Assembly (NCBI RefSeq): GCF_002310495.1
Contig: NZ_CP023344.1
Span: 4,605,501-4,669,500 of the forward strand
Source of the DNA: Nibricoccus aquaticus
Lineage (GTDB): Bacteria; Verrucomicrobiota; Verrucomicrobiia; Opitutales; Opitutaceae
Direction: 5' to 3'
Length of the DNA: 64,000 bases
Numbering within the stretch: position 1 is the first letter of the stretch; each line of letters starts with the position of its first letter. The notes beneath the pieces are model-generated. The model was given only the letters and a program-made list of their open reading frames with translations, was not told the DNA's origin and did not search any database. The position numbers were made by a program, and so were the translations under genes. Below are positions 1 through 64,000 of the stretch, piece after piece.

Positions 1-942
1 CTCGCGAAACAGAGCCAGCCCCTGGTCCCACGTCAGCTCACCGTAGACCTGCCCCATCCACGCATCGTCCTTCAACGTGTCGTGGTCGTCCTTCATGAAG
101 TAGTTGGAGATCTCGCGGTGAAAAGCCCGCTGAAAGGGCAGCGCAAAGATGCGGTTCCACTTGAAACGGGCCAGCGCCACCGTGGTCGCGAGCGGACTTG
201 GCTTGTCGTAGTATTCGAGATCTCCGGTGTGGATGAAAAAGTCCGGGTGCAATGCGCCCATCTGCGGATAGATCTTGTGCCCGTTTGCCGGGTCGTCGCG
301 CCGCGCGTAGTCCTGGCAGTTGGCGACCGTGAAGGTGACTTTGGCGGAAGCCGCTGCATCGGGCGCGGTCTTGAACGAACCGTAAGCTGTGGCCGCGACT
401 GTATCATTACCCGGCTGTCCTGCTTCAAAACGGTACCGATAGCGCGTGTCGGGTCGAAGATCGCGCAAGGCCACTTGATGCGTGAAGTCAGTCCCGGCCT
501 CCACCTGTTTGATCGGTGTTTTCAGTGCATCCGCTTCGGTGCTCTCCGCAGGCCAGTAAGCAACGCGCACCCAGCCCGCTTTTCCGGGCACCGCTCCCTC
601 CATCTCTTCAAGCGAGTGTCCCTGCAGTTGCGCCTCCTGCGAAACAGGCTCGCTGACCATCAGGGCATTCAGTTCGTAAGCGGTTTTGGAAGCGTCGCCA
701 GGAGCCGCTGCTCTCGGCTCGCGTTTGATTTTCGGAAACGGAATTCCCGGAATCACTCGCTCGGGATCACGCGTCAGTCGCGTCCAAAGAATCGCCGTAG
801 TCTGCGTGACCTCAGCGGCTTTGACGCCGTCGGCCATATGGATGTCCGCAGCATTCGCGAGTGAACCGCTGCCTGAAAAAGCCAGTGCGGCTGCCAACAG
901 GCCGAGCCACGTTTTCGATCGCGAACGGAAGATTGTTTTCAT
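1..942 (-). CDS. PhoD-like alkaline phosphatase, C-terminus beyond the window
   Basis: Only the first 314 codons are visible; the gene runs off the left edge. The start is ATG at 942-940, which overlaps the TGA of the upstream sulfatase as ATGA, so translational coupling is likely. Residues 1-31 look like a signal peptide ending in ANA-AD. An N-terminal fibronectin-like stretch with VTQTTAILWTRL and DLRPDTRYRYRFEAG is typical of PhoD proteins. The metallophosphoesterase part begins with TVANCQDY, followed by HTGDLEYYDKP (metal-binding Asp) and MKDDHD, the expected second metal motif. PhoD enzymes are secreted phosphodiesterases or phosphomonoesterases using metal ions. As the last visible gene of a seven-gene degradation operon it may remove phosphate from the substrate or scavenge phosphate; that role is inferred. 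Confidence 0.88.
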   Translation of the reverse strand, partial: MKTIFRSRSKTWLGLLAAALAFSGSGSLANAADIHMADGVKAAEVTQTTAILWTRLTRDPERVIPGIPFPKIKREPRAAAPGDASKTAYELNALMVSEPVSQEAQLQGHSLEEMEGAVPGKAGWVRVAYWPAESTEADALKTPIKQVEAGTDFTHQVALRDLRPDTRYRYRFEAGQPGNDTVAATAYGSFKTAPDAAASAKVTFTVANCQDYARRDDPANGHKIYPQMGALHPDFFIHTGDLEYYDKPSPLATTVALARFKWNRIFALPFQRAFHREISNYFMKDDHDTLKDDAWMGQVYGELTWDQGLALFRE

Positions 943-2411
943 TCGTAGTTCCACTTGCTGATCCACGGATCCTTGGACGCCGCCTGAAACGCTTTCAGTT
1001 TTTCGATCAAGCCGGCTTTCACCGTCTGCAACGCAGGATCATCCGCGAGATTCACGATCTCATCGGGATCCTTTTTCAGATCGTACAATTCAAACTGCGG
1101 GCGATGCAGGTATTGCTCGATCGTGCGACGGCCGATGACCGTCCCTCCCTCGCGAACAACACTGATCCACGTGGGCGACTGGATGAGGTCTCTCGCCGAG
1201 GGAAAGGTCAGGCCGCTCGCGAGATTGTAGATCAACTTGTAGTCGCGTGTCCTCACGACACGCATCGGATAGTACATCGTGATCTGGTGAAACGTGTGTG
1301 AGGCAAAAATCTCGTCCCATCCTTGCACCCGCGCGCCGGCGAGCGCCGCCCGAAACGAACGCCCATCCATCTCGTAATTTTTAAGACTGATCCCGGCGAC
1401 ATCGAGCAGCGTGGGCATGATGTCCGCCCAGGTGATCATCGCATCCTGTGTAACACCGCCGCGAGCTCGGCCCGGACTGCGGATGATGCACGGCAGTTTC
1501 ATGCCGGAGTCGTAGAGTGTCGTCTTCGCGTTTGGGAAAGCCGCGCCGTTGTCGGAGATATAAATGATCAGCGTGTTTTCATACTGACCGGATTTTTTCA
1601 GGATCTCGATCAACCGCCCGACGCCCTGGTCCAGCCGGGAAACCGCCTGATAATACTGCGCCAGCTCGGCGCGTGCGACAGGAGTGTCCGGCAAAAATGG
1701 CGGCACAATGACTTCATCCGGACGATAAGTGACCGGCGTGATTCCGGTGTAACCCGCTTTCCGATTCCCAAAACTATTGGGCTCCGGATAGGTTTCAAAG
1801 GTAGGCTTTCCATTGGGAAGCACGGCATTCGCGCGATGCGGATCATCCGTCGCGTAATAGAGGAAAAACGGTTTCTCGTCTTTCTTTTCGATGACGCCGC
1901 GAGCGAGTTCAGCCATTTCGACCGGACTGCGACCGATGGTCGCAGGATCGTTCGCCGCACCTTGCGACAGGACCGTCTGAAACGAATAGACCGAGTCCGG
2001 CGCCACGTGAAATTTCCCCACGCGTGCAGTTCGATAGCCCGACTCGGCGAGGACCACCGGCAGGCTTCTCACATTGGCGAACGAACTGAAATGACTCTCG
2101 TCGTGCTCCAGCCCGTACATCCCGTTTCGATGATTCTGCCGGCCGCTCAGGATAACCGCGCGTGACGGGCTGCAACTCGCGCTCGTGCAGAAAGCGTCCG
2201 TGAAGCGCGTCCCATCTGCAGCGAGAGCGTCGAGATTCGGCGTTTTGATCACCGGATTCCCATAGCAGCCCAGTGCATCCGTACCGTGGTCGTCGGATAC
2301 GATCAGGACGATGTTGGGCCGAGTCGCCGAAGCTGCGCTGATACCGCACAGCCCCGTCAAAAGAACCACGGTCAGAGCCCGTGGAAACAACCGGTGAAAA
2401 CGAGACGTCAT
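939..2411 (-). CDS. Secreted sulfatase, N-sulfoglucosamine sulfohydrolase-like (S1 family)
   Basis: This 490-residue type I sulfatase has a signal peptide at about 1-29. The metal-binding start RPNIVLIVSDDHG follows at 31-43. The formylglycine motif is C80-S-P-S-R84, so Cys80 should be oxidised to formylglycine by an activating enzyme not in this window. The stretch NHRNGMYGLEHDESHFSSF and the following VRSLPVVL closely resemble the human SGSH (heparan N-sulfatase) group, which corresponds to SulfAtlas S1_8. I base that on remembered sequence, not a search. S1_8 members also occur in polysaccharide loci for sulfated algal or host glycans. The gene sits 17 bp after the lyase gene and overlaps the phosphatase gene by 4 bp. 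It should act in the periplasm or outside the cell. Confidence 0.9.
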   Translation of the reverse strand: MTSRFHRLFPRALTVVLLTGLCGISAASATRPNIVLIVSDDHGTDALGCYGNPVIKTPNLDALAADGTRFTDAFCTSASCSPSRAVILSGRQNHRNGMYGLEHDESHFSSFANVRSLPVVLAESGYRTARVGKFHVAPDSVYSFQTVLSQGAANDPATIGRSPVEMAELARGVIEKKDEKPFFLYYATDDPHRANAVLPNGKPTFETYPEPNSFGNRKAGYTGITPVTYRPDEVIVPPFLPDTPVARAELAQYYQAVSRLDQGVGRLIEILKKSGQYENTLIIYISDNGAAFPNAKTTLYDSGMKLPCIIRSPGRARGGVTQDAMITWADIMPTLLDVAGISLKNYEMDGRSFRAALAGARVQGWDEIFASHTFHQITMYYPMRVVRTRDYKLIYNLASGLTFPSARDLIQSPTWISVVREGGTVIGRRTIEQYLHRPQFELYDLKKDPDEIVNLADDPALQTVKAGLIEKLKAFQAASKDPWISKWNYE

Positions 2412-2428
2412 GAACCGAGCGCTCCGGG

Positions 2429-4012
2429 TTATTTTTTTTCCGTAGCCGACAGGTACGCCGCGAGTACTTCCATGTGATGATTAAACGTGTGGCTGCCGAT
2501 GAAGCGGAATCCCTTCGCAAACTTCGGCTGACCGACAAGACGCTCCCCGTCGTAAACATTCACCCAGCGGCCTTCGGAATCCTGAGCCGTAACGATCTCG
2601 CGAACCTGTTTTTCCAAGGCAGCGCGTGACTGGGCACTGTCACCAGAATCGTTCGGTTGAGCGGAAACCAGTTTGCCCGTCTCGGTGAAGCTCTGGGCGA
2701 CTTTGCGCGATGCAGGCTTGGCGCCGTCTTTTTTCAACACCTCATACTCAGCCGCCAGTTCCTTGATCGAGGTCTCCTGCTTCCAGCCGTAGTGCGCGGG
2801 CAGATTGGCGTCACTGTACGAGAAGTCGTAATAACCAGGAGCGTTGGAGTTTCCGCTCACGCCCGGCTTTCGGGTCATGTAGAGCGCGCGGTTGGTCTCC
2901 AGTTCGCGATAGCGCGGCATGCGGCCGTCCGGCAGCACGCCGGTCTTGAGATAAGTCAGCGCGCGCGGGATCGGCTCGAGGTATTTTTCATCTCCCGTTA
3001 CGCGGTAGATCTTCATCAACGTGCGAATCGCATCCTCCGACTCGAGGCCGGCGATGGCCGGTGGCTCGAACTTGCGCGCCCACGTGGGTTGCATCTCAAA
3101 ATTATATTGCTGCGCCCAGGCCGGCTGCGGATCGGGCATCTGCGCGAGAATCAGGAAGTCACCCAGCTTGGACAGCGCCTTCTTGTAACGTTCATCTTTG
3201 TAACACTCGATCGCGACCAGAAGCGCTTCCGAAACGGTGCCGACCAATCCATCGTTCAAAGTGTAGTAGCGGTAGTAAGGTTCATGCGGCCAAAGGCGCG
3301 GCCAGTCCTTGGGGAACGAGGCCTTCAAAATAGGATAGTCGCTAACCGGTTCACTCCAGCCTTGAGGAAAGGCTCCAATGGGAAACTGCGCCTTCAACAG
3401 GGAATCCAGTGCGTAGAGGGATGCGTCGTGAATCGCCGCGTCTTTGAACTCAAGCGCACGATCCAGCTGACACAGAAAGATGATCGAAGACTGCGTTTGA
3501 TCGTCGTCGAGCGACGAATTGTTCGGGCCTTTCTTGTCGCCTTTTCCGTTGCGGTAACGGCCCGCGAATTTCCCCTTCGGATCGAAGTCAATTCGCTGCG
3601 ACCAGCCGCCTGATTCCAACTGGCCGTGAACCAGTGCGAGGCCGGTCTCCCGGGCGGCATCCAGGTAATAGCTATCTCCCGTCGCAGAATACGCCTTCAG
3701 ATAAGCGAGACCGACGGACGGTGTACCCGGCGGCTCGACCCAGATCTGGTCCGCATTGCCCACGCCTTCACCCCAATAATTTTTCAAATCCTCGGAGTAA
3801 TAGTACGTGTAGCCGCCATGCAGCGCGACCTTGGTACGATAAAACGTCGCCGCTTTTTTCAGTGCCGACTGCGCCTGTTCGTGAAGCGTGTCTGCCGATG
3901 AGGCCGCGGCCGAAAAGCCGGTGGTCGCACCAAGCGCGAGCACAGCCAGGGCAGTGCCGATGATTCGCTTTGTTGAAGATTTCGAGGATGTGATGTCTGA
4001 GAGTAGTTTCAT
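2429..4012 (-). CDS. Secreted polysaccharide lyase, PL10 / pectic-acid-lyase-like
   Basis: The protein has 527 residues with an N-terminal signal segment (about 1-40, with the hydrophobic stretch IIGTALAVLALGATTGFSA). It is built of helical repeats as in alpha/alpha-toroid lyases. Landmarks are ESGGWSQRIDFDP, a DDDQTQSSIIFL helix, LKAQFPIGAFPQGW and YTLNDGLVGTVSEALL. The block QPAWAQQYNFEMQPTWARKF and the following EPPAIAGLES recall the catalytic region of pectate lyase family PL10 (Pec_lyase, PF09492). Typical PL10 domains are about 300-330 residues; this protein is longer, with extra C-terminal sequence from about 430. Beta-elimination of a polyuronate is the inferred reaction, feeding unsaturated products to the GH105 of the same operon. 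The exact substrate cannot be read from the sequence. It lies 18 bp after the DUF4838 gene. Confidence 0.78.
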   Translation of the reverse strand: MKLLSDITSSKSSTKRIIGTALAVLALGATTGFSAAASSADTLHEQAQSALKKAATFYRTKVALHGGYTYYYSEDLKNYWGEGVGNADQIWVEPPGTPSVGLAYLKAYSATGDSYYLDAARETGLALVHGQLESGGWSQRIDFDPKGKFAGRYRNGKGDKKGPNNSSLDDDQTQSSIIFLCQLDRALEFKDAAIHDASLYALDSLLKAQFPIGAFPQGWSEPVSDYPILKASFPKDWPRLWPHEPYYRYYTLNDGLVGTVSEALLVAIECYKDERYKKALSKLGDFLILAQMPDPQPAWAQQYNFEMQPTWARKFEPPAIAGLESEDAIRTLMKIYRVTGDEKYLEPIPRALTYLKTGVLPDGRMPRYRELETNRALYMTRKPGVSGNSNAPGYYDFSYSDANLPAHYGWKQETSIKELAAEYEVLKKDGAKPASRKVAQSFTETGKLVSAQPNDSGDSAQSRAALEKQVREIVTAQDSEGRWVNVYDGERLVGQPKFAKGFRFIGSHTFNHHMEVLAAYLSATEKK

Positions 4013-4030
4013 GAGTTTTCTTCTATTCGG

Positions 4031-6031
4031 TTAAAGTTTGTTGGTTTCAGTTTGAGTCAGAGGCTTCGTCTGGCCGGGAAGGCGCCAGCTGGCCTCTTCG
4101 ATCCAGGCGCTGTGATTGAAATTGCCGAGCCACTCCCGCTCGTGGGCCTGGCGGAACGTGATCAGATCCCGCAAGGCCTGATACCCGCGCTCGACCGTCG
4201 CGCCCGGGTCAGCGACCGTGAGCAACGCAGCCGCACGCGCACTAAGACGGGCGTGAGTCAGGCCGTTTTTAAGGAAGCCAACGCGCGCGCCTGCCTCTTC
4301 GTCGCTTTGAACAGCCGCCGCTGCTTCGGCAAGAATCGACCCGGCGTGTTCGAACGTTTCGGGCGGAAATACCACGTGTGCGGCGATCGCCCACGAACGC
4401 CAGCGTGACGCATCCAGGTCGATGAACGCCTGGTTGATTCTTTCGCGATTCTCCAGGGCGTAGGTCTCCCAGTAATCGAAATATTTTTTGACCAGCGGCG
4501 CAGCAGCACCGAACGCGCTGTAATACTCCGCCAGCAGATCGTCGGCCGACGCCTCGGGCTTGGTGTGGAGACGCATCAACACATAGATGTTCGGCCCCTG
4601 CGTGCTCCATTGGCCGGTCAATGCATCATAGTCGGTCGCGACCATTCCGCTCTCCAATTGCGAGTGAAACTCGTCGACGAACTGATGCGCGAAAATCAAC
4701 GGCATGTTGTAGCCGTCCAGACAGTAATTACCGCGGGAGAAGAGACGCGCGCCGGTGGCCTGCCATCCGCGCCACTGATCCTTGAACCACACCTGCTCCT
4801 CAGTGGACCGCGGGAACCAGCCGCTGGACGGATAAGAGCCGATCAGGAAGCGATCGTTTAATTTCAAGCCGGGTGACGGTCGGTAAAAGTAGTTGAAGTA
4901 ATTGTACGCCACGACCGTCACCGTCGGATCGTACTTCTCCGCCTCCTTCTGCACCGCCAGCCAGAAGCGCACATACCGGTCGGTCACATAGCGCGAGCCC
5001 ATCATTTTCGATTTGGGCGAATAGTGCTTCAGGAAATCTCCCGGCTCAGGTCCGTCCAGCGCACGGCAATTTTCGCATTCGCAAAGCCCCATGATTCCGT
5101 TCTCCACCGCGTTGAGAAACGAACCGCCAGCCGTGGCACCAGACTTCTGCCGCGCCTCCCACCACAAGCGGACGACCTCCTTCTGAAACTCAGGATTCGA
5201 CACGCACATGGAGTAGCTCCCGCCCGGCTTCGTCGGACCTCGCTTGCCATTGACCAGCTGAAACCACTCGGGATGCGTCGCTCCATATTTCGCCCACCAG
5301 TCGGTGAAAGCGTGGCGGTAGCTCAGGCGGACGCTCTTTCCCATGCGACAGCGGCGGAGATAAACCGTCTGCGCATGCGCATACTCTTCCGCGGCATTCG
5401 CGGTGAAACCGAGTTCCGAATTCGTCGCTTTGAACGTGAGTCCGCCGCGCACATTTCGTTGGAAAAACTTTGGAGAAATGACGGCGTCGACCTTCCTCGC
5501 AGCCACACTCTTCGACTGCGGAACATAGGTCCCCAGATCACCCGGCCAGAGCCAGCGAGCGCCCAGATCACGTTCCAGCCATTCATAAACGCCCAGCAAA
5601 GTGCCCGCGAAAGTCCCGACATCGAGCGGGTCTCCCGCACCATCGCCACCGGCGATGAATAAGGCGTTATCCACCGTCTTTAGCGCGAAAGTCTCCGGAG
5701 CCAGTTTCGGCACGTCTATCCCAGCGACAGCCGCCGCCTTGGTTGCGCCGAGATAAATGCGGGTTTGCGAAGACGAGGAACCGTCACCTTCCCGGATCAC
5801 CGACAGCGTCATGCCTGTGGCTTTCTTGATATGATAGACCAGTTCCTCGGCCGCATAAGTGGCGACCGCCGTGGGTCGGTCCGCCGTGACGACCACCGCC
5901 AGCGCTTTCCCTTCGCCAACGATGGCCACTTGCGCGGTCAGTCTGGCGACAGCCGCAAGCGAGCAGGTCAGTACAAATGCCCATACAGGCATCAACCGTC
6001 CACGAAGCACAGATGTCCGGCAGTGATTCAT
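4031..6031 (-). CDS. Secreted DUF4838 protein, second copy (alpha-glucuronidase-like N-terminus)
   Basis: The start chosen is ATG at 6031, giving 666 residues with a clear signal peptide (hydrophobic PVWAFVLTCSLAAVA). An upstream ATG at 6253 would add 74 Arg-rich residues inside the neighbouring gene and is rejected. The N-terminal 150 residues (TYAAEELVYHIKKATG, TRIYLGATKAA, GVYEWLERDLGARWLWPGD) match the alpha-glucuronidase N-terminal-like fold. The DUF4838 body has the AFTDWWAKYGATHPEWFQLV block, a CECENC motif and GQWSTQGPNIYVLMRLHT. The same blocks, in the same order, occur in the preceding gene, so the two are tandem duplicates 7 bp apart. Enzymatic function is not established for DUF4838; a secreted role on a uronic-acid glycan is an inference from operon context. 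Confidence 0.88.
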   Translation of the reverse strand: MNHCRTSVLRGRLMPVWAFVLTCSLAAVARLTAQVAIVGEGKALAVVVTADRPTAVATYAAEELVYHIKKATGMTLSVIREGDGSSSSQTRIYLGATKAAAVAGIDVPKLAPETFALKTVDNALFIAGGDGAGDPLDVGTFAGTLLGVYEWLERDLGARWLWPGDLGTYVPQSKSVAARKVDAVISPKFFQRNVRGGLTFKATNSELGFTANAAEEYAHAQTVYLRRCRMGKSVRLSYRHAFTDWWAKYGATHPEWFQLVNGKRGPTKPGGSYSMCVSNPEFQKEVVRLWWEARQKSGATAGGSFLNAVENGIMGLCECENCRALDGPEPGDFLKHYSPKSKMMGSRYVTDRYVRFWLAVQKEAEKYDPTVTVVAYNYFNYFYRPSPGLKLNDRFLIGSYPSSGWFPRSTEEQVWFKDQWRGWQATGARLFSRGNYCLDGYNMPLIFAHQFVDEFHSQLESGMVATDYDALTGQWSTQGPNIYVLMRLHTKPEASADDLLAEYYSAFGAAAPLVKKYFDYWETYALENRERINQAFIDLDASRWRSWAIAAHVVFPPETFEHAGSILAEAAAAVQSDEEAGARVGFLKNGLTHARLSARAAALLTVADPGATVERGYQALRDLITFRQAHEREWLGNFNHSAWIEEASWRLPGQTKPLTQTETNKL

Positions 6032-6038
6032 CACGAAC

Positions 6039-8042
6039 TCAGGGATAATATTCAGGCTCCTGCTTGGTCTCGTTGGAGAGTTTCCAGCTGATATCCTCCA
6101 CCCACGCGCTGTGCGAAAGGTTCGAGAACCACTCGCGTTCATGCGCGCGACGGAAGCGCAGCAGTTCTTCCAACGCAGCCTTGCCACGCTCAGGCGTGGA
6201 TTGGGGATCGGCCTGCGTGAGCAACGCCGCGACCTTCGAGCAGAGCTTCGCATGGGTCAGACCTGTGCGAAGAAAGGCCACACGCGCTGCCGACTCCGGA
6301 TCGTTTTTCGCAGCCGCTTCCGCTTTCGCGAGCAACTCCTCGCCGGCGGCAAAACAGTTCTCGGGGAAAACGCGGTGCGCTGCCTTGGCCCAGGTGCGCC
6401 AGCGAATCGCGACGCGGTCGTAGAACACGTCGGTGATGAGCTGCCGGTTATCCATGGTGTATTTCTCCCAGAAGTCGAAATACGCCTTCACCTGTTCCGC
6501 CGCGGGACCGAACCCGGAGTAGTACTCCGCCAGAAGCTTGTCCACGGGAGCCTCCGGATGCGTGTGCAGGCGCATCAGAAGATAAAGGGTCGGGCCCTGC
6601 GTGGACCATTGGCCCGTCAGCGAATCGAAATCAGTGCCGAACATCCCGCCCTTCGCCTGATACTGGAAGTCGTCCGCGAACTGATGCGCGACGATGAACG
6701 GCATGCTGTAGCCATCCAGGAAGTAGTTATGACGGACAAACACCCGCGCGCCTGTCTTTTTCCATCCATCCCACTGATCCTTGTACCACTGATGCTCATC
6801 GTCCGTGCGTGGATACCATCCAGCGGAAGGACAGAATCCGAGGATCACGTTTGAATTGAGTTTAATATCCGAGGTCGGTGCCTGGAAGTAATTGAAGTAA
6901 ACGTAGCCAATCACCGCTGCGTTGGGATTTTCCTTCGCCGCGAGTTTCTGGATCTCCAGAGCAAACCGGGCGTAGCGATCCGACATGAAATGCGTGCCGT
7001 ACACCTTGAAATTCGGCGCATAGTATTTGTCGCGATCGGGAGGCTGCGGACCATCCCAGGCGCGGCAGTGCTCGCATTCGCAGGAGCCGAGATAGTCGTT
7101 TTCGACCGCGTTGATGAAACTCAGGAGCCCCTGGCTTTTATCGCCGCCACGCTCTTTCCAGAGCTCCACAATCTTCTTCTGCAGTTCGACATTGGAGACG
7201 CACATCGCGTAGCGATCGCCGGGATTGATCGGGCCGCGCTTGCCGTTGACCAGTTGGAACCACTCGGGGTGATCCTTGCCATACTTCTCCCACCAGTCGG
7301 TGAACGCGTGCCGGTAGCTCATCGGCTGATTCCGGCCCATGCGATAACGGCGCAAAAAGACGGTCTGCTCGCGTCCATATTCTTCCGCCGCTCTGGGAGT
7401 GAATCCGAGTGCAGAATGCCCAAATTTGTATTCAAGGCCCGGGCGCACGTTGCGCTGGAAGAAGCGCGGCGAGATCGTCTCATCGACTGGTTGGACAACA
7501 ACCGTGCGTGTCTTCGGAACATAAGTGCCGAGCTCGCCGGGCCAGAGCCAGCGCACACCGAGGTCGCGGTCCATCCACTCGTAGACACCAAACAGCGTGC
7601 CGGCGGAGGTGTTGAAACTTCCAAACGGCTGGGCCTGATCGAGCGGCTTTTCGTTGGCGTCTTTGCCGACGATATAAAGCGCATTCGACGCCGTGCGCAG
7701 AACAAACGTCTCCGCAGCGAGTTTCTGTCCATCAAGACCGGCCGCGCGCGCAGCCTCGGTATCGCCCAGATAGATCCGCGTGCCCGTGGATTGCCCCGAA
7801 CCTTCCGTCTGCACTGGCAGCGTTACGCCGGTCGCCTTCTGCACGTGATAAACGAGTTCCTGCGCTGCGTAGGTGACGGTCTTGTTCGCACGCTTGGGCG
7901 TGACGATGACGGCATTGGCTTTTCCGTCTTTGACGATTTCCAGGCCGGCGGTACCCGCAGCCTGCGCAGCCGTGGCGGCTGCGAGAAGAATCGCCGGGAT
8001 AAGCCGCCGTAGGTATCGGTGGGCAAAAATCGTTTTGATCAT
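6039..8042 (-). CDS. Secreted DUF4838 protein, first copy (alpha-glucuronidase-like N-terminus)
   Basis: This 667-residue protein has a signal peptide at about 1-29 (LIPAILLAAATAAQAAG). It shows the DUF4838 layout: an N-terminal region with TYAAQELVYHVQKATG and TRIYLGDTEAARAAG, the linker block GVYEWMDRDLGVRWLWPGE, then the large domain with AFTDWWEKYGKDHPEWFQLV, CECEHC and QWSTQGPTLYLLMRLHTHPE. The alpha-glucuronidase-like N-terminal domain suggests carbohydrate binding or hydrolysis, but no catalytic residues are established for the family. It lies 42 bp after the GH31 gene and 7 bp before its paralogue. The near-equal lengths and shared motifs suggest duplication followed by divergence, perhaps to handle two related linkages. 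Confidence 0.88.
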   Translation of the reverse strand: MIKTIFAHRYLRRLIPAILLAAATAAQAAGTAGLEIVKDGKANAVIVTPKRANKTVTYAAQELVYHVQKATGVTLPVQTEGSGQSTGTRIYLGDTEAARAAGLDGQKLAAETFVLRTASNALYIVGKDANEKPLDQAQPFGSFNTSAGTLFGVYEWMDRDLGVRWLWPGELGTYVPKTRTVVVQPVDETISPRFFQRNVRPGLEYKFGHSALGFTPRAAEEYGREQTVFLRRYRMGRNQPMSYRHAFTDWWEKYGKDHPEWFQLVNGKRGPINPGDRYAMCVSNVELQKKIVELWKERGGDKSQGLLSFINAVENDYLGSCECEHCRAWDGPQPPDRDKYYAPNFKVYGTHFMSDRYARFALEIQKLAAKENPNAAVIGYVYFNYFQAPTSDIKLNSNVILGFCPSAGWYPRTDDEHQWYKDQWDGWKKTGARVFVRHNYFLDGYSMPFIVAHQFADDFQYQAKGGMFGTDFDSLTGQWSTQGPTLYLLMRLHTHPEAPVDKLLAEYYSGFGPAAEQVKAYFDFWEKYTMDNRQLITDVFYDRVAIRWRTWAKAAHRVFPENCFAAGEELLAKAEAAAKNDPESAARVAFLRTGLTHAKLCSKVAALLTQADPQSTPERGKAALEELLRFRRAHEREWFSNLSHSAWVEDISWKLSNETKQEPEYYP

Positions 8043-8084
8043 GATTGAAGAGGATCGAAGTACTAAGGTTTTATTTTGAGGAGT

Positions 8085-10487
8085 TCAGTTCAGCACGATG
8101 CGCACACTCGCTTCACGGCCGTCGTTTAGTTTCTTCACCCACAATTTCTGCGTGGGCGCGTCGAAGAACCATCCCTCGCCGCCTGCGCGAAACGCCTGCA
8201 ACGAGCTCTGCGCCTTCAGCGATTGACCGCCTGCGGTGACACCGGCCGGAGCTTTCTTCGTGTTCAGATGCATGCGGAGAAGATGATTCCGCTTCGTCGC
8301 CGACCAGGAAACGGTCAGCTCATCGCTGGCGTTCCACGCAGCAGAGATTCGCACCGGAGCCTCCGTATCGTGCAGGACGAACTCACTGGATCCGCGAACC
8401 ATCGGCCACATCGCAAGCGTTACAAAGCCCGCAGACTCCGCGGAGCCGAAGCCGCTCTCGGCATTGGAGATTTCCATCGGGATGATCGCGCCCTCTTTGA
8501 TGTAGAGCGGGAATTTCGTGCGAGCGTTCCACCCCTTGAACCAGGTCACCCGTGCAGGGCCCTGCGTTGTCTGCGTTTCGTCCCAGAAATCGTACCACAG
8601 GCCTTCCGGCAGATAGATGGAGCGCTCGGGATTCGCGTTGAGCATCGGCGCCACGAGCAGCGAAGTGCCGACGGTGAACTGATCATCCACACGCCAGGTA
8701 TCGATGTCCTTTTGATTGCTCCACACGAGTGGCCGGCAGACCGGCGCGCCCGTCGCGGCGGCTTCGTTCGCGAGCGTCATCCATAACGGGATCAAGTCGG
8801 TATGCAGCCATGACAGATAACGGAAATGATCGGACGCTTCCTTGGAGTACCACCAGGGCATGTGCAGCGTCTGCATGCCGGGCAGCATCGCGCCGAACTG
8901 CGCCCACCTCAGCCAGACGTGTTCGGGCGCGGGCCGGTCCTCGAAACCGCCGATGTCCGTCGAGACAAAGGGAAATCCTGAAAACGCGAGCGACAGCGTT
9001 GAATAGACGGATGAGGGCAGTCCGTTGTTTGCGAAGCTTCCGCTGAGATCACCCGGCCACTTGAAATTGGTGTAAGCCGAGGAGCCCATCCACGCGGCCC
9101 GGGGAATCATCAGAAAATCGTCGCCGTATTTCTTGGTCAGCGACTCGAAGAAAACGCGGCTGTACTCCGTCGCGTAGGAATTATGCACGTCCCGACCGAT
9201 GCGGCCCCCATGCAGCAGTGCGTCGGCTTCGAGATCCTGACCGGCATCGAGTTTAAAACCGCGAATGCCAGTCTCGAGACTGCGGTCGATCTGCGCCTGC
9301 CACCACGCGAAGGCCTCCGGATTGTAGAGATCGATCATGTTGTAGTAGCGGCCGACCAGCTCGCCCGAAGTGGAAATTTTCACGTCGCCCGTTTCAGCCG
9401 GCGCATTTCGCTGCACCATTAAGCGACGATCCACGGCCTCCTGCCAGTTGCGTGAATTTTTCGTCGTGTACGGCACCGTCCACGCGAGAGCACGCACGCC
9501 CAAGTCTTCGAGTTCCTTGTTGAGTGCTTTGAAATCGGGACTGAATGCGGGATTCGGAATGAACGAGGAACGTGCGTCCTGCCAAGGTGGCTCAAACCAC
9601 GTGACGCCCACGGGAATATTCATCGCATGAAGTTTCTTCACCATATCGACCGAGTGGTGCCCCCGCAGCGTGTCGATATTCGCACTCGGTTGATCCGGAT
9701 CTGACATCAGCCAGAACCACGGTTTGAACGACCAGCGCGGAGGACGCGCTGGCAGCCCGATAACCGAGAGAAAATTTTTCACCGTCGAAGCAATGCTCTC
9801 GCCACGCACCAGCGTGATATCCAGCTCCCCCGTCGGCGCCTCGTAGGAAATGCGATCAGAGCTTTTCTGACCGACATCGAAGCGCACGCTCCCACCGTAG
9901 TTCAGGAAAAAGGCATAGTTGGCCGTCGATACATAGTAGGGCATGTAGGCGCATTCATCCGGCGTGCCGCCTTTATCCCACAGGTCGAACGACTGACCGC
10001 GTTGCGCCACCCGGCCGTTCCACATTTCGCCGAAGCCGTAAATTTCCTCCACTGTTCCCAGCATGTTCCCACCGCGCACAGCCGTCGCTCCGCGATTTTC
10101 TGGCGCCAGGATTATCCGGAATCCGTTTTTTCCAAATTTACGCACCTCACCGCGTGCATCTGCTCCACTGGAAAGCTTGAACTGCAGCCGCACACTATCG
10201 CCGTCGAGCGACGCGCTCTGGAGTCCTGCGAGGGACACCCATTTGCCGTCGATCAAAAAGGCAGGACGGTCGGATTGGCTAAAATAAGTCTTTCCCGCGG
10301 CATCCTGAAGACGAATTCCCAGAGCCTGTCGCTCCAGTACGAGCACGGCCTCTTCGTTGTGGAAACTGAATGAGTCCGGCGTCTCACGAAGCCATGAGTT
10401 CGATGACACCGGCGCAGCCAGCATGGGCTGGAGCCAGCACACGCTCAGGACGGTGAGACGAAGAAAAAACACGAAAGCTTTGTTCAT
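8085..10487 (-). CDS. Secreted GH31 alpha-glycosidase
   Basis: The start at 10487 gives 800 residues and a signal peptide (KAFVFFLRLTVLSVCWLQPMLA); a longer frame opening at 10787 would overlap the upstream gene and is rejected. GH31 marks are GFGEMWNGR and MPYYVSTANYAFFLNYGG in the N-terminal beta domain, KPWFWLMSDPD at the barrel start, the nucleophile segment GFKLDAGQD with Asp at about 414, and the acid/base segment FKWPGDLSG with Asp at about 480. The beta-sheet C-terminal domain contains DQFTVGTSLLVAPM and SIYLPEGLWYDFWD. GH31 enzymes are retaining alpha-glucosidases, alpha-xylosidases and relatives. Specificity is not decidable from motifs; in a sulfatase/lyase operon an alpha-xylosidase or other side-chain activity is plausible. 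It lies 26 bp after the GH105 gene. Confidence 0.9.
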   Translation of the reverse strand: MNKAFVFFLRLTVLSVCWLQPMLAAPVSSNSWLRETPDSFSFHNEEAVLVLERQALGIRLQDAAGKTYFSQSDRPAFLIDGKWVSLAGLQSASLDGDSVRLQFKLSSGADARGEVRKFGKNGFRIILAPENRGATAVRGGNMLGTVEEIYGFGEMWNGRVAQRGQSFDLWDKGGTPDECAYMPYYVSTANYAFFLNYGGSVRFDVGQKSSDRISYEAPTGELDITLVRGESIASTVKNFLSVIGLPARPPRWSFKPWFWLMSDPDQPSANIDTLRGHHSVDMVKKLHAMNIPVGVTWFEPPWQDARSSFIPNPAFSPDFKALNKELEDLGVRALAWTVPYTTKNSRNWQEAVDRRLMVQRNAPAETGDVKISTSGELVGRYYNMIDLYNPEAFAWWQAQIDRSLETGIRGFKLDAGQDLEADALLHGGRIGRDVHNSYATEYSRVFFESLTKKYGDDFLMIPRAAWMGSSAYTNFKWPGDLSGSFANNGLPSSVYSTLSLAFSGFPFVSTDIGGFEDRPAPEHVWLRWAQFGAMLPGMQTLHMPWWYSKEASDHFRYLSWLHTDLIPLWMTLANEAAATGAPVCRPLVWSNQKDIDTWRVDDQFTVGTSLLVAPMLNANPERSIYLPEGLWYDFWDETQTTQGPARVTWFKGWNARTKFPLYIKEGAIIPMEISNAESGFGSAESAGFVTLAMWPMVRGSSEFVLHDTEAPVRISAAWNASDELTVSWSATKRNHLLRMHLNTKKAPAGVTAGGQSLKAQSSLQAFRAGGEGWFFDAPTQKLWVKKLNDGREASVRIVLN

Positions 10488-10513
10488 AAACACGACGATT
10501 CGAAACGGTCTGA

Positions 10514-11641
10514 TCAACGCAGCAGGGCGGTCGCGCACCATAGCACCGGTGCCTGTCCGTGCAGGTCGCCGACGATGCGAAGTCGGTCCAGGTAGTATTG
10601 CCGGTCGTTTTTCTTGTTGGTGCCTTCGCACACATCGCGCACGGCACCGTCGGGATTGATCTGCCCCACCAGCGCGAGCCAGCCCTTGCGAGCCGCCGGT
10701 CCGTAGGTCTCCGCATCGAGCCAGCCATTCTTTACCCCCGTGATGAACGCAAAGGTGAACATGCCCGTGCCCGACGATTCTTTCCACGAGTCAGGACCGT
10801 CGATCAATTGCCGCCACATGCCATCCTCCGACTGATACTTCAGCAGTGCGGCCATCATCTTCTGATAGCTCGCGAGAATGGACGCGCGCTGCGGATGCTG
10901 CGGCGGCAATCTCAGGAGCAATTCAGACATACCGGCGGCGAACCAGCCATTCCCGCGGCTCCAAAAAAACGGCACATCGGGTGCGTGATGAAAAAGCCCG
11001 TTGGGCTGCTGAAGACGCTCGAGATAATAAACCGCTTCGTCAGCCGCGCGATCGAGATACTTGCGGTCACCGGTCGCCCGATACGCCTGCGTCTGCAGCA
11101 TGGTGATCATGTACATGTCGTCGATCCAGAGACGCGTATGCCAGCTGAGTCCTTTCGAGATCGCTTCTTGCGCCTCCGGGCTGAGCGTGACCTGGCCCGA
11201 GTGCAGACCCCATTGCTGATCCGCCTGATAAAGTCCGGGCGTCAGATAACGCGCATCGCGTGTCTGGATGAAGAGCTCCAGCGGCAGCGCGCCGAAGATG
11301 GAGTAGTCGACGTTGAACGGAGGCGGCACCGCCTTTGCGCGTTCACCAAAAAGGGGCTGATAGCGCGCAACCAGTTGCGCAGTCAGATCGATGTTGTTGC
11401 TACGCTGGGCAAACGTCAGCGCGCCGTACCAGGTGCAGGTTTCGACGTAATGAAGGATGCCGGTTTTTCCAAAGGTGCGGTAATCGTTGCCAATGAAACG
11501 CTGAGTTACCCGCTTTCCGACTTCCTCCGGAGACGCTCCCGCCGGATAGGGACCAAAGTCGAAGCCTGCGCGAACTTCTGTGCTCACCAGACACAACAAC
11601 GCAGACAACAGGAGGGAAGGTTTGAACAGTGTCTTTATCAT
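10514..11641 (-). CDS. GH105 unsaturated glycuronyl hydrolase
   Basis: This 375-residue protein has a signal peptide (LLLSALLCLVSTEVRA). The length suits GH105, which hydrolyses the 4,5-unsaturated uronic acid left at chain ends by polysaccharide lyases. Key motifs are TWYGALTFAQR, LWIDDMYMITMLQTQ with the catalytic Asp at about 174-175 (compare Asp143 of YteR), FFWSRGNGWFAAGM at about 230, QLIDGPDSWKESSGTGMF and the C-terminal NPDGAVRDVCEGT. It is the first gene of the minus-strand operon running to the left edge and thus lies next to the presumed promoter between 11642 and 11802. Its presence with a lyase in one operon is the best evidence that the substrate contains uronic acid. Confidence 0.92.
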   Translation of the reverse strand: MIKTLFKPSLLLSALLCLVSTEVRAGFDFGPYPAGASPEEVGKRVTQRFIGNDYRTFGKTGILHYVETCTWYGALTFAQRSNNIDLTAQLVARYQPLFGERAKAVPPPFNVDYSIFGALPLELFIQTRDARYLTPGLYQADQQWGLHSGQVTLSPEAQEAISKGLSWHTRLWIDDMYMITMLQTQAYRATGDRKYLDRAADEAVYYLERLQQPNGLFHHAPDVPFFWSRGNGWFAAGMSELLLRLPPQHPQRASILASYQKMMAALLKYQSEDGMWRQLIDGPDSWKESSGTGMFTFAFITGVKNGWLDAETYGPAARKGWLALVGQINPDGAVRDVCEGTNKKNDRQYYLDRLRIVGDLHGQAPVLWCATALLR

Positions 11642-11802
11642 AAAATGGATTTTAGCGCCTCAGGTGAGGTGTCTCGCGTGAACCGAGAGGCATCTGACGA
11701 TTATATCGGTGCAAGGGTTTCGCCCCGTCTGACGTTTCGCCCGCGCCTTGGTGGCGCCGCGTAAACTGAAAAAAGCGATTTCGCAGTGCCGTCTGTCGAT
11801 CA

Positions 11803-12837
11803 TCAGGCACAAAGGTTTGCCGGTAATGCCGCCTCGTTTCGGAGTGACGTGGGCGCGGATATGCCGGACGCGGATTTTTCGGAAAAGCCGCAACGCGAGG
11901 GAAGTTTCCCCGTGTGATTGCGGAAGGCCCGGCTGAAATCGTGGGGATGACGGTAGCCGAGGTGGTAGGCGACTTCCTTGATCGTCACTCCCTTCCCTCT
12001 CAACATGCGCTCGGCTTCACGCCGGCGGATTTCGGCGATCATTTTCATGACGGTCGTGCCCAGTCGTTCGCGGAAGAGCCGCTGGATCGTCGCTGGCGAG
12101 ACGCCCATGAAATCGGCGAGACGGGAAAGCGGCTGGCGCGTGGCCACGTGCTCCTCAATCCAATGAAGCGCCCGGTCAATCGCCTCCTTGCGCGAGTCGC
12201 CTTCCCTTCCCTCGCACACACGCACGATCCGTGCTTCCAGCAACGCCTGCAGACCACCCAGCGCCGCCTCGGCGTGTGTATCCGCGCGGTAAACTTCATT
12301 CCGGGAGAGTGCGTGCAAGCGCCGGAACTCACTGAGTTCGCATCCGCTCAACTCATGATGAATCATCTCATCCGATCGCAGGTTGGCGATCGCGGGATGC
12401 AACGGACGCTGCCAGACCCAGACCATCAACTTGCTCATGCACTCACGGCTGTCGCCCCAGCCGAACGGGCAATCGGGGCCAAGAATCAGCAGCGCGGGAC
12501 ACACAATTTTCTCACTCCTGCCGTTCAAGATCAGAGTCGGACATCCCGATTCCACCACGACATAGGTCCAGCCGGAGTGAAACGATTGGGCAATAGGCGC
12601 CGTGCCGAACTGCCGGGATCCCCACGCCAGATAATGAAGCGGAAGACTGTTTCCCACCGGAGCCCGCCAGTGAGCCCGATCGGATGGCGGCAAAACCAAG
12701 TGTCGCACGTTGGAAATAGCCTGCGGCGAAACCATGCCGGAGGTGTGGCTGAAAAATGGAGAGACATTCCCTCCCGGACGGGACAGGCCGGTTTTCAGAG
12801 GGGCATGCGGGGCTTTTCCGGAAGTGACAGTGGACAT
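11803..12837 (-). CDS. AraC-family transcriptional regulator
   Basis: The protein has 344 residues. The N-terminal two thirds form a ligand-sensing region of cupin type (WTYVVVESGCPTLILNGRSE, LLILGPDCPFGWGD). The C-terminal double helix-turn-helix spans about 220-320, with the first helix pair in RLADFMGVSPATIQRLFRER and the signature EVAYHLGYRHPHDFSRAFR followed by GKLPS. It lies directly upstream of, and on the same strand as, the GH105-led operon, and is divergent from the SMP-30 gene at 13005. The 166-bp divergent gap has two palindromes described separately. Control of the neighbouring degradation genes is inferred. A tail of about 25 residues after the usual end of the domain has no recognisable motif. 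Confidence 0.9.
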   Translation of the reverse strand: MSTVTSGKAPHAPLKTGLSRPGGNVSPFFSHTSGMVSPQAISNVRHLVLPPSDRAHWRAPVGNSLPLHYLAWGSRQFGTAPIAQSFHSGWTYVVVESGCPTLILNGRSEKIVCPALLILGPDCPFGWGDSRECMSKLMVWVWQRPLHPAIANLRSDEMIHHELSGCELSEFRRLHALSRNEVYRADTHAEAALGGLQALLEARIVRVCEGREGDSRKEAIDRALHWIEEHVATRQPLSRLADFMGVSPATIQRLFRERLGTTVMKMIAEIRRREAERMLRGKGVTIKEVAYHLGYRHPHDFSRAFRNHTGKLPSRCGFSEKSASGISAPTSLRNEAALPANLCA

Positions 12838-12890
12838 ATGCGGTGGAATTTGGGTCTCCGCGAAGGATGCAGCGCATCCCCGTCACACGT

Positions 12891-12923
12891 TTCACAATGT
12901 GAACTTATTGTTTCGTCAAACAA
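12891..12923. promoter_or_regulatory. Two palindromes in the araC/SMP-30 divergent gap
   Basis: TTCACAATGTGAA at 12891-12903 is a perfect inverted repeat around one central A. TTGTTTCGTCAAACAA at 12908-12923 has perfect 6-bp arms around CGTC. Both lie between the divergent starts at 12837 and 13005, where operators for either gene would be expected. No protein can be assigned from sequence alone. Confidence 0.45.
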
Positions 12924-13004
12924 AATAGTTGAAGGCCATCCGATTTCCCCTGACAGCTTTTGCCGGCCGGCGGCTTAACACCGCGGGTTCACTCGCATCG
13001 CTTC

Positions 13005-13886
13005 ATGAAAAACATCCCTGTCGTCGTCCTTGAAAGCAAAGCCGGCCTCGCCGAAGGCCCGGTCTGGGACTCGCATCGCCAGCAGCTCTGGTGGGTGGAT
13101 ATCGGCGGCGGCTCCATCAATCGTTATGATCTCCGGACTAGCCGGAACGATACCTTTCCACTCCACACGAGAATCGGTGCGCTCACGCTCACGCAGGGCA
13201 GCGACCTGCTGCTCGCCACCCATCATGGCTTCACGCGTTTCGATCCACAGACCGGAATCCTAGCAAAACCGATTTCTCCCGCAGACCACGACACTGCGCA
13301 GCTTCGCTTCAATGACGGGAAATGCGATCCCGCCGGACGTTTTCTCGCCGGCTCCACTTCGCTCGCAGGAAAAAATGCCACCGGATCGCTCTACTCCTTC
13401 GAGGATGGCGGGAAAATTCAAACGCTGCTCCGTGGTATCGCGCTTTCCAACGGCCTGACGTGGAGTGTGAACGGACGCCTGTTTTATTACATCGATACCC
13501 TCACTCATTCCATTGCCGCCTTCCCCTATGACGTGGAAACCGGCCGGCTCGGAGAAGGGCGCACGGTGATCTCGATTCCTCCACGTATGGGCTATCCGGA
13601 TGGCATGACGATCGACAATGACGGCATGCTGTGGATCGCCCTCTGGGGTGGCGGAGCCGTCACGCGCTGGGATCCCCGCACCGGATCACTGCTCGAAAAA
13701 CATCCGCTTCCCGTCTCACAAGTCACCTCCTGCTCCTTTGGTGGCCCGAAACTGGATACGCTCTACATCACGACCGCACGCGCCGATCTTTCTTCCGACC
13801 AGCTCGAAAAAGAATCGCTCGCCGGCTCTATTTTCAGTCTGCGTTCGGATGTCGGTGGCGCAGCGCCCCACCGCTTCCAAGGTTAA
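13005..13886 (+). CDS. SMP-30/gluconolactonase-like protein
   Basis: The chosen start is ATG at 13005, giving 293 residues that begin MKNIPVVVLESKAGLAEGPV; an in-frame ATG at 12960 would add 15 residues inside the promoter gap. It is a six-bladed beta-propeller of the SMP-30/regucalcin type. The expected metal ligands are visible: Glu17 in AEGPVW, Asn/Asp in RFNDGKCDPAGRFLAGS, and Asp in YPDGMTIDNDG. The NGLTWSVNGRLFYYIDT block is also family-typical. These enzymes open sugar lactones such as glucono-, xylono- or galactonolactone. There is no signal peptide, so it should act in the cytoplasm after uptake and oxidation of the released sugars. It is transcribed away from the AraC-type gene. Confidence 0.9.
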   Translation: MKNIPVVVLESKAGLAEGPVWDSHRQQLWWVDIGGGSINRYDLRTSRNDTFPLHTRIGALTLTQGSDLLLATHHGFTRFDPQTGILAKPISPADHDTAQLRFNDGKCDPAGRFLAGSTSLAGKNATGSLYSFEDGGKIQTLLRGIALSNGLTWSVNGRLFYYIDTLTHSIAAFPYDVETGRLGEGRTVISIPPRMGYPDGMTIDNDGMLWIALWGGGAVTRWDPRTGSLLEKHPLPVSQVTSCSFGGPKLDTLYITTARADLSSDQLEKESLAGSIFSLRSDVGGAAPHRFQG

Positions 13887-13910
13887 CTGAACAGACGCCG
13901 ATCGCAGTCG

Positions 13911-15329
13911 TCAGTCGGACGTTTTACCCGAGCCGTCTTCGCTCAGCTTCCAAAACGCGTTGTCTACGTGTGCAATGCGCATCGCTTCCGTCGCGCGAGC
14001 CACCATCGCAGGATTTTTTGTGGATAAATCGGTTCGCTCTCCGATATCGTTCTGCAAATCGAACAGCGCGATGGGCGCTTCCAAGGTCCTCAGCCGGATC
14101 GCCTTCCAGAGTCCATCGAGAAGCACGGCCTGGCTCACACCATTCTCATGAAATTCCCAATAAAGATAGTCATGCTTCGCTTGGTTTTCGCTTCCAAGCA
14201 GAGCCGGCACGATGCTGATGCTGTCTGTATTTTTCGGTGAAACTGTTCCCGCCAGCTCGGCAAATGTTGACATCATATCCCCGAAGTACGCGACATGGCC
14301 TGAAACACCTCCCGCTTTGATCCGTTCCGGCCAGCGCGCCACCAGAGGCACGCGCACACCACCCTCGAACAAGGAGCGCTTGAGTCCCGTCAGGGGACCG
14401 CTCGCCTCGAAAAATGCCGGATCGTAGTCAGGCCCGCCCTCGTTGTGAGCCCCGTTGTCACTCGAAAAAATCACCAGCGTATTTTTCTCCAGTCCGAGTT
14501 TTTTCAGATGCTCGAGCAGCGCGCCGATCTTCCCATCCATCCGCGTGATCATCGCCGCATGACCCTTCACGGAATCTTTCCAAGGCCGGTCGGCATAAGA
14601 CCCATAGTCCGGTACTTCGTTTCCATCCCCCAGCTCCGCCGTTCGTTCGTTGTTCGCATGGGGAAGCGTGAGCGCCAGATAGAGGAAGAACGGGTTCTCT
14701 TTATTTTTCGCGATGAAGGCCTGCGCTTCTTCGAAAAATAAATCGTTCGCGTAGACGGCTGGCTTGGTCGCATAGCCAGTCCCTTCAGCCTCCCCCACGT
14801 GCGTGATCACATTGGGAAGAGTGACGCGCTGATTGTTGCGCCAAAGAAAATCGGGATAGTGGTTGTGGGCATGTGTCTGGTTGAGAAATCCGAAATGGTA
14901 GTCGAAACCGTGCTTCAACGGATCGCCCGCGTCGGTTGCGGAGCCCAGCCCCCACTTGCCGATAATCCCGGTGGCATAGCCCGCCTTTTTCAGAACACTG
15001 GCCACAGTCACGTCTTCAGCCTGAAGAATCTGAACTTCCGGGGATCGTCCGCCGGCATTTCCTCGCACACGCGTGTGACCGGTATGCTGGCCCGTCATCA
15101 ACACGCTGCGCGAAGGCGCGCACACCGGGCTGCCTGCATAAAACTGGGTGAACCGGATTCCCTCCGCCGCCATCCGGTCGATGTTCGGCGTCTGGATCAA
15201 CGTCTGCCCATAGCAGCCAAGCTCCCCATACCCTTGATCGTCGGCTAGAATGAAAATGATATTCGGCCGATCTGTCGCTGCCGCGACGAGACTCAGCGCC
15301 GAGAAAAGGAAGAGGGGGACAATGCGCAT
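13911..15329 (-). CDS. Secreted arylsulfatase-type sulfatase (S1 family)
   Basis: This 472-residue protein has a short signal peptide (1-18). RPNIIFILADDQGYGELGCYG carries the metal-binding Asp pair. The formylglycine motif is C70-A-P-S-R74 within SPVCAPSRSVLMTGQHTGHT. The histidine and lysine blocks GIIGKWGLG and LALTLPHANN, and the second metal block VIFSSDNGAHNEGG, are intact, so it should be active once Cys70 is converted. The HTRVRGN segment after the motif is seen in bacterial arylsulfatase A-like enzymes (I suspect S1_16, from memory). It converges on the SMP-30 gene with 24 bp between stops. With the SGSH-like enzyme it makes two distinct sulfatases in the locus. Confidence 0.9.
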   Translation of the reverse strand: MRIVPLFLFSALSLVAAATDRPNIIFILADDQGYGELGCYGQTLIQTPNIDRMAAEGIRFTQFYAGSPVCAPSRSVLMTGQHTGHTRVRGNAGGRSPEVQILQAEDVTVASVLKKAGYATGIIGKWGLGSATDAGDPLKHGFDYHFGFLNQTHAHNHYPDFLWRNNQRVTLPNVITHVGEAEGTGYATKPAVYANDLFFEEAQAFIAKNKENPFFLYLALTLPHANNERTAELGDGNEVPDYGSYADRPWKDSVKGHAAMITRMDGKIGALLEHLKKLGLEKNTLVIFSSDNGAHNEGGPDYDPAFFEASGPLTGLKRSLFEGGVRVPLVARWPERIKAGGVSGHVAYFGDMMSTFAELAGTVSPKNTDSISIVPALLGSENQAKHDYLYWEFHENGVSQAVLLDGLWKAIRLRTLEAPIALFDLQNDIGERTDLSTKNPAMVARATEAMRIAHVDNAFWKLSEDGSGKTSD

Positions 15330-15408
15330 TTTAAAAAGTGAGGAGACGAAAACCGGCTGGCGAACCAGCCTTCAGAGAAGAAAACCAGAGGACGCCGCAA
15401 CTCCGTCT

Positions 15409-16809
15409 TCATTCCGACCGTCCGCCGCTTTCACGCCATAGCTGCACCATCGCGAAAAGTGGATTGTGGCCGACATAATCGCGACAGGGTTCATTTCGCC
15501 CGGAAGGTTTTCGCTTCAACTCTGACTGGCTGCCAATCATGGGATGATAAAATTCCCACAACGTTCCGCTGCGCGAAAACTCAGCCGCCGTCGCATCCAA
15601 TGCATTCTCCATGATTTTCCGCGCGCCCTCGGCATGGTCATAACGCGCGCAGCCTCGGGCCGCCCAATAAGCCATGCAGTTCCACACCGGTCCGCGCCAC
15701 ATGCGCAGCTCAAATTTCGAATCGGACATCGCCACGGTCGTTATCGGATGCGGCGCAAAAAACTCTTTTGGATTGAGCAGATGCTCCTCGATCACACGAC
15801 GCGCCTGCTCAGGAGTGGCCGCGCCCGTGACCACCGGCCACATCCCTTCGAAAGACAGATGCCGGTTTTTCGGATCGCGAACTGACCAGCGATCATAAAA
15901 AAAGCCCGTCTCGGGATCCCACAGCTCCGTCTGAATAAACGTGCGCAACGTATCCGCTTTGGCCTGCCATTCTTTATCCGGCTCACCCAAACGCCGGCTC
16001 CAGTCCGCCGTTCGCGCATAGAGCAGATACAGATGCGCCGTCGCGTCGATGCACGCCTCGGGCGAAGCGGGGCGATTGAGAAACCGCACGCCTTCATCGA
16101 CACCGCTCTCCCAAATATCTTTCACGACATCCAGGTAATAAAACCCGCCTCCCGCCACGCTCCGGTTGGCCTCAAACCAGCCGATTTGTTTCCTCGCCGC
16201 GTCCAGCGCCTGCCGGAGCAATGCGACATCCCCAGTCTGTTCCACATACGCATCGACCGCGACCACCCAGAACGGCGGAAATCCTTTGAAGTTTTTAAAC
16301 GTGGGTTCGTCCGTGCCGGTCAGAACTTCCGCGCCCGGATGTCCTGAAACGCCAAACGTCACCACGCCGGGGATCAAGCCATCCGCCTGCTGCCCGGCCA
16401 GTTCGTTGAGCGTCTGCCTGCGCACATGCTCCGGCGCCGCGCGCACCGTATCCAATCGCGCCTGTGTGAGATCCCAGTGTCCAAACGCCCGGCCGCCCAT
16501 GTAGCCCGGCCCGATGGATTCATACGGGTATTTGAAAAAGCCTGCCGCGGGCCGAACACTTCGTCCGTGCAATTGCGCGAGATACTGGAGCATCGGCTTC
16601 CACGCGGCTTTCGATGGCTGATCCGCCTCGTGCAACAGTGCCGCTGCCAGAATTGCACCTTCGGACGTTGCGAACGATTCCGACACAGCCTCCGGAGCGG
16701 CTGGCGAGAGCATTTGCCCGGCAAGAAACTCCGCGGATCCGAGACAAACGACAAGACCTGCCGCCATTCTCCACTTCAAAGGGCCAAAACAACGGGGAAA
16801 AGTATGCAT
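15409..16809 (-). CDS. Secreted (alpha/alpha)6 glycoside hydrolase, GH63/GH37-like
   Basis: Start ATG at 16809 gives 466 residues; a GTG one codon upstream is the alternative. A signal segment with AAGLVVCLGSAEFLAG is followed by an (alpha/alpha)6-barrel glycosidase region similar to GH63, GH37 and mannosylglycerate-hydrolase-like domains. Diagnostic pieces are FGHWDLTQ, KDIWESGVDEGVRF (catalytic Asp region), ELWDPETGFFYDRW, ELRMWRGPVWNCMAYWAARG and the proposed second catalytic Glu in GTLWEFYHP. GH63-type enzymes hydrolyse alpha-glucosides or mannosylglycerate; the substrate here is unknown. It is 79 bp downstream of the sulfatase start on the same strand and is probably transcribed ahead of it. 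Confidence 0.75.
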   Translation of the reverse strand: MHTFPRCFGPLKWRMAAGLVVCLGSAEFLAGQMLSPAAPEAVSESFATSEGAILAAALLHEADQPSKAAWKPMLQYLAQLHGRSVRPAAGFFKYPYESIGPGYMGGRAFGHWDLTQARLDTVRAAPEHVRRQTLNELAGQQADGLIPGVVTFGVSGHPGAEVLTGTDEPTFKNFKGFPPFWVVAVDAYVEQTGDVALLRQALDAARKQIGWFEANRSVAGGGFYYLDVVKDIWESGVDEGVRFLNRPASPEACIDATAHLYLLYARTADWSRRLGEPDKEWQAKADTLRTFIQTELWDPETGFFYDRWSVRDPKNRHLSFEGMWPVVTGAATPEQARRVIEEHLLNPKEFFAPHPITTVAMSDSKFELRMWRGPVWNCMAYWAARGCARYDHAEGARKIMENALDATAAEFSRSGTLWEFYHPMIGSQSELKRKPSGRNEPCRDYVGHNPLFAMVQLWRESGGRSE

Positions 16810-16974
16810 CACTGAATTGGGTTACTAATGATTATAGCCCGTACTGTGAAACACCCACAGACGGCACTATCGAGCATCACCCAAACGCCGCTGCTCAATT
16901 CTCCAACCGGAAACACCCCGCATTTTACAAAAGCCACATCAATCTGCTAGCACGCTCGGATGCCAAAGGGCCCA

Positions 16975-17035
16975 TGTAAGGCTCTCCAGTGCCCGGCCGC
17001 TCAAGCGGCTTCGTCAGCTGGCGCTCCCGTTACAA
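16975..17035. repeat. Imperfect ~60-bp inverted repeat in the divergent gap
   Basis: The ends TGTAA and TTACA are inverted (16975-16979, 17030-17034), inner CCAG pairs with CTGG, and the centre GCCGCTCAAGCGGC (16996-17009) is a perfect 6-bp stem with a 2-nt loop. It lies between genes diverging at 16809 and 17218, so it cannot be an ordinary terminator of either. Size and layout recall integron attC sites, but the end boxes match the attC consensus at only about 5 of 7 positions. The rest of the 408-bp gap shows nothing further apart from the hipB operators. Confidence 0.4.
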
Positions 17036-17173
17036 GCTAGTCGAGTAAAGATCCGCCATTTACAGGCACGCACCAAAATTCCCGTAACGGTGCGTCAGGA
17101 CGGGAAAATGTCTCGGCAAGAGGTTTTGGCGGCGAGTTATCGTCGCCCACAATACGGATTGCAAAATAGCAAT

Positions 17174-17206
17174 TAAAGTCATTTACAGCCATTAAAGGTC
17201 ACTTTA
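17174..17206. promoter_or_regulatory. Twin operator-like palindromes upstream of hipB
   Basis: TAAAGTCATTTA (17174-17185) and TAAAGGTCACTTTA (17193-17206) share the pattern TAAA-GTCA-TTTA. Their centres are exactly 20 bp apart, two helical turns, and the second ends 11 bp before the hipB start codon. Autorepression by the HipB-type protein alone or with HipA is the usual arrangement for such pairs. Confidence 0.65.
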
Positions 17207-17217
17207 TTAGCCTTAAA

Positions 17218-17535
17218 ATGAGCGCACCCTACCCTTCTTTTTCAGAAAAAGCCGCAGCGGCCCAGCTCTTGGACCGCATCAGAGCCCAGCGGCTTGGACG
17301 CAATTGGTCGCAACTGGAAATGGCGCAGCGCGCCGGCGTTTCGTACGCAGCGTATAAGGCTTTCGAGCGTGGTGTAGGAAACATCACACTGATCAATCTT
17401 CTGAAAATTTTGAGTGTCCTAAACTGCCTGGACCGGCTCGCTGAACTGGTGCCGCCGGTTGTCCCAGCCGAAAAGGAAACGCTCGCCACGTTGGAAAAAC
17501 CGAAGCGCGTGCGGGCGACGGCCCGACGTTCCTGA
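17218..17535 (+). CDS. HipB-like XRE-family antitoxin
   Basis: This 105-residue protein has one helix-turn-helix at about 18-75 (LDRIRAQRLGRNWSQLEMAQ then RAGVSYAAYKAFERG), typical of Cro/CI-type HipB proteins. A basic C-terminal tail rich in Arg and Lys follows (PKRVRATARRS). The stop is 6 bp before the hipA-like start, so the two are one operon. In known pairs HipB neutralises HipA and represses the operon by binding palindromes, and two matching palindromes lie just upstream. No convincing Shine-Dalgarno site precedes the ATG, so translation may be weak or leaderless. The pair lies beside recombinase genes, as expected for an acquired module. Confidence 0.82.
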   Translation: MSAPYPSFSEKAAAAQLLDRIRAQRLGRNWSQLEMAQRAGVSYAAYKAFERGVGNITLINLLKILSVLNCLDRLAELVPPVVPAEKETLATLEKPKRVRATARRS

Positions 17536-17541
17536 TCGCTC

Positions 17542-18849
17542 ATGAAAACAACGTCCGTCCCTTCGATCGGGGTCCACTGGTACAACTTTTCTGCCGTCGG
17601 AAAGGTGCTTGTCCCTGGAGAGCCACGTTTCGCGTACCTGCCCGAATGGCTGTCGGCAGGTTTTAATCTCTCACCCATCCAAATACCCTTCACCGAAACC
17701 TTCCATCGCGTCCGCGAGAAGGAATTCGATTTTTTGCCGGGCTTTCTGGCCGACAGTATTCCCGATCAGTGGGGCCAAAAAATCATGGCCGCCGATCTCG
17801 CGAAGTACGGTCTTAAAATAACGCCGCTCAACAAACTTGCGTGGGTCGGAACCCGTGGGATTGGCGCTCTGAAATTTTTGCCCCCAGCGTCCGAAGATCG
17901 TTCGAGCAATTGGGAGTCCGTTTCTCCTTTGTATCTCGCTCGTGAAGCCCAGGAAGTTTTCAAGAAGTCTCCGCCCGAGGCATTCGAACACTTGCTGAAA
18001 GCAGGCACGGCAGGCGGCGCCTTTCCGAAAGCCAACGTGGCACTGCTGCCTGACCGAACCCTGCTGTGTGGCGGCGATGTCGCCAAGGATCTCAAAGCAC
18101 AGCATCCCGGTGCTAGGCTGGGCATCTTGAAACTCGACAGTGAAGACACGCCCGGGCGTCCAAGTACTGACGGGAGGCTCGAATACGCCTACTTGGCAAT
18201 GGCACGGGCTGCAGGTATCCGGACGACCGCCGCGGAACTACTTTCTGACGAAGAGGGGGAACGCGTTCGCAATCACCTTTTCGTGGTGCGGTTCGACGTC
18301 TCCGAAGCTGGCGATCACCGATTGCACCTGGTCACGCTGGCGGGACTTCTGGAACGGTTCACGCTGACGTATTCAAATCTCATCGACGCCACCAGGCGCC
18401 TGACCAATGACCGGCGTGAGGTGGCAGAAGCGGTCCGGCGAATGATCTTCAATGCCCGGGCAGGGAATTCCGACGATCATGGAAAAAATCACTCCTTCGC
18501 TTTCGATGACAGGACGGGCGAGTGGAAGCTCACTCCGGCCTACGATCTGACATTAAATTACTCGGAAGGACGCCTGTACCATGGGCTGCTGCATCAAACG
18601 TTTGGCGGAACCCCCGCCCTTAACCAGATGAGGGAACTTGCCGGCGATTTCCTGATTTTGGGCGACGAGTTCGATGTGATCGATGCCCAAGTGAAAGCAG
18701 CCATCGACAGATGGCCCGCCTTTGCTGCTGATGCATTTCTCACACAGGCTGAGACCGATCGTGTAAGCGAAATACATCGGGGAATTGCAGAGCGGCTTCA
18801 GTTGCAGACTCCTTCTCGGCCGCTTAAAACCCCACGCCGGTTTAGGTGA
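17542..18849 (+). CDS. HipA-like serine/threonine kinase toxin
   Basis: The protein has 435 residues, the usual HipA length. An N-terminal HipA_N-type domain contains the LPEWL and FDFLPGFLADSIPDQWGQ blocks. The glycine-rich loop LLKAGTAGGAFPKANV replaces the usual GSSGGARPK-like segment. The catalytic block NARAGNSDDHGKNHSFAF, at about 303-320, has the DDH-x-KN core of HipA kinases, and LTPAYDLTLN supplies the metal-binding Asp. Classical HipA phosphorylates glutamyl-tRNA synthetase and induces growth arrest; the target of this homologue is unknown. All key residues are present, so it is probably functional. Coupling to the HTH gene 6 bp upstream supports a type II toxin-antitoxin pair. Confidence 0.88.
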   Translation: MKTTSVPSIGVHWYNFSAVGKVLVPGEPRFAYLPEWLSAGFNLSPIQIPFTETFHRVREKEFDFLPGFLADSIPDQWGQKIMAADLAKYGLKITPLNKLAWVGTRGIGALKFLPPASEDRSSNWESVSPLYLAREAQEVFKKSPPEAFEHLLKAGTAGGAFPKANVALLPDRTLLCGGDVAKDLKAQHPGARLGILKLDSEDTPGRPSTDGRLEYAYLAMARAAGIRTTAAELLSDEEGERVRNHLFVVRFDVSEAGDHRLHLVTLAGLLERFTLTYSNLIDATRRLTNDRREVAEAVRRMIFNARAGNSDDHGKNHSFAFDDRTGEWKLTPAYDLTLNYSEGRLYHGLLHQTFGGTPALNQMRELAGDFLILGDEFDVIDAQVKAAIDRWPAFAADAFLTQAETDRVSEIHRGIAERLQLQTPSRPLKTPRRFR

Positions 18850-18877
18850 CGCACCATTGGGCAGCGGGAGGGACCGC

Positions 18878-18894
18878 GCCGGTAACTCACCGGC
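18878..18894 (+). promoter_or_regulatory. Hairpin abutting a recombinase start codon
   Basis: GCCGGT and ACCGGC form a perfect 6-bp stem around AACTC, ending at the base before the ATG at 18895. A GGGAGG tract (18865-18870) lies just upstream of it, too far from the ATG unless the hairpin forms. It could tune recombinase translation or be a weak hipA terminator without a T-tract. Confidence 0.4.
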
Positions 18895-19500
18895 ATGAGC
18901 GCACGACCTCTTTCGGAAGAAGAATATGCCCGCATGGTGGAGTTTCTCGGAGCAGCCGGACGCCAGCGTGACCGACTGCTGCTGGTCCTTGGATGCGGCA
19001 CCGGCTACCGCATCACCGAGCTGCTGTCGCTGACCATCGCACAGGTGTGGGACGGCAAAGCAGCCCGCAAAGAAGTGCTCGTCGCACGGCGAAATCTGAA
19101 AGGCGGATCCGGCGCACATTGCCGGTCGGTACGATCGCGCCGCGTTCCATTGTCTGCAAAGATTCAGGAATTAGTAGCGGAGTACATGGTATCGCTTGCT
19201 GCTACAGCTTCGCCTGAAGCGGCGCTTTTTCTCACAGACCGGTCAGGGTGGACCGCGATGAACCGCTCGTCAGCATTTCGAATGCTCACTAGAACAGCAA
19301 AGGACTGCGGGATAGATGAGCGAAGAGTATCCACTCACTGCTTACGAAAGATCTTTGTGGCCAGGGCCTACAGAGCTACCGGCCACGATCTGATCAAAAC
19401 CCAGCGGATCGTCGGGCACCGTTCACCGATGACGACGGCCCGCTACTTGGAAACCGATCAATCTGAACTCGACGAACTGGTACGCACCCTGGCGGCCTGA
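18895..19500 (+). CDS. Short tyrosine recombinase (catalytic domain only)
   Basis: This 201-residue protein corresponds to the catalytic domain of phage-integrase-type recombinases. The RHRHY set can be followed: Arg in GYRITELLSL (about 41), Lys in NLKGG, His and Arg in STHCLRKIFV, His in VGHRSPMTT and the nucleophilic Tyr in ARYLE near the C-terminus. The N-terminal core-binding (SAM-like) domain of about 100 residues is absent, and the gene starts right after hipA-like, so there is no room for it. The protein may be a domain-only recombinase or a 5'-shortened gene that found a new start. Its stop falls at the point where integron-integrase homology begins, suggesting a recombination junction. 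Confidence 0.8.
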   Translation: MSARPLSEEEYARMVEFLGAAGRQRDRLLLVLGCGTGYRITELLSLTIAQVWDGKAARKEVLVARRNLKGGSGAHCRSVRSRRVPLSAKIQELVAEYMVSLAATASPEAALFLTDRSGWTAMNRSSAFRMLTRTAKDCGIDERRVSTHCLRKIFVARAYRATGHDLIKTQRIVGHRSPMTTARYLETDQSELDELVRTLAA

Positions 19501-19501
19501 G

Positions 19502-20311
19502 TCCGGGTATCTCACCAACCTAGCTGTACAGTCGCAGATGTCTTCCAGCGGACAGAAACAGGCTCTTAACGCCTTGGTCTTCTTCTTCAGAGAGGCACTC
19601 AAAAAAGATCTGGGTGCCCTCGGAGATTTTGTCCGGGCCAAGCGGAAGCATCCTCGCATTCCGGTCGTTCTTTCCCGGGAAGAATTGAACCGACTCTTTG
19701 ACGTGCTACCCGGCACCTATCGCTTAATGGCCGAACTCCAATATGGGAGCGGACTGCGGATCACCGAACTGTTGGAGCTGCGCGTACAGAGCCTCGATCT
19801 GGCCAGAGGCCGGTTGCTCGTTCGGGGCGGCAAAGGTGACAAGGATCGCGCCACCGTTCTTTCCCAAAAACTTGTCTCCCCACTCCATGCGCACTTGGGA
19901 CGCCTTCGCGACCTGTTCGCGCAGGACCGCGCAAGCAACATACCCGGAGTCTGGTTACCGCTAAATGTGGAACGTAAGTACCCCAACGCCGGTGTCCAGT
20001 GGCCTTGGCAGTGGGTTTTTCCGATGAGAGAACTCTCCCGCGACAGGCAGACTGGAATCGTCCGCCGGCATCATGTGCTCGACGGCACTTTCCAGCGCGT
20101 GACTAAGACGGCGGCGGAGAAAGCGGGCATCGACAAGCGCGTCACACCTCATGTTCTTCGGCATTCATTCGCGACTCACATGCTCGAGTCTGGAGTAGAC
20201 TTACGTGCGCTTCAGGATCTCCTCGGACACGCCAACGTGGAAACAACCCAGATCTACACCCACGTCACCGTTCGTCCGGGGCTGGGTGCGCGCAGTCCGC
20301 TAGACCTTTAG
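19502..20311 (+). pseudogene. Integron-integrase-like (IntI-type) gene lacking its 5' end
   Basis: The product from ATG 19538 has 257 residues; integron integrases are usually about 320-340. All catalytic residues remain: Arg in SGLRITELLEL, HVLRHSFATHML, LLGHANVETT and Tyr in IYTHV. The IntI-specific extra patch is present as PNAGVQWPWQWVFP and RRHH. Homology continues upstream of that ATG (YLTNLAVQSQ then MSSSGQKQALNALVFFFREA, as in the VSASTQNQALNAL region of IntI), yet no start codon or ribosome site exists there and homology ends near 19500. About 60 N-terminal residues are therefore missing. Loss of much of the N-terminal DNA-binding part should impair activity; a residual product is possible. 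Confidence 0.75.
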
Positions 20312-20646
20312 AGACGCAACCGGAACGTCCCTCGGAGGCCTAAGTCCTCACGAATACATCGCTTTTTCGTGACCTCAACCGGACGGAAGAGTCAGCACAG
20401 CTGGCCTGGGTTTCAGTTTCAGCGGCGTCCAAATCCGGTTGCTCGTCCCGATCATTAGGCCGCACTCGTCTCCAGCGAAACAAGCGCGGAGAAACCCGCG
20501 ATGAACGCGAAACCGGTTACGTGTTTACCGGTTGAAGAGGCCTTGGATTTTGTGCCGTTGCCCAGATTCAAGCGGATGAATGCCGCGCTCTTCGTGCTCC
20601 CGCCGAGCACCGGCTTTGCTTCAGGGTGAACCCCCACGCCCCAAAC
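20312..20646. other. Intergenic stretch with AACCGGT palindromes
   Basis: No convincing gene is seen in these 335 bp. AACCGGTT at 20511-20518 is a perfect 8-bp palindrome, and AACCGGT / ACCGGTT also form inverted arms at 20511-20517 and 20527-20533 around 9 bp. They lie about 115 bp upstream of the beta-helix gene and could be an operator. A 42-codon plus-strand frame from 20501 covers them but has no recognisable motif. Confidence 0.35.
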
Positions 20647-22632
20647 ATGAAATCTTCATTGCTCTCTTCCGCTGCCGCCTGTCCGGCTCAGCGTTTTTCC
20701 TTCCGCTTGAGCCTGCAACTTACCCTCGGCTTTGCCTTGTTGGCCGGAAGCACCCGCGCCGCCAATATGACCATCACCCAGGGCCTGTTGGATAATCGAG
20801 GCAGCGTGATCGATTTTTCCCAGTCCACCATCGGCACCGGAATCCATGCGATCACCAACACCCTCCAGCCCGGGGACACGATCTATATCCAGGCCCACAC
20901 CCGGAAAATGATCCGGCTGAAAAACCTCACCCAAGGCACTACCGCCAATCCCATCATCATCACCAACACCGGCGGCCAGCTCATCCTCACCAATACTCCC
21001 AACGTCGCGCCTGACGGCCAGGGCATCGATCTGGCGGGCGTCCGGCACGCGATTCTCCGCGGCACCCCTTCGCCCGGCAATTATGACTACGGGATCAAGG
21101 TCGCCAGCACCAAGAGCGGCTACAATGGCGTGAAGATCGGCCACAACTACGCCACGGATCCGGCCGCTTACGTTTGCTCCCTGGATGTCGAGGTCACCGG
21201 ACTTGAGATCGCCAACACCGGCTTCTCCGGGATCCAGGCCAAATGCGAGCCTACCCTCGATAAACTTCCCGCCGGCTACATCATGGATAACATCCGCATC
21301 CACGGTAATTACATCCACGATACGACCGGCGAGGGCCTCTACCTCGGCTGGACCAGCTATCCCAACCACCACGACATGAGCAATGTGTCTGTCTACGACA
21401 ACCTGCTGGTGAACACCGGCTGGGACGCCATTCAGCTCAACACCTGCATCATTGGGGGGCTCATCTACAACAACGTGGTCCTCGGCTACGGTCTCACGAG
21501 CTACACCTATAGCACCACTTACCCCGAGCGTTATTCCTGGCAGAACGAAGGCATCAGTATTGGCGGCAAATCCACCGTGAAAATCTTTAACAACTGGATC
21601 CAGGCCGGCAACGCCTACTCCGGTTCCTCGGTCAACATCGCCATGTACGGCCCCACCAGCATCCATAACAACGTCTTCATTTTGGGCGCTTACGGCGCCA
21701 CGGTCCAGGAAGACGCCATCTACGTCAACGAACTCGCCAGTGCCCCGCCCCTCATCGGCGCCACCCTCGACATCCTTAATAACACCATCATTCAGCCAGA
21801 CCGAAACGGCCTGGGGCTCAGTGCAAACGTCACCGTCCCGACCCGGTTCATCAACAACATCGTCGCGCAGCCCGTCAACGGCACCTACGTCGTCAATTCC
21901 TCTCCGACCGCCTCGCTCACGCAGAACAACAACCTCCACGTGAGCACGGTCGCCGCCGCCGGTTTTGTCGATGCCGCCAACGCCGACTACCAGCTCACGG
22001 GCAGCTCTGCGGCTGTCGACGCCGGCGCGAATCTCACCAGCTCCGGTGTCACGGACGATTTTGAAGGCGCCCCCCGCCCCCTCAGCGCGGCCTTCGATAT
22101 CGGCGCTTACGAACGCGAATACACCCCGGTCACCGACATCCTCACGCCCCTCGCTTGGGGCACCGCGACGGGCAGTGCTTACTGCCCCGCCTCGACCGCC
22201 TTCACCGCGCAACCGACGTGGGATGCCGTCAACTCCCGTCCCACCGGCGACGATCCCACCCCGCAGTCCAACACGACCACCGCCTATGCGAATCGTCACT
22301 GGTATGTCGATTTCGGTCCCGCCTACACCAGCGTGCGCCTTACCGGCACATGGACGCGCTACCGTCCCTCCAGTCCGGGCAACCACCCCGGCTTCGCTTC
22401 CGTCTGGTGGGATGACGACAACGACAACGTCAATGACGGCATCAATGCTGCACCCTTGAATTTCTCCACGGCGCAAGGTCTCGCCAACGTCGGCACTCAG
22501 CAATGGGTGCGAGACGCTGACTTCAGTGCTGCGCCCCTCACGCCCGCGGGCCGCTATCTGGTGTTCAGCACTGGCCCAGCCCCGAGCAACCGGCCCAACG
22601 AATTCGCCTTCAGCGGCTATACCGTGCCCTGA
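20647..22632 (+). CDS. Secreted right-handed parallel beta-helix protein
   Basis: From ATG 20647 the protein has 661 residues with a long signal region (about 1-40, ending LLAGSTRAA). Residues about 45-450 show repeating beta-helix coils rich in Asn and Gly: IRIHGNYIHDTTGEGLYLG, VYDNLLVNTGWDAIQLN, KIFNNWIQAG, TSIHNNVFILG, LDILNNTIIQ. DDFEGAPRPLSAAFDIGAYE is the choice-of-anchor-Q type ending of such proteins. A C-terminal beta-rich module of about 160 residues follows with DDDNDNVNDG and may bind calcium. Polysaccharide lyases of families PL1, PL6 and PL9 share the fold, but I cannot identify catalytic residues. A strong terminator ends the unit. It stands alone next to recombinase genes, so it may be acquired. 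Confidence 0.8.
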   Translation: MKSSLLSSAAACPAQRFSFRLSLQLTLGFALLAGSTRAANMTITQGLLDNRGSVIDFSQSTIGTGIHAITNTLQPGDTIYIQAHTRKMIRLKNLTQGTTANPIIITNTGGQLILTNTPNVAPDGQGIDLAGVRHAILRGTPSPGNYDYGIKVASTKSGYNGVKIGHNYATDPAAYVCSLDVEVTGLEIANTGFSGIQAKCEPTLDKLPAGYIMDNIRIHGNYIHDTTGEGLYLGWTSYPNHHDMSNVSVYDNLLVNTGWDAIQLNTCIIGGLIYNNVVLGYGLTSYTYSTTYPERYSWQNEGISIGGKSTVKIFNNWIQAGNAYSGSSVNIAMYGPTSIHNNVFILGAYGATVQEDAIYVNELASAPPLIGATLDILNNTIIQPDRNGLGLSANVTVPTRFINNIVAQPVNGTYVVNSSPTASLTQNNNLHVSTVAAAGFVDAANADYQLTGSSAAVDAGANLTSSGVTDDFEGAPRPLSAAFDIGAYEREYTPVTDILTPLAWGTATGSAYCPASTAFTAQPTWDAVNSRPTGDDPTPQSNTTTAYANRHWYVDFGPAYTSVRLTGTWTRYRPSSPGNHPGFASVWWDDDNDNVNDGINAAPLNFSTAQGLANVGTQQWVRDADFSAAPLTPAGRYLVFSTGPAPSNRPNEFAFSGYTVP

Positions 22633-22682
22633 TTTCGCTCACGGTTGATCGCTCTCGAGCGTCTCGCACCTCCGCCCGCCTC

Positions 22683-22716
22683 TCGGCGCTCCCTTCCCGG
22701 AGCGCCGATTTTATTT
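22683..22716 (+). terminator. Rho-independent terminator
   Basis: TCGGCGCTCC (22683-22692) and GGAGCGCCGA (22699-22708) form a perfect 10-bp stem with a 6-nt loop, followed by TTTTATTT. It lies 50 bp after the beta-helix gene stop. Confidence 0.9.
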
Positions 22717-22898
22717 CCTGGGGTCCACTATGCCGGCGTTGGCCTAGGCTTGTTTTTGTGCCGACGATCTCCTGTCCATCCCGTTGGGCGGATGGTGCGC
22801 GGGAGTGTCAGACGGGCATGCTGGCGATAGACTTCACGCGTAAGATGGAACCCCTTTCCGTCAGCGAGCCCATCGCCGAATTTTTCTGGCTTTCTGCT

Positions 22899-23045
22899 CT
22901 ATGAAAAAATGACCGAAGGGTTAAACGCTACTCCTTCCTTTTTAAGGATGATATCATTCGAGGGCTTAGTGATCTTAATTTTTCTACCGAAGATCATCAG
23001 CGCTATTCCTGCCGAACGAATCACGTTCTCTCCCAACTCGACCAT
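22899..23045 (-). other. AT-richer stretch with a possible small ORF
   Basis: An ATG at 23045 opens a 48-codon frame (MVELGENVIRSAGIALMIFG and onward, ending in NPSVIFS). Base composition from about 22900 to 23230 is visibly more AT-rich than the neighbours. A second overlapping minus-strand frame (23021-23254) has no motif. Nothing recognisable is seen in the remainder of the 22717-23524 gap, whose right part is C-rich and non-coding in appearance. This could be the remnant of a transferred gene. Confidence 0.25.
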
Positions 23046-23524
23046 GACCGTAGGTCCGAAGCTACGTCTTTAGCGTACTCCTCCTTGGAATTCCCTCCGT
23101 CAATTTCCGATTTCTTCAGATTCAAATCTTGTCCTCGGTCATCTCCCAAAATGTAGTTGAGTTCGAATACATGGCCAATCCGTGCCCTGCTTTCTTTTTC
23201 ACCCTCACGATGACTGCGGCATAAAGGTGCACAGCATGCGTGCAAACAACGCACTCACTTTCCGCGGTCAGACCTTAGTATGTCGGCCGCGCCTTCGGCC
23301 ACCAAGCGCTAGGACACATCGACGTGCGCCTGTCACGCGAGCCCCCGCACCGCCGCCGCTCCATCCCCCTCCCCTTCTCACTCACCCACCAACCCTTGAA
23401 TCATCTCCCAAAGATATCGTGCCCGGAGAGTCCCGACGCGCTTGGCTCGAAAATGCAGGCCCCGCGCTCCTCGACGGGCAGCTAAACTCCCTGTCACCAC
23501 GCGGTGGGAGTGGATTGGACTCCC

Positions 23525-24262
23525 TCACTCCGAGCATATCTCCACTGCCTCCTTGAGCGAATCGAGCGGCGGCGTGCGTTTCGGCAGGAATTCCTGGGCC
23601 ACGAATCCCGTGAACCCGGTCGCCTTGATCGCGCGCATGATGGCGGGGTAGTTCAATTCCTGGGTGTCATCGATCTCGTTCCGCCCGGGATAGCCCGCCG
23701 TGTGGTAGTGGCCGATGTAGGGATGGCTCTGCTGGATTGTGCGGATGACGTCTCCCTCCATGACCTGCATGTGATAGATGTCGTAAAGCAGCTTGAACCG
23801 CTCGGAACCCACGCGTTTGACCAGTTCAACGCCCCACGGTGTGCGGTCGCACATGTAATCTTGGTGGTTCACCTTCGAATTCATGAGTTCCATGCACACG
23901 GTGACGCCGCGCTTCTCGGCCTCGCCGACGATCTGCTTCAGGCCGGTCGCGCAGTTCTCCAGCCCTTGCTCATCGGGCATGCCGTCGCGATTGCCGGAGA
24001 ACAGGATCACGTTGGGCAGGCCGGCCTCGGCGCACTGATTGATGCGTTCAATCATCGACGGCACATAGGCCGCATGATGTTCGAGGCGGTTCATTCCCTT
24101 TCCGATGCTCGTGGTGCCGTTGGCCATGGCGCAGGTCAGGCCCAGCTTCTGCACCACCGCCCACTCGGCCGGGTCGAGCAGCTCGACCGACTCGATGCCG
24201 AAGCCCTTCACCACCGCGGCGAACTCGGCCAGCGGGATATCCGGGTAGCACCACTTGCACAC
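23525..24262 (-). CDS. Hydroxypyruvate-isomerase-like TIM-barrel protein
   Basis: The protein belongs to the xylose-isomerase-like TIM barrel superfamily, closest in pattern to hydroxypyruvate isomerase (Hyi-like). Blocks seen are SVCKWCYPDIPLAEFA, IESVELLDPAEWAVVQKLGL, NVILFSGNRDGM, VTVCMELMNSKVNHQDYMCD (metal-binding Glu), LLYDIYHMQVMEGDVI (Asp/His), IGHYHTAGYPGRNEID and FVAQEFLP (last Glu). From GTG 24262 the product has 245 residues, but that start cuts into the first conserved strand, since the frame reads FRHSVCKWCY across it. The frame is open up to the TonB-receptor stop, and a CTG at 24328 sits 5 nt after a perfect GGAGG, giving 267 residues. That may be the real start. It is cotranscribed after the receptor. 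Confidence 0.82.
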   Translation of the reverse strand: MCKWCYPDIPLAEFAAVVKGFGIESVELLDPAEWAVVQKLGLTCAMANGTTSIGKGMNRLEHHAAYVPSMIERINQCAEAGLPNVILFSGNRDGMPDEQGLENCATGLKQIVGEAEKRGVTVCMELMNSKVNHQDYMCDRTPWGVELVKRVGSERFKLLYDIYHMQVMEGDVIRTIQQSHPYIGHYHTAGYPGRNEIDDTQELNYPAIMRAIKATGFTGFVAQEFLPKRTPPLDSLKEAVEICSE

Positions 24263-24343
24263 CGAATGGCGGAAGCCGCCGGGCGTGAGCGCGGCGGCCC
24301 GTGCAAGACTGGAGGGGATGGATGGCAGGAAAACCTCCGGTGA

Positions 24344-26662
24344 TCAGAATTTTCCCGAGAGCGAGAACAGGAACGTGCGCGGTTCGCCGTATCGGAAGCG
24401 ATTGGCCAGCCACATTTCGTCGGTGACATTCTTCACGTTGAGCGTGGCACTGATGTCGCGGCCCATCAGTTTGAATCGCCCGCCAAAACCGGCGTCGAAC
24501 AGGAGGTAACCGTCCATGTTCCAAGGTCTGCTCGCGACGCCGGCGACCACGACGTAGGCCTCGGTCTGCTCGCGTTCGCTGGCGAAGCGCGCGCCGCCCA
24601 TGACGAATAGATTGGTGAACTTACCGACCTTGCCGAAATCGTGACGGCCCCACAGCGAGGCCGTGTGCTCCGGCGCATTGGCCAGACGGTGGCCGGTGCG
24701 GGTGTAGAAAACGCTGCCGTCGGCGAGGATGACGCGCGTGTTGCTGGACGTGTCGCTGAGCACCCACGCGTCCGTGTAGGCGTAGGTGGCGATGATCTGG
24801 GCTCCCTTCCAAGGCTTCAGTCGGAGGTCGAGCTCGATGCCTTCACTGCGATCGGTGCCGGATTGCTCGATCGGGCTGAACGTCTCCAGCAGGCCGTCGG
24901 GACGCGTGATGGTGACCGCCGGCAGGAAGCGCACGATGTCGGTGTTATCAACCTGGAACACGGAAACGGAGGCGGCGACCTTATCCTGGAGGAAGCTGGA
25001 GCGCAGGCCGACGTCGTAACCTTTGCCGGACTGCGGGCTCGGGGAGAACTGGGTGCCGTCCGGACGACGGCCGGAGCTAAAGACCGGAAGAAATGATTCG
25101 GAGTAGTTCGCATATACCGAGAACTTCGGGGTGAACTTATACACGGCGCCGACCTGCGGGATCGTGGCGGGTTTGGCCTCGCCGCGAGTGCGGACTCCGG
25201 TCGAGGGCGTGTAATCATTCACGTAAAAATAGTCACGGCGGACACCGGCGAGCGTGCGCAGCCTGCCGTCTAGCATCGACAGCTGGTTGGTCACGTAACC
25301 GCTGCGCGTGGTGTTGGTGCTGCTGTATCCGTCGGAAGAGCTGCCGATCGTTTGGGATTCATTCAGCTCGGTGACAACCCAGGTGGCCGGGTCGAACACG
25401 TTCCACTGGGTCAGCGGGCTGGCGGGCACCTGCACGCCGGTGTAGTCTTGGTAAAATTTCAGGGTCTCGTATTGGTAACCGACTATATTTTGCACATCGA
25501 TGCCGGCGAAGGTGAAATTGTTGACCAGTTCGCCCTGCCGCCAGAGATCGTCGGTACCGCGCTTGCGATGCGTGAGGCCGCGGCGCGGGAGGGTGTCGAA
25601 CGCCGTGCCGGCAAGCGTGACGTTCTGGCCGTTGGCACGGATGTTCTCATACCACGTGCCGGCGGTGACGTTGGCGCGCAGCGTCAGGTAGGAAGTGAAA
25701 CGGTGGATCAGCTCCGCCGTCGTCACCCCCATCTCGGTGTCGTTGTAGTCGCCCGGAGCGGCCGCGTTGAAGGAACGGGTGACGGCGGCAGGACGGTCCT
25801 CGAAGTCGATGCGGGCGTTAAACGGCAGGCGCGGCGAGAAGCCGTTGGTGAGGCGCTTGCTCTCCTCATACTCGACGGTAAGCGAGGTGCCGGGGCGGAT
25901 CCACCACGTGAGAGACGGGTTGATGAGAGTCGTCTGGTTTGCGAAGCGGTCGACGATGGAGTCGGAGTCCTCGTACGAAGTCACGAGCCGCAGGGCCAGC
26001 TTGTTCTCGATGAGCGGCGTGTTGATATCGAGCACGGCGCGGTAGAAATCGTAACTGCCGGCCTGCAGCTGGTAATTGACGAAGTTCTGCGTGGGTTTCG
26101 GGCGCTTCGTGATGTAGTTGACCGAACCGCCGGGATTGAGCTGGCCGTAAAGCATCGAGGACGGGCCCTTGAGAACCTCCACGCGGTCGATGTTGGCGGA
26201 GCCGACGAGACGGAGACGGCGGAAGCCATTGCGCATCGGGAGGAAGCCGGTCTGCCCGCGCAGCGTGAAGCTGGTGTTGTCGCCCTCGTTGGTCGACTGG
26301 CCGGCGCCCAGCGAAACGCCGCTAGTGTAGGCGACGGCGTCGATAAGGTCGATCGCGGCGATGTCCTTGAGGAACTCCTCGGTGAGCACCTGCATGCTGA
26401 TTGGCAGGTCCACAAGTTCCGTGCGGGTGCGCGTGCCGGCGGTGGAGCTGTTGGAGAAATAGCCTTCGTTGTCGTCCGCGCGGACTAAGAACGGCGAAAG
26501 CTGCAGGAGGTCTTCATCGAGGTCGGAGGCGGGCTTGGCGGATGGCACCGGCGCGGGCGCGACCCGGGCGGTTTGCGCGGGGGCGCTGCTGACTATCCAT
26601 AGGGAGGTCATAGCACCGAGGAGACAGACGTTACGAATGGGCTTGGAGCAGGTGTGTTTCAT
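24344..26662 (-). CDS. TonB-dependent outer-membrane receptor
   Basis: This 772-residue protein has a signal peptide (about 1-30) and then LLQLSPFLVRADDNEGYFSN, a lead-in common in Verrucomicrobiota receptors that may contain the TonB box. The plug domain follows at about 80-200 (DLPISMQVLTEEFLKDIAAI, SFTLRGQTGF, IDRVEVLKGPSSMLYGQLNP, GGSVNYITKRP). The rest is a 22-strand barrel, ending in an aromatic residue (FLFSLSGKF) as outer-membrane proteins require. Plug motifs resemble siderophore receptors, but in this group such proteins often import oligosaccharides, and the GH-rich neighbourhood favours that. The gene diverges from GH1, and an operator-like palindrome lies about 100 bp upstream. 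The isomerase gene follows directly. Confidence 0.92.
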   Translation of the reverse strand: MKHTCSKPIRNVCLLGAMTSLWIVSSAPAQTARVAPAPVPSAKPASDLDEDLLQLSPFLVRADDNEGYFSNSSTAGTRTRTELVDLPISMQVLTEEFLKDIAAIDLIDAVAYTSGVSLGAGQSTNEGDNTSFTLRGQTGFLPMRNGFRRLRLVGSANIDRVEVLKGPSSMLYGQLNPGGSVNYITKRPKPTQNFVNYQLQAGSYDFYRAVLDINTPLIENKLALRLVTSYEDSDSIVDRFANQTTLINPSLTWWIRPGTSLTVEYEESKRLTNGFSPRLPFNARIDFEDRPAAVTRSFNAAAPGDYNDTEMGVTTAELIHRFTSYLTLRANVTAGTWYENIRANGQNVTLAGTAFDTLPRRGLTHRKRGTDDLWRQGELVNNFTFAGIDVQNIVGYQYETLKFYQDYTGVQVPASPLTQWNVFDPATWVVTELNESQTIGSSSDGYSSTNTTRSGYVTNQLSMLDGRLRTLAGVRRDYFYVNDYTPSTGVRTRGEAKPATIPQVGAVYKFTPKFSVYANYSESFLPVFSSGRRPDGTQFSPSPQSGKGYDVGLRSSFLQDKVAASVSVFQVDNTDIVRFLPAVTITRPDGLLETFSPIEQSGTDRSEGIELDLRLKPWKGAQIIATYAYTDAWVLSDTSSNTRVILADGSVFYTRTGHRLANAPEHTASLWGRHDFGKVGKFTNLFVMGGARFASEREQTEAYVVVAGVASRPWNMDGYLLFDAGFGGRFKLMGRDISATLNVKNVTDEMWLANRFRYGEPRTFLFSLSGKF

Positions 26663-26759
26663 GGGGCGGGGTTGCTTGGGTGGAGCTGGCGCGAGTCATC
26701 ACGTAGCAGGTTCAGCCCACAGATGTCTGAGGCCGCACCACGGGATAAACGGTGGCCAC

Positions 26760-26775
26760 ATTCAATCGCTTGAGC
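26760..26775. promoter_or_regulatory. LacI-type operator-like palindrome, receptor side
   Basis: ATTCAATCGCTTGAGC matches the perfect palindrome at 27125-27140 at 13 of 16 positions and is CG-centred. It lies 98 bp upstream of the receptor start within the 523-bp divergent gap 26663-27185. Apart from the two operators I see nothing else assignable in that gap. Confidence 0.55.
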
Positions 26776-27124
26776 GGGAGCAGCGCGGGCGGAGGTAGGT
26801 CGCGTAGATCCGAGCGCCCATCCACCTACGTGATCCACAAACCGAAACACTTTGCAGGCTGCGGGTTGCGGCCGGCGTGGCGGAATAGTTCCGACTGAGT
26901 TAAATCGAGGAGCCGTATGGCGCATGGGACTGGGAGGGGTAAACGGCGAACCAGCCATTGGCGACAGCCGCGTGCGGTCCAGTGGCGGGGATGTTTCCTC
27001 GCAGGTGGAGCACGATCGCCGGGCGGGCTTGGGCACTTGCGATGACGGCACCATCCCATCAATCCAACCTGCCCGGAGGTCCGGTTCCACCAAACTGACC
27101 CTCTACCGTGCGGCCTGAATAACC

Positions 27125-27140
27125 GTTCAAGCGCTTGAAC
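27125..27140. promoter_or_regulatory. LacI-type operator, perfect palindrome before GH1
   Basis: GTTCAAGCGCTTGAAC is a perfect 16-bp palindrome centred on CG, the form expected for LacI/GalR-family operators. It ends 45 bp before the GH1 start at 27186. Related sites occur at 26760, 34308 and 35583, and a LacI-family gene lies at 37274-38299. Confidence 0.75.
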
Positions 27141-27185
27141 CCATCGCCCGTTGGCCTCGGCCCTTCGGTGGCGTGGCGTGGAGTG

Positions 27186-28586
27186 ATGGATTCCTCCTTT
27201 TCCTTTCCCGCCGGGTTTGTCTGGGGCACCGCCACGGCCGCCGCCCAGATCGAAGGCGCGGCGGCGCTCGACGGGCGCGGTACGTCCGTGTGGGACACTT
27301 TTGCCGGGCAGCCTGGCCGGACCAAGGACGGTCTCGGACCGGCAGTGGCGTGCGACCACTACCACCGCTACGAGCAGGATTTCGCGCTGATGCGCGCGCT
27401 CGGCGTGAAGCACTACCGTTTCTCACTGTCGTGGTCGCGGCTGTTTCCCGACGGCGATGAGCGCCGGAACCCGGCGGGGTTCGTTTTTTATCACCGGCTG
27501 ATCGACGCCATGCTGGCGCATGGGCTCACGCCCTGGTGCACCTTTTATCACTGGGACATGCCTCAAGCACTCGAGGCGCGCGGCGGCTGGCGGACCCGCG
27601 AGTCGACTGCGGCCTTTGCCGCCTACGCGCAGGCTGCGGTGGCGGCGTTCGGGGGCCGCGTGAAGCATTGGTTCACTCTGAACGAGATCCCCGCCTTCGT
27701 GATCCACGGGCACAAACTGGGCCTCCATGCCCCCGGGGCGATGGAGCCGCCGAAGGTGGTCAACCAAGTCTTTCACCACGCCCTGCTCGCGCACGGGCTG
27801 GCGGTGCAGGCGGTGCGGCAGCACGGCGGCCCCGGGGCGAAGGTGGGGCTCGTGCACAATCCCGAGATCACCGTGCCCTTCGCCGAGACGCCCGAGCACA
27901 TCGCCGCCGCGCGCACGATTTTCGCCCAGACGAACGAACACCTGCTAGCGCCCTTGTTCAACGGCGGCGGATATCCGGCCAGCTACCTCGAGCGCTGCGG
28001 GGCGGACGCGCCGGAGCACACCCCCGAGGACATGACCTTGATCGGCCAACCCACCGACTTTCTCGGGCTCAATGTGTATCGCGGGCATTTCGTGCGAGCC
28101 GGCGCGGACGGACGGCCGGAGCTGTTGCCGTTGCCCGAGGGATTCCCGCGCGCGCAGGCCGCGTGGCTGCATCATGTGCCGCAGGCGATGTTCTGGGGGC
28201 TGAAATTCTGCGCCGAGCTATATCGCGTGCCGGAGTTTTATATCGCTGAAAATGGCGTCGGTTATCACGACGCACCGGGCATGCCCGCGCACCTCGAATC
28301 GGTCCACGGCTGGGACGAGGCGGCACGGGACTTGTCGGGGGAGATTCTCGACCTGCACCGCTGCCAGTATCTGCGGACCTACCTGCAGTCGCTGCACCGC
28401 GCGATTGCGGCGGGGGTGCCGGTGGGCGGATATTTTCTCTGGTCCTTCATGGACAACTTTGAGTGGGCCGACGGCTACGTGTCCCGCTTCGGGCTCGTGC
28501 ACCTCAATTTCACCACGCAACGGCGCACCCCGAAACTCAGTGCTCAGTGGTATGCGGAGGTCATGCGGCGGAACGCGGTGATCTGA
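27186..28586 (+). CDS. GH1 beta-glycosidase
   Basis: ATG 27186 gives 466 residues, the normal GH1 length; the in-frame ATG at 27135 lies inside the operator palindrome and is rejected. The protein begins with FPAGFVWGTATAAAQIEGAA, the GH1 N-terminal signature. The acid/base Glu is E167 in WFTLNEIP and the nucleophile lies in FYIAENGVGY (about 365). YRFSLSWSRLFP and GGYFLWSFMDNFEWADGY complete the family pattern. There is no signal peptide, so it is probably cytoplasmic, cleaving imported beta-linked disaccharides or oligosaccharides. GH1 includes beta-glucosidases, beta-galactosidases and beta-mannosidases; the exact sugar is undetermined. It converges with the dehydrogenase gene, with 18 bp between stops. 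Confidence 0.93.
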   Translation: MDSSFSFPAGFVWGTATAAAQIEGAAALDGRGTSVWDTFAGQPGRTKDGLGPAVACDHYHRYEQDFALMRALGVKHYRFSLSWSRLFPDGDERRNPAGFVFYHRLIDAMLAHGLTPWCTFYHWDMPQALEARGGWRTRESTAAFAAYAQAAVAAFGGRVKHWFTLNEIPAFVIHGHKLGLHAPGAMEPPKVVNQVFHHALLAHGLAVQAVRQHGGPGAKVGLVHNPEITVPFAETPEHIAAARTIFAQTNEHLLAPLFNGGGYPASYLERCGADAPEHTPEDMTLIGQPTDFLGLNVYRGHFVRAGADGRPELLPLPEGFPRAQAAWLHHVPQAMFWGLKFCAELYRVPEFYIAENGVGYHDAPGMPAHLESVHGWDEAARDLSGEILDLHRCQYLRTYLQSLHRAIAAGVPVGGYFLWSFMDNFEWADGYVSRFGLVHLNFTTQRRTPKLSAQWYAEVMRRNAVI

Positions 28587-28604
28587 CTCGGCGCCGGACT
28601 GCGC

Positions 28605-29606
28605 TCAGGCGGAAAAAACGGCTCGGTCGGCCGTCAATTCATGCCGCAGCGGCTGCCCGGCCACGAAACGCTCCACTTCATCCACCACCGTCAGGCCGAG
28701 CCGGTGCCACTCGTGCCCCAGGCTGCCGGCTATATGCGGCGTGATGAACGCATTGGTCAGCGCGTGCAGCGGCGACCGGACTGCGGGATCCTCGTTGACC
28801 AACACGTCAATCAGCGCCGTGAGATCCGGCCGGGCGCGCAGGACGGCTAACAGTTCGCTTTCGTCGGTGACCTCGGCCCGGGCCGTGTTGAGGAATACCG
28901 CGTGCGGTTTCATCGCCTCGAAATGGTGCCCGCGGATGAGCCCGTTGGTCGCAGGCAGCCAGGGAAGATGGCAGCTGACCAGGTCGGCGGTGCGGAATGC
29001 CTCCTCCAGGCTGCACAGCGTGAAACCCAAGCCCCGCGCCTCCTCCGGCGAAACCATCGGGTCGTAGGCAATCACGTTGAGCGACAGGGTGCGCAGGCGT
29101 TCGGCGACCAATCTCCCTATGTGGCCGAGGCCGAGCAGCGCGACCGTGCTGCGAAAGGTGCCTGCCGCCGCGACCGGCAAACGCACGAAGCGCTGCTCGC
29201 GGCGTCCGAGATCGACCGAGGGCCAGACCTGTTTCAATCCAAGGACGATCTGGGCAAAGGTGAACTCGGCTACCGGAACTGCGTTGGCCGCGGCCGCGGT
29301 GACGACCCGGACCGGCCGCGCCCACGAAGCGGGCGTGGACTTTTCCCGGACACTGCCGGCCGTGTAGAAAAGGATCTTCAGCACAGGAAACTGCGCGAGA
29401 AACTCCGCTGTCATGCGAGGCAGGCCCCATGACCCGATCAGGACCTCCACGCGAGCCAGGTCTGTGCCCAGTCCGGGGATCTGGGCGGGATCCGTAGCCG
29501 GAGCGACGAAGTCCAGCAGCTCCTCCAGCCGGGCGCGATCGACCGGATCGAACAGGTCCGCATACAGGGACGGTTTCATCAGGCAGAGGGCGACGGGCTT
29601 TTTCAT
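28605..29606 (-). CDS. D-isomer-specific 2-hydroxyacid dehydrogenase
   Basis: Start ATG 29606, 8 bp after the GH2 stop, gives 333 residues; an upstream ATG at 29642 would overlap GH2. The NAD-binding Rossmann motif is LLGLGHIGRLVAERL at about 159. The catalytic triad follows family order: Arg in NTARAEV (about 242), Glu in VLVNEDP (about 270) and His in TPHIAGS (about 289). These cytoplasmic enzymes reduce 2-keto acids or oxidise 2-hydroxy acids such as glycerate, glyoxylate/hydroxypyruvate or phosphoglycerate. It is the last gene of the MFS-esterase-GH2 operon. With the hydroxypyruvate-isomerase-like protein nearby, a glycerate or hydroxypyruvate route is a reasonable guess, not shown. Confidence 0.9.
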   Translation of the reverse strand: MKKPVALCLMKPSLYADLFDPVDRARLEELLDFVAPATDPAQIPGLGTDLARVEVLIGSWGLPRMTAEFLAQFPVLKILFYTAGSVREKSTPASWARPVRVVTAAAANAVPVAEFTFAQIVLGLKQVWPSVDLGRREQRFVRLPVAAAGTFRSTVALLGLGHIGRLVAERLRTLSLNVIAYDPMVSPEEARGLGFTLCSLEEAFRTADLVSCHLPWLPATNGLIRGHHFEAMKPHAVFLNTARAEVTDESELLAVLRARPDLTALIDVLVNEDPAVRSPLHALTNAFITPHIAGSLGHEWHRLGLTVVDEVERFVAGQPLRHELTADRAVFSA

Positions 29607-29614
29607 CGGGCAGG

Positions 29615-32101
29615 TCACACGTAGGTGTCCGCGAGCGAGCACACCTTCAAATCCGACAAAATCCCTTTCGCAGCCACCGGCCGCTTGAGCTGGACGACCA
29701 CCCGTTTCTCGACCCCGGGATAGAGGTCGAACCAGTTGTCGCTCGCTTCCTCACTGGTCACTCCCAGCGAGAAATTCACGCGATGCAGAAACATCTTCGA
29801 CGTGAAAATCAGGGTCGCCGCTTGCCGGGTTGTGGATTCCACCCGCACATGCGGTCGGCCTTGGGGCAGGTTGAGAAAACGGGGCGGAGCGAAGAAGACC
29901 GAGTCCTGACTGCCGATGCTGCCGCTCACGGCAAGGTGGATGCGCAGATAGAGATTGTCGCGACCTTGTCGGGCCAGTTCTCGGGCAAAATCCAAGGTGC
30001 GCTGGCGCACGCTTTCGCCGCCGCGCAGGCGCACGCGCTTTTTGCCACGGGAGAGGATGCGTCCGTCGAAATGCCTCAGTTCCCACGAGAGCAGCCCCGA
30101 AGCGGCCGACGGGGCGTCGTAGACCGTGTGAAGGTGCACGATTCCGACCTCCGAGCGTCGATAGTTTCCAGTGCCTTGAATCTCATCGCCCGGGACATGC
30201 GCCGATACCAGCGCCGGGGCGAAGAACCGCCGGGCGTGGTGGTGCAAGGCCTTCCAGCGGCCGGTGAACTCAATCGAACTCCATGAAGCAACCGGCCAGC
30301 AGTCATTCAGCTGCCAGTAAAGCGCTCCCATGCATCGGGGCATGTGTCGCCGCCAGTGCTCAACGCCGGTCTGCATGCAATACGCTTGGTTGAGCTGCGA
30401 AAGGTAGATGAGCGCGTCCTGATCCTTCGGCAGGCGGTAGCGGCGCGAGATGTAGTCGAGGATGATCTGGTTCCCGGCGGGGTTCTTCTGGTGATTCTCC
30501 ATCGTCGCGCCGAAGACGTTGCGGTCATCGGGCGGGCAGAAGGTCGCGTTGGTCTGGGGCGAGCTATAACTCTGCATGCCGAATTCGGAGCAGAAGCGGA
30601 ACCGCCACTTCTCATACGACTTCACCGGCTGGCGGGCGTGCCAGACATCCCAGAAATGCGTGTCCCCGCGCCGCTCGCCGGCTTCGTGGGTGGGATCGGG
30701 ATCGCCCCGCCATTGCGAACTCGGCCAGTAGGCGGTGATGCCATCATGCGCGGCAATGGCGGCCGGGAGCACGCCGTCGAAAATCTCGCGGTAGGCGCGC
30801 TGTCGTGCCGGATCGCGCAACTGCTCGGCCCGTAACTGGTAGATCTCATTGTTGCCGCACCAGAGCGCCAGGCAGGCCCGGTGCTGAAGCCGGCGGACCT
30901 CTTGGGCCGCCTCCGCTGCGACGCTGCGCTGAAACTTCCGGTCGCCCGGGTAGAGCGCGCAGGAGAACATGAAATCCTGCCAGACCAGCAGCCCGAGTTC
31001 GTCGCACAGGTCATAGAAATCCTCGCTCTCGTAAATCCCACCGCCCCAGGCACGGATCATGTTCATGTGCGCCTGCGCCGCTGCGCGCAGATCGCGGGCG
31101 TAGTCGTCACGGGTGAGCCCGGCGACGAAGCTATGCGCGGGAATCCAGTTGGCGCCCTTTGCGAAGATTGCACGGCCATTCACGACAAACTGGAACGATT
31201 CGCCCCAGCGGTCCGCCCGTTGCTCGAGCGCCACCGTGCGCAGGCCTAGCCGGCGTTCCCAGCGACCCACCTCGTTGCCCCGTTCATCCCGGGCGAGCAG
31301 CGTGGCGATGTAGAGCGGCTGGTCCCCGTGACCGTTGGGCCACCACAGCGCGGGGTTCTTTATTTTCACCGCGCAATCCTCGATGGATCCAATCAAGCGG
31401 CCCTCCAGGCTGAGTGTGCCCTCGTAACGCACCCGTGCGTCTGGCCGCGTAAGTTCCGGCGTGAAGCGCAGCGTCACCGCCCCGCCCCGCGCATGGTGCT
31501 GGCTGACCCGCACGTGCTCGAGCCGGTTGGCGGGCCGGACATCGAGGCGCAAACCCCGCCAGATGCCGGCGGTGACGAGGCGCGGGCCCCAGTCCCAGCC
31601 GAACTGGCACTGCTCCTTGCGAATCCGGGAGCAATTGCCGATCGGGTCGTTGTTCTCAAATCCGGTGTGTCCGGGTCGCTGTTCCCGCACGTAGCGGGCG
31701 GCGCTGGCGAAGCGGATGTGCAGCACATTGCGGCCTGTTCGCAACCACCGGCGAGCCGGCCAGCGGTGGGCGAGAAACATGTTTTCCGTGCGGGCAACGA
31801 CGTGGCCGTTGAGCGTCACCGTGGCCACCGTATCGAGCCCGTCGGCGACGAGGTCGATCTGCGGTGCGGCCAGCAGCTCGGCGGTGGCGTCAAATTCAGC
31901 GCGATACTCCCAATCCTTCTCCTCGATCCAGCGTAGACCGAGCTCATTGGTGCCGTAAAATGGATCGGGAATTTCCCCGGCGTGGAGCAGGTCGCGGTGC
32001 ACGCAGCCCGGCACCACGGCCGGCATCCAGCGGCCGCGCCGGCCGACGGTTCGAAATTTCCACGTCACCGTGGCCGAAGAGAGATCGATAATCGCATTCA
32101 T
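29615..32101 (-). CDS. GH2 beta-mannosidase
   Basis: The 828-residue protein has the beta-mannosidase layout: jelly-roll sugar-binding domain (VPGCVHRDLLHAGEIPDPFY), the conserved RKEQCQFGWDWGPRLVTAGI block, immunoglobulin-like domain, then the barrel. NMIRAWGGGIYESEDFYDLC and LLVWQDFMFSCALYP are family signatures. The acid/base Glu lies in LWCGNNE (about 417) and the nucleophile in FCSEFGMQSY (about 504). There is no signal peptide, so action on imported mannosides in the cytoplasm is likely; export by another route cannot be excluded. The ATG overlaps the esterase TGA as ATGA (32101-32098), so translation should be coupled. With GH1 and GH39 it suggests a mannose-containing hemicellulose or glycan. 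Confidence 0.93.
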   Translation of the reverse strand: MNAIIDLSSATVTWKFRTVGRRGRWMPAVVPGCVHRDLLHAGEIPDPFYGTNELGLRWIEEKDWEYRAEFDATAELLAAPQIDLVADGLDTVATVTLNGHVVARTENMFLAHRWPARRWLRTGRNVLHIRFASAARYVREQRPGHTGFENNDPIGNCSRIRKEQCQFGWDWGPRLVTAGIWRGLRLDVRPANRLEHVRVSQHHARGGAVTLRFTPELTRPDARVRYEGTLSLEGRLIGSIEDCAVKIKNPALWWPNGHGDQPLYIATLLARDERGNEVGRWERRLGLRTVALEQRADRWGESFQFVVNGRAIFAKGANWIPAHSFVAGLTRDDYARDLRAAAQAHMNMIRAWGGGIYESEDFYDLCDELGLLVWQDFMFSCALYPGDRKFQRSVAAEAAQEVRRLQHRACLALWCGNNEIYQLRAEQLRDPARQRAYREIFDGVLPAAIAAHDGITAYWPSSQWRGDPDPTHEAGERRGDTHFWDVWHARQPVKSYEKWRFRFCSEFGMQSYSSPQTNATFCPPDDRNVFGATMENHQKNPAGNQIILDYISRRYRLPKDQDALIYLSQLNQAYCMQTGVEHWRRHMPRCMGALYWQLNDCWPVASWSSIEFTGRWKALHHHARRFFAPALVSAHVPGDEIQGTGNYRRSEVGIVHLHTVYDAPSAASGLLSWELRHFDGRILSRGKKRVRLRGGESVRQRTLDFARELARQGRDNLYLRIHLAVSGSIGSQDSVFFAPPRFLNLPQGRPHVRVESTTRQAATLIFTSKMFLHRVNFSLGVTSEEASDNWFDLYPGVEKRVVVQLKRPVAAKGILSDLKVCSLADTYV

Positions 32102-32811
32102 GGGCGTGCGGTAGACGGACGCGCGCGACGCTGCGCCAGCAACCAGGTCAAGAGCTCCGGCTTGGCGTAAGCCGGATCCCAGGAGTTGTGTTCCAACCGC
32201 GGAAAGACGGTGAGCTTAGCGCTGCCGCCGGCGTCCCGCACACCCTTGACCATGGCCTGGGAGCGGGCCGGGCGGACGACGCGGTCTTTCGCGCCATGAA
32301 ACGCCCACACCGGCACCTGGCGCAATTGCGCGGCGTGGCGCACCTCGCCGCCGCCGCAGATGGGCGCGATGGCGGCATAACGGGCAGGATTGAAGCACGC
32401 CGTCGTCCAAGTGCCGTAACCGCCCATGCTCAACCCAGTGAGATACACCCGATCCAGGTCGACGCGCAGCTGGCTGCAAATCGTGGCCACGAACGCATCG
32501 ATGGCGGCGGCGTTCCACCAAGAGTCGGCGGGGCATTGGGGCGACACGAGGATGAAGGGGAATTTCATTCCGGCTTCCGCCAGTCGCGGCAGACCGTGCC
32601 GTTTCACGGCGTTCAGATCGGGTCCGCGCTCCCCCAGCCCGTGGAGGAACACCACGAGCGGCCAGCGCGTACGCCGGTTGGCGCTGTAGTCCTCCGGCAA
32701 GCACAACAGGTAATCTAACGGATAGGTAACCCGCACGAGAGCCCGCCCCGCGGTCTGGGCGGAGGAGCGGCGGACGCGCGCGGAGCGGGAGATGGAAACA
32801 CGGGCGGGCAT
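32098..32811 (-). CDS. Alpha/beta-hydrolase esterase (prolyl-oligopeptidase/phospholipase-like)
   Basis: This 237-residue enzyme has the classical alpha/beta-hydrolase order. The oxyanion block is WPLVVFLHGLGERG, the nucleophile Ser sits in LTGLSMGGYGTW, the Asp in FHGAKDRVV and the His in RLEHNSWDPAY. The pattern resembles secreted or cytoplasmic esterases often found beside glycosidases, which remove acetyl or feruloyl groups from polysaccharides. No signal peptide is evident; the N-terminus is Arg-rich. It lies 27 bp after the MFS gene and overlaps GH2 by 4 bp, so it belongs to the same operon. Deacetylation of imported oligosaccharides is the likely job, by context only. Confidence 0.85.
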   Translation of the reverse strand: MPARVSISRSARVRRSSAQTAGRALVRVTYPLDYLLCLPEDYSANRRTRWPLVVFLHGLGERGPDLNAVKRHGLPRLAEAGMKFPFILVSPQCPADSWWNAAAIDAFVATICSQLRVDLDRVYLTGLSMGGYGTWTTACFNPARYAAIAPICGGGEVRHAAQLRQVPVWAFHGAKDRVVRPARSQAMVKGVRDAGGSAKLTVFPRLEHNSWDPAYAKPELLTWLLAQRRARPSTARP

Positions 32812-32838
32812 GGCAGGCAGGCTTGAGTGGTTGCTAGG

Positions 32839-34218
32839 TTACTCGGGTGCGAGATATCCGGCCGGGCCGCCCAAACGGCGGAAGCTGCGGTAGGCAACTA
32901 GGCCCGTCGTGAGCGAGAGCAGGGCCAGGCCACCACCGGTGAGGTAGGCGAGCCGGTAATCGTGGCCGGAAAGATCCAGGATCTTGCCCAAGGCCGGGCC
33001 CACTAGCATAAGGCCGAGGCTCGTAACGAGCGCGCGCGCAGATTCGTACTGGGCATATTTGGCGCGCGGGAAAAGCCGCATGGTCAGCGACGCGCTGGAG
33101 GTTTGCCACAAGCCGCTCAGGACACTCGTCGACACGAGCATGATCGCGAACGTCCGGGCGTTTTCGATGATGAAGCCGCCGGCAAGCGTCGCCGTGCCGA
33201 AGAGCGCCATCGCGATCAGCGAGACCCGGAACGGGTGAAACCGATCCGCGAGCATGCCGATGAAATACGAGAGCGTGAATGAGATCAGATAGGTCAACGC
33301 CAGGAGCTTGCCGTAGCTGTCCATCGTCAGGCCGACGTGTTTGGCGAAAAGCACGTTGAACAGGCTAATGGCGGAGAGCGCCATCCACGCCAAGGAGACG
33401 CTGGCGTAGACCCACAGGTAATAACCCAGCGTGAAACATTCGCGGCCGTAAGTTTTCACGCCCGCAAACGCCCCGGAGCGTCCCGGCGCGGCGGGCGGAG
33501 GCGGCGGATATTCGCCTTCGTTCACCTTCAGGCACAATGCCAGAAAACCTACACCGTAGATGACGCCTACGCCCATGAAGATCCAGGCAAAGTGCGTCTC
33601 CGCCTTGCCGAACAACCAGAAGTTAAACCCGATAGCGATCGCCAGTCCCAGCGCGCGAAACAACCCATAGAAGCGCCCGAGCAGCGCCTGCGGCACGACG
33701 TCGTTGATCAGAGCGAAGAACACGGTGTTGGCCGTGATCGTGGAGACCTCGAAAATCGTCCAAAAGACCCCGAAGACGATCAGGATGCTGTTGTTCAACC
33801 CCGGCGACGCCCCGCCCAGCAGCGCGTGCAGGTGCTCGCCGAGCGTGGGACTGAATGCGAGGCCGATGATCGAAAGCGACGTGAACGGCGTGGAGATCGC
33901 CAAAAAGGGAATGCGACGGCCCCACCGTCCGCGATGGCGGTCGGACATGTAGCTGATCACCGGAGTCAGCAGCAGCGTCAAAGCGTGTGGCAACCCACCC
34001 AGCAGGATGCCGATGATCGTGTCGGATGCCTCGAATTTCTTCAGCAACAGCTGCACCACCCACTGCACCGAGCGATCCTTCATCGACCACGCAAAGTCGC
34101 CGGCGAGCAGCCAGCAAAACAACATCACGAGTCCACCCGAGGTGTAGATGAGGGTGCCGGCGCGCCAGGTTTTGGCGGGCGTTAGTTCTGTCGGCAATGG
34201 CGTGGCGGGCGCGCTCAT
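32839..34218 (-). CDS. MFS sugar transporter (SLC45/GPH-like)
   Basis: The protein has 459 residues with about 12 hydrophobic segments. The first is LIYTSGGLVMLFCWLLAGDF. The loop SYMSDRHRGRWGRRIPFLA carries the D-R-x-G-R-R pattern of the major facilitator superfamily and of GPH/SLC45-type sugar symporters. Members of this group import mono- and disaccharides with protons or sodium. It is the first gene of the operon with esterase, GH2 and 2-hydroxyacid dehydrogenase and diverges from a beta-helix gene; an operator-like site lies 90 bp upstream. It would carry the oligosaccharides entering through the TonB receptor across the inner membrane. Confidence 0.88.
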   Translation of the reverse strand: MSAPATPLPTELTPAKTWRAGTLIYTSGGLVMLFCWLLAGDFAWSMKDRSVQWVVQLLLKKFEASDTIIGILLGGLPHALTLLLTPVISYMSDRHRGRWGRRIPFLAISTPFTSLSIIGLAFSPTLGEHLHALLGGASPGLNNSILIVFGVFWTIFEVSTITANTVFFALINDVVPQALLGRFYGLFRALGLAIAIGFNFWLFGKAETHFAWIFMGVGVIYGVGFLALCLKVNEGEYPPPPPAAPGRSGAFAGVKTYGRECFTLGYYLWVYASVSLAWMALSAISLFNVLFAKHVGLTMDSYGKLLALTYLISFTLSYFIGMLADRFHPFRVSLIAMALFGTATLAGGFIIENARTFAIMLVSTSVLSGLWQTSSASLTMRLFPRAKYAQYESARALVTSLGLMLVGPALGKILDLSGHDYRLAYLTGGGLALLSLTTGLVAYRSFRRLGGPAGYLAPE

Positions 34219-34307
34219 CGGCGGGACGCTAGCGGGCGGGGATTAGGGTGGTAAGCCATGCGTCGTCAGAAACTAGCGCGCCGCGAGTGCAGCACACGTC
34301 CGGCCCA

Positions 34308-34323
34308 GCTCAAGCGTATGAGT
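34308..34323. promoter_or_regulatory. LacI-type operator-like site, MFS/beta-helix divergent gap
   Basis: GCTCAAGCGTATGAGT keeps TCAAGCG and outer CTCA/TGAG symmetry and matches the palindrome at 27125-27140 at 11 of 16 positions. It lies in the 163-bp gap between the divergent starts at 34218 and 34382, so it could serve both units. Confidence 0.45.
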
Positions 34324-34381
34324 GCGGATTTTGCAGCGGGCGGTTGCACCGGGACCGTGCCTGCGGTGCAGTGGCCGGGTG

Positions 34382-35551
34382 ATGAACGCCCCTTCCTTTC
34401 ACACGCGTCTCGTTTGGTGGTCGGCCGCGGTTTGGTTGGCGATAGTGATCGGCGTCGTTCTCCCGGTCGACCTCGGGGCAAAGACCCACGTCATCAAGGC
34501 GGCCACGCGCAAGTTCGATGCCACGGCCGCCGGCGTGAAGCCCGGCGACACGGTGCTGATCGAGGCCGGGGCTCGCGGACCATTGCGTATCGAGAAACTG
34601 AACGGAAGCCAGCGGAAGCCCGTGACCATCCGTCCGGCGGGTCCGCTCGTGATCGCGGGCGGGATCGACAGCTACGCGGTCGCCTTTGTGGACTGCACCC
34701 ATTTCCATTTCACCGGTCTCGCCGACGCGGACCAATCGACGACGACGGCGGCCGGGAAATCACTCCGCCTCGAGGAGGGCAAAAACACGCTGACCGTGAG
34801 CGGCATTTCCTCTGACTTCGAAGTGAGTCACCTTGAAGTCACCGGTTCCGGTTTCGCGGGGATCATGATCAAGCAGGATCCGACCGATGATCCGAAGACG
34901 TGGCGCGATGCCTTCGTGATGCGCAATGTCACGGTGCGCGATTGCGTCATCACGCTGACGAAGGGGGAAGGCATTTATCTCGGAAATTCTTTCTACGCGA
35001 GCGGGCATCCCGCGGGCGCGGCGGACAAGCGCTGGCCCCACGCCATCGAGGGCGTGCGCGTGCTCCGCAACCGCACCTACGACACGGGTTGCGAGGGCAT
35101 TCAGGTCGGCTCGGCCACGAAGGACTGCGAGGTCAGCGGCAACACCATCGAAAAGTTCGGTCAGCGGCCGTTTGGCCCGTGGCAGGACAACGGCCTTCAA
35201 CTCGGCGAAGGCACGGGCGGACTCGCGCGCGACAACACGATCACCGACGGTCCGGGCAACGGCATCGTGGTGCTCGGGCTCGGGGACAACCGCATCATCG
35301 GGAACCGCATCACCCGCGTCGGTCACACCGGCATCGACTGCCAGAGCCGGCCGAAGGCGCTGCTCGGGCCGGGCTATCGCATCGAGGGCAACTTCATCAG
35401 CGAGACCGGCGAACATGCGATCCTCGTCAACGCGCCGGAGTTCACCGCGACGGTTATCGCGGGCAACCGCCTCGGCCAGCCCGGGCTGGCGCCGGCGATC
35501 TCACTGACCGAGGGTACGCGCGCGACGCTGCGCGACAACCTGCCCAATTAA
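34382..35551 (+). CDS. Secreted parallel beta-helix protein
   Basis: Start ATG 34382 gives 389 residues with a signal peptide (LVWWSAAVWLAIVIGVVLP). The rest has Asn/Gly-rich right-handed beta-helix coils: FEVSHLEVTGSGFAGIMI, MRNVTVRDCVITLTKGEGIY, RVLRNRTYDTGCEGIQVG, CEVSGNTIEKFG, LARDNTITDGPGNGIVVLG, RIIGNRITRVGHTGIDC, RIEGNFISETGEHAILV. Proteins with this pattern include pectate-type lyases, mannuronan epimerases and glycosidases of several families. I cannot name a catalytic set, so the function is open. It resembles the other beta-helix gene at 20647 only in general fold. The gene is flanked by glycoside hydrolases and shares an operator-like site with the MFS operon. Confidence 0.82.
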   Translation: MNAPSFHTRLVWWSAAVWLAIVIGVVLPVDLGAKTHVIKAATRKFDATAAGVKPGDTVLIEAGARGPLRIEKLNGSQRKPVTIRPAGPLVIAGGIDSYAVAFVDCTHFHFTGLADADQSTTTAAGKSLRLEEGKNTLTVSGISSDFEVSHLEVTGSGFAGIMIKQDPTDDPKTWRDAFVMRNVTVRDCVITLTKGEGIYLGNSFYASGHPAGAADKRWPHAIEGVRVLRNRTYDTGCEGIQVGSATKDCEVSGNTIEKFGQRPFGPWQDNGLQLGEGTGGLARDNTITDGPGNGIVVLGLGDNRIIGNRITRVGHTGIDCQSRPKALLGPGYRIEGNFISETGEHAILVNAPEFTATVIAGNRLGQPGLAPAISLTEGTRATLRDNLPN

Positions 35552-35582
35552 CCACCCGCCCGGTCGCCGTCGGTTCCGGCGC

Positions 35583-35598
35583 ACTCAAACGGTTGAAC
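35583..35598. promoter_or_regulatory. LacI-type operator-like site before GH39
   Basis: ACTCAAACGGTTGAAC is CG-centred and matches the 27125-27140 palindrome at 12 of 16 positions. It ends 48 bp before the GH39 start, nearly the spacing seen in front of GH1 (45 bp). Confidence 0.55.
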
Positions 35599-35646
35599 GC
35601 ACGCACGGTTTCCGGAGCCGGCGGGTTGTGTTGCCCTGTCCTCCAC

Positions 35647-37200
35647 ATGTCACCCGCTCCCGCGCATCCCGTCCTATCCGCCGCCCGCGCCACCCAGTCG
35701 CGCGAACTTCGCGTCACGCCCGCCTGGACGCAACCGGGCACGCCGTTCCGCCACACGTGGGAGCAGGTCGCCAACGTTGACCAGTTCCGCTGGATGGTGC
35801 GGCGCGACATGCAGGAGCAGCTGGAGCTGGCTCAACGCGAGCTCGGTGTGCGCCACGTACGTGCGGTTGGAATGTTCGACGACGAGATGCGCGTGTTCCG
35901 GCCGAGCCCGGCGTCGTTCATGGGTTACGAATCCGCCGCGCCGCGCACGAACTGGCAGAGCATGGACTACGTCATCGACTCGCTGCTCGATCGCGGCCTC
36001 AGCCCGATGTTCACAACTTCCTTCATCCCGAGCGCGCTGACGTCCGGCCCGACGACGGTGTTCACAACGAAAGGCCACACGAGCCCGCCCGACGACTGGC
36101 GGGCGTGGGCGGCGCTGGTCCGCGAGTCCGCGCAGCACGCCATCGAACGCTACGGCCTCGCGGTGGTGCGCGGATGGTATTTCGAGGTCTGGAACGAACC
36201 CAACTTGCACAATTGGTTTTGGGGTGGCGACAAGGCGCAGTTCCTCAAGCTCTGGCAGGTGACGCACAATGCGCTGAAGGACGTCGATGCCTCGTTACGT
36301 GTGGGCGGCCCGTCGTGCGGCCGCGCCGAGTGGATCGAGGACCTCATGCTTTTTGGAGCGGCGAACAACTGTCGCCCGGACTACCTCACCGCCCACGTTT
36401 ACAACAACGACGCCTCGGTCGGCGAGGCGCTCGCTCCGTTCGATGGGGCGCAAGCCGACAGGGGCAGCCAGTCGCCGAACTTCGCGATCGGCATCATGCG
36501 CGGTGTGCGGACGCAGGTGGACCAGCTCGGCCACAAGGGCGAGTTGCACTGGAACGAGTGGGGCCGCTCCTTCCACGGCGTGGACAAGCGCCGCGAGTCG
36601 GCCGCCGAGTGCGCGTTCATCGCGCGCTTGCTCGGTGAAGTGTCCCAAGAGGCCGACGCCTTCGCCTACTGGTGCATCAGCGACATCTACGACCAGGTCG
36701 GGTACGGCCGCGAGGCCTTCCACGGCGGCTACGGGCTGCTGAACCTGCAGGGCCTGCGCAAGCCCAGCTACCACACCTTCCAGCTTCTCTCTCGGCTCGG
36801 CACGGAGCGCAAGCCGGTGCCGGACTTCGGCGTGAACGCCTTGGATGGCGCCATTGCCACGGTTGATGCGAGCGGTCGGGCGAGTGTCTTGGTGTATGCT
36901 TACCAACATGACGACGTGCCCGTGCGGCAGCCGCTTTCCGTGGTCGTGGAGCTTCCCACCGGCACCAAGCCCGGGGTCATTTATCGTGTCGACAGCATGG
37001 AAAACAATGTCGTGAGCCGCTGGCAGGAAATGGGCGCTCCTGATTATCTTTCGCGGGCCCAGACCGCCGAGCTCCAGGCGGACAACACGTTGCGGGCGAG
37101 CACCAGCGGCGTGCAGGTGGAGACCATCAACGGACGCCGCTGCGCCCGCTTCACGATGGAAAGCCCCGGGGTGGCGCTGCTCGAAATCGAGCGCGAGTAA
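35647..37200 (+). CDS. GH39-like glycoside hydrolase (beta-xylosidase type)
   Basis: ATG 35647 gives 517 residues; the frame is open much further upstream but only through the preceding gene. The barrel starts with ELGVRHVRAVGMFDDEM. The acid/base Glu is in YFEVWNEPNLHNWFW (about 184), and the nucleophile Glu is in ELHWNEWG (about 304). GYGLLNLQGLRKPSYHTFQL is typical of GH39 beta-xylosidases, followed by a C-terminal beta-sandwich. There is no signal peptide. GH39 contains beta-xylosidases and alpha-L-iduronidases, among others. A LacI-type operator-like site precedes the gene, and the LacI-family gene is its downstream neighbour in the opposite direction. Confidence 0.88.
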   Translation: MSPAPAHPVLSAARATQSRELRVTPAWTQPGTPFRHTWEQVANVDQFRWMVRRDMQEQLELAQRELGVRHVRAVGMFDDEMRVFRPSPASFMGYESAAPRTNWQSMDYVIDSLLDRGLSPMFTTSFIPSALTSGPTTVFTTKGHTSPPDDWRAWAALVRESAQHAIERYGLAVVRGWYFEVWNEPNLHNWFWGGDKAQFLKLWQVTHNALKDVDASLRVGGPSCGRAEWIEDLMLFGAANNCRPDYLTAHVYNNDASVGEALAPFDGAQADRGSQSPNFAIGIMRGVRTQVDQLGHKGELHWNEWGRSFHGVDKRRESAAECAFIARLLGEVSQEADAFAYWCISDIYDQVGYGREAFHGGYGLLNLQGLRKPSYHTFQLLSRLGTERKPVPDFGVNALDGAIATVDASGRASVLVYAYQHDDVPVRQPLSVVVELPTGTKPGVIYRVDSMENNVVSRWQEMGAPDYLSRAQTAELQADNTLRASTSGVQVETINGRRCARFTMESPGVALLEIERE

Positions 37201-37273
37201 AGCACCACACGCGCGAGGGCGCTCAGTTCAGCACGCGAGCTCGCCGTGGGGCGCGTAGAGCCACCTGATTATC

Positions 37274-38299
37274 TCAGGCGGCGACCACCGTCGCGCGGGC
37301 GACGGCTTCGCGCCAGACGCCACGGATGGTCAGTGTCTGTGAGCGCTCGCTCGGGCCGCGCTCAAATGACTGGATCTTGGCGATGAGCCGGTCCACGGCG
37401 AGTTGCCCGACGAGGTCGCTGCGCTCGTCCAGACCGGGGCCTTCGGCGGGAGCGGAAGCCGCCTGGAGCTCCCAATACGTGACGGAATCCGGTTGCAGCA
37501 GGCTTCGCATCTGACGTCCGAGCACGAGTTCCGGCCGGTATTGCTCGCGCCACCGCTGCAACTGGTCGCGTGCCACGATTTCGTCTTCGTCGTAGAGGCA
37601 CACGGGAATACGCCGGGTTTCCGGCAGGCCTTGTTGCTCGCGGAGAAAACGCGCCTGCATGAGCCCGCCGCTCATCGCGTCGAACGAGCGCAACAGCGCC
37701 AGGCCGGTGCGCCGGTCCCCGGCGTGTGCTGAGGCGAGCCGCGTGAGCACCGCATCCAGGTTATGAAAATGATCCGGGTGTACCTCGTCGAAGCCCGCCT
37801 CGGGCCAGCGGCCGTTGACGACGACGACGGACAACTCACGCCAGACGCTGGCGGTCACCGCCTCCGGGCAGTGGTGCACGGGCAGCAGCACGCCCGTGAT
37901 GCCGCGGGCAATCAGGATGTTGACGAGGCGCGCCAGCGTCATCTTGGGCTGATGTAGCCAGTGTTCATCCAAGTAGTAACCGAGCGCCCACGCCCGCGTG
38001 CGGCAGGCCTCCAGTAGTCGCCGGCCTGCAGGATCGCGTTTCCAAAAGTGTTCGTCGGGATGCTGGTTGACCCACGCGAGCGGCAGCTGACCGCCGGAGG
38101 ATTTATCCCCGCGAAGCAACGCGAGCGAGCGGGCGGCGACGTTGGGCCGGTAGCCGAGTTCGTGCGCAATCTTATGAACGCGCAGGCGCGTCGCCTCCGG
38201 AATTGCCGGCGAGTTTCGCAAGGCGAGGCAGATCGTGCTGGGATGAACACCGCAACGCTCCGCAAGGGTGCGCTGCGTCACTGGGGTAGGGCTTGGCAT
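37274..38299 (-). CDS. LacI-family transcriptional regulator
   Basis: The protein has 341 residues. The N-terminal helix-turn-helix at about 8-57 reads TLAERCGVHPSTICLALRNS and continues ELGYRPNVAARSLA, including the hinge helix that inserts into CG-centred operators. The remainder is a periplasmic-binding-protein-like sensor domain (LINGRWPEAGFDEV-type strand visible as VVVNGRWPEAGFDEVHPDHF). Four CG-centred palindromes lie at 26760, 27125, 34308 and 35583 in front of the neighbouring transport and hydrolase genes. It is the obvious candidate to bind them, as repressor or activator, with a sugar or sugar phosphate as effector. That link is inferred. It diverges from an AraC-family gene across 88 bp. 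Confidence 0.9.
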   Translation of the reverse strand: MPSPTPVTQRTLAERCGVHPSTICLALRNSPAIPEATRLRVHKIAHELGYRPNVAARSLALLRGDKSSGGQLPLAWVNQHPDEHFWKRDPAGRRLLEACRTRAWALGYYLDEHWLHQPKMTLARLVNILIARGITGVLLPVHHCPEAVTASVWRELSVVVVNGRWPEAGFDEVHPDHFHNLDAVLTRLASAHAGDRRTGLALLRSFDAMSGGLMQARFLREQQGLPETRRIPVCLYDEDEIVARDQLQRWREQYRPELVLGRQMRSLLQPDSVTYWELQAASAPAEGPGLDERSDLVGQLAVDRLIAKIQSFERGPSERSQTLTIRGVWREAVARATVVAA

Positions 38300-38387
38300 G
38301 AACTCTCTGGGTGACTTAAATTGAAGGTATCAGATGTTCGCACTGGACAGAATGAGTGAGGTGGCAAAAAAGCTTGTGTAATCTGGC

Positions 38388-39248
38388 ATGGACGCGGACC
38401 CCACCATCAAGACCCGCCTGCTCTCACGCCCCGTGCGTTCGCGGCTCGGCACGATCCAGCTGGCGGGCCTGAACAAGAGCGGCTTCGGCGTGGGTGTGCA
38501 CAATCACACGCTGCGCACCTTGCCACACTACGCGCTCAACTACGTGCTGGGCGGCGAGGGCGTTTACCGCGACGATAAGACACGCGCGGATCAGCCGGTC
38601 GGGAGGGATGATCTGGTGATCTTTTTTCCCGGTAAGGCCCACGCGTGCGGCACGCTGCCTGGGAGCTATTGGGATGAGCTCTGGTTTGAATTCTACGGTC
38701 CAGTCTTCGATCTGATGCGGGAAACCGGCATCCTGAATCCGGCGCGCCCGATCGTGCCGGCGAAAGGCAGCGACTACTGGTTGCGGCGCATCACCAACAT
38801 CCTGCCACCGGCGCATCTGCGCACGCGCACCTCGGCCGATTCCATCGTCCTGCATTTCGCGCATGTGCTCACCGATATGGTGCAATCCTCCGACAATGCC
38901 ACGGTGGCGGCCGCGGAGGACGACTGGATGCACAAGGCGTGCGGATTGCTCGCGGATGAGGAGGTCGATCCGGCGGCGAGCGAACCAAAGGCGGTGGCAA
39001 AAAAACTCGGGCTTTCCTACGAGACGTTTCGCAAGCGCTTCAAGGCTTCGATGGGAGCCGCCCCCGGCAAATACCGGCTCGACGCGCGCTTGGATCACGC
39101 CGTGGCGCTCCTTTATCAGGGCCGGCACAGCGTCCGGGAAATCGCGGACCTGCTGGGCTTCTGCGACGAGTTCTACTTTTCGCGACTGTTCAAACAGCGC
39201 TTCGGCCGCCCGCCCCGGGAATTCCGAAAGCAATCACGCGGGCACTAG
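38388..39248 (+). CDS. AraC-family transcriptional regulator
   Basis: The 286-residue protein has an N-terminal cupin-like sensor (HNHTLRTLPHYALNYVLGG, DDLVIFFPGKAHACGTLPGS) and a C-terminal AraC helix-turn-helix at about 205-280 (VAKKLGLSYETFRKRFKASM, then VREIADLLGFCDEFYFSRLF and RPPREFR). The sensor pattern suits monosaccharide-responsive regulators. It diverges from the LacI-family gene, giving the region-3 locus two potential regulators. No binding site could be assigned to it. About 400 bp downstream is a possible terminator. Confidence 0.9.
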   Translation: MDADPTIKTRLLSRPVRSRLGTIQLAGLNKSGFGVGVHNHTLRTLPHYALNYVLGGEGVYRDDKTRADQPVGRDDLVIFFPGKAHACGTLPGSYWDELWFEFYGPVFDLMRETGILNPARPIVPAKGSDYWLRRITNILPPAHLRTRTSADSIVLHFAHVLTDMVQSSDNATVAAAEDDWMHKACGLLADEEVDPAASEPKAVAKKLGLSYETFRKRFKASMGAAPGKYRLDARLDHAVALLYQGRHSVREIADLLGFCDEFYFSRLFKQRFGRPPREFRKQSRGH

Positions 39249-39876
39249 CATTTCCAGAAGTCCTTAAACAGAAGCGCCTCCCGAGCGAAGGTGTCATCTG
39301 ACCCGCCGGGCCAAGCATGCTCCGCCAGGACAGGTGGAGCTTAGCGGTGAGACCACCGGACGAAAGCGCCTTCAAGGCGCGAGCGAGAGGAACGGGAACG
39401 GATTCACTTCAGTTCATAACTTTTCTTATTCTGGAGCCCCCAGCTAGGGAGCATCGTGGCGGGCCGCGCCACGCGGACCCAACCCGATCCAAACCGAAAA
39501 TCGGCCACTTCGCAGGGATGCCGACAATCAGCACCGTCGCGCAAGGTGGAGCGCGGTGTACGTGTTCTACCTGCCGACCCCTCGCACCTACTGCCTTTCA
39601 GCGATGTTTAGTTTCTGAACTGGACTGGACCTCTCAAGTTCCCGCTACCTCACGACCGCCCTCTGCAGTAGCGGCCGTCTTTTTCACTTTCGAGTTCCGG
39701 ATGCAGCCGTTCCGGTAACTCATTCGGATGAGTCCGCTACGTGTCGCTTTGAATCGGCGCACTCCCAAAGTCGTCGCGGCATCCCCACCGCACGTAACCA
39801 GCCCCCCGGGGCGATTCGCTCGTATGGCCCCTGCCCGACTTTTTAGCCACACATCCCCCATCACCCCGCGATCACG
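39249..39876. other. 628-bp gap without a recognisable gene
   Basis: No frame in this stretch shows family features. It contains a terminator-like hairpin near 39652-39684 and the presumed promoter of the DUF4886 gene at 39877. I see no tRNA fold. Confidence 0.6.
39652..39684 (+). terminator. Terminator-like hairpin with T-tract
   Basis: ACGACCGC (39652-39659) pairs with GCGGCCGT (39671-39678) at 7 of 8 positions, with an 11-nt loop, followed by CTTTTT. It is 400 bp after the AraC-family gene. Confidence 0.45.
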
Positions 39877-41226
39877 ATGATCTCTTCCGCTCACTCGCCT
39901 CGGTTTTCTAGCTGGCTTCGCTGGCTTGTCCTCCTCGCCGCGCTCACGACGGCTGCGGCCACCGCGTTCGGCGAGACAGTTCGCATTCTGTCCATCGGTA
40001 ATAGTTTTTCGGAAAACTCCCTGCGCCACCTCCCGGCTCTGGCCGCGACCCAAGGAGTGGAAATCATCGTCGGCGAAGCCAACATGCCGGGCGCCAGTTT
40101 GAAACGCCACGCCTCGCACTGGCGTGCCGCGCAACTCAATGCCGACGACGCCGAGGGCAAACCCTACCGCGATCGCCGCAACCCCTCCGCTCCGCCGCAA
40201 TCGCTGGCGGAACGCCTTCAGGCCGACACTTGGGACTACGTCACGATTCAGCAGTTCAGTCAGGAAAGTTTCCGTCCCGAAACTTACGAGCCGTGGGCCG
40301 GCGAAATCGTGGCCGCCATCCGCCGCTATGCCCCGCAAGCGCGCATCCTCGTCCACCAAACCTGGGCTTACCGAGACGACCACCCGTGGTTCGCCGCGAA
40401 AATGCCCGAGGCAAGTTCCCCATCCCTCCACGCGACCCAATCGGGCGAGTTCCTCACCCCCGCGACCATGCACGCAGGGTTGCGCGCCGCCTACGACGAA
40501 CTCGCCGCGCGCTACGGCTTCACTGTCGTGCCCGTGGGAGACGCGTTCCATCTCGCGCGCCAAATGCCATTATGGCAGGTCCAGTTTCCAGACCCCTCCT
40601 TCGACTATAAAAATCCTCCGGCCGACGCGCGACCGAATGAGCCCGGCAGCCTCTTCGTCGGATGGCTCTGGCGCAAAGCTCCCAACGCTCCCGCCGCCAC
40701 CTTCACACTCGATGCCACGCACGCGAATGTCGCCGGCGAATACCTCGGTGCCTGCGTGTTTTTCGAAACGCTGACCGGCCGCGACGTCTTGTCGGTCACC
40801 TGGCATCCCGCCCCGCTCACCGACGAACAAGCCGCCAGCCTCCGCACTGCCGCACACGCCGCCGCCCGGCCGAGCCTGAGCCCGAACTCGAGTTCGACTC
40901 CCGCACCCGCAGGCGCGCCCGCCGCGCCGCGAAGTGAGTTGGAGCAATCCACCGACCGCGCCTCATCGATTGGTTTCTCACTACGAGCTGGCGAGTCAGG
41001 CGCTCCAACGCACGGTCGGTTACAGGGCCGCCGCATCGAGTTGCTCCACTTGAAAGACGATACCGAGATTGGCCTCGGCACGATGGACTTCGCGCCGATT
41101 TTCAAAGCCGTCGACACGATCGGCGCGCTCCGTTGGCAAGTCGTCGAGATCGAACGTTACAACCACGACCCGATGGAATCCGCCCGCCATTCCCTCGAAA
41201 AAATCCGTGAATGGGACCGCGTCTGA
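39877..41226 (+). CDS. DUF4886 SGNH-like protein fused to a sugar-isomerase C-terminus
   Basis: The 449-residue frame has a signal peptide (LVLLAALTTAAATAFG) and then a DUF4886 domain of SGNH-hydrolase type. It shows RILSIGNSFSENSLRHLP with the putative nucleophile Ser, WDYVTIQQFSQESF, ILVHQTWAYRDDHPWF, and TLDATHANVAGEYLGACVFF with the Asp/His pair. This domain ends near residue 330. After a Ser/Pro/Ala-rich stretch, residues about 386-449 (IELLHLKDDTEIGLGTMDFA and onward to SARHSLEKIREW) look like the C-terminal strand and helix of a cytoplasmic TIM-barrel sugar-phosphate isomerase. The combination makes no structural sense for one enzyme and probably records a deletion that joined two genes. 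The DUF4886 part may still function as an esterase. Confidence 0.75.
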   Translation: MISSAHSPRFSSWLRWLVLLAALTTAAATAFGETVRILSIGNSFSENSLRHLPALAATQGVEIIVGEANMPGASLKRHASHWRAAQLNADDAEGKPYRDRRNPSAPPQSLAERLQADTWDYVTIQQFSQESFRPETYEPWAGEIVAAIRRYAPQARILVHQTWAYRDDHPWFAAKMPEASSPSLHATQSGEFLTPATMHAGLRAAYDELAARYGFTVVPVGDAFHLARQMPLWQVQFPDPSFDYKNPPADARPNEPGSLFVGWLWRKAPNAPAATFTLDATHANVAGEYLGACVFFETLTGRDVLSVTWHPAPLTDEQAASLRTAAHAAARPSLSPNSSSTPAPAGAPAAPRSELEQSTDRASSIGFSLRAGESGAPTHGRLQGRRIELLHLKDDTEIGLGTMDFAPIFKAVDTIGALRWQVVEIERYNHDPMESARHSLEKIREWDRV

Positions 41227-41301
41227 ACCGCCCCGCCGCTCCTCCCCGGTCCGTCGCTCGCTGCCTCGCTCGCACTCTCCCCACCGCCTCGTTTTTCTTC
41301 C

Positions 41302-42366
41302 ATGTCGTCTCCAAGCACCACCGTAAACCTCGCCGTGATCGGCGCCGGTGCCATCGGTATCGCTCAACTGCGCGATCTCAAAGCTCACGCCTCCGCTCGG
41401 GTCGTCGCGCTCGCCGAAACTTCCGCCGAGCGCGGACCCGCCGTCGCCGCGCAGTGGGGCGTGCCCGAGTGGGTGCCCGATTACCGGACCTTGCTCGCGC
41501 GCGCCGACGTCGACGCCGTGACCATCGCGTTGCCCAACCACCTGCACGCGCCCATCGCGCTCGAAGCGTTGCGCGCCGGCAAACACGTGTTGCTCGAAAA
41601 ACCGATGGCCACCAACGCCTCCGATGCGACCGAGCTTATGCACGAAGCCACGACGCGCGGCCTCAAACTTATGGTCGGCCAGAACGCGCGTTTCGCCCCC
41701 GAAGTGCAGACTGCCCGCCGACTCATCGCCGAGGGTGCGCTCGGCGAAGTTTACCACGCGAAGACTGCATGGACGCGCCGCGCCGGCATCCCACGCATCG
41801 GCTCCTGGTTCACGCAGAAAAAATTCGCGGGCGGCGGCAGTTGCTACGACATCGGCGTGCATGGTCTCGACCGCTGCCTGCACCTCATGGGCGAGTTCGA
41901 CGTCGTGTCCGTCTCCGGGCAGACCTATTCGAAACTCGGACCGCTCGGCCAGGGCGCCGGCACATGGGGCCACGGCGACATCGACCCAACGGCGGTGTTC
42001 GACGTCGACGACCTCGCGGTCGCGCTGCTGAAACTGCGCAGCGGCCGCAGCGTGTTGCTCGAATCCTCGTGGGCCGCGCATCAAGAGGACGCCGATTTCA
42101 ACGGCACCCAACTCTTCGGCACGGCCGGCGGACTGATCTTCCCGCCGCTGCGTCTTTTCCGCCCCGGAAAATACGGTTACAGCCGAGAACAAGTCGAAGC
42201 CACGCCCGACTTCGTGAACCCCAACCGCATGGCGCACTTCGTCGACGTGGTGCTCGGCCGCGTCGAATCCTACGTACCCCTCGCCGAGTCGGTCGCCGTG
42301 CAACGCATCCTCGACGCCATCTACGCCTCCGCCGCCACCGGCCGCGAAGTGCGCCTTGATGGCTGA
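41302..42366 (+). CDS. Gfo/Idh/MocA-family oxidoreductase
   Basis: This 354-residue protein starts with a Rossmann fold, VNLAVIGAGAIGIAQLRDL, whose G-x-G-x-x-G binds NAD(P). The conserved ALPNHLHAPIALEALRAGKH-type segment is seen as TIALPNHLHAPIALEALRAG. The EKP motif with the catalytic Lys is at about 98-100 (VLLEKPMATN), and the conserved Asp/His pair is in CYDIGVHGLDRCLHLMG (about 185-190). Family members oxidise or reduce sugars, inositols and their derivatives in the cytoplasm. It lies 75 bp after the fused DUF4886 gene whose tail is isomerase-like; such isomerase and oxidoreductase genes often form catabolic operons. Substrate not determinable. Confidence 0.92.
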   Translation: MSSPSTTVNLAVIGAGAIGIAQLRDLKAHASARVVALAETSAERGPAVAAQWGVPEWVPDYRTLLARADVDAVTIALPNHLHAPIALEALRAGKHVLLEKPMATNASDATELMHEATTRGLKLMVGQNARFAPEVQTARRLIAEGALGEVYHAKTAWTRRAGIPRIGSWFTQKKFAGGGSCYDIGVHGLDRCLHLMGEFDVVSVSGQTYSKLGPLGQGAGTWGHGDIDPTAVFDVDDLAVALLKLRSGRSVLLESSWAAHQEDADFNGTQLFGTAGGLIFPPLRLFRPGKYGYSREQVEATPDFVNPNRMAHFVDVVLGRVESYVPLAESVAVQRILDAIYASAATGREVRLDG

Positions 42367-42389
42367 CGCCCGGCTTTCGGTCTGCTCCG

Positions 42390-43946
42390 ATGCCAACACC
42401 AATCTGCGGAACTTATCGCGCCATGGAGAACGCTGCACAACCTGACCCGCATCCCCATTTGCCCGACGAACACGAGCCATCTGCGGACGGGCGAAACCCG
42501 GCGCAGCGCGTGGGTCTTTTGATAGCGGTACTGCTGCTCACGGCGATTATCTGGTCGCCCGACTGGCCGGGACTGAGCGCAGGCGGAACGCGAGTGGCGT
42601 TGCTCACGCTTCTTATGGGCGTGCTGTGGATCACCGAAGCGATTCCGATTCCGGCCACGGCGCTGCTGCCGTTGGTGCTACTTCCCTTGATGGGAATTGC
42701 TCCCATCCGCTCGGTGGCGACGCCCTATGCCGATCCGATTATTTTCCTTTTTATGGGAGGCTTCATGCTGGCGCTGGCGATGGAGCGTTGGAATCTGCAT
42801 CGCCGGATAGCGCTCACCATCATCGGCTCCGTGGGTACGAAACCCCGATCGCTGGTTCTTGGGTTTCTTTGCGCAGCCGCATTTATCAGCATGTGGACGA
42901 GCAACTCGGCGACCGCGATGATGCTGCTGCCCATCGGTGTGAGTGTGTACGGACTATTGAAAGCGGGAAAAGCCGGCGACGAAATTGGCGCGGCGCTGAT
43001 GCTCGCGATCGCCTACGGAGCAAACATCGGCGGCATGGGCACGCTTATCGGCACGCCGCCGAATGCGATTTTGAAGGCCTACATGGAGAAAACGCATGGG
43101 GTGGAGATCGGCTTCGGGCAGTGGATGCTTTTCGGGGTGCCGCTGGTCATCGCTTCGCTCCCGATCATTTATCTCATCCTCACGCGCTGGAGCTTCCGGG
43201 TGGAAAACACGGAGGTGCCCGGCGTGAAGGAGCGAATCGCGGGAGATCGCGCCGGGCTCGGTCCGATGAGCTGGCCGGAGTGGGCGGTGGCGGGAGCGTT
43301 TCTGGTGGCGGGTATTTTATGGATTTCCCGCGAGGCCTGGGCGGTGCCCGCTCCGAAAGACCCGGCGGCGGTATGGCCGCTCGGTGCATTGATCACGGAT
43401 GAAGTAATCGCGATGGGGGTGGCCGTACTGCTCTTCTTCATCCCTGCGGGAAAGAGCCGCGGAGGTTTTGTGCTGGATTGGACGTGCATGAAAAAAATGC
43501 CGTGGGACGTCCTTATACTCTTCGGCGGCGGATTGAGTCTGGCGGCGGCGATGGAACGAACCGGCCTTGTCGCCGCGCTGGCGACCGCACTCCAAAGCAT
43601 GTCAGGCTGGCCGCCGCTCGGTATCGTTTTTCTCGTGACAGCGGTGATGATCGGTGCGACGGCGCTCACCAGTAACACGGCAACAGCCACAGCGTTTCTG
43701 CCGGTAATCGGTGCGTTGGCCATCGGCATCAATCAGCCGCCGCTGCTGCTCTGCGTGCCAGTGGCTCTTGCGGCCAGCGCTGACTTCGCATTACCGGTGG
43801 GGACGCCGCCCAATGCCATCGCTTACGGCTCAGGACTCATCACATTGCCGCGTATGCTGCGGGCGGGATTGCGCGTGGATTTGTTGTTCGCGCTGCTTCT
43901 GCCGCTGTTGATGTGGACGCTCGGGCGGTGGGTGTTCGGAATTTGA
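42390..43946 (+). CDS. SLC13/DASS-type anion:sodium symporter
   Basis: The frame from ATG 42390 has 518 residues; ATG 42423 (507 residues) is a good alternative because the first 11 residues carry no feature. There are about 12 membrane segments, beginning VGLLIAVLLLTAIIWSPDWP. Both SNT-type sodium/substrate motifs of the DASS family are present: TSNSATAMMLLPIG and TSNTATATAFLPVIG. The paired IGTPPNAILKAYM and VGTPPNAIAYGSG loops are also there. Family members import succinate, malate, fumarate, citrate or sulfate with sodium. It follows the oxidoreductase by 23 bp and may be cotranscribed, perhaps bringing in an organic acid. Confidence 0.92.
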   Translation: MPTPICGTYRAMENAAQPDPHPHLPDEHEPSADGRNPAQRVGLLIAVLLLTAIIWSPDWPGLSAGGTRVALLTLLMGVLWITEAIPIPATALLPLVLLPLMGIAPIRSVATPYADPIIFLFMGGFMLALAMERWNLHRRIALTIIGSVGTKPRSLVLGFLCAAAFISMWTSNSATAMMLLPIGVSVYGLLKAGKAGDEIGAALMLAIAYGANIGGMGTLIGTPPNAILKAYMEKTHGVEIGFGQWMLFGVPLVIASLPIIYLILTRWSFRVENTEVPGVKERIAGDRAGLGPMSWPEWAVAGAFLVAGILWISREAWAVPAPKDPAAVWPLGALITDEVIAMGVAVLLFFIPAGKSRGGFVLDWTCMKKMPWDVLILFGGGLSLAAAMERTGLVAALATALQSMSGWPPLGIVFLVTAVMIGATALTSNTATATAFLPVIGALAIGINQPPLLLCVPVALAASADFALPVGTPPNAIAYGSGLITLPRMLRAGLRVDLLFALLLPLLMWTLGRWVFGI

Positions 43947-43996
43947 ATACGCCATGCTGACGAGTGCAAGGACTCTGACGGTTTTACTGTAGTTGA

Positions 43997-44221
43997 CGGA
44001 TAGTCCGACTCCATTTCATCGCGTGCCGCATCCTGCGTGGCACTCAGACGGAAGTACAGTTCACTGCCCGAAAGATCAACGATGTCTGTGTGGAGTTAAA
44101 GGACTCCGAATATACATGCCTGATCTGGACCGGCTCCGATGAGACGATGGATGCGCGATTCGCTTTTGAGCTTCGCACCGCCGCCGGGGCGCTCGTAGCT
44201 TCTGGATCATATCCGGAGTGA
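43997..44221 (+). pseudogene. Possible 3' gene remnant
   Basis: A plus-strand open frame of 74 codons without an ATG ends at TGA 44219-44221. Its product (GTQTEVQFTARKINDVCVEL and onward, ending in AAGALVASGSYPE) looks like the tail of a protein rather than noise, but I do not recognise the family. It begins right after an in-frame stop at 43994-43996 and lies 13 bp before the next gene. The upstream part of the gene would have been lost next to the transporter gene. Confidence 0.3.
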
Positions 44222-44234
44222 AATTCCGCCACCG

Positions 44235-45032
44235 TTGCCATGCCGACGCTCTATCTCCACCCTTGGTTGTCCGGACCTGTCACTCGCTCAGATCCTGGAA
44301 CTCGCAAAACGCTTTCAACTCGACGGTATTGAACTTCGGGCTCTTGCAGGAATGATTGATTTGCCGGCAATGCTCGACGGTTCATTCGCGAGCTTCGGGG
44401 ACTTCGCCACTTCTATAGCGACGGCAATGGTGCCCATCGTATCATTCGACACATCGTTACGACTTGCCGACTCGACGTCGGCTGATCGTGAAGCATTTCT
44501 TCAGTATGCGCCTTGGGCTGAGGCCGCCGGGACTCGATGGTTGCGGGTATTTGATGGAGGCAAGACTGCGGACGCGCCGACGCTCCACTCCATGGCAAAA
44601 ACCGTGGCGTGGTGGCGCACCGAAAGACAAAAGCGCGGCTGGCGTGTCGATATGATAGTGGAGACTCACGACTCGTTGCTTAAGGCGTCAGCGATGCGCG
44701 ATTTTCTCACACTGGTTCCAGACACAGCTCTGCTCTGGGACAGCCACCATACGTGGCGTCAGGGCAAAGAAGACCCGCTTGTTACATGGAGGGCGTGTAG
44801 CAGCCACATCGTACATATTCACGTAAAGGACAGCCTCGATCAACCGAGTGGAGATCGTCCGTTTACTTACGTGCTGCCGGGCGCTGGCAGCTTCCCCATG
44901 AAGCCACTGCGGGAGACTCGTGATCGGGAATTCGACGGTGTGGTTAGCCTCGAATGGGAACGCCTCTGGCACCCGTATTTACCGCCGCTGGAAGACGCTC
45001 TAGTCGCAGCCTCACACTGTCGTTGGTGGTAA
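44235..45032 (+). CDS. Sugar-phosphate isomerase/epimerase (TIM barrel)
   Basis: The 265-residue product has the AP-endonuclease-2-like barrel: SISTLGCPDLSLAQILELAK, LDGIELRAL, TRWLRVFDGG, VDMIVETHDSLLKAS (metal-binding Glu), LLWDSHHTWRQGKED (Asp/His), HIVHIHVKDS and FDGVVSLEWERLWHPYLPPL (last Glu). A TTG at 44235 is the only start in this frame. An ATG at 44240 reads MPTLYLHPW in another frame; one extra base after 44250 would turn it into MPTLSISTLGCP, the expected N-terminus. So the gene may use TTG, or carry a 1-bp deletion near its start. Its 3' end overlaps the truncated integrase by 21 bp on the opposite strand. Confidence 0.8.
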   Translation: MPCRRSISTLGCPDLSLAQILELAKRFQLDGIELRALAGMIDLPAMLDGSFASFGDFATSIATAMVPIVSFDTSLRLADSTSADREAFLQYAPWAEAAGTRWLRVFDGGKTADAPTLHSMAKTVAWWRTERQKRGWRVDMIVETHDSLLKASAMRDFLTLVPDTALLWDSHHTWRQGKEDPLVTWRACSSHIVHIHVKDSLDQPSGDRPFTYVLPGAGSFPMKPLRETRDREFDGVVSLEWERLWHPYLPPLEDALVAASHCRWW

Positions 45033-45830
45033 CGTAGACAGCGTTGCCTCTTCCTTTCGCATTCCGGAGTAAGCGAGAAGCTCTGCGTGATCGGCCATCT
45101 CCGCTGCGTTTTCCTCCAGCCAGGCTCGCTGCTCGGGGTTGGGATTAAAGCGTTCGGAGCGATCAGGCACGCGGCGCATCTCAGCAAAAATCCGCAGCAT
45201 CACAGATCGATCTGGAATAGCTTTCTGAGGTGGCGTTTTTACCTTCGCAAAAAGTTGCTGCCTGAGGGTCGATGAAATCGCGAATGGGTTCTCGATCAGA
45301 ACCATCTTCTCAACCGCGATGTCCAACATCACGCGGAGCACCCAGAGCGTCTGATTGACAGTGGGAGCTTTGAATCCGCGATGAGTCTTCTTCTGGAACT
45401 TCCATTTCCACTCAGCAGTTTTCAGGAGGTGCTCCCTAAGTTCAGCAATCACGTCGGCGGTCACGTTTCTGGCGAGGAATGAAGCGAAATTTCCCCGCAC
45501 CCAATGCGTCTGCAACCGAGCGATATTTCCCGCTCTTCCAATCGTGGTGTTTTCTGCGACGGTGTTCGCTTTCAAGCGTCGCTGAGTCTCCGCAAGCAAT
45601 GCTCCGAGGGTTTTGAATTTTGAGCCAATATCGGCGCCACGCTGCCGGTCTGTCTCCACAGTGACCGCCCGCTTTGCGTGCTTCAATTTGGCAACCGTCA
45701 ACACCGTCGTGCCCAACGAACGGAAAGTGCGCTTTCCATTCAGCCGATAGCGCGAGTAGAAGATCCCCGAATGCGTGTTTTCATAGAGTCCTTCGACTGT
45801 GGTTCTTTTCCAAGTGAGAGTCTTTTGCAT
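45012..45830 (-). pseudogene. Truncated phage-type integrase
   Basis: From ATG 45830 (a TTG one codon earlier is possible) the 272-residue product contains an arm-type N-terminal DNA-binding region (TTVEGLYENTHSGIFYSRYR, LNGKRTFRSLG), a core-binding domain (about 70-185) and only the start of the catalytic domain. It reaches AYSGMRKEEATLS, which holds the first catalytic Arg, then ends after seven more residues. The H-x-x-R, second His and Tyr nucleophile are missing, and roughly 110-130 residues are absent compared with intact enzymes. It should be inactive as a recombinase. The break coincides with the 3' end of the isomerase gene. The 5' end is 35 bp from the divergent mutS start. Confidence 0.78.
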
Positions 45831-45865
45831 CAAGAGACGAGTATAAAGGGAGGGTATAAAAGCCT

Positions 45866-48415
45866 ATGACTCCGATGATGCAACAATATCACGAGGTGAA
45901 ACGCGGTCTCCCGCGCGACACTTTGCTGCTCTTCCGGCTCGGCGATTTCTACGAGATGTTCTTCGAGGACGCCGAGATCGCCTCGCGCCTCCTCGGGCTC
46001 ACCCTTACCAAGCGCGGCGAAACCCCCATGGCCGGCCTGCCCTACCACGCGGCCGATAACTACGTCGGCAAGCTCCTCGCCGCCGGGAAAAAGGTCGCCA
46101 TCTGCGATCAGGCCGAGCCCGCCAAGGCCGGCAAACTCGTCAAGCGCCAGCTCACTCGTATCCTGAGTCCGGGCACGACCCTCGCCGCCAACCAGCTCGA
46201 CGCCGCCCGCAATCACTACCTCTGCGCCCTCGCCCACGATAAAGCCGGCCTCCACGCCGCCTGGCTCGATCTCTCCACCGGCGAATTCAAAATCGCCACC
46301 GATCCGCGCCCCGAAAATCTCCTCCCCGTCCTCACCGCCCTCGATCCCGCCGAACTGACCGTCGCCGAAGGCGCGCTCGAAGCCTGGAAAACCGCCCCGC
46401 ACGAGCAGACCGCTCTCCACGCGCTTCACCACTTCGCCGCCGCCCGACTCGTCACCGACCTTCCCGCCTATCAATTCGAAACCGCCGGTGGCGCCCGCTC
46501 CGTCATGAACACGCTCGGCGTGCTCAATCTCGAAGGCTTCGGCCTCGCGCCGACGCACCCCGCGCTAGGCCCCGCCGGTGCGCTCGTTTACTACGCCACC
46601 GAAAATCTCTGCGCCAAACCCGAGAACCTCCGCGGCCTACAAGAATACCGCAGCGCCCGCACACTCCTCCTAGATCCTGCCACACTCAGGAATCTCGAAA
46701 TCTTCGCTTCCTCTCGTGGCACCCGCGAGGCCTCACTGCTCGCCGCCATCAACCGCAGCGCCACGTCCGCCGGCGCGCGCCTCCTAGAGCGCTGGCTCGC
46801 CGCCCCCACACTCGACCTCGTCGAGATTCACCGCCGCCAGTCCATCGTCGGCGAACTCATCCAGCAATCCACGCGCCTCGTCGATCTCCGCGGCCTCCTC
46901 GCCAATGTCCGTGACATCCCACGCATCCTCGGCCGCCTCCAAAACCGTCTGCGCAATCCACGCGAACTCGGCGGCATCAAAGACACACTCAACCAACTCC
47001 CCCACATCCGCGCCGTCCTCGCCAGTTTTTCGTCCGGCTCTCAACTCTCAACCCTCAGCTCTCAACTCCAGGAGTTCACCTCCCTCCGCGAACTCCTGCC
47101 TCGCGCTCTCGCCGAAGAGCTTCCCGCAGACCTCGCCGACGGCGGCTATATCCGCGCCGGTTACGATACCGAACTCGATCGCCTCCGCTCGCTCACAACC
47201 GACAACAAAACCTGGCTCTCCGAACTCGAACGCGCCGAACAGGAGCGCACCTCCATCCGCAGCCTCAAGGTCAGGTTCACGAATAATTTTGGCTATTACA
47301 TCGAGATCACCAAAGCCAACCTCCACCTCGTCCCCGCCGACTACATACGCCGCCAGACCACGGTGAACGGAGAGCGCTACGTCACCGAATCGCTCAAGCA
47401 GAAGGAAAAGGAAATCTTCCACGCCGAGGAAAACGCCCTCGCCCGCGAACTGGAGCTTTTCAACCAGCTCATCGCTGCCGTCCTCGACGAGTCCGTCGCC
47501 CTCGCCCAGACCGCTGACACCCTCGCCGAACTCGACGTCCTCGCCGGCTGGGCCGTCCTCGCCCGCGAATGGGATTATTCCCGCCCCGTGCTCGACGATG
47601 GCGACACGCTCGAAATCGTCGAGGGCCGCCATCCCGTTGTTGAGCAGATGCTCAAATCACCTTCGGCCATCACAGCTAACGGCACGTCCCAAGCCTTCGT
47701 CCCCAACGACACCGTCCTCGCCGCCGACGACGCCCAACTTGCCCTCATCACCGGCCCGAACATGGCGGGTAAATCGACCTACATCCGCCAGGTCGCACTC
47801 ATCACGCTCATGGCGCAGATCGGCTGCTGGACTCCCGCCAAATCCTGCCGCGTCGGCCTCGTCGATCGCATCTTCTCCCGCGTCGGCGCGAGCGACGACC
47901 TCGCCCGGGGCAACTCGACCTTCATGGTCGAGATGAACGAAACCGCCAACATCCTCAACAACGCCACTGACCGCTCGCTCATCATCCTCGACGAGATCGG
48001 CCGCGGCACCTCGACCTACGACGGCCTCAGTATCGCCTGGGCAGTCGTCGAGCATCTCCACCGCGGCGAAACCAAAGGCCCGCGCACGCTCTTCGCCACG
48101 CACTATCAGGAACTCACCCAGCTCGAAAAACACCTCACGCGCCTCCGGAATTTCTCCGTCGCCGTGAAGGAGTGGAACGACGACATCGTCTTCGTCCGCC
48201 GCGTCATTCCCGGCGCCGCCGACCGCAGCTACGGCATTCAGGTCGCCCGTCTCGCCGGCCTCCCGCTCAGCGTTATCGACCGTGCGAAAACCATCCTCGC
48301 GAAACTCGAAACCGACGACACCTCCGTCGAACTTCCTTCCGCGCCAAAAGCTCGGCCGAAGAAAAAAATCTCTGTCAAACCCGACGCCGAAGACTCCCAG
48401 CTCAGCCTGCTCTGA
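45866..48415 (+). CDS. mutS: DNA mismatch repair protein MutS
   Basis: The 849-residue protein has the full MutS order. The mismatch-wedge motif is RLGDFYEMFFEDA (Phe-x-Glu) in domain I. The connector, lever and clamp follow, then the ATPase with Walker A GPNMAGKSTYIRQVALITLM (about 629), the FMVEMNETANIL loop, Walker B RSLIILDEIGRGTSTYDGLS and FATHYQEL. It recognises mispaired bases and recruits MutL. A purine-rich site (GGGAGGG, about 45848-45854) precedes the start. Residues about 391-400 (QLSTLSSQLQ) are encoded by a heptanucleotide array at 47038-47065 placed in the middle of the protein; motifs on both sides are intact, so function is probably kept. Codon use is strongly C-ending. Confidence 0.97.
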   Translation: MTPMMQQYHEVKRGLPRDTLLLFRLGDFYEMFFEDAEIASRLLGLTLTKRGETPMAGLPYHAADNYVGKLLAAGKKVAICDQAEPAKAGKLVKRQLTRILSPGTTLAANQLDAARNHYLCALAHDKAGLHAAWLDLSTGEFKIATDPRPENLLPVLTALDPAELTVAEGALEAWKTAPHEQTALHALHHFAAARLVTDLPAYQFETAGGARSVMNTLGVLNLEGFGLAPTHPALGPAGALVYYATENLCAKPENLRGLQEYRSARTLLLDPATLRNLEIFASSRGTREASLLAAINRSATSAGARLLERWLAAPTLDLVEIHRRQSIVGELIQQSTRLVDLRGLLANVRDIPRILGRLQNRLRNPRELGGIKDTLNQLPHIRAVLASFSSGSQLSTLSSQLQEFTSLRELLPRALAEELPADLADGGYIRAGYDTELDRLRSLTTDNKTWLSELERAEQERTSIRSLKVRFTNNFGYYIEITKANLHLVPADYIRRQTTVNGERYVTESLKQKEKEIFHAEENALARELELFNQLIAAVLDESVALAQTADTLAELDVLAGWAVLAREWDYSRPVLDDGDTLEIVEGRHPVVEQMLKSPSAITANGTSQAFVPNDTVLAADDAQLALITGPNMAGKSTYIRQVALITLMAQIGCWTPAKSCRVGLVDRIFSRVGASDDLARGNSTFMVEMNETANILNNATDRSLIILDEIGRGTSTYDGLSIAWAVVEHLHRGETKGPRTLFATHYQELTQLEKHLTRLRNFSVAVKEWNDDIVFVRRVIPGAADRSYGIQVARLAGLPLSVIDRAKTILAKLETDDTSVELPSAPKARPKKKISVKPDAEDSQLSLL
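47038..47065. repeat. Heptanucleotide array inside mutS
   Basis: Four tandem 7-bp units, CTCTCAA with the third unit CCCTCAG, lie in frame in mutS. The array differs at one base from the one in the S55 peptidase gene at 62334-62361. Confidence 0.85.
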
Positions 48416-48461
48416 CGTCGCGCGTTGTCTGACGTAGCTCAGACTCCTGCTTGGAATGGAC

Positions 48462-48481
48462 GGACGACCTCCGTGTCGTCC
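48462..48481. terminator. Hairpin between convergent mutS and the FG-GAP gene
   Basis: GGACGAC (48462-48468) and GTCGTCC (48475-48481) form a perfect 7-bp stem with a 6-nt loop, in the 159-bp gap where both genes end. There is no T-tract on either side, so termination strength is uncertain. Confidence 0.4.
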
Positions 48482-48574
48482 ATCTAACGTGCCACGCCCC
48501 GTCCCCGGACCGGCACTTAGCAATTGCCGCCTCCCGTTGCTCAACCCCAACGCCAAGGACTCATCCCTCCACGC

Positions 48575-50893
48575 TCACTCCTGTGGATAAATCAGCACGC
48601 GGTCGTGAACCAAAAGGATCAGATCCTTTTTCCCGTCACCCGTGACATCCGCGATCAGCGTTTCGCGCGGCTCCATCGGCGAGCCTTTGCGTCCTTGGTA
48701 ATGTTGATCCACCTCGAAGATTTTGAAGTGCATTAGGCTTTCCCAGCGGTCGTCTTTTCCGCGGCCCAGGATCTCCAGAAGGTTTTTGCCCGGATCCACA
48801 CACACGATCTCCGGCTTTCCATCGCCGTTGAAATCCCCGGCGATCACATCGCTGTAGCTGATCTCCGGCAGGTCGGTCGCGTGCGTCGATTGTGTCGTCG
48901 CCGCATAGTCGGCCTGACCGAGCGGCAGCCACCAAAACCGGTCTTTGCCAAAAACAAACGCCTCCGTCCCGCCGCCCGGCACCGCCCGCGTCTCCGCCGT
49001 GATCACGTCGATTTTCCCTGTCGGCGTGGAGTCAGCGATTTCGTAGAGTCCTTGGTCATTCGCTCGGAGGATTTGAAACTGCTCGCCCTTGCGATCGTAG
49101 AGCACCACCACCGGCCGCTTCGCGCCCGCCTGCGGCAGGATCAACGTGCAGGCTACTTCCGCGTTCGAGTCGCGCGCGTTGAACTGATCGATCACTGCCA
49201 GCTCACCTTGCTCGTTGATCCGCATCGCCCGCGCGAAGCTGCTCACACTCGCCACGATCTCGTTTTTCCCGTCGCCATCCAGATCGCCGAGCGTGAGCGC
49301 CGACGACTCCAGATTATCGACGAGCCCTTTGCGGAAACCGGGCTTCGTAGAAAGGTCCGTGAACTCCAGCGCATCGCCTTGCACGAGCAGACGCATCGCA
49401 TCGAGCGGCGTGAACACCGCCAGATCGAGCCGCCCGTCCTGATTCGCATCTACCAACCTTACCGCACGCGGATCAGTCTTCAGTCCCGTCAGTTCAACTG
49501 ATTTCAACATTTCTGCGCCCGCGTCCTTACGCGCCCAGACTTCCGCGTAGCGTTTGTTTTTCTCCTCACGGATCACTGCGAGCAACACGCGCCCGTCAGC
49601 TGCGATTTCGCCAGCCGCCAGGCCCAGCGGTTTCCCCGTGATCGGCAGTGGTTGCGGATAAGCGAGCCGGCCGTTGGCAAACTTCGCCACGCCCACCGAC
49701 TGCTCCTTCGGACTTCCGACAAATAACTCGTCCTGCCCGTCGCCATCCCAGTCGGCGGCCGCCAGGCTGCGCACATCGGCCGACACCGGATAACGCTGCG
49801 CGCCGGTGAAGCCGCCGTCCGGCTGCCGCAAATATAGATAGACCTGCGCTCCATCCGGATCGCCCACCGCGACGTCGATGCGCTTGTCGCCATTAAAATC
49901 TCCCAGCGCATAACACGCCGGATTTTTCCCACCCGAGCGCGGGCTGAACACGCGAGGCCTCAGCACCAGACCGCTGTCAGTGGACGGCGCCTGAGCGAGA
50001 TCGAACACTTCCAGCTGCCCCGTCGCATCCTGCGCGAAGGCAAACGTCGCCGGAGTTTTCCCCTTCGCCGCCGCGAGTACTTGCAGCGTGCAACGGCTGG
50101 GCTTCATCGCGTATGCAAGTTCGGGCCCAAACTCCCGCGCCGCCGTTTGCAGCCGCACGCGCAGTCCGTCGCGGGTGTTGTTTCTTAGATAAACGAAATC
50201 CAACCGACCGTCGCCATTCACGTCGGTCACTTCGAGCCCGTAGCAATTATCATCCGGCAACGCGTAACGCTCCGGCACGGCGAGCTGGCCATTTTTCTCC
50301 TGCTCGAAAACTGCGATCTCCTTCTGCCCGAGAATGACCAGATCCATCCGCTTATCACCATTCACATCGGCCAGCCGCAATGAGCCAACGAACTGGATCG
50401 GCTCGGGCGCTTCGGAGATTTTTTTCTCCAGCCACGTCCCGTCCTTTTGCTGATAGCGGATCGTGAGCGCCTGCGGTTCACCCGTGTACGCGAGGTCGGC
50501 GAGTCCGTCGCCGTTGAGATCTCCGACAACAAAATCGAAAACCGTCACGCCAGTCGTCACAGAGGTTTTCCGAAAACGCGCGTCTTCGAGCACCGGCTCC
50601 CAGCGGTTCACTCCGAGCGAGCGCGGAGCCGCTTCGATCGGTGCGCCCGGTTTGAGCTGATAGAGAATCTCGATGGCGCTGCGGTCGTTGTTCGCCACCG
50701 CGAGATCGGCCAGGCCGTCGCCATTAAGGTCGGCGATCTGGAGCGCCCGCGTGTTCCACTCAAGCTTCACCACCTCCGGCCCGCGAAACGCGACCACCGG
50801 CGCAGCCGCAGCTGGCGTCTGCGCGGCAGTCAGTATCTGCACGGCACTGACAAGGATCGTGGCGGTCCGGAGGATGAAGCGGGAGCGGTTCAC
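48575..50893 (-). CDS. Secreted FG-GAP/VCBS repeat beta-propeller protein
   Basis: This 772-residue protein starts at GTG 50893, overlapping the TGA of the preceding gene (GTGA, 50893-50890), so the pair is translationally coupled. A signal peptide (ILRTATILVSAVQILTAAQT) precedes many FG-GAP-like repeats with calcium-loop cores: DLNGDGLADLAVANN, DLNGDGLADLAYTG, DVNGDKRMDLVILG, DVNGDGRLDFVYL, DFNGDKRIDVAVGD, DLDGDGKNEIVAS, DFNGDGKPEIVCVD, DVTGDGKKDLILLV. Such D-x-N-G-D-G repeats fold as propeller blades and usually act in binding or adhesion outside the cytoplasm. No enzymatic domain is visible. It converges with mutS. Confidence 0.88.
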   Translation of the reverse strand: MNRSRFILRTATILVSAVQILTAAQTPAAAAPVVAFRGPEVVKLEWNTRALQIADLNGDGLADLAVANNDRSAIEILYQLKPGAPIEAAPRSLGVNRWEPVLEDARFRKTSVTTGVTVFDFVVGDLNGDGLADLAYTGEPQALTIRYQQKDGTWLEKKISEAPEPIQFVGSLRLADVNGDKRMDLVILGQKEIAVFEQEKNGQLAVPERYALPDDNCYGLEVTDVNGDGRLDFVYLRNNTRDGLRVRLQTAAREFGPELAYAMKPSRCTLQVLAAAKGKTPATFAFAQDATGQLEVFDLAQAPSTDSGLVLRPRVFSPRSGGKNPACYALGDFNGDKRIDVAVGDPDGAQVYLYLRQPDGGFTGAQRYPVSADVRSLAAADWDGDGQDELFVGSPKEQSVGVAKFANGRLAYPQPLPITGKPLGLAAGEIAADGRVLLAVIREEKNKRYAEVWARKDAGAEMLKSVELTGLKTDPRAVRLVDANQDGRLDLAVFTPLDAMRLLVQGDALEFTDLSTKPGFRKGLVDNLESSALTLGDLDGDGKNEIVASVSSFARAMRINEQGELAVIDQFNARDSNAEVACTLILPQAGAKRPVVVLYDRKGEQFQILRANDQGLYEIADSTPTGKIDVITAETRAVPGGGTEAFVFGKDRFWWLPLGQADYAATTQSTHATDLPEISYSDVIAGDFNGDGKPEIVCVDPGKNLLEILGRGKDDRWESLMHFKIFEVDQHYQGRKGSPMEPRETLIADVTGDGKKDLILLVHDRVLIYPQE

Positions 50894-52635
50894 TTTTTGT
50901 GTTCGAGGGTGGTCTTGAAGAAGTAGCCCTGGCTGTCGCGCGTGAGATAGCCGACCGTGTCACCCCAATACTTCGAGAGCGTGCTCACATCGGGAGCGGC
51001 GCTGGCATCGACCGGCGACTGGCCTTGCGAGGCTGGATTGGCGGCGAGCTGCACGAAGGACTGAAACACCGTCCCGATCAGCGCGCTCGTGTCTTGGTAA
51101 GTGAAGCTGCTCGCGTCGCCCGGAATCGAGGCGAGGGCCTTTTTGACCTCGCTGCGTTCCCAGAATGACGGCCCCGACTGGAGCGCGGACTCGATCGCTC
51201 CGGCGGTGCCGATGCTCAGCATGAGATAGTTTTTCGCGATCGCGTAGCTGAAGCTCTTCGCGGGCTGGCCTTCAGGTGATGGCACCGCGATGGTATTGAT
51301 CGTCGAGCCGAGGAACTCGCGCTTCACGATCATCTGTTCAGCCTGCGGTCCGCCCATCTTCAAGAGAGCATCGAGCGCGGTGGTGAACGCTTTTGGGTTA
51401 TCCAGCGAGAGGCCGACGAATTGATCGAGCTCATCCATCGACGCGGTCTTGGAGGCACCGGCGCGAGGCGCGTAACCGCTGATCATATCGGGGCCGAAGC
51501 TGCCGAAGAAATCGCGTTTGATGTCGATCCCGAGCTGCTCATTGAAGTTCTTCACGTACATCTGTCCCATGCCGAGCACGCCGGGATTGTACGCACCGAG
51601 CATCTCTTCAAGTCCGCTGTAGAAATTCTTCAGGCTGAACTTGCCGCTGGAAACCGCCATCCACTTGGCCGGCACGAACGCGGGCCGCGCAACCGGCCCA
51701 TGTCCATAGGAGAACATCTTCAACAGGCCACGCTCTTCAGAGAATGTGAAGCCACCCGTCGCCACCGTCTGCGCATCGGTGAAGTGGATATTGAAATACA
51801 TCTGGTTCCACGCATCGAGGCCCAGCGCCGGGATGATCGCCACCGGATTGAGGAACGGATTGGACTGCTCGCTCTGCGCCGCCTTCTTCGCGATCTCCTG
51901 CTGCGCCTTAGCGACGATTGGCTTGAAGTTCACGAACATGCTTAAGTGCGACTGGCCGCCCTTGTTGCGGGCGCTCAGGAAGGAATCAGATTTTCCAAAG
52001 GCATTCTCCGCTCCGCCCTTTTTGAAAGCATCGATCGCTGACAGGATGGTGTCTTTGTGAAATCCAAAAATCCAAACGCCATCGGTGAGCGTCCAGTAAG
52101 CTTTGCTTGGGCCTTTCGCCCCCTCTTTGGACGTTTCGATGTGCAGAGTGACACCCGCGAAGTCCTCGGTTTCATGCGTGTTGTCCGGGTTTTTCTTACG
52201 ATCGTCTTCGAGAAGTTTTTCGACTTTCGATGCGTTCGCGCCCAGGTCCACCGCGATGACCAACGGGATGTTGTCGTCCGCATCCTCCGCCTCGAAATCA
52301 ATATCCGCAGTGGTCAATGCGATGAGCGCATCGCCCGTCGCGAACTCGATCAACTCGCTGAACGTGTGACCAGTCTCTGCCTTCACCTTGGCGTCGAACT
52401 CCTCGAACTTCATCTGCGCATGCAGCGGCGCGAAAAATTTGCGGACCTGCTCGTCGTTCCACGTCTTCGCCCACGGGCTGTCGCCGCAGGCTTTGATCAT
52501 GGACGGCACGTCATCAAACGAGATGACGAGTGGAGCCTGGTCGCCGACCAGATTGATAAGCGGCGTGGCCGCTGAGATCATCGCTGCGGAGCCCGCGAGC
52601 AACGCAGTGGAAACGAACTTTTTCAGGAGTTTCAT
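50890..52635 (-). CDS. Secreted protein of unknown function
   Basis: ATG 52635 gives 581 residues beginning MKLLKKFVSTALLAGSAAMI, a clear signal peptide cleaved near SAA-TP; upstream starts only add Arg-rich sequence. The mature protein has a lysine- and glutamate-rich N-terminal third (VSMIKACGDSPWAKTW-type helix, LLEDDRKKNPDNTHETEDF) followed by mixed alpha/beta sequence with FSLKNFYSGLEEMLGAYNPG and SIGTAGAIESALQSGPSFWE. The overall pattern recalls DUF3352-type envelope proteins, but I cannot assign a family with confidence. It is coupled by a 4-bp GTGA overlap to the FG-GAP protein, so the two may work together at the cell surface. It lies 121 bp after the protease gene. Confidence 0.8.
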   Translation of the reverse strand: MKLLKKFVSTALLAGSAAMISAATPLINLVGDQAPLVISFDDVPSMIKACGDSPWAKTWNDEQVRKFFAPLHAQMKFEEFDAKVKAETGHTFSELIEFATGDALIALTTADIDFEAEDADDNIPLVIAVDLGANASKVEKLLEDDRKKNPDNTHETEDFAGVTLHIETSKEGAKGPSKAYWTLTDGVWIFGFHKDTILSAIDAFKKGGAENAFGKSDSFLSARNKGGQSHLSMFVNFKPIVAKAQQEIAKKAAQSEQSNPFLNPVAIIPALGLDAWNQMYFNIHFTDAQTVATGGFTFSEERGLLKMFSYGHGPVARPAFVPAKWMAVSSGKFSLKNFYSGLEEMLGAYNPGVLGMGQMYVKNFNEQLGIDIKRDFFGSFGPDMISGYAPRAGASKTASMDELDQFVGLSLDNPKAFTTALDALLKMGGPQAEQMIVKREFLGSTINTIAVPSPEGQPAKSFSYAIAKNYLMLSIGTAGAIESALQSGPSFWERSEVKKALASIPGDASSFTYQDTSALIGTVFQSFVQLAANPASQGQSPVDASAAPDVSTLSKYWGDTVGYLTRDSQGYFFKTTLEHKK

Positions 52636-52756
52636 GGGGAAATGGAGGAGAGGTTGGTGAGGGAAAAAATTGGCGTGCCGGGATTCGGCGGAGCGGGCGG
52701 CGGCTTGGAGCCGTCTCGCCGCGCAGAGCAAATCCACGCGGCACGAAAGGACGGCC

Positions 52757-53746
52757 TCACTTCGCCGGCGTCGCGACCGGCACCTTCACGGGACGAGGCG
52801 GCTCCAGATAGCGGAAGCCTGCGTTGGGATTGCGCGCATCGAAGGCGTAGGCATCGCGGTTGCGCAAAAAGTTTTTCAACACGCCCGCCGGAATCGCGAA
52901 GTTCAGCCCCTCGATGCCGGCCATCATCGCCTTCATGTTGTTCACGCCAATCACTTCGCCGCGCAGATCGAAGAGCGGACCGCCGGAGTTGCCCGGATTG
53001 ATCTGCGTCGTCGTCTGGATGTAGAGCTGCCCGCCCATCGGACGGTTGCGCGAGCTGATGATCCCTTGCGAAACCGTGCGATCCAGTCCGAGCGGACTGC
53101 CGATGGCAAAAACCGTCTGCCCCTCGGTGAGTCCGTTGGATTCGCCGAGCGACACGAATGGCAGCGCCGCGCCCTCCGGCAAGTCGTCGATTTTCAAGAG
53201 CGCCAGATCGAGACGCGAATCCAGCGCCACGATGCGTACTTTGTTGTACACGGCTTTTTCGAGCTCAGCGGTGCCACGGCGAAACTGCGTCACCGTGATC
53301 GCATACTCGCCCGCCACAACGTGCTCATTGGTGATAATGTAGCCCGCGGGATTGATGATGAAGCCCGAGCCAAGCCCGACCGGCGTGCGCACCTGCACCA
53401 CCGCCTCGGCCACCCGATCAACGTTTTCTTTAACCGTGAGCGCGGGACGCCCGGTCGAGGTGCGATAGAGATCCGTCGATTCCTCCGCCGCGCCGCTGGC
53501 CGGAAGATTCTCGGCCGTGATGCGCTCAATCTCGTCGCGCGGGATCGAGATCACCGTGAACCCGAGATCCACCACCACGCGGTCGGCTCGCTCCGTGAGA
53601 ATGTCCCCTTGAATCGAGGCGCCGCTTTTCAGCTTCAACGTGCTCAACGCAAACACCGGCGCCGCCAACAGACCGAGACTCGCCGTGAGGCAAAAAAAGA
53701 AACGCACTGAACGCGGGACAGAGTGGGAGAAGAGTGATCGGGTCAT
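52757..53746 (-). CDS. Trypsin-like (HtrA/S1C-type) serine protease without PDZ
   Basis: Start ATG 53746 gives 329 residues with a signal peptide (FFFCLTASLGLLAAPVFA). An N-terminal module of about 60 residues (LKLKSGASIQGDILTERADR) resembles small beta-barrel domains. The protease domain has the catalytic triad: His in IITNEHVVAG (about 141), Asp in DSRLDLALLKI (about 178) and Ser in INPGNSGGPL (about 252). GLGSGFIIN and GLNFAIPAGVLKNFL are DegP-type features. No PDZ domain follows; the chain ends with a Pro-rich tail. It should act in the periplasm in protein quality control. The 188-bp gap upstream (53747-53934) holds no feature I can name beyond a likely promoter. Confidence 0.9.
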   Translation of the reverse strand: MTRSLFSHSVPRSVRFFFCLTASLGLLAAPVFALSTLKLKSGASIQGDILTERADRVVVDLGFTVISIPRDEIERITAENLPASGAAEESTDLYRTSTGRPALTVKENVDRVAEAVVQVRTPVGLGSGFIINPAGYIITNEHVVAGEYAITVTQFRRGTAELEKAVYNKVRIVALDSRLDLALLKIDDLPEGAALPFVSLGESNGLTEGQTVFAIGSPLGLDRTVSQGIISSRNRPMGGQLYIQTTTQINPGNSGGPLFDLRGEVIGVNNMKAMMAGIEGLNFAIPAGVLKNFLRNRDAYAFDARNPNAGFRYLEPPRPVKVPVATPAK

Positions 53747-53934
53747 GCGTGAGCGGATGCGCGAAGCCTCCGGAATCGTTTTAAGTCCAACACCGTAGGC
53801 AAGCCCCCGGTTGCGCGTAAAGCCCGCTGTGCGGAAGAAATCCGTGAACTTCCGATGTAGGGCCTCAGCTCGCCTTCGGCCGTTTCGCTTCAATTACCAA
53901 CTGTAGCAGTGGCCTTCAACTGCCTGAGTTCGAC

Positions 53935-54750
53935 TCACCCATGCAGCGCAAACTCCGGCGGCAGCGGCGCCTTCGCCGCAAACGTGTGCTCCTTCCCGCC
54001 AAACGTGTACGTGAAACTCGTCTCCAGCGAATGCAGGAACAGACGCTTCTCGCCGTTCGCCTTGGCGAAAGCGCGATTCGCGGCGAAATCGCCATAAGTC
54101 AGATCGCCCACGATGGGCAGATGCCGCTGGGCGCACTGGACACGCAGTTGATGACTCCGCCCCGTCTTCGGCTCCAGCTGTATCAACGCCACGGGCACGC
54201 TGCCACGCTTCTGTCCGAGCACACGCATGTGCGACTCCGACGGGATGCCGCTCTTCGCCGCCGTGCGGATCTGCGCGCCGCGCTTCTGCACCGCGAGCCG
54301 ATCCTTCCAGATCTGCTTCGACTCCGACGGCAGCCCGAAGACCAGCGCGTTATAGATCTTCTTCACGTGCTTCTTTTGAAACATGGACCGGATCTCGTCT
54401 GCCAGCTCCTGACTGCTCGCCGCGAGGATCACACCCGACGTCGCCGAATCCAGCCGGTTCAAAAGCCAGAGCCGCCGCAACACCGTGGTTGCTGGCTTTT
54501 TCTTGAGCGGCGCGTCTCCGGAGGCAGTCCCCGCTGCAGATTTTTCCACCGACTCCGTCCACTCAAAATACTCCCCTTCCTCCACGTAGGGAACCGTGAG
54601 CAAGGCACGTGGCTGTTCACTGATACGATTAGGATGAGACAGCACGCCCGCCGGTTTTGAAAACGCAGCGAGCCCGTTGGCATCCACCGCGAGCAAGCTC
54701 ACATCATTTCCTAGCGGGAGCGTGCTCCAGAATAGTTTTGAAGCACTCAT
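53935..54750 (-). CDS. RluA-family pseudouridine synthase
   Basis: The protein has 271 residues. The catalytic Asp is in LLNRLDSATSGVILAA (about 100); the usual His of HRLD is Asn here, a known variation. PKTGRSHQLRVQCAQRHLPI and VGDLTYGD complete the family pattern. These enzymes convert specific uridines of rRNA or tRNA to pseudouridine. No S4 RNA-binding domain is evident; residues 1-80 instead contain AFSKPAGVLSHPNR, the normal RluA start. The ATG overlaps the TGA of the TonB-like gene as ATGA (54750-54747). It is the last gene of a TolC-DUF2164-Maf-TonB-RluA unit. Confidence 0.9.
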   Translation of the reverse strand: MSASKLFWSTLPLGNDVSLLAVDANGLAAFSKPAGVLSHPNRISEQPRALLTVPYVEEGEYFEWTESVEKSAAGTASGDAPLKKKPATTVLRRLWLLNRLDSATSGVILAASSQELADEIRSMFQKKHVKKIYNALVFGLPSESKQIWKDRLAVQKRGAQIRTAAKSGIPSESHMRVLGQKRGSVPVALIQLEPKTGRSHQLRVQCAQRHLPIVGDLTYGDFAANRAFAKANGEKRLFLHSLETSFTYTFGGKEHTFAAKAPLPPEFALHG

Positions 54751-55883
54751 TGGATATAAAAAGTAAAGGTCAGCTCCTGCGATTGGCCAAGCATCGCGAT
54801 CATGTCATCAGTCCATTTTCCGTACGGCGCGCGCGTCGTGATGCCCGCGATGCAGATCTGCTCGTACTGCTTTCCGCCCGAACCTTCGACACTGACGATC
54901 TCGTCCACACTTCCATCGGTGATGAGTCGAAATTTAACGGTCACTTGCGAACCCGACGGAGGATAAGCTCCGCTGTCGCGCAACAACCGCTCCCACTGGA
55001 CCTGCACTGTCTCGATGAGCTGCTGGAGATACTGCCCGTAATTGCTCCAGCGCGCATCGAATGACACCGCACCGATATTCTGCGTCCCGAATTTGTTATC
55101 CGCCAGGATCGCCGGCCGCGCACGCGTGTTGATCTTGGGCCGCGGCATCGGTTGCTGCGGATTGATGCGAGGAACTGCCATCTGCGGCGCTCCAACGATC
55201 AGCGGCGCATCCTTCACACCCTCCACTTTCTTCGGCACGTCTGTAGGCGTTTCCACGCTCGGCTTCGCGATGTTGAATCCATAGCCGCTCACGCTCTCGC
55301 CCGTGATTTTCTCGGTGCCCGCCAGTGGATTCTGCTCACGCTGCGCCTGAGCTTCCTGAATCGCCTGCATGATTTCAGGCGAAGGCGGTGGTAACGGCGG
55401 CGGTTGCGCCTCAGGCGGAGTAAGATCGCCAGACACGATCGCGCTGCTCTCAAAATCCTTTTTTCCCTCGGTCGCCGGCGTGTCGCTCTTGCCGTCAGGA
55501 GTGGGCTTTTCTTGCGCGACCTGTTGATTGTGCGCGCCAACATTCACCGTCTTGTCCGGCACGTTTTCCGGTGCGTCCGGATTGGTTTCCACGAAGCGAT
55601 CCGGCGGCGGCGGTTCTTTTTGCGGCATCACGAACTCCTCCGGCGCCAGCTCGATGCTGAACTCCGGTTTCTTCGCTTCCGCGAACGTCGTGCTCGGATC
55701 GACGCCCGCGTTAAAATGTTTCGCCGCCACCAGAAAAAGAAACAACAGCCCGCACCACACAATCAACGACAGCACCAGCCCGATCTGCACCGAGCGCCCG
55801 CGATCCCCCGCTCCGAACAGAGTTCGTGCAGTTTGAAAATGCTGAGGCTGCTCCTGCAGGGAGCGTTCTAAAAGCTGGGTCAT
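54747..55883 (-). CDS. TonB/TolA-like energy-transducing protein
   Basis: This 378-residue protein has the TonB plan: a cytoplasmic N-terminus of about 30 residues, one membrane segment (IGLVLSLIVWCGLLFLFLVA), a Pro/Glu/Lys-rich periplasmic linker (about 70-190, with PQKEPPPPDRF and PPEAQPPPLPPPSPE), and a C-terminal domain of about 110 residues (SNYGQYLQQLIETVQVQWER, VTVKFRLITDGSVDEIVSVE). TonB transmits proton-motive force to outer-membrane receptors such as the one at 24344. No ExbB/ExbD genes are in this window. It lies 22 bp after maf and overlaps the RluA-type gene by 4 bp. Confidence 0.82.
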   Translation of the reverse strand: MTQLLERSLQEQPQHFQTARTLFGAGDRGRSVQIGLVLSLIVWCGLLFLFLVAAKHFNAGVDPSTTFAEAKKPEFSIELAPEEFVMPQKEPPPPDRFVETNPDAPENVPDKTVNVGAHNQQVAQEKPTPDGKSDTPATEGKKDFESSAIVSGDLTPPEAQPPPLPPPSPEIMQAIQEAQAQREQNPLAGTEKITGESVSGYGFNIAKPSVETPTDVPKKVEGVKDAPLIVGAPQMAVPRINPQQPMPRPKINTRARPAILADNKFGTQNIGAVSFDARWSNYGQYLQQLIETVQVQWERLLRDSGAYPPSGSQVTVKFRLITDGSVDEIVSVEGSGGKQYEQICIAGITTRAPYGKWTDDMIAMLGQSQELTFTFYIQ

Positions 55884-55905
55884 GGATGCGCGCGAAGGGT
55901 GCTAA

Positions 55906-56478
55906 TCACTTAACCAGACCGCACCGAGCCAAAATTTGTTTCAACGCTTCCATCGGCAGGCCCATGATATTTGAGAACGACCCCTGCCACCCCGCGACGA
56001 TGAGTTCCCGCCCGTCCTGAATGCCATACGCGCCCGCCTTATCCAGCGGATTCACGATCTTGAAATACGCGTCGATCACCGCGTCGTCGAACGCCTTGAA
56101 CGTCACCTCACTCGTCACGCCTTCGTCGATCCGCAGCCCATCCGCCACCCGCCGCAACGCCACACCCGTGAAAACCGTGTGCGTGCGCCCCGAGAGCTTT
56201 TTCAACATCACCCGCGCTTCGGCCAGATCCGCCGGCTTGTTCAGAACGCGCTGGTCGATAAACACCGTCGTGTCCGCACCAAGCACATACGCGTCGGGAT
56301 GCCGCGTTGCCACCCAGTCCGCTTTGAGCGCTGCATTATGCGTCACCATCACGCGCGGATCAGTCTCCGGATCTTCGTGCTCGGTCACATCCGCCACCAT
56401 CACGTCAAACGTCAGCCCGAGTTCGGCGAGCAGTTGTTTTCTTCGCGGCGAGGCGGAAGCCAGAATCAATTTCGTCAT
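55906..56478 (-). CDS. Maf-family nucleotide pyrophosphatase
   Basis: The start at 56478 gives 190 residues, the normal Maf length. The signature LILASASPRRKQLLAELGL is at 4-22. AHNAALKAD-type contacts appear as TDPRVMVTHNAALKADWVA, the catalytic region is VLGADTTVFIDQRVLNKPAD with its Asp, and SGRTHTVFTGVAL and DKAGAYGIQD complete the pattern. Maf proteins hydrolyse nucleoside triphosphates such as dTTP, UTP and modified nucleotides in the cytoplasm and affect septation when overexpressed in other bacteria. The ATG overlaps the TGA of the DUF2164 gene (ATGA, 56478-56475). Confidence 0.92.
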   Translation of the reverse strand: MTKLILASASPRRKQLLAELGLTFDVMVADVTEHEDPETDPRVMVTHNAALKADWVATRHPDAYVLGADTTVFIDQRVLNKPADLAEARVMLKKLSGRTHTVFTGVALRRVADGLRIDEGVTSEVTFKAFDDAVIDAYFKIVNPLDKAGAYGIQDGRELIVAGWQGSFSNIMGLPMEALKQILARCGLVK

Positions 56479-56732
56479 GTGCGTTTCTTCACCCAGTAAG
56501 TGAGTCCATCTTCGAAGCAAGTCGCCGTCAGATCCTCGACCTTCCCGCGAAAAAACGCCTCTGCGTCCTTCACGCCTTTGTTGTACGCGAAAGGCCCGAT
56601 CTCCTTGAGAAAATAGCTCAGCACCATTTTCGCCCTCATCTCGCTGATCTCCTGATCGAGCTCCTCTCGGAAATATTTCTGAAGCGAAGGCACAATGCTC
56701 GCAGTCTCCTCTTTGGTCAGTTCGATGGCCAT
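56475..56732 (-). CDS. DUF2164 small protein
   Basis: This 85-residue protein starts at ATG 56732. It matches the DUF2164 pattern: a helix with IVPSLQKYFREELDQEISEM, then LSYFLKEIGPFAYNKGVKDA and a C-terminal segment. It is small, charged and cytoplasmic; the family has no known function. It overlaps maf by 4 bp (ATGA) and lies 46 bp after the TolC-type gene, so it is probably cotranscribed with both. A much longer overlapping frame from 57032 is the shadow of the TolC-type gene. Confidence 0.85.
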   Translation of the reverse strand: MAIELTKEETASIVPSLQKYFREELDQEISEMRAKMVLSYFLKEIGPFAYNKGVKDAEAFFRGKVEDLTATCFEDGLTYWVKKRT

Positions 56733-56778
56733 AAAATCGTCCGTCCGCTCCCGTGAATCACCGAGAGCGAGTAGCTGG

Positions 56779-58089
56779 TTACTTCGCGTTCTCGGCCAGG
56801 ATCGCCCGCACATCGCCCTTAGCCCGCGCCAGCTCCACCCGGCTGAGGTTGTACTGATAAACCGCTTCCAGCCGGCTATCGCTCGCGATCGCCAGCGCAT
56901 TCTGCGCTTCGATGACTTCACGGTTGTCCACCGCGCCGCCCTCGAACCGGATCTGCGCCAGCCGCAGCTGCTCTTGCGCGAGCCGCAAGCTGCGCTCCGC
57001 CACCGCGACCTGCGTGTTGCGCGACTTCGCATCCTGCGCCGCCAGCCTCAACTCCGCCGGGATCTGCAACTCCAGCGCACGCACCCGCAGCTCCTGCTGC
57101 CGCAGCTGCGCCAGAGCCACTCGCTTGTCCGCACTCGTCCTGAGCCCGTCGAAAACCGGCACCGACACCGCCACGCCCGCGAGCCAGGCCTCCTTCTCGT
57201 TCCCGTCAAACGCCCGCGATGTCACGTATCCATATTCACCCACCGCGCTCAACACGCCGAACCGCTGATAACCCGCCGCGCGCACCTGGTCCTTGTTTTG
57301 TTCGATCGCTTTCGTCGCGCGCAGATAGTCCGAACGCTGCTCCAGCGCCGCCTTCTCGCTCTCGCCCGCCAGCGTTGGCTGATCCACGCGCTTCACCTCA
57401 AAGCCCGCCAGCGCCAGCGGTGCCGACAACTGCCAGTCGAGCAGCCGCTTCAACTGCAACTCGCTCTGGTAAACCGTCGTGTCCTGCTGCAATCGCGCCT
57501 GCTCCGTGATCGCCAGCTGGGCTTCCGCGCGCGTCACGTCGATCTGCGTAACCACACCCGCATCCAGCTGCCGCTTCACCAGATCGAGCAGCTCGCGCGC
57601 CCGCCGGATGTTGGCATCGAGCACGTCGATACGCTGCACATTGCGCATGTGGCCGAAATAACTCTGCGCCACCGCCGAGAATACCGTCTGCAACGTTTGC
57701 TGCTGGTCAAAGGCCGCCACCGCCGCGCTTTTTCGCGCCGCCCGATACGCCGCGATCTGAGCCGGATTAAGCAACGCCACACTGCCCGTGAGCTTCCCGT
57801 CGAAGCGGTTGACCGGCGACTGCTCAAATGGCCCGGCTCCGGTTACTTGCACCGACTTCGTCCGTCGTTGCTGCGCATCCAGAGAGATGTCCGGCAGCAG
57901 CGCCGCCCGCTGCTGATCCGCCGCCGCCAGCGCCTGGGCCACCGCTTCGCGGCTGATCAAAACATTCGGATTCGCCTTCTCGATCCCGTCGAACGCCTCG
58001 GCCAGCGAAAGCGCCGCCCGCGCGGGAATACTGCTGATGGCCAGCACGGAGACCAAAGAGGAAAGAGCGGCGCGAGAAAAAGCGTTCAT
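56779..58089 (-). CDS. TolC-family outer-membrane efflux protein
   Basis: From ATG 58089 the product has 436 residues with a signal peptide ([17 protein letters not shown]). It shows two repeated halves of long helices rich in Ala, Gln and Arg, as in Tol[21 protein letters not shown] at the start of the mature protein, [20 protein letters not shown] and [20 protein letters not shown] in the first half, and [20 protein letters not shown] then [20 protein letters not shown] in the second. Such proteins form trimeric channels through the outer membrane for export. No pump gene is adjacent. It diverges from nadE with 130 bp between starts, and leads the minus-strand unit ending with the RluA-type gene. 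Confidence 0.9.
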
Positions 58090-58219
58090 GAAATTCACCC
58101 AGCAAAATCCACTCCATCGCTGCTTCCGCAAGGCGCGAATCGCCGGACGCTCCGCGCGTCTTGCCTCGGCGCACGCGGGCGGTTGCGCTTTCACGCCTCA
58201 GCCTCGAATCTATTTCTCC

Positions 58220-59980
58220 ATGCGTATCGGCCTAGCCCAGCTCAATCCCACCGTCGGCGACCTCGCCGGCAACCGCCGCAGAATCCTCGACGCCTACCGC
58301 TCGCTCGTTGCCCAAGGCGCCGAACTCGTCGTCTTCCCCGAGCTCATCGTCTGCGGCTACCCGCCCCGCGACCTGCTCTTCAAACGCCGGTTCGTCCCCG
58401 ATAACGAAGAGTCCCTCACCGAGATCGCCGCCGCCATCGGCGAAGTCCCCGCCATCATCGGCTTCGTCGAAACCAACCCCGCGCCCACCGGCCGCCGCTT
58501 CTTCAACGCCGCCGCCTTCTGCCACCGCGGCGAGATCCAGGTCATCGGCCGCAAATGCCTCCTGCCCACCTACGACGTTTTCGACGAAGACCGCTACTTC
58601 GAAGCCGCCAGTGAGCCGCGCATCGTCACCTTCGACGGCAAACGCATCGGCCTCACCATCTGCGAAGATCTCTGGAAAAACCCGAAAATCGACACCGCCC
58701 GCCTCTACGAAATCAACCCCATCGCCTGGCTCGCCGCCGAACGCGTCGATCTCGTCGTCAACCTCTCCGCCAGTCCCTGGTACGCCGGCAAAGGCGCCGT
58801 CCGCGACCAGCTCGTCACCGACACCGCGAAACAACTCCGCTGCCCCCTCGTCTACGTGAACGCCATCGGCGGCAACGACGAGCTCGTCTTCGACGGCCGC
58901 TCCCTCGTCGCCAACGAGAACGGCGAAATCACCGCCCGCCTCGCCGCCTTCACCGAAGACCTCCGCACGGTCGAAATCCCGCTCTCATCGTCTCCCACCC
59001 CGCCCGCCTCCGAACCCTCGAGCGTTAAAAGTTCAGCGTTGAGCGTTGAGCGTTCCACCAATTCGCCCGCATCCACGCCTGCGCCCACTGGTCACTGGTC
59101 ATTGGTCACTGGTCATTCGCCGCCTCCAGCGGCGTCCAATCATTCAGCCGACATTTATGCGGCGCTCGTCCTCGGCCTCCGCGATTACGCCCACAAGAGC
59201 GGCTTCAAACGCGCATTGATCGCCCTCTCCGGCGGCATCGACTCCGCCCTCGTCGCCGTCCTCGCCGTCGAAGCCCTTGGCGCGGAGAACGTCATCGGCG
59301 TTTCCCTGCCCTCCTCGATCTCCTCGCAACACTCCAAAGACGACGCCCGCATCCTCGCCGAAAACCTAGGCATCCGTTTCGAGACCATCGCCATCGCCGA
59401 CGCCGTCGCCACCGCCGAAGCCGCGCTCGGCCCCATTTTCGCCGGACGCGCCCGCGACGTCACCGAGGAAAACATCCAGGCCCGCATCCGCGGCGTCATC
59501 ATGATGGCGCTCTCCAATAAATTCGGCGCGCTCCTCCTCACTACGGGAAACAAGAGCGAGGTCGCCGTCGGCTACTGCACGCTCTACGGAGACATGTGCG
59601 GCGGCCTCGCCGTGATCTCCGACGTATTCAAAACTCAAGTCTACGCCCTCTGCCGCTGGATCAACTGCGAGCGCGAGATCATCCCTGAGAACACGATCAC
59701 CAAACCCCCCAGCGCCGAACTCCGCCCCGGCCAGGTCGATCAAGACAGCCTCCCTCCTTACGACATCCTCGACGCCATTCTCGAAGGCTACGTCGAAAAA
59801 GGCCTCAGCCGCCGCGACCTAGTCCGCGAAGGTTTCAACGAAACCGTCATCAACGACATCGTCCGCAAAGTGGACCTTAACGAGTATAAGCGAAAGCAAA
59901 TGGCCCCCGGCATTAAGATCACCCCCCTCGCCTTCGGCGTCGGCCGCCGCATCCCCATCGTCCAAAAATACGTGAGCTGA
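58220..59980 (+). CDS. nadE: Glutamine-dependent NAD+ synthetase
   Basis: The 586-residue protein couples a nitrilase-type glutaminase domain to the synthetase. The N-terminal catalytic triad is Glu in [17 protein letters not shown], Lys in [15 protein letters not shown] and Cys in [10 protein letters not shown]. The synthetase starts near residue 315 with the P-loop [20 protein letters not shown], then [20 protein letters not shown] and [19 protein letters not shown]. It makes NAD from deamido-NAD, ATP and glutamine. The interdomain linker (about 254-310) is expanded by two heptanucleotide arrays, giving [16 protein letters not shown] and [11 protein letters not shown]. Both domains look intact. 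The start at 58220 fits the family N-terminus [18 protein letters not shown]. Confidence 0.95.
59031..59051. repeat. Heptanucleotide array 1 inside nadE
   Basis: Three tandem 7-bp units: GTTCAGC, then GTTGAGC twice. The reverse complement GCTCAAC is a one-base variant, in another phase, of the CTCTCAA unit in mutS and the S55 gene. Confidence 0.75.
59086..59117. repeat. Heptanucleotide array 2 inside nadE
   Basis: Four tandem units, CACTGGT with the third unit CATTGGT, plus a partial CATT. The GGTCATT-type heptamer resembles short tandemly repeated repetitive sequences reported in cyanobacteria. Confidence 0.85.
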
Positions 59981-60010
59981 TTTACCCCGTAGAGTTTCAA
60001 CCACTTATTT

Positions 60011-60447
60011 CCACTGATGGACACTGATCCGATCCACTCCGCCGATCACGACCCCGATGGCTACGCGCTCATAGGCGCTTGCTACGAAGTCCACAAAGAA
60101 CTCGGCAACGGATACCTCGAAGACGTTTACCAAGAAAGCCTCGAGCTTGAACTGACAGATCGCTCCATCCCATTCGTCGCTCAACCCAAGCTGCCGATCT
60201 TCTACAAAGGCCTCCCCCTCCGTAAACACTACGAGGCCGACCTCCTTGTTCTCGACAATATCATCGTCGAATTGAAAGCCGTGAAAGCACTCCTGCTAGA
60301 GCATGAGGCGCAACTGCTCCACTATCTAAAAGCCACCAGCCGCCGCGTCGGCTACCTGGTTAACTTCGGCGCATTCCCCAAACTCGATTGGCGCCGCCGC
60401 ATCCGCTAATCCGGTTTTCATAAGTGTTCTTCAGTGCCCATCAGTGG
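60011..60447. mobile_element. GxxExxY unit bounded by 17-bp inverted repeats
   Basis: CCACTGATGGACACTGA (60011-60027) is inverted as TCAGTGCCCATCAGTGG (60431-60447), 16 of 17 positions matching. The only gene inside is the GxxExxY gene, and the left repeat overlaps its start codon. The right repeat runs into a TTAAAAAAA tract just before hemL. The arrangement looks like a compact transferred unit, but no transposase is encoded and no target duplication was found. Confidence 0.5.
60017..60409 (+). CDS. GxxExxY-family protein (PDDEXK_3-like)
   Basis: This 130-residue protein carries the family name motif G-N-G-Y-L-E-D-V-Y in [20 protein letters not shown]. It also has the nuclease-like core [20 protein letters not shown], in which Asp, Glu and Lys occupy the D-ExK positions of the PDDEXK fold, and [20 protein letters not shown]. 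The family is assigned to the PD-(D/E)XK nuclease superfamily (PF13366); no cellular role is settled. The start codon lies inside the left 17-bp inverted repeat. It sits alone between nadE and hemL, two housekeeping genes, and is probably an insertion. The catalytic-type residues are intact. Confidence 0.9.
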
Positions 60448-60470
60448 TTAAAAAAATTCCGCCTTCGCTC

Positions 60471-61772
60471 ATGTCCGCCTCCACTCCCTCCCTCGTCCCC
60501 AACTCCACCGCCCTCTTCGCCCGCGCGCAGCAGCTCATGCCCGGCGGCGTCAACTCCCCCGTCCGAGCCTTCCGCTCCGTCGGTGGCGCTCCGTTCTTCG
60601 TGAAGGCCGCCCGCGGCGCCACGCTCCTAACGGCCGACGACCGCGTGCTCATCGACTTCGTCTGCACCTGGGGCCCCGCCATCCACGGGCACAATCACCC
60701 CGTCATCAAAAAAGCCATCGCCGCCGCCCTCGAAAGCGGCACGTCCTTCGGCACGCCCAATCCCTACGAAGTCGAGATGGCCGAGCTTATCGTCCGCTTC
60801 GTTCCCTCGATTAAAAAAGTCCGCCTCTGCAACAGCGGCACCGAAGCCACCATGTCCGCCATCCGCCTCGCCCGCGGGTTCACCAAGCGCGACAAGATCA
60901 TCAAATTCTCCGGCTGCTACCACGGCCACTCGGACTCGCTGCTCATTAAAGCCGGCTCCGGCGCACTCACGCACGGCCATCCCGACAGCGCCGGCATCCC
61001 CGCCAGTTTCGCGCAGGAAACCATCGTCCTTCCCTACAACGACCGCGCCGCCCTCGACGCCGCCTTCGCCGCCAACCCAGAAAAAATCGCCTGCGTTATC
61101 ATCGAACCCTACTGCGGCAACGTCGGCTTCATCATGCCCGACCCGGGCTACCTCGCCTACCTCCGCGAGATCACCGCCAAACACGGCACCGTCCTCATCT
61201 TCGACGAAGTCATGACCGGCTTCCGCATCGCCAAAGGCGGCGTTCAGGAACGCGAAAACATCACCCCCGATCTCACCTGCCTCGGAAAAATCATCGGCGG
61301 CGGTCTCCCCGTCGGCGCTTTCGGCGGACGCGCCGACATCATGGATCACCTCGCCCCGCTCGGCCCCGTTTATCAAGCCGGCACCCTCAGCGGAAACCCC
61401 CTCGCCATGGCCGCCGGCATCGCCGGCCTCAAACTCCTCGAAGAACAAAATCCCTACGTCCGCCTCGACGCCCTCGGCCAGCGCCTCCGCGACGCCGTCC
61501 TCGCCGCAGCCCGCAACAAAGGTCTCCCCGTGCATGTCCCCCAATGCGGCTCCATGTTCAGCATCTTCTTCACCGACACCCCCGTCCGCGACTACGCCAC
61601 CGCCCTCAAAAGCGACGCGAAGATTTTCGCCAAATTCTTCCACCTCTGCCTCGAAAAAGGCGTTTACTTGGCTCCCAGTGCTTACGAAGCCGGTTTCCTC
61701 AGCACCGCGCACGACGGCCCCGCGATCGACCGGGCCTGCGATGTGCTCACCGAAAGCCTCCACTCGCTGTAA
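60471..61772 (+). CDS. hemL: Glutamate-1-semialdehyde 2,1-aminomutase
   Basis: ATG 60471 gives 433 residues, the normal length; an ATG nine codons upstream lies in the inverted repeat. It is a class III PLP aminotransferase-fold enzyme that moves the amino group of glutamate-1-semialdehyde to make 5-aminolevulinate, in the C5 route of haem synthesis. Motifs: [76 protein letters not shown] (Asp contacting PLP), the Schiff-base Lys in [16 protein letters not shown] (about 273) and [19 protein letters not shown]. The GxxExxY unit and its A-tract lie directly upstream, so its promoter may be altered. Confidence 0.96.
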
Positions 61773-61825
61773 TTTTGCCCACGGCGAGCCGTTATAGAAA
61801 AAACTTCTCTCTCCGCGCCCGCCAC

Positions 61826-63697
61826 ATGCCCAAGTTCGCCGCCCTCGCCCTCGCCTTCCTCGTCGCCTTAGCGGCCCCACTCACCGCCCAGCCGACCGAC
61901 GCGCCCCAACTCCCCCTCGCCGAGATAAAACCCGGCCAGACCGGCGAAGTCTGGACCGTTTTCCAAGGCACCCAAATCGAGCCCTTTTCCGTCGTCGTCA
62001 CCGGCGTTCTTCAAAACGCCCTCGGCCCCGGCAAATCCCTCATCGTCTGCGAACTCACCGACCCTCGCGTCCAAAAAATGGGCGCCGTCGCCGGCATGAG
62101 CGGCAGCCCCCTCTACATCGACGGCAAACTCGCCGGCGCCCTCAGCTACCAAATCCAGCGCTTCGAAACCGTCCGCTTCGCCGGCTTCACCCCTATCGGC
62201 GACCTCATCGAAGTCTCTCAATTCGAAACCAAATCCCCCCGCCCCGTCACCCCGCACGACAACAACCTTATCCCCCTGGATAAAAACTCCGCCTCCACCA
62301 AACGCACCTCCTCGCTCCGCACTCCGCTTCCGTCTCTCAACTCTCAACCCTCAACTCTCAATTTTTCTTCCTCCGTCTCCTCCGTCGCCTCCGACTCCTT
62401 CACTCCCCTCACGCCCGTCTTCGCCCTCGGCGGCATCTCCCCGCAAGTCGCCGCCCTCTTCACCGAAGACTTCCGTGCCCTCGGCCTGAATACCACCGCC
62501 CTCGGCGGCCACACCAACACCTCGTCCGCCAACTCTAGCGCCGCCTCCGCCTCTCACCCTTCACCCTTCCCTCTTCACTCTTCTCTCCGCCCCGGCTCCG
62601 CCGTCGCCGTCGCACTCGCCACCGGCGACATCACCCTCGCCGGCACCGGCACCGTCTCCCACGTCAACGGCAACCACATCCTCGCCTTCGGCCATCCCAT
62701 GCTCGGCCTCGGCGACGTCGAGCTCCCCATGGCCAGCGCCGAGATCCTCACGATCCTCCCCTCCGCGCTCAACTCCTTCAAACTCTCCAACACCGGCGAA
62801 GTCATCGGCACCATCAGCCAGGACCGCCTCTCCGCCATCTACGGCGAGATCGGCCCCAAGCCCGCCATGCTCCCCGTTGTAGTGAAAACTCCAGCACGCA
62901 CCCTCAACTTCTCCACCGTCCGCCACGACCGCCTCGCCCCCATGATCGCCGGCGCTGGCCTTTCCCAAGCCGTCCTCGGCTCCAACGAAAACGGCCTGGC
63001 CGAAGGTTTCCACATCACCACCACCATCACCTATCCCGGCGGCCGCACCCTCGCTACCGACACGATCTTCGCCGGCCCCCAAGGCTTCCAATCCGGCCTC
63101 AGCCAGTTCATCCGCCGCCTCTCCGCCAGCCTCGGCAACCCCATCGCCGACGTCTTCCCCGACGCTCTCTCCTTCGTCGTCGAAACGCTCCCGAAAAATC
63201 CCGCCGCCAACCTCGATCTCATCCAGGTCTCCCGCACACGCCTTCAACCCGGCGACGACCTCCAGGTCACTCTCACCGTCCGCGATTACCAAGGCTCTCC
63301 CGTCCGCGAAACCGTCTCCATCCCCGTTCCCTCCGCCTGGCTCGGCCGCCGCCTCGAACTCCTCGTCATGCGTGGCGACGCTCTCGAACGCGTCACCGGC
63401 CGCCCCGAGATGGCCACCGTCTCCCAGATCCGCTCTTTCGATTCCTACCTCGACCTCATGAGCGACAAACGCCGCGACGACGGCCTCTACGTCGTCGTCG
63501 CCGAACGCGCCGGCGCCTTTCTCGACCAGACTCAACTCACGCTCGATTATCCCGGCAGCATCGAACGCATCGCCCGCGGCTCCGACGAAACCCGCTTCCA
63601 AAAACGCGACGTCCTCGTCCCCCTTTGGGAAACACATCTCTTCCCCGGCAAACTCCTCGACGCCGCCCACCGCCGCCCCCTCCAAGTCAGCGAATGA
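61826..63697 (+). CDS. SpoIVB-like S55 serine peptidase
   Basis: ATG 61826 gives 623 residues with a signal peptide (ALALAFLVALAAPLTA). The S55 catalytic Ser is probably Ser94 in GAVAGMSGSPLYIDGKLAGA, and the second conserved region is HVNGNHILAFGHPMLGLGDV followed by ELPMASAEI. The family is named for the Bacillus sporulation protease but occurs in many non-sporulating bacteria with unknown targets. Residues about 136-195 and 235-260 form low-complexity Ser/Thr/Pro stretches encoded by heptanucleotide arrays at 62334-62361 and 62551-62585. The C-terminal half (about 400-623) is beta-rich. It is 53 bp after hemL on the same strand. Confidence 0.85.
   Translation: MPKFAALALAFLVALAAPLTAQPTDAPQLPLAEIKPGQTGEVWTVFQGTQIEPFSVVVTGVLQNALGPGKSLIVCELTDPRVQKMGAVAGMSGSPLYIDGKLAGALSYQIQRFETVRFAGFTPIGDLIEVSQFETKSPRPVTPHDNNLIPLDKNSASTKRTSSLRTPLPSLNSQPSTLNFSSSVSSVASDSFTPLTPVFALGGISPQVAALFTEDFRALGLNTTALGGHTNTSSANSSAASASHPSPFPLHSSLRPGSAVAVALATGDITLAGTGTVSHVNGNHILAFGHPMLGLGDVELPMASAEILTILPSALNSFKLSNTGEVIGTISQDRLSAIYGEIGPKPAMLPVVVKTPARTLNFSTVRHDRLAPMIAGAGLSQAVLGSNENGLAEGFHITTTITYPGGRTLATDTIFAGPQGFQSGLSQFIRRLSASLGNPIADVFPDALSFVVETLPKNPAANLDLIQVSRTRLQPGDDLQVTLTVRDYQGSPVRETVSIPVPSAWLGRRLELLVMRGDALERVTGRPEMATVSQIRSFDSYLDLMSDKRRDDGLYVVVAERAGAFLDQTQLTLDYPGSIERIARGSDETRFQKRDVLVPLWETHLFPGKLLDAAHRRPLQVSE
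62334..62361. repeat. Heptanucleotide array 1 inside the S55 gene
   Basis: Four tandem units, CTCTCAA with the third unit CCCTCAA, identical to the mutS array except for one base but read in a different frame. Less regular 7-bp periodicity extends a few units upstream (CTCCGCA, CTCCGCT). Confidence 0.85.
62551..62585. repeat. Heptanucleotide array 2 inside the S55 gene
   Basis: Five degenerate 7-bp units: CTCTCAC, CCTTCAC, CCTTCCC, TCTTCAC, TCTTCTC. They encode a SHPSPFPLHSSL-type low-complexity segment. Confidence 0.65.
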
Positions 63698-64000
63698 TCG
63701 CTCTTCGCTCCGAGGGTAGGGCGCGTTAGCCCTAACGCGCCGTCCGCATCGCCCGCGAACCAACTTCGAAAACTCATCAACAAACCCCGCACTCACGCCG
63801 AAAACTGAGCGTCCATCAGCGTCCTTGAGCGGTTCCCATTCCGTCCCTCCGAACTCCATGCCCTCTGTGTCCGCGCTCCGTGTCCTCTGTGGCAAAAAAT
63901 CCGATTCCTAAACTCCTCCCTCCGTTTCCTCCGCTCCCTCCCACAAACTTTCCCACGCCCATCATGCCCACCAAGCACGCCGCACCCACCAACTCACGCA
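63698..64000. other. Non-coding right end with a hairpin and short dispersed repeats
   Basis: A perfect hairpin, GGCGCGTTAG / CTAACGCGCC (63720-63729 and 63732-63741, 2-nt loop), follows the S55 gene and could be a REP-like element or terminator without a T-tract. Two degenerate elements follow: one near 63814-63840 (TCAGCGTCC..GAGCGGTT) and one near 63872-63903 (TCCGTGTCCTCTGTGG then an A-tract). Both resemble the right inverted repeat of the GxxExxY unit. I see no gene in this stretch. Confidence 0.5.

Follow-up and report, generated by a model that had tools for sequence, protein, structure and literature searches.

The described systems closest to the element reported here are RAYT/REPIN families, insertion sequences (IS) with their MITEs, recombination-promoting nucleases and the intervening sequences of bacterial rRNA genes. 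RAYTs are HUH tyrosine transposases, the recombination-promoting Rpn nucleases are PD-(D/E)xK enzymes, and some IS families make no target duplications. For the 23S rRNA intervening sequences (IVSs), the accessible part of PMC4990558 describes S23 as the open reading frame of some IVSs and gives the Coxiella IVS as 428–444 nt, with a 28-bp terminal stem and cleavage by RNase III. The same part of that source reports that a selfish character has been suspected for rRNA IVSs and calls their origin unclear more than 25 years after their discovery (PMC4990558).

Here we determined the full extent of a small unit in a 64,000-nucleotide stretch of the Nibricoccus aquaticus genome (the window). The unit spans positions 59999–60449 (451 bp) and consists of two inverted arrays around a single small gene, a GxxExxY gene (TIGR04256/PF13366 by profile matches) of 130 aa at 60017–60409 on the plus strand. 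Each array is made of three modules of about 10 bp, with a 7-bp core and a 3-bp spacer, and has AACC as its outer edge, the last C of which doubles as the first base of module 1. The left array (59999–60028, plus strand) reads CACTTAT-TTC-CACTGAT-GGA-CACTGAT, and the right array (60420–60449), read on the minus strand, is CACTGAT-GGG-CACTGAA-GAA-CACTTAT; a run of A at 60450–60456 lies directly outside the latter. With at most one mismatch, the array pattern has two matches in the whole window (59996–60017 and 60431–60452), compared with 0.15 expected in shuffled sequence. The initial annotation had described a 17-nt inverted repeat that overlaps the start codon and encloses only a PDDEXK-type gene between nadE and hemL. 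This repeat is present (60011–60027 and 60431–60447, 94% identity), but it is part of the longer arrays, paired with an offset of one module. As described, the ATG at 60017 falls within the left array, GxxExxY is the only gene between the arrays, and profile matches confirmed both neighbours as co-directional host genes on the plus strand: NAD+ synthase nadE upstream (58220–59980; NF010588, 691.9 bits) and glutamate-1-semialdehyde 2,1-aminomutase hemL downstream (60471–61772; TIGR00713, 608.6 bits).

The window protein scores 134.8 bits against TIGR04256 (cut-off 35) and 133.9 bits against PF13366 (PDDEXK_3, cut-off 22), and the gene is a full member of this family, whose definition rests on the protein and does not include the arrays. 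Its PD-(D/E)xK core comprises D75 and E85-x-K87, plus E35, Q99 and Y103, and E35, D75, E85, K87 and Q99 are invariant across 33 sequences including that of the window. The AlphaFold2 model has a pLDDT of 90.4, and the nearest solved folds by Foldseek are SSO0001 (E 4.1e-4), which we take to be a Cas4, and lambda exonuclease (E 4.6e-4); by sequence, no match to solved structures was significant (best E 0.36). The invariant catalytic residues, combined with the resemblance of the model to Cas4 and lambda exonuclease, make it likely that GxxExxY is an active nuclease, as predicted from sequence and model. The window gene contains no DDE, HUH or recombinase domain, its matches being TIGR04256, PF13366 and a sub-threshold Cas4. 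A role as a defence gene was rejected, with only weak PADLOC matches (best E 0.026), as was a phage origin, with no confirmed relative in viral_contigs (A2 profile) or in phage records (query L036). A distant relative is present in 7 of 72,556 plasmid records.

Many genomes among those searched have GxxExxY genes in multiple copies (39/57). The expectation of multiple copies holds weakly for this genome, which has two such genes, the second of which (L001) adjoins leuB, but gene-less arrays are many there. Separately, contig G043:C92 carries two like-oriented GxxExxY genes separated by about 2 kb (8074–8418 and 10392–10736) with near-equal scores, a possible recent duplication.

We next compared GxxExxY loci in general, aligning each left flank with the reverse complement of the right flank and counting a score of at least 24 as inverted arrays. 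The first set comprised 71 loci from this genome and its relatives, 70 of them usable, and the second the best 80 of 538 matches in named contigs of Verrucomicrobiota, Planctomycetota, Bacteroidota and others, 77 of them usable. In the first set 58 of 70 loci reach the threshold, compared with 5.6 expected from mismatched pairs, and the median flank score is 40 versus 17 between flanks of different genes. The corresponding figures for the second set are 69 of 77 versus 14.8 expected, with 11 of 388 mock positions at the same loci; the higher expectation there probably arises because these genes are closer relatives with common module classes. A minority of loci have no clear array (score below 24; 12/70 and 8/77). 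The unit, gene plus arrays, typically measures about 450 bp, with a few loci up to about 700 bp. Most of the homologues sampled are thus flanked by terminal repeats, in agreement with the initial annotation, but the arrays differ from gene to gene and there is no single shared sequence: module classes include CACTGAT, CACTAAT, CGCTAAT, CACGGAT, CACGAAA, CGCGAAT, CACAGAG and GCCATGAA. Array similarity rises with protein identity (Mantel 0.315, maximum of 999 permutations 0.114; 115 genes with a score of at least 28). Three GxxExxY loci (L148, L151 and L075) also have longer or palindromic inverted ends outside the modules, and those of L075 resemble the core common to the gene-less pairs of its own genome.

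Cores and spacers were compared in the 58 of 149 loci that have three equally spaced modules on both sides and a core agreement of at least 17/21. Left and right arrays agree at 475 of 522 free core positions (0.91) and 168 of 301 spacer positions (0.56); the selection for core agreement raises the first of these figures. Between loci, agreement is 0.61 for cores and 0.38 for spacers, so that spacers too agree between left and right above the between-locus level. Better retention of cores than of spacers is what would be expected for binding sites of a protein that reads the repeat, whereas a pure hairpin would keep both equally well.

Arrays also occur without a gene. In this genome CCACTGATNNNCACTGA has 56 matches with up to two mismatches, versus 4 for the reversed control, and the general edge TTTTTAACCRCNRA has 108 versus 1. 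These gene-less arrays are mostly single, and 23 of the 24 examined are intergenic by crude gene calls. The genome keeps arrays of classes CACGGAT, CACAGAT and CGCGAAT, which neither of its two GxxExxY genes has. Two relatives assembled in one or two contigs, G019 and G004, contain many inverted gene-less pairs with starts 50–205 bp apart, and the gene-less pairs of relatives have varied cores. When inverted pairs of up to 500 bp were counted, gene-bearing pairs included, the outer-edge arrangement seen at the genes was found 19 to 0 times in G019 (97 sites), 13 to 0 in G004 (51 of 56 sites listed) and 2 to 0 in this genome (29 sites, one class). One strict pattern has 97 matches in G019, 56 in G004 and 21 in this genome, and is rare in the other complete or nearly complete relatives (7 in G003, 2 in G012 and 0 in G055). 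Another dispersed repeat, of the TTTTGGACAGGATTAAGAGGATTAACAGGATT kind with modules of about 10 bp, was seen in L105, L110 and L114, with no gene as yet assigned to it.

The single arrays of this genome are almost perfectly polarised by replichore along the contig, on which dnaA starts at base 31. Among the 100 array sites listed, of 108 counted, the minus strand carries 67 of the 68 below 2.1 Mb and the plus strand all 32 above 2.29 Mb. Single arrays of the window's own class are polarised in 25 of 25 cases. Gene orientation was rejected as the cause, since only about 70% of genes are co-oriented per arm by crude calls (66/94 and 82/120), compared with 99 of 100 arrays. Gene direction nonetheless confounds the comparison in part: among the 19 arrays whose two neighbours were both called, 15 have both running against the array, 3 have both running with it and 1 is mixed. 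The polarity is not general, with single matches in G019 and G004 of mixed orientation. IS608-type elements target the lagging-strand template (abstract of PMC6006769). Such insertion would also fit the array polarity seen here, and we regard it as a lead. Several further features of contig G000:C1 were recorded. Its GC skew is very strong: nine 20-kb stretches up to 2.0 Mb range from -0.10 to -0.34 and nine between 2.2 and 4.2 Mb from +0.22 to +0.32. The final two, at 4.35 and 4.58 Mb, are close to zero, and dnaA lies at the start of the contig. The 54-kb segment 1105830–1159504 contains a cluster of 19 minus-strand array edges that belong to several classes. In L110 (G000:C1:1985001–2005000), four or more array classes are stacked within about 250 bp (~1992900–1993150) in one orientation throughout, linked by CGGA-rich sequence and T-runs.

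We examined where gene-bearing units are inserted. Of 149 distinct loci, 91 share one or both flanking genes with another locus, and 68 are supported on both sides. In 62 of these 68 the unit lies between two genes co-directional with GxxExxY, under a support rule that by construction favours recurrent, conserved operons. Recurrent junctions include nadE/hemL, gatA/gatB, leuB/alaS, pheS/pheT and one before uvrB, at which one element (L080) is in the opposite orientation. Since the gene-bearing units mostly lie between co-directional genes and in the same orientation as these, the host transcript probably includes the small gene. The junctions used repeatedly reveal positions at which bacteria tolerate an insertion.

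At nadE/hemL itself, 30 hemL loci were fetched and nadE adjoins hemL in 22. Six of these, this genome included, have the GxxExxY gene; one has a gene-less array pair, 11 have a short junction of at most about 90 bp without arrays and four have longer unrelated sequence. The junction therefore stands without the gene-bearing element in 16 of 22 genomes, in line with the empty sites sought by the initial annotation. A recent transposon private to this genome was rejected, as nadE-GxxExxY-hemL occurs at 11 other loci with three array classes. In one relative (G036) a CACTGAT element abuts the 5' part of a CGCTAAT-class gene, the rest of which is gone.

For the elements of G004, joined flanks were sought in its genus mate G057, and 10 of 15 junctions were fully covered by the query. 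At two of them (L256 and L261) the junction in G057 matches without the element present in G004, which may be a gain in one genome or a loss in the other. At five (L254, L258, L259, L260 and L262) both flanks were found in G057 with something in between: at L262 a CACAGAG-class pair where the CACTAAT pair stands in G004, at L260 a CGCAGAG pair adjoining a truncated CACTAAT arm, at L258 CACTAAT-class arrays in both genomes, and at L259 unrelated sequence in which arrays were not seen. The other three (L253, L255 and L257) gave a one-sided match or hardly any match. G004 also has a second copy of the gene and both arrays at another locus, broken by frameshifts, whose clear similarity to the nadE/hemL copy spans from array edge to array edge. 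At the corresponding place G057 has two flank matches about 500 bp apart, and a Geminisphaera contig (L130), apparently this G057 locus judging from its position, carries a copy with an open frame. No target-site duplication was detected in 32 gene-less or broken units (longest shared flank word, mean 3.84 for own versus 3.67 for cross pairs), in an analysis that trimmed T- and A-runs at the edges first and so would miss duplication of a T-run.

GxxExxY distances do not follow HemL distances (Mantel r 0.03, p 0.40; 14 hemL-adjacent loci, with nadE opposite in 12), and a repeat with 13 loci gave the same picture (r 0.11, p 0.23). By topology, the five CACTGAT genes group together in the GxxExxY tree; of four CGCTAAT genes, three form a cluster and one stands elsewhere, and this cluster divides the CACTAAT genes; read in the same way, the HemL tree has array classes and empty sites intermixed. 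With distances that do not follow HemL, simple vertical descent is unlikely at nadE/hemL and finds no support at this junction. This does not extend to all junctions: GxxExxY distances follow the host at gatA/gatB (r 0.61, p 0.002, 8 loci) and at ABC/FtsX (r 0.51, p 0.004, 15 loci). At leuB/alaS and pheS/pheT there was no correlation with the host, but with only 5 and 4 loci. Because some junctions track the host and nadE/hemL does not, elements seem both to persist and to be replaced or to arrive anew. The pattern that the initial annotation had named as speaking against a mobile unit, the same gene at this spot in relatives with diverged flanks, was found in part, with gene and host distances in disagreement at nadE/hemL. 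As judged from the sequence distances, this disagreement argues for repeated arrival or replacement.

The same design is found with an unrelated protein. For the S23 four-helix-bundle genes (TIGR02436), sampled as the single best-matching locus per genome in 30 relatives, an array score of 24 is reached at 24 of 30 loci, compared with 1.8 expected, and many units have 7-bp modules such as AGTAGCG and AGGAGTC. S23 and GxxExxY are unrelated in fold and share the inverted-array design. In 11 of the 30 S23 loci both neighbours, their sides and the strand are common to GxxExxY loci, at five distinct junctions including gatA/gatB and pheS/pheT, and co-directional placement holds for every one of the 19 S23 loci whose two neighbours are supported. 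Chance sharing was rejected: in a 464-kb sample of this genome, own loci excluded, 1 of 102 co-directional junctions matches an element junction, a control that is only rough as the S23 loci and the background come from different genomes. Likewise, many searched genomes contain S23 genes in multiple copies (38/57), and Avd, a protein of diversity-generating retroelements, is a match for the tested S23 protein (E 1.6e-7). An Rfam scan of 16 other element loci gave no match. The nadE open frame contains two 7-bp tandem arrays, GAGCGTT x5 (59020–59054) and CACTGGT x4.3 (59086–59115), that look like the arrays of S23 units, yet an S23 gene was not found in this genome; further S23-like 7-bp tandem arrays in the window are CTCTCAA at 47038–47068 and 62334–62361 and TCACCCT at 62554–62583.

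The reading we favour, with a probability of roughly 0.5, is that the unit at 59999–60449 belongs to a class of minimal dispersing DNA elements, each with one small gene and two inverted tandem-module arrays, in which the encoded protein would recognise the module of its own arrays. In the PD-(D/E)xK branch (RecB/Cas4/lambda-exonuclease-like), the nuclease would act at the arrays by cutting or resecting, and this would help host replication and recombination to copy the unit, or arrays lacking a gene, into other sites. Dispersal of the elements is well supported; that the protein recognises the arrays and that the nuclease drives dispersal we infer from sequence comparisons. The proposal of a compact mobile unit holds in that gene and ends behave as one unit and gene-less copies exist. 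Self-mobilisation by the GxxExxY nuclease is not established, because S23 genes, which are not nucleases, share the design and the junctions, and something other than the nuclease may move the class. Also against the favoured reading are the abundance of arrays in only some relatives, the array classes that persist here without a cognate GxxExxY gene, the lack of a detected target-site duplication and the apparently largely vertical descent at some junctions. A less likely competitor is a reading in which the arrays would be the mobile part, moved in trans by another enzyme of the host or of an element, and GxxExxY and S23 would be passengers or array-binding helpers with roles such as copy-number control or protection. 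Two unrelated protein families with a common architecture and common junctions, 108 edge sites against two GxxExxY genes in this genome, and the classes here that have no cognate gene all favour it, but the covariation of protein and module and the conserved catalytic residues suggest an active role for the protein.

Another reading places the elements at the RNA level, where the arrays would pair in the operon mRNA, RNase III would excise the unit and spread would occur via an RNA intermediate, as in an IVS. The sense RNA of the window unit does fold with the arrays paired and is more stable than 100 shuffles (z -3.26), although any inverted repeat gives a terminal stem. The co-directional placement of GxxExxY and S23 loci, the Avd match of one S23 protein, the presence of S23 in rRNA IVSs and a Coxiella IVS size like that of the 451-bp unit (accessible part of PMC4990558) point the same way. 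However, selection for an RNA stem is not supported by the left/right mismatches, which are not biased toward G-U-compatible changes, either at 126 GxxExxY loci (158 compatible versus 193 incompatible, p 0.07 in the opposite direction) or at 28 S23 loci (32 versus 46), and spacers diverge more than cores. We consider such elements quite unlikely and read the arrays, from these sequence patterns, as probable DNA sites, a reading that also allows an RNA role. Already disfavoured, and very unlikely in our view, is a vertically inherited host gene whose arrays are autoregulatory operators, with the single arrays as sites of the same regulator. It would account for the junctions that track the host and for the intergenic position of gene-less arrays (23/24 by crude gene calls), but it is at odds with the disagreement with HemL at nadE/hemL, the two G004 elements absent from G057, the whole-unit duplication in G004, the varied cores of gene-less inverted pairs, the inverted element at the uvrB junction and the remnants of one class abutted by another. 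Finally, a conventional IS with MITEs, or a RAYT/REPIN system, in which GxxExxY stands in place of a lost transposase would share the terminal inverted repeats, the gene-less pairs and the coexistence of gene and repeats; with no target duplication detected, no DDE, HUH or recombinase domain, and arrays that are tandem modules rather than palindromes, we regard it as highly improbable.

A broader and more speculative proposal, which we think unlikely, is that GxxExxY units, S23 units and the classical 23S rRNA IVSs form one class that spreads by annealing at the replication fork, in the manner of lambda Red. An array-binding protein, whether exonuclease-like or a four-helix bundle, would expose or carry single-stranded array DNA, which would then anneal at the lagging-strand template. 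If true, this would explain the missing target duplications, the replacement of resident elements with one-sided loss and the polarity of single arrays in this genome.

The class may bear on the old puzzle of insertions in bacterial rRNA genes. Should GxxExxY and S23 be the genes of a single class of elements of about 450 bp, many unexplained genes and intergenic repeats would be accounted for together, very small mobile units that are self-contained would be established, and where rRNA intervening sequences come from could be put to the test. The matched arrays and proteins also provide a natural set of candidate protein-DNA recognition pairs. In the open-access literature searched, GxxExxY and S23 genes are without an assigned role and no description of such elements was found. 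Published mentions of GxxExxY there, in the portions seen, use it as a gene label and do not describe arrays, junctions or mobility, and searches on S23 names gave none on such elements by title or abstract opening. A search combining PDDEXK, transposase and terminal inverted repeats found nothing, six array sequences returned only papers unrelated by title, and a search on repeats in Verrucomicrobia had nothing relevant among the matches listed.

Compared with known systems, the class resembles RAYT/REPIN (TnpA-REP and REP), which in the sources partly available to us also pair a transposase-like gene with a repeat that is dispersed alone. In G004 and G019 the repeat that flanks the gene is indeed dispersed as inverted gene-less pairs, whereas in this genome the gene-less arrays are mostly single. 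The GxxExxY unit differs in its PD-(D/E)xK enzyme with a Cas4/lambda-exonuclease-like fold and no HUH domain, and its arrays are non-palindromic tandem modules such as CACTGAT, unlike REP. Terminal inverted repeats and short gene-less copies are shared with IS and MITE families, but a known transposase domain is absent and target duplication was not found. On repeated independent arrival at one conserved site, as in homing endonuclease elements, the junctions are divided: distances disagree with the host at nadE/hemL, but gatA/gatB and ABC/FtsX track it. The Rpn (YhgA-like) recombination-promoting nucleases are likewise a nuclease family linked to DNA mobilisation, but belong to PF04754, and the portion of the abstract of PMC5350276 consulted does not mention an array-bounded unit. 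Cas4 and lambda exonuclease are the closest solved folds to the GxxExxY model, but the window protein has just 130 aa and lies in a repeat-bounded unit between nadE and hemL. The 23S rRNA IVS, as far as described in the part of PMC4990558 available, matches the window unit in length (about 430–450 bp), in its one small ORF and in inverted ends of about 28–30 bp. In addition, S23 genes of Opitutales-type relatives sit at junctions that GxxExxY units also occupy. The window unit instead lies in a protein operon rather than inside a 23S rRNA gene and encodes a nuclease rather than S23; its ends are module arrays that have relatives lacking the gene, and a G-U bias of RNA pairing was not seen. Overall, the class works like a REPIN/RAYT or MITE family but does not have the enzymes that define these, and it resembles the rRNA IVS in size and plan but not in residing in rRNA. 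We treat it as a new class that contains known protein families, widespread, apparently undescribed and settling between the genes of operons.
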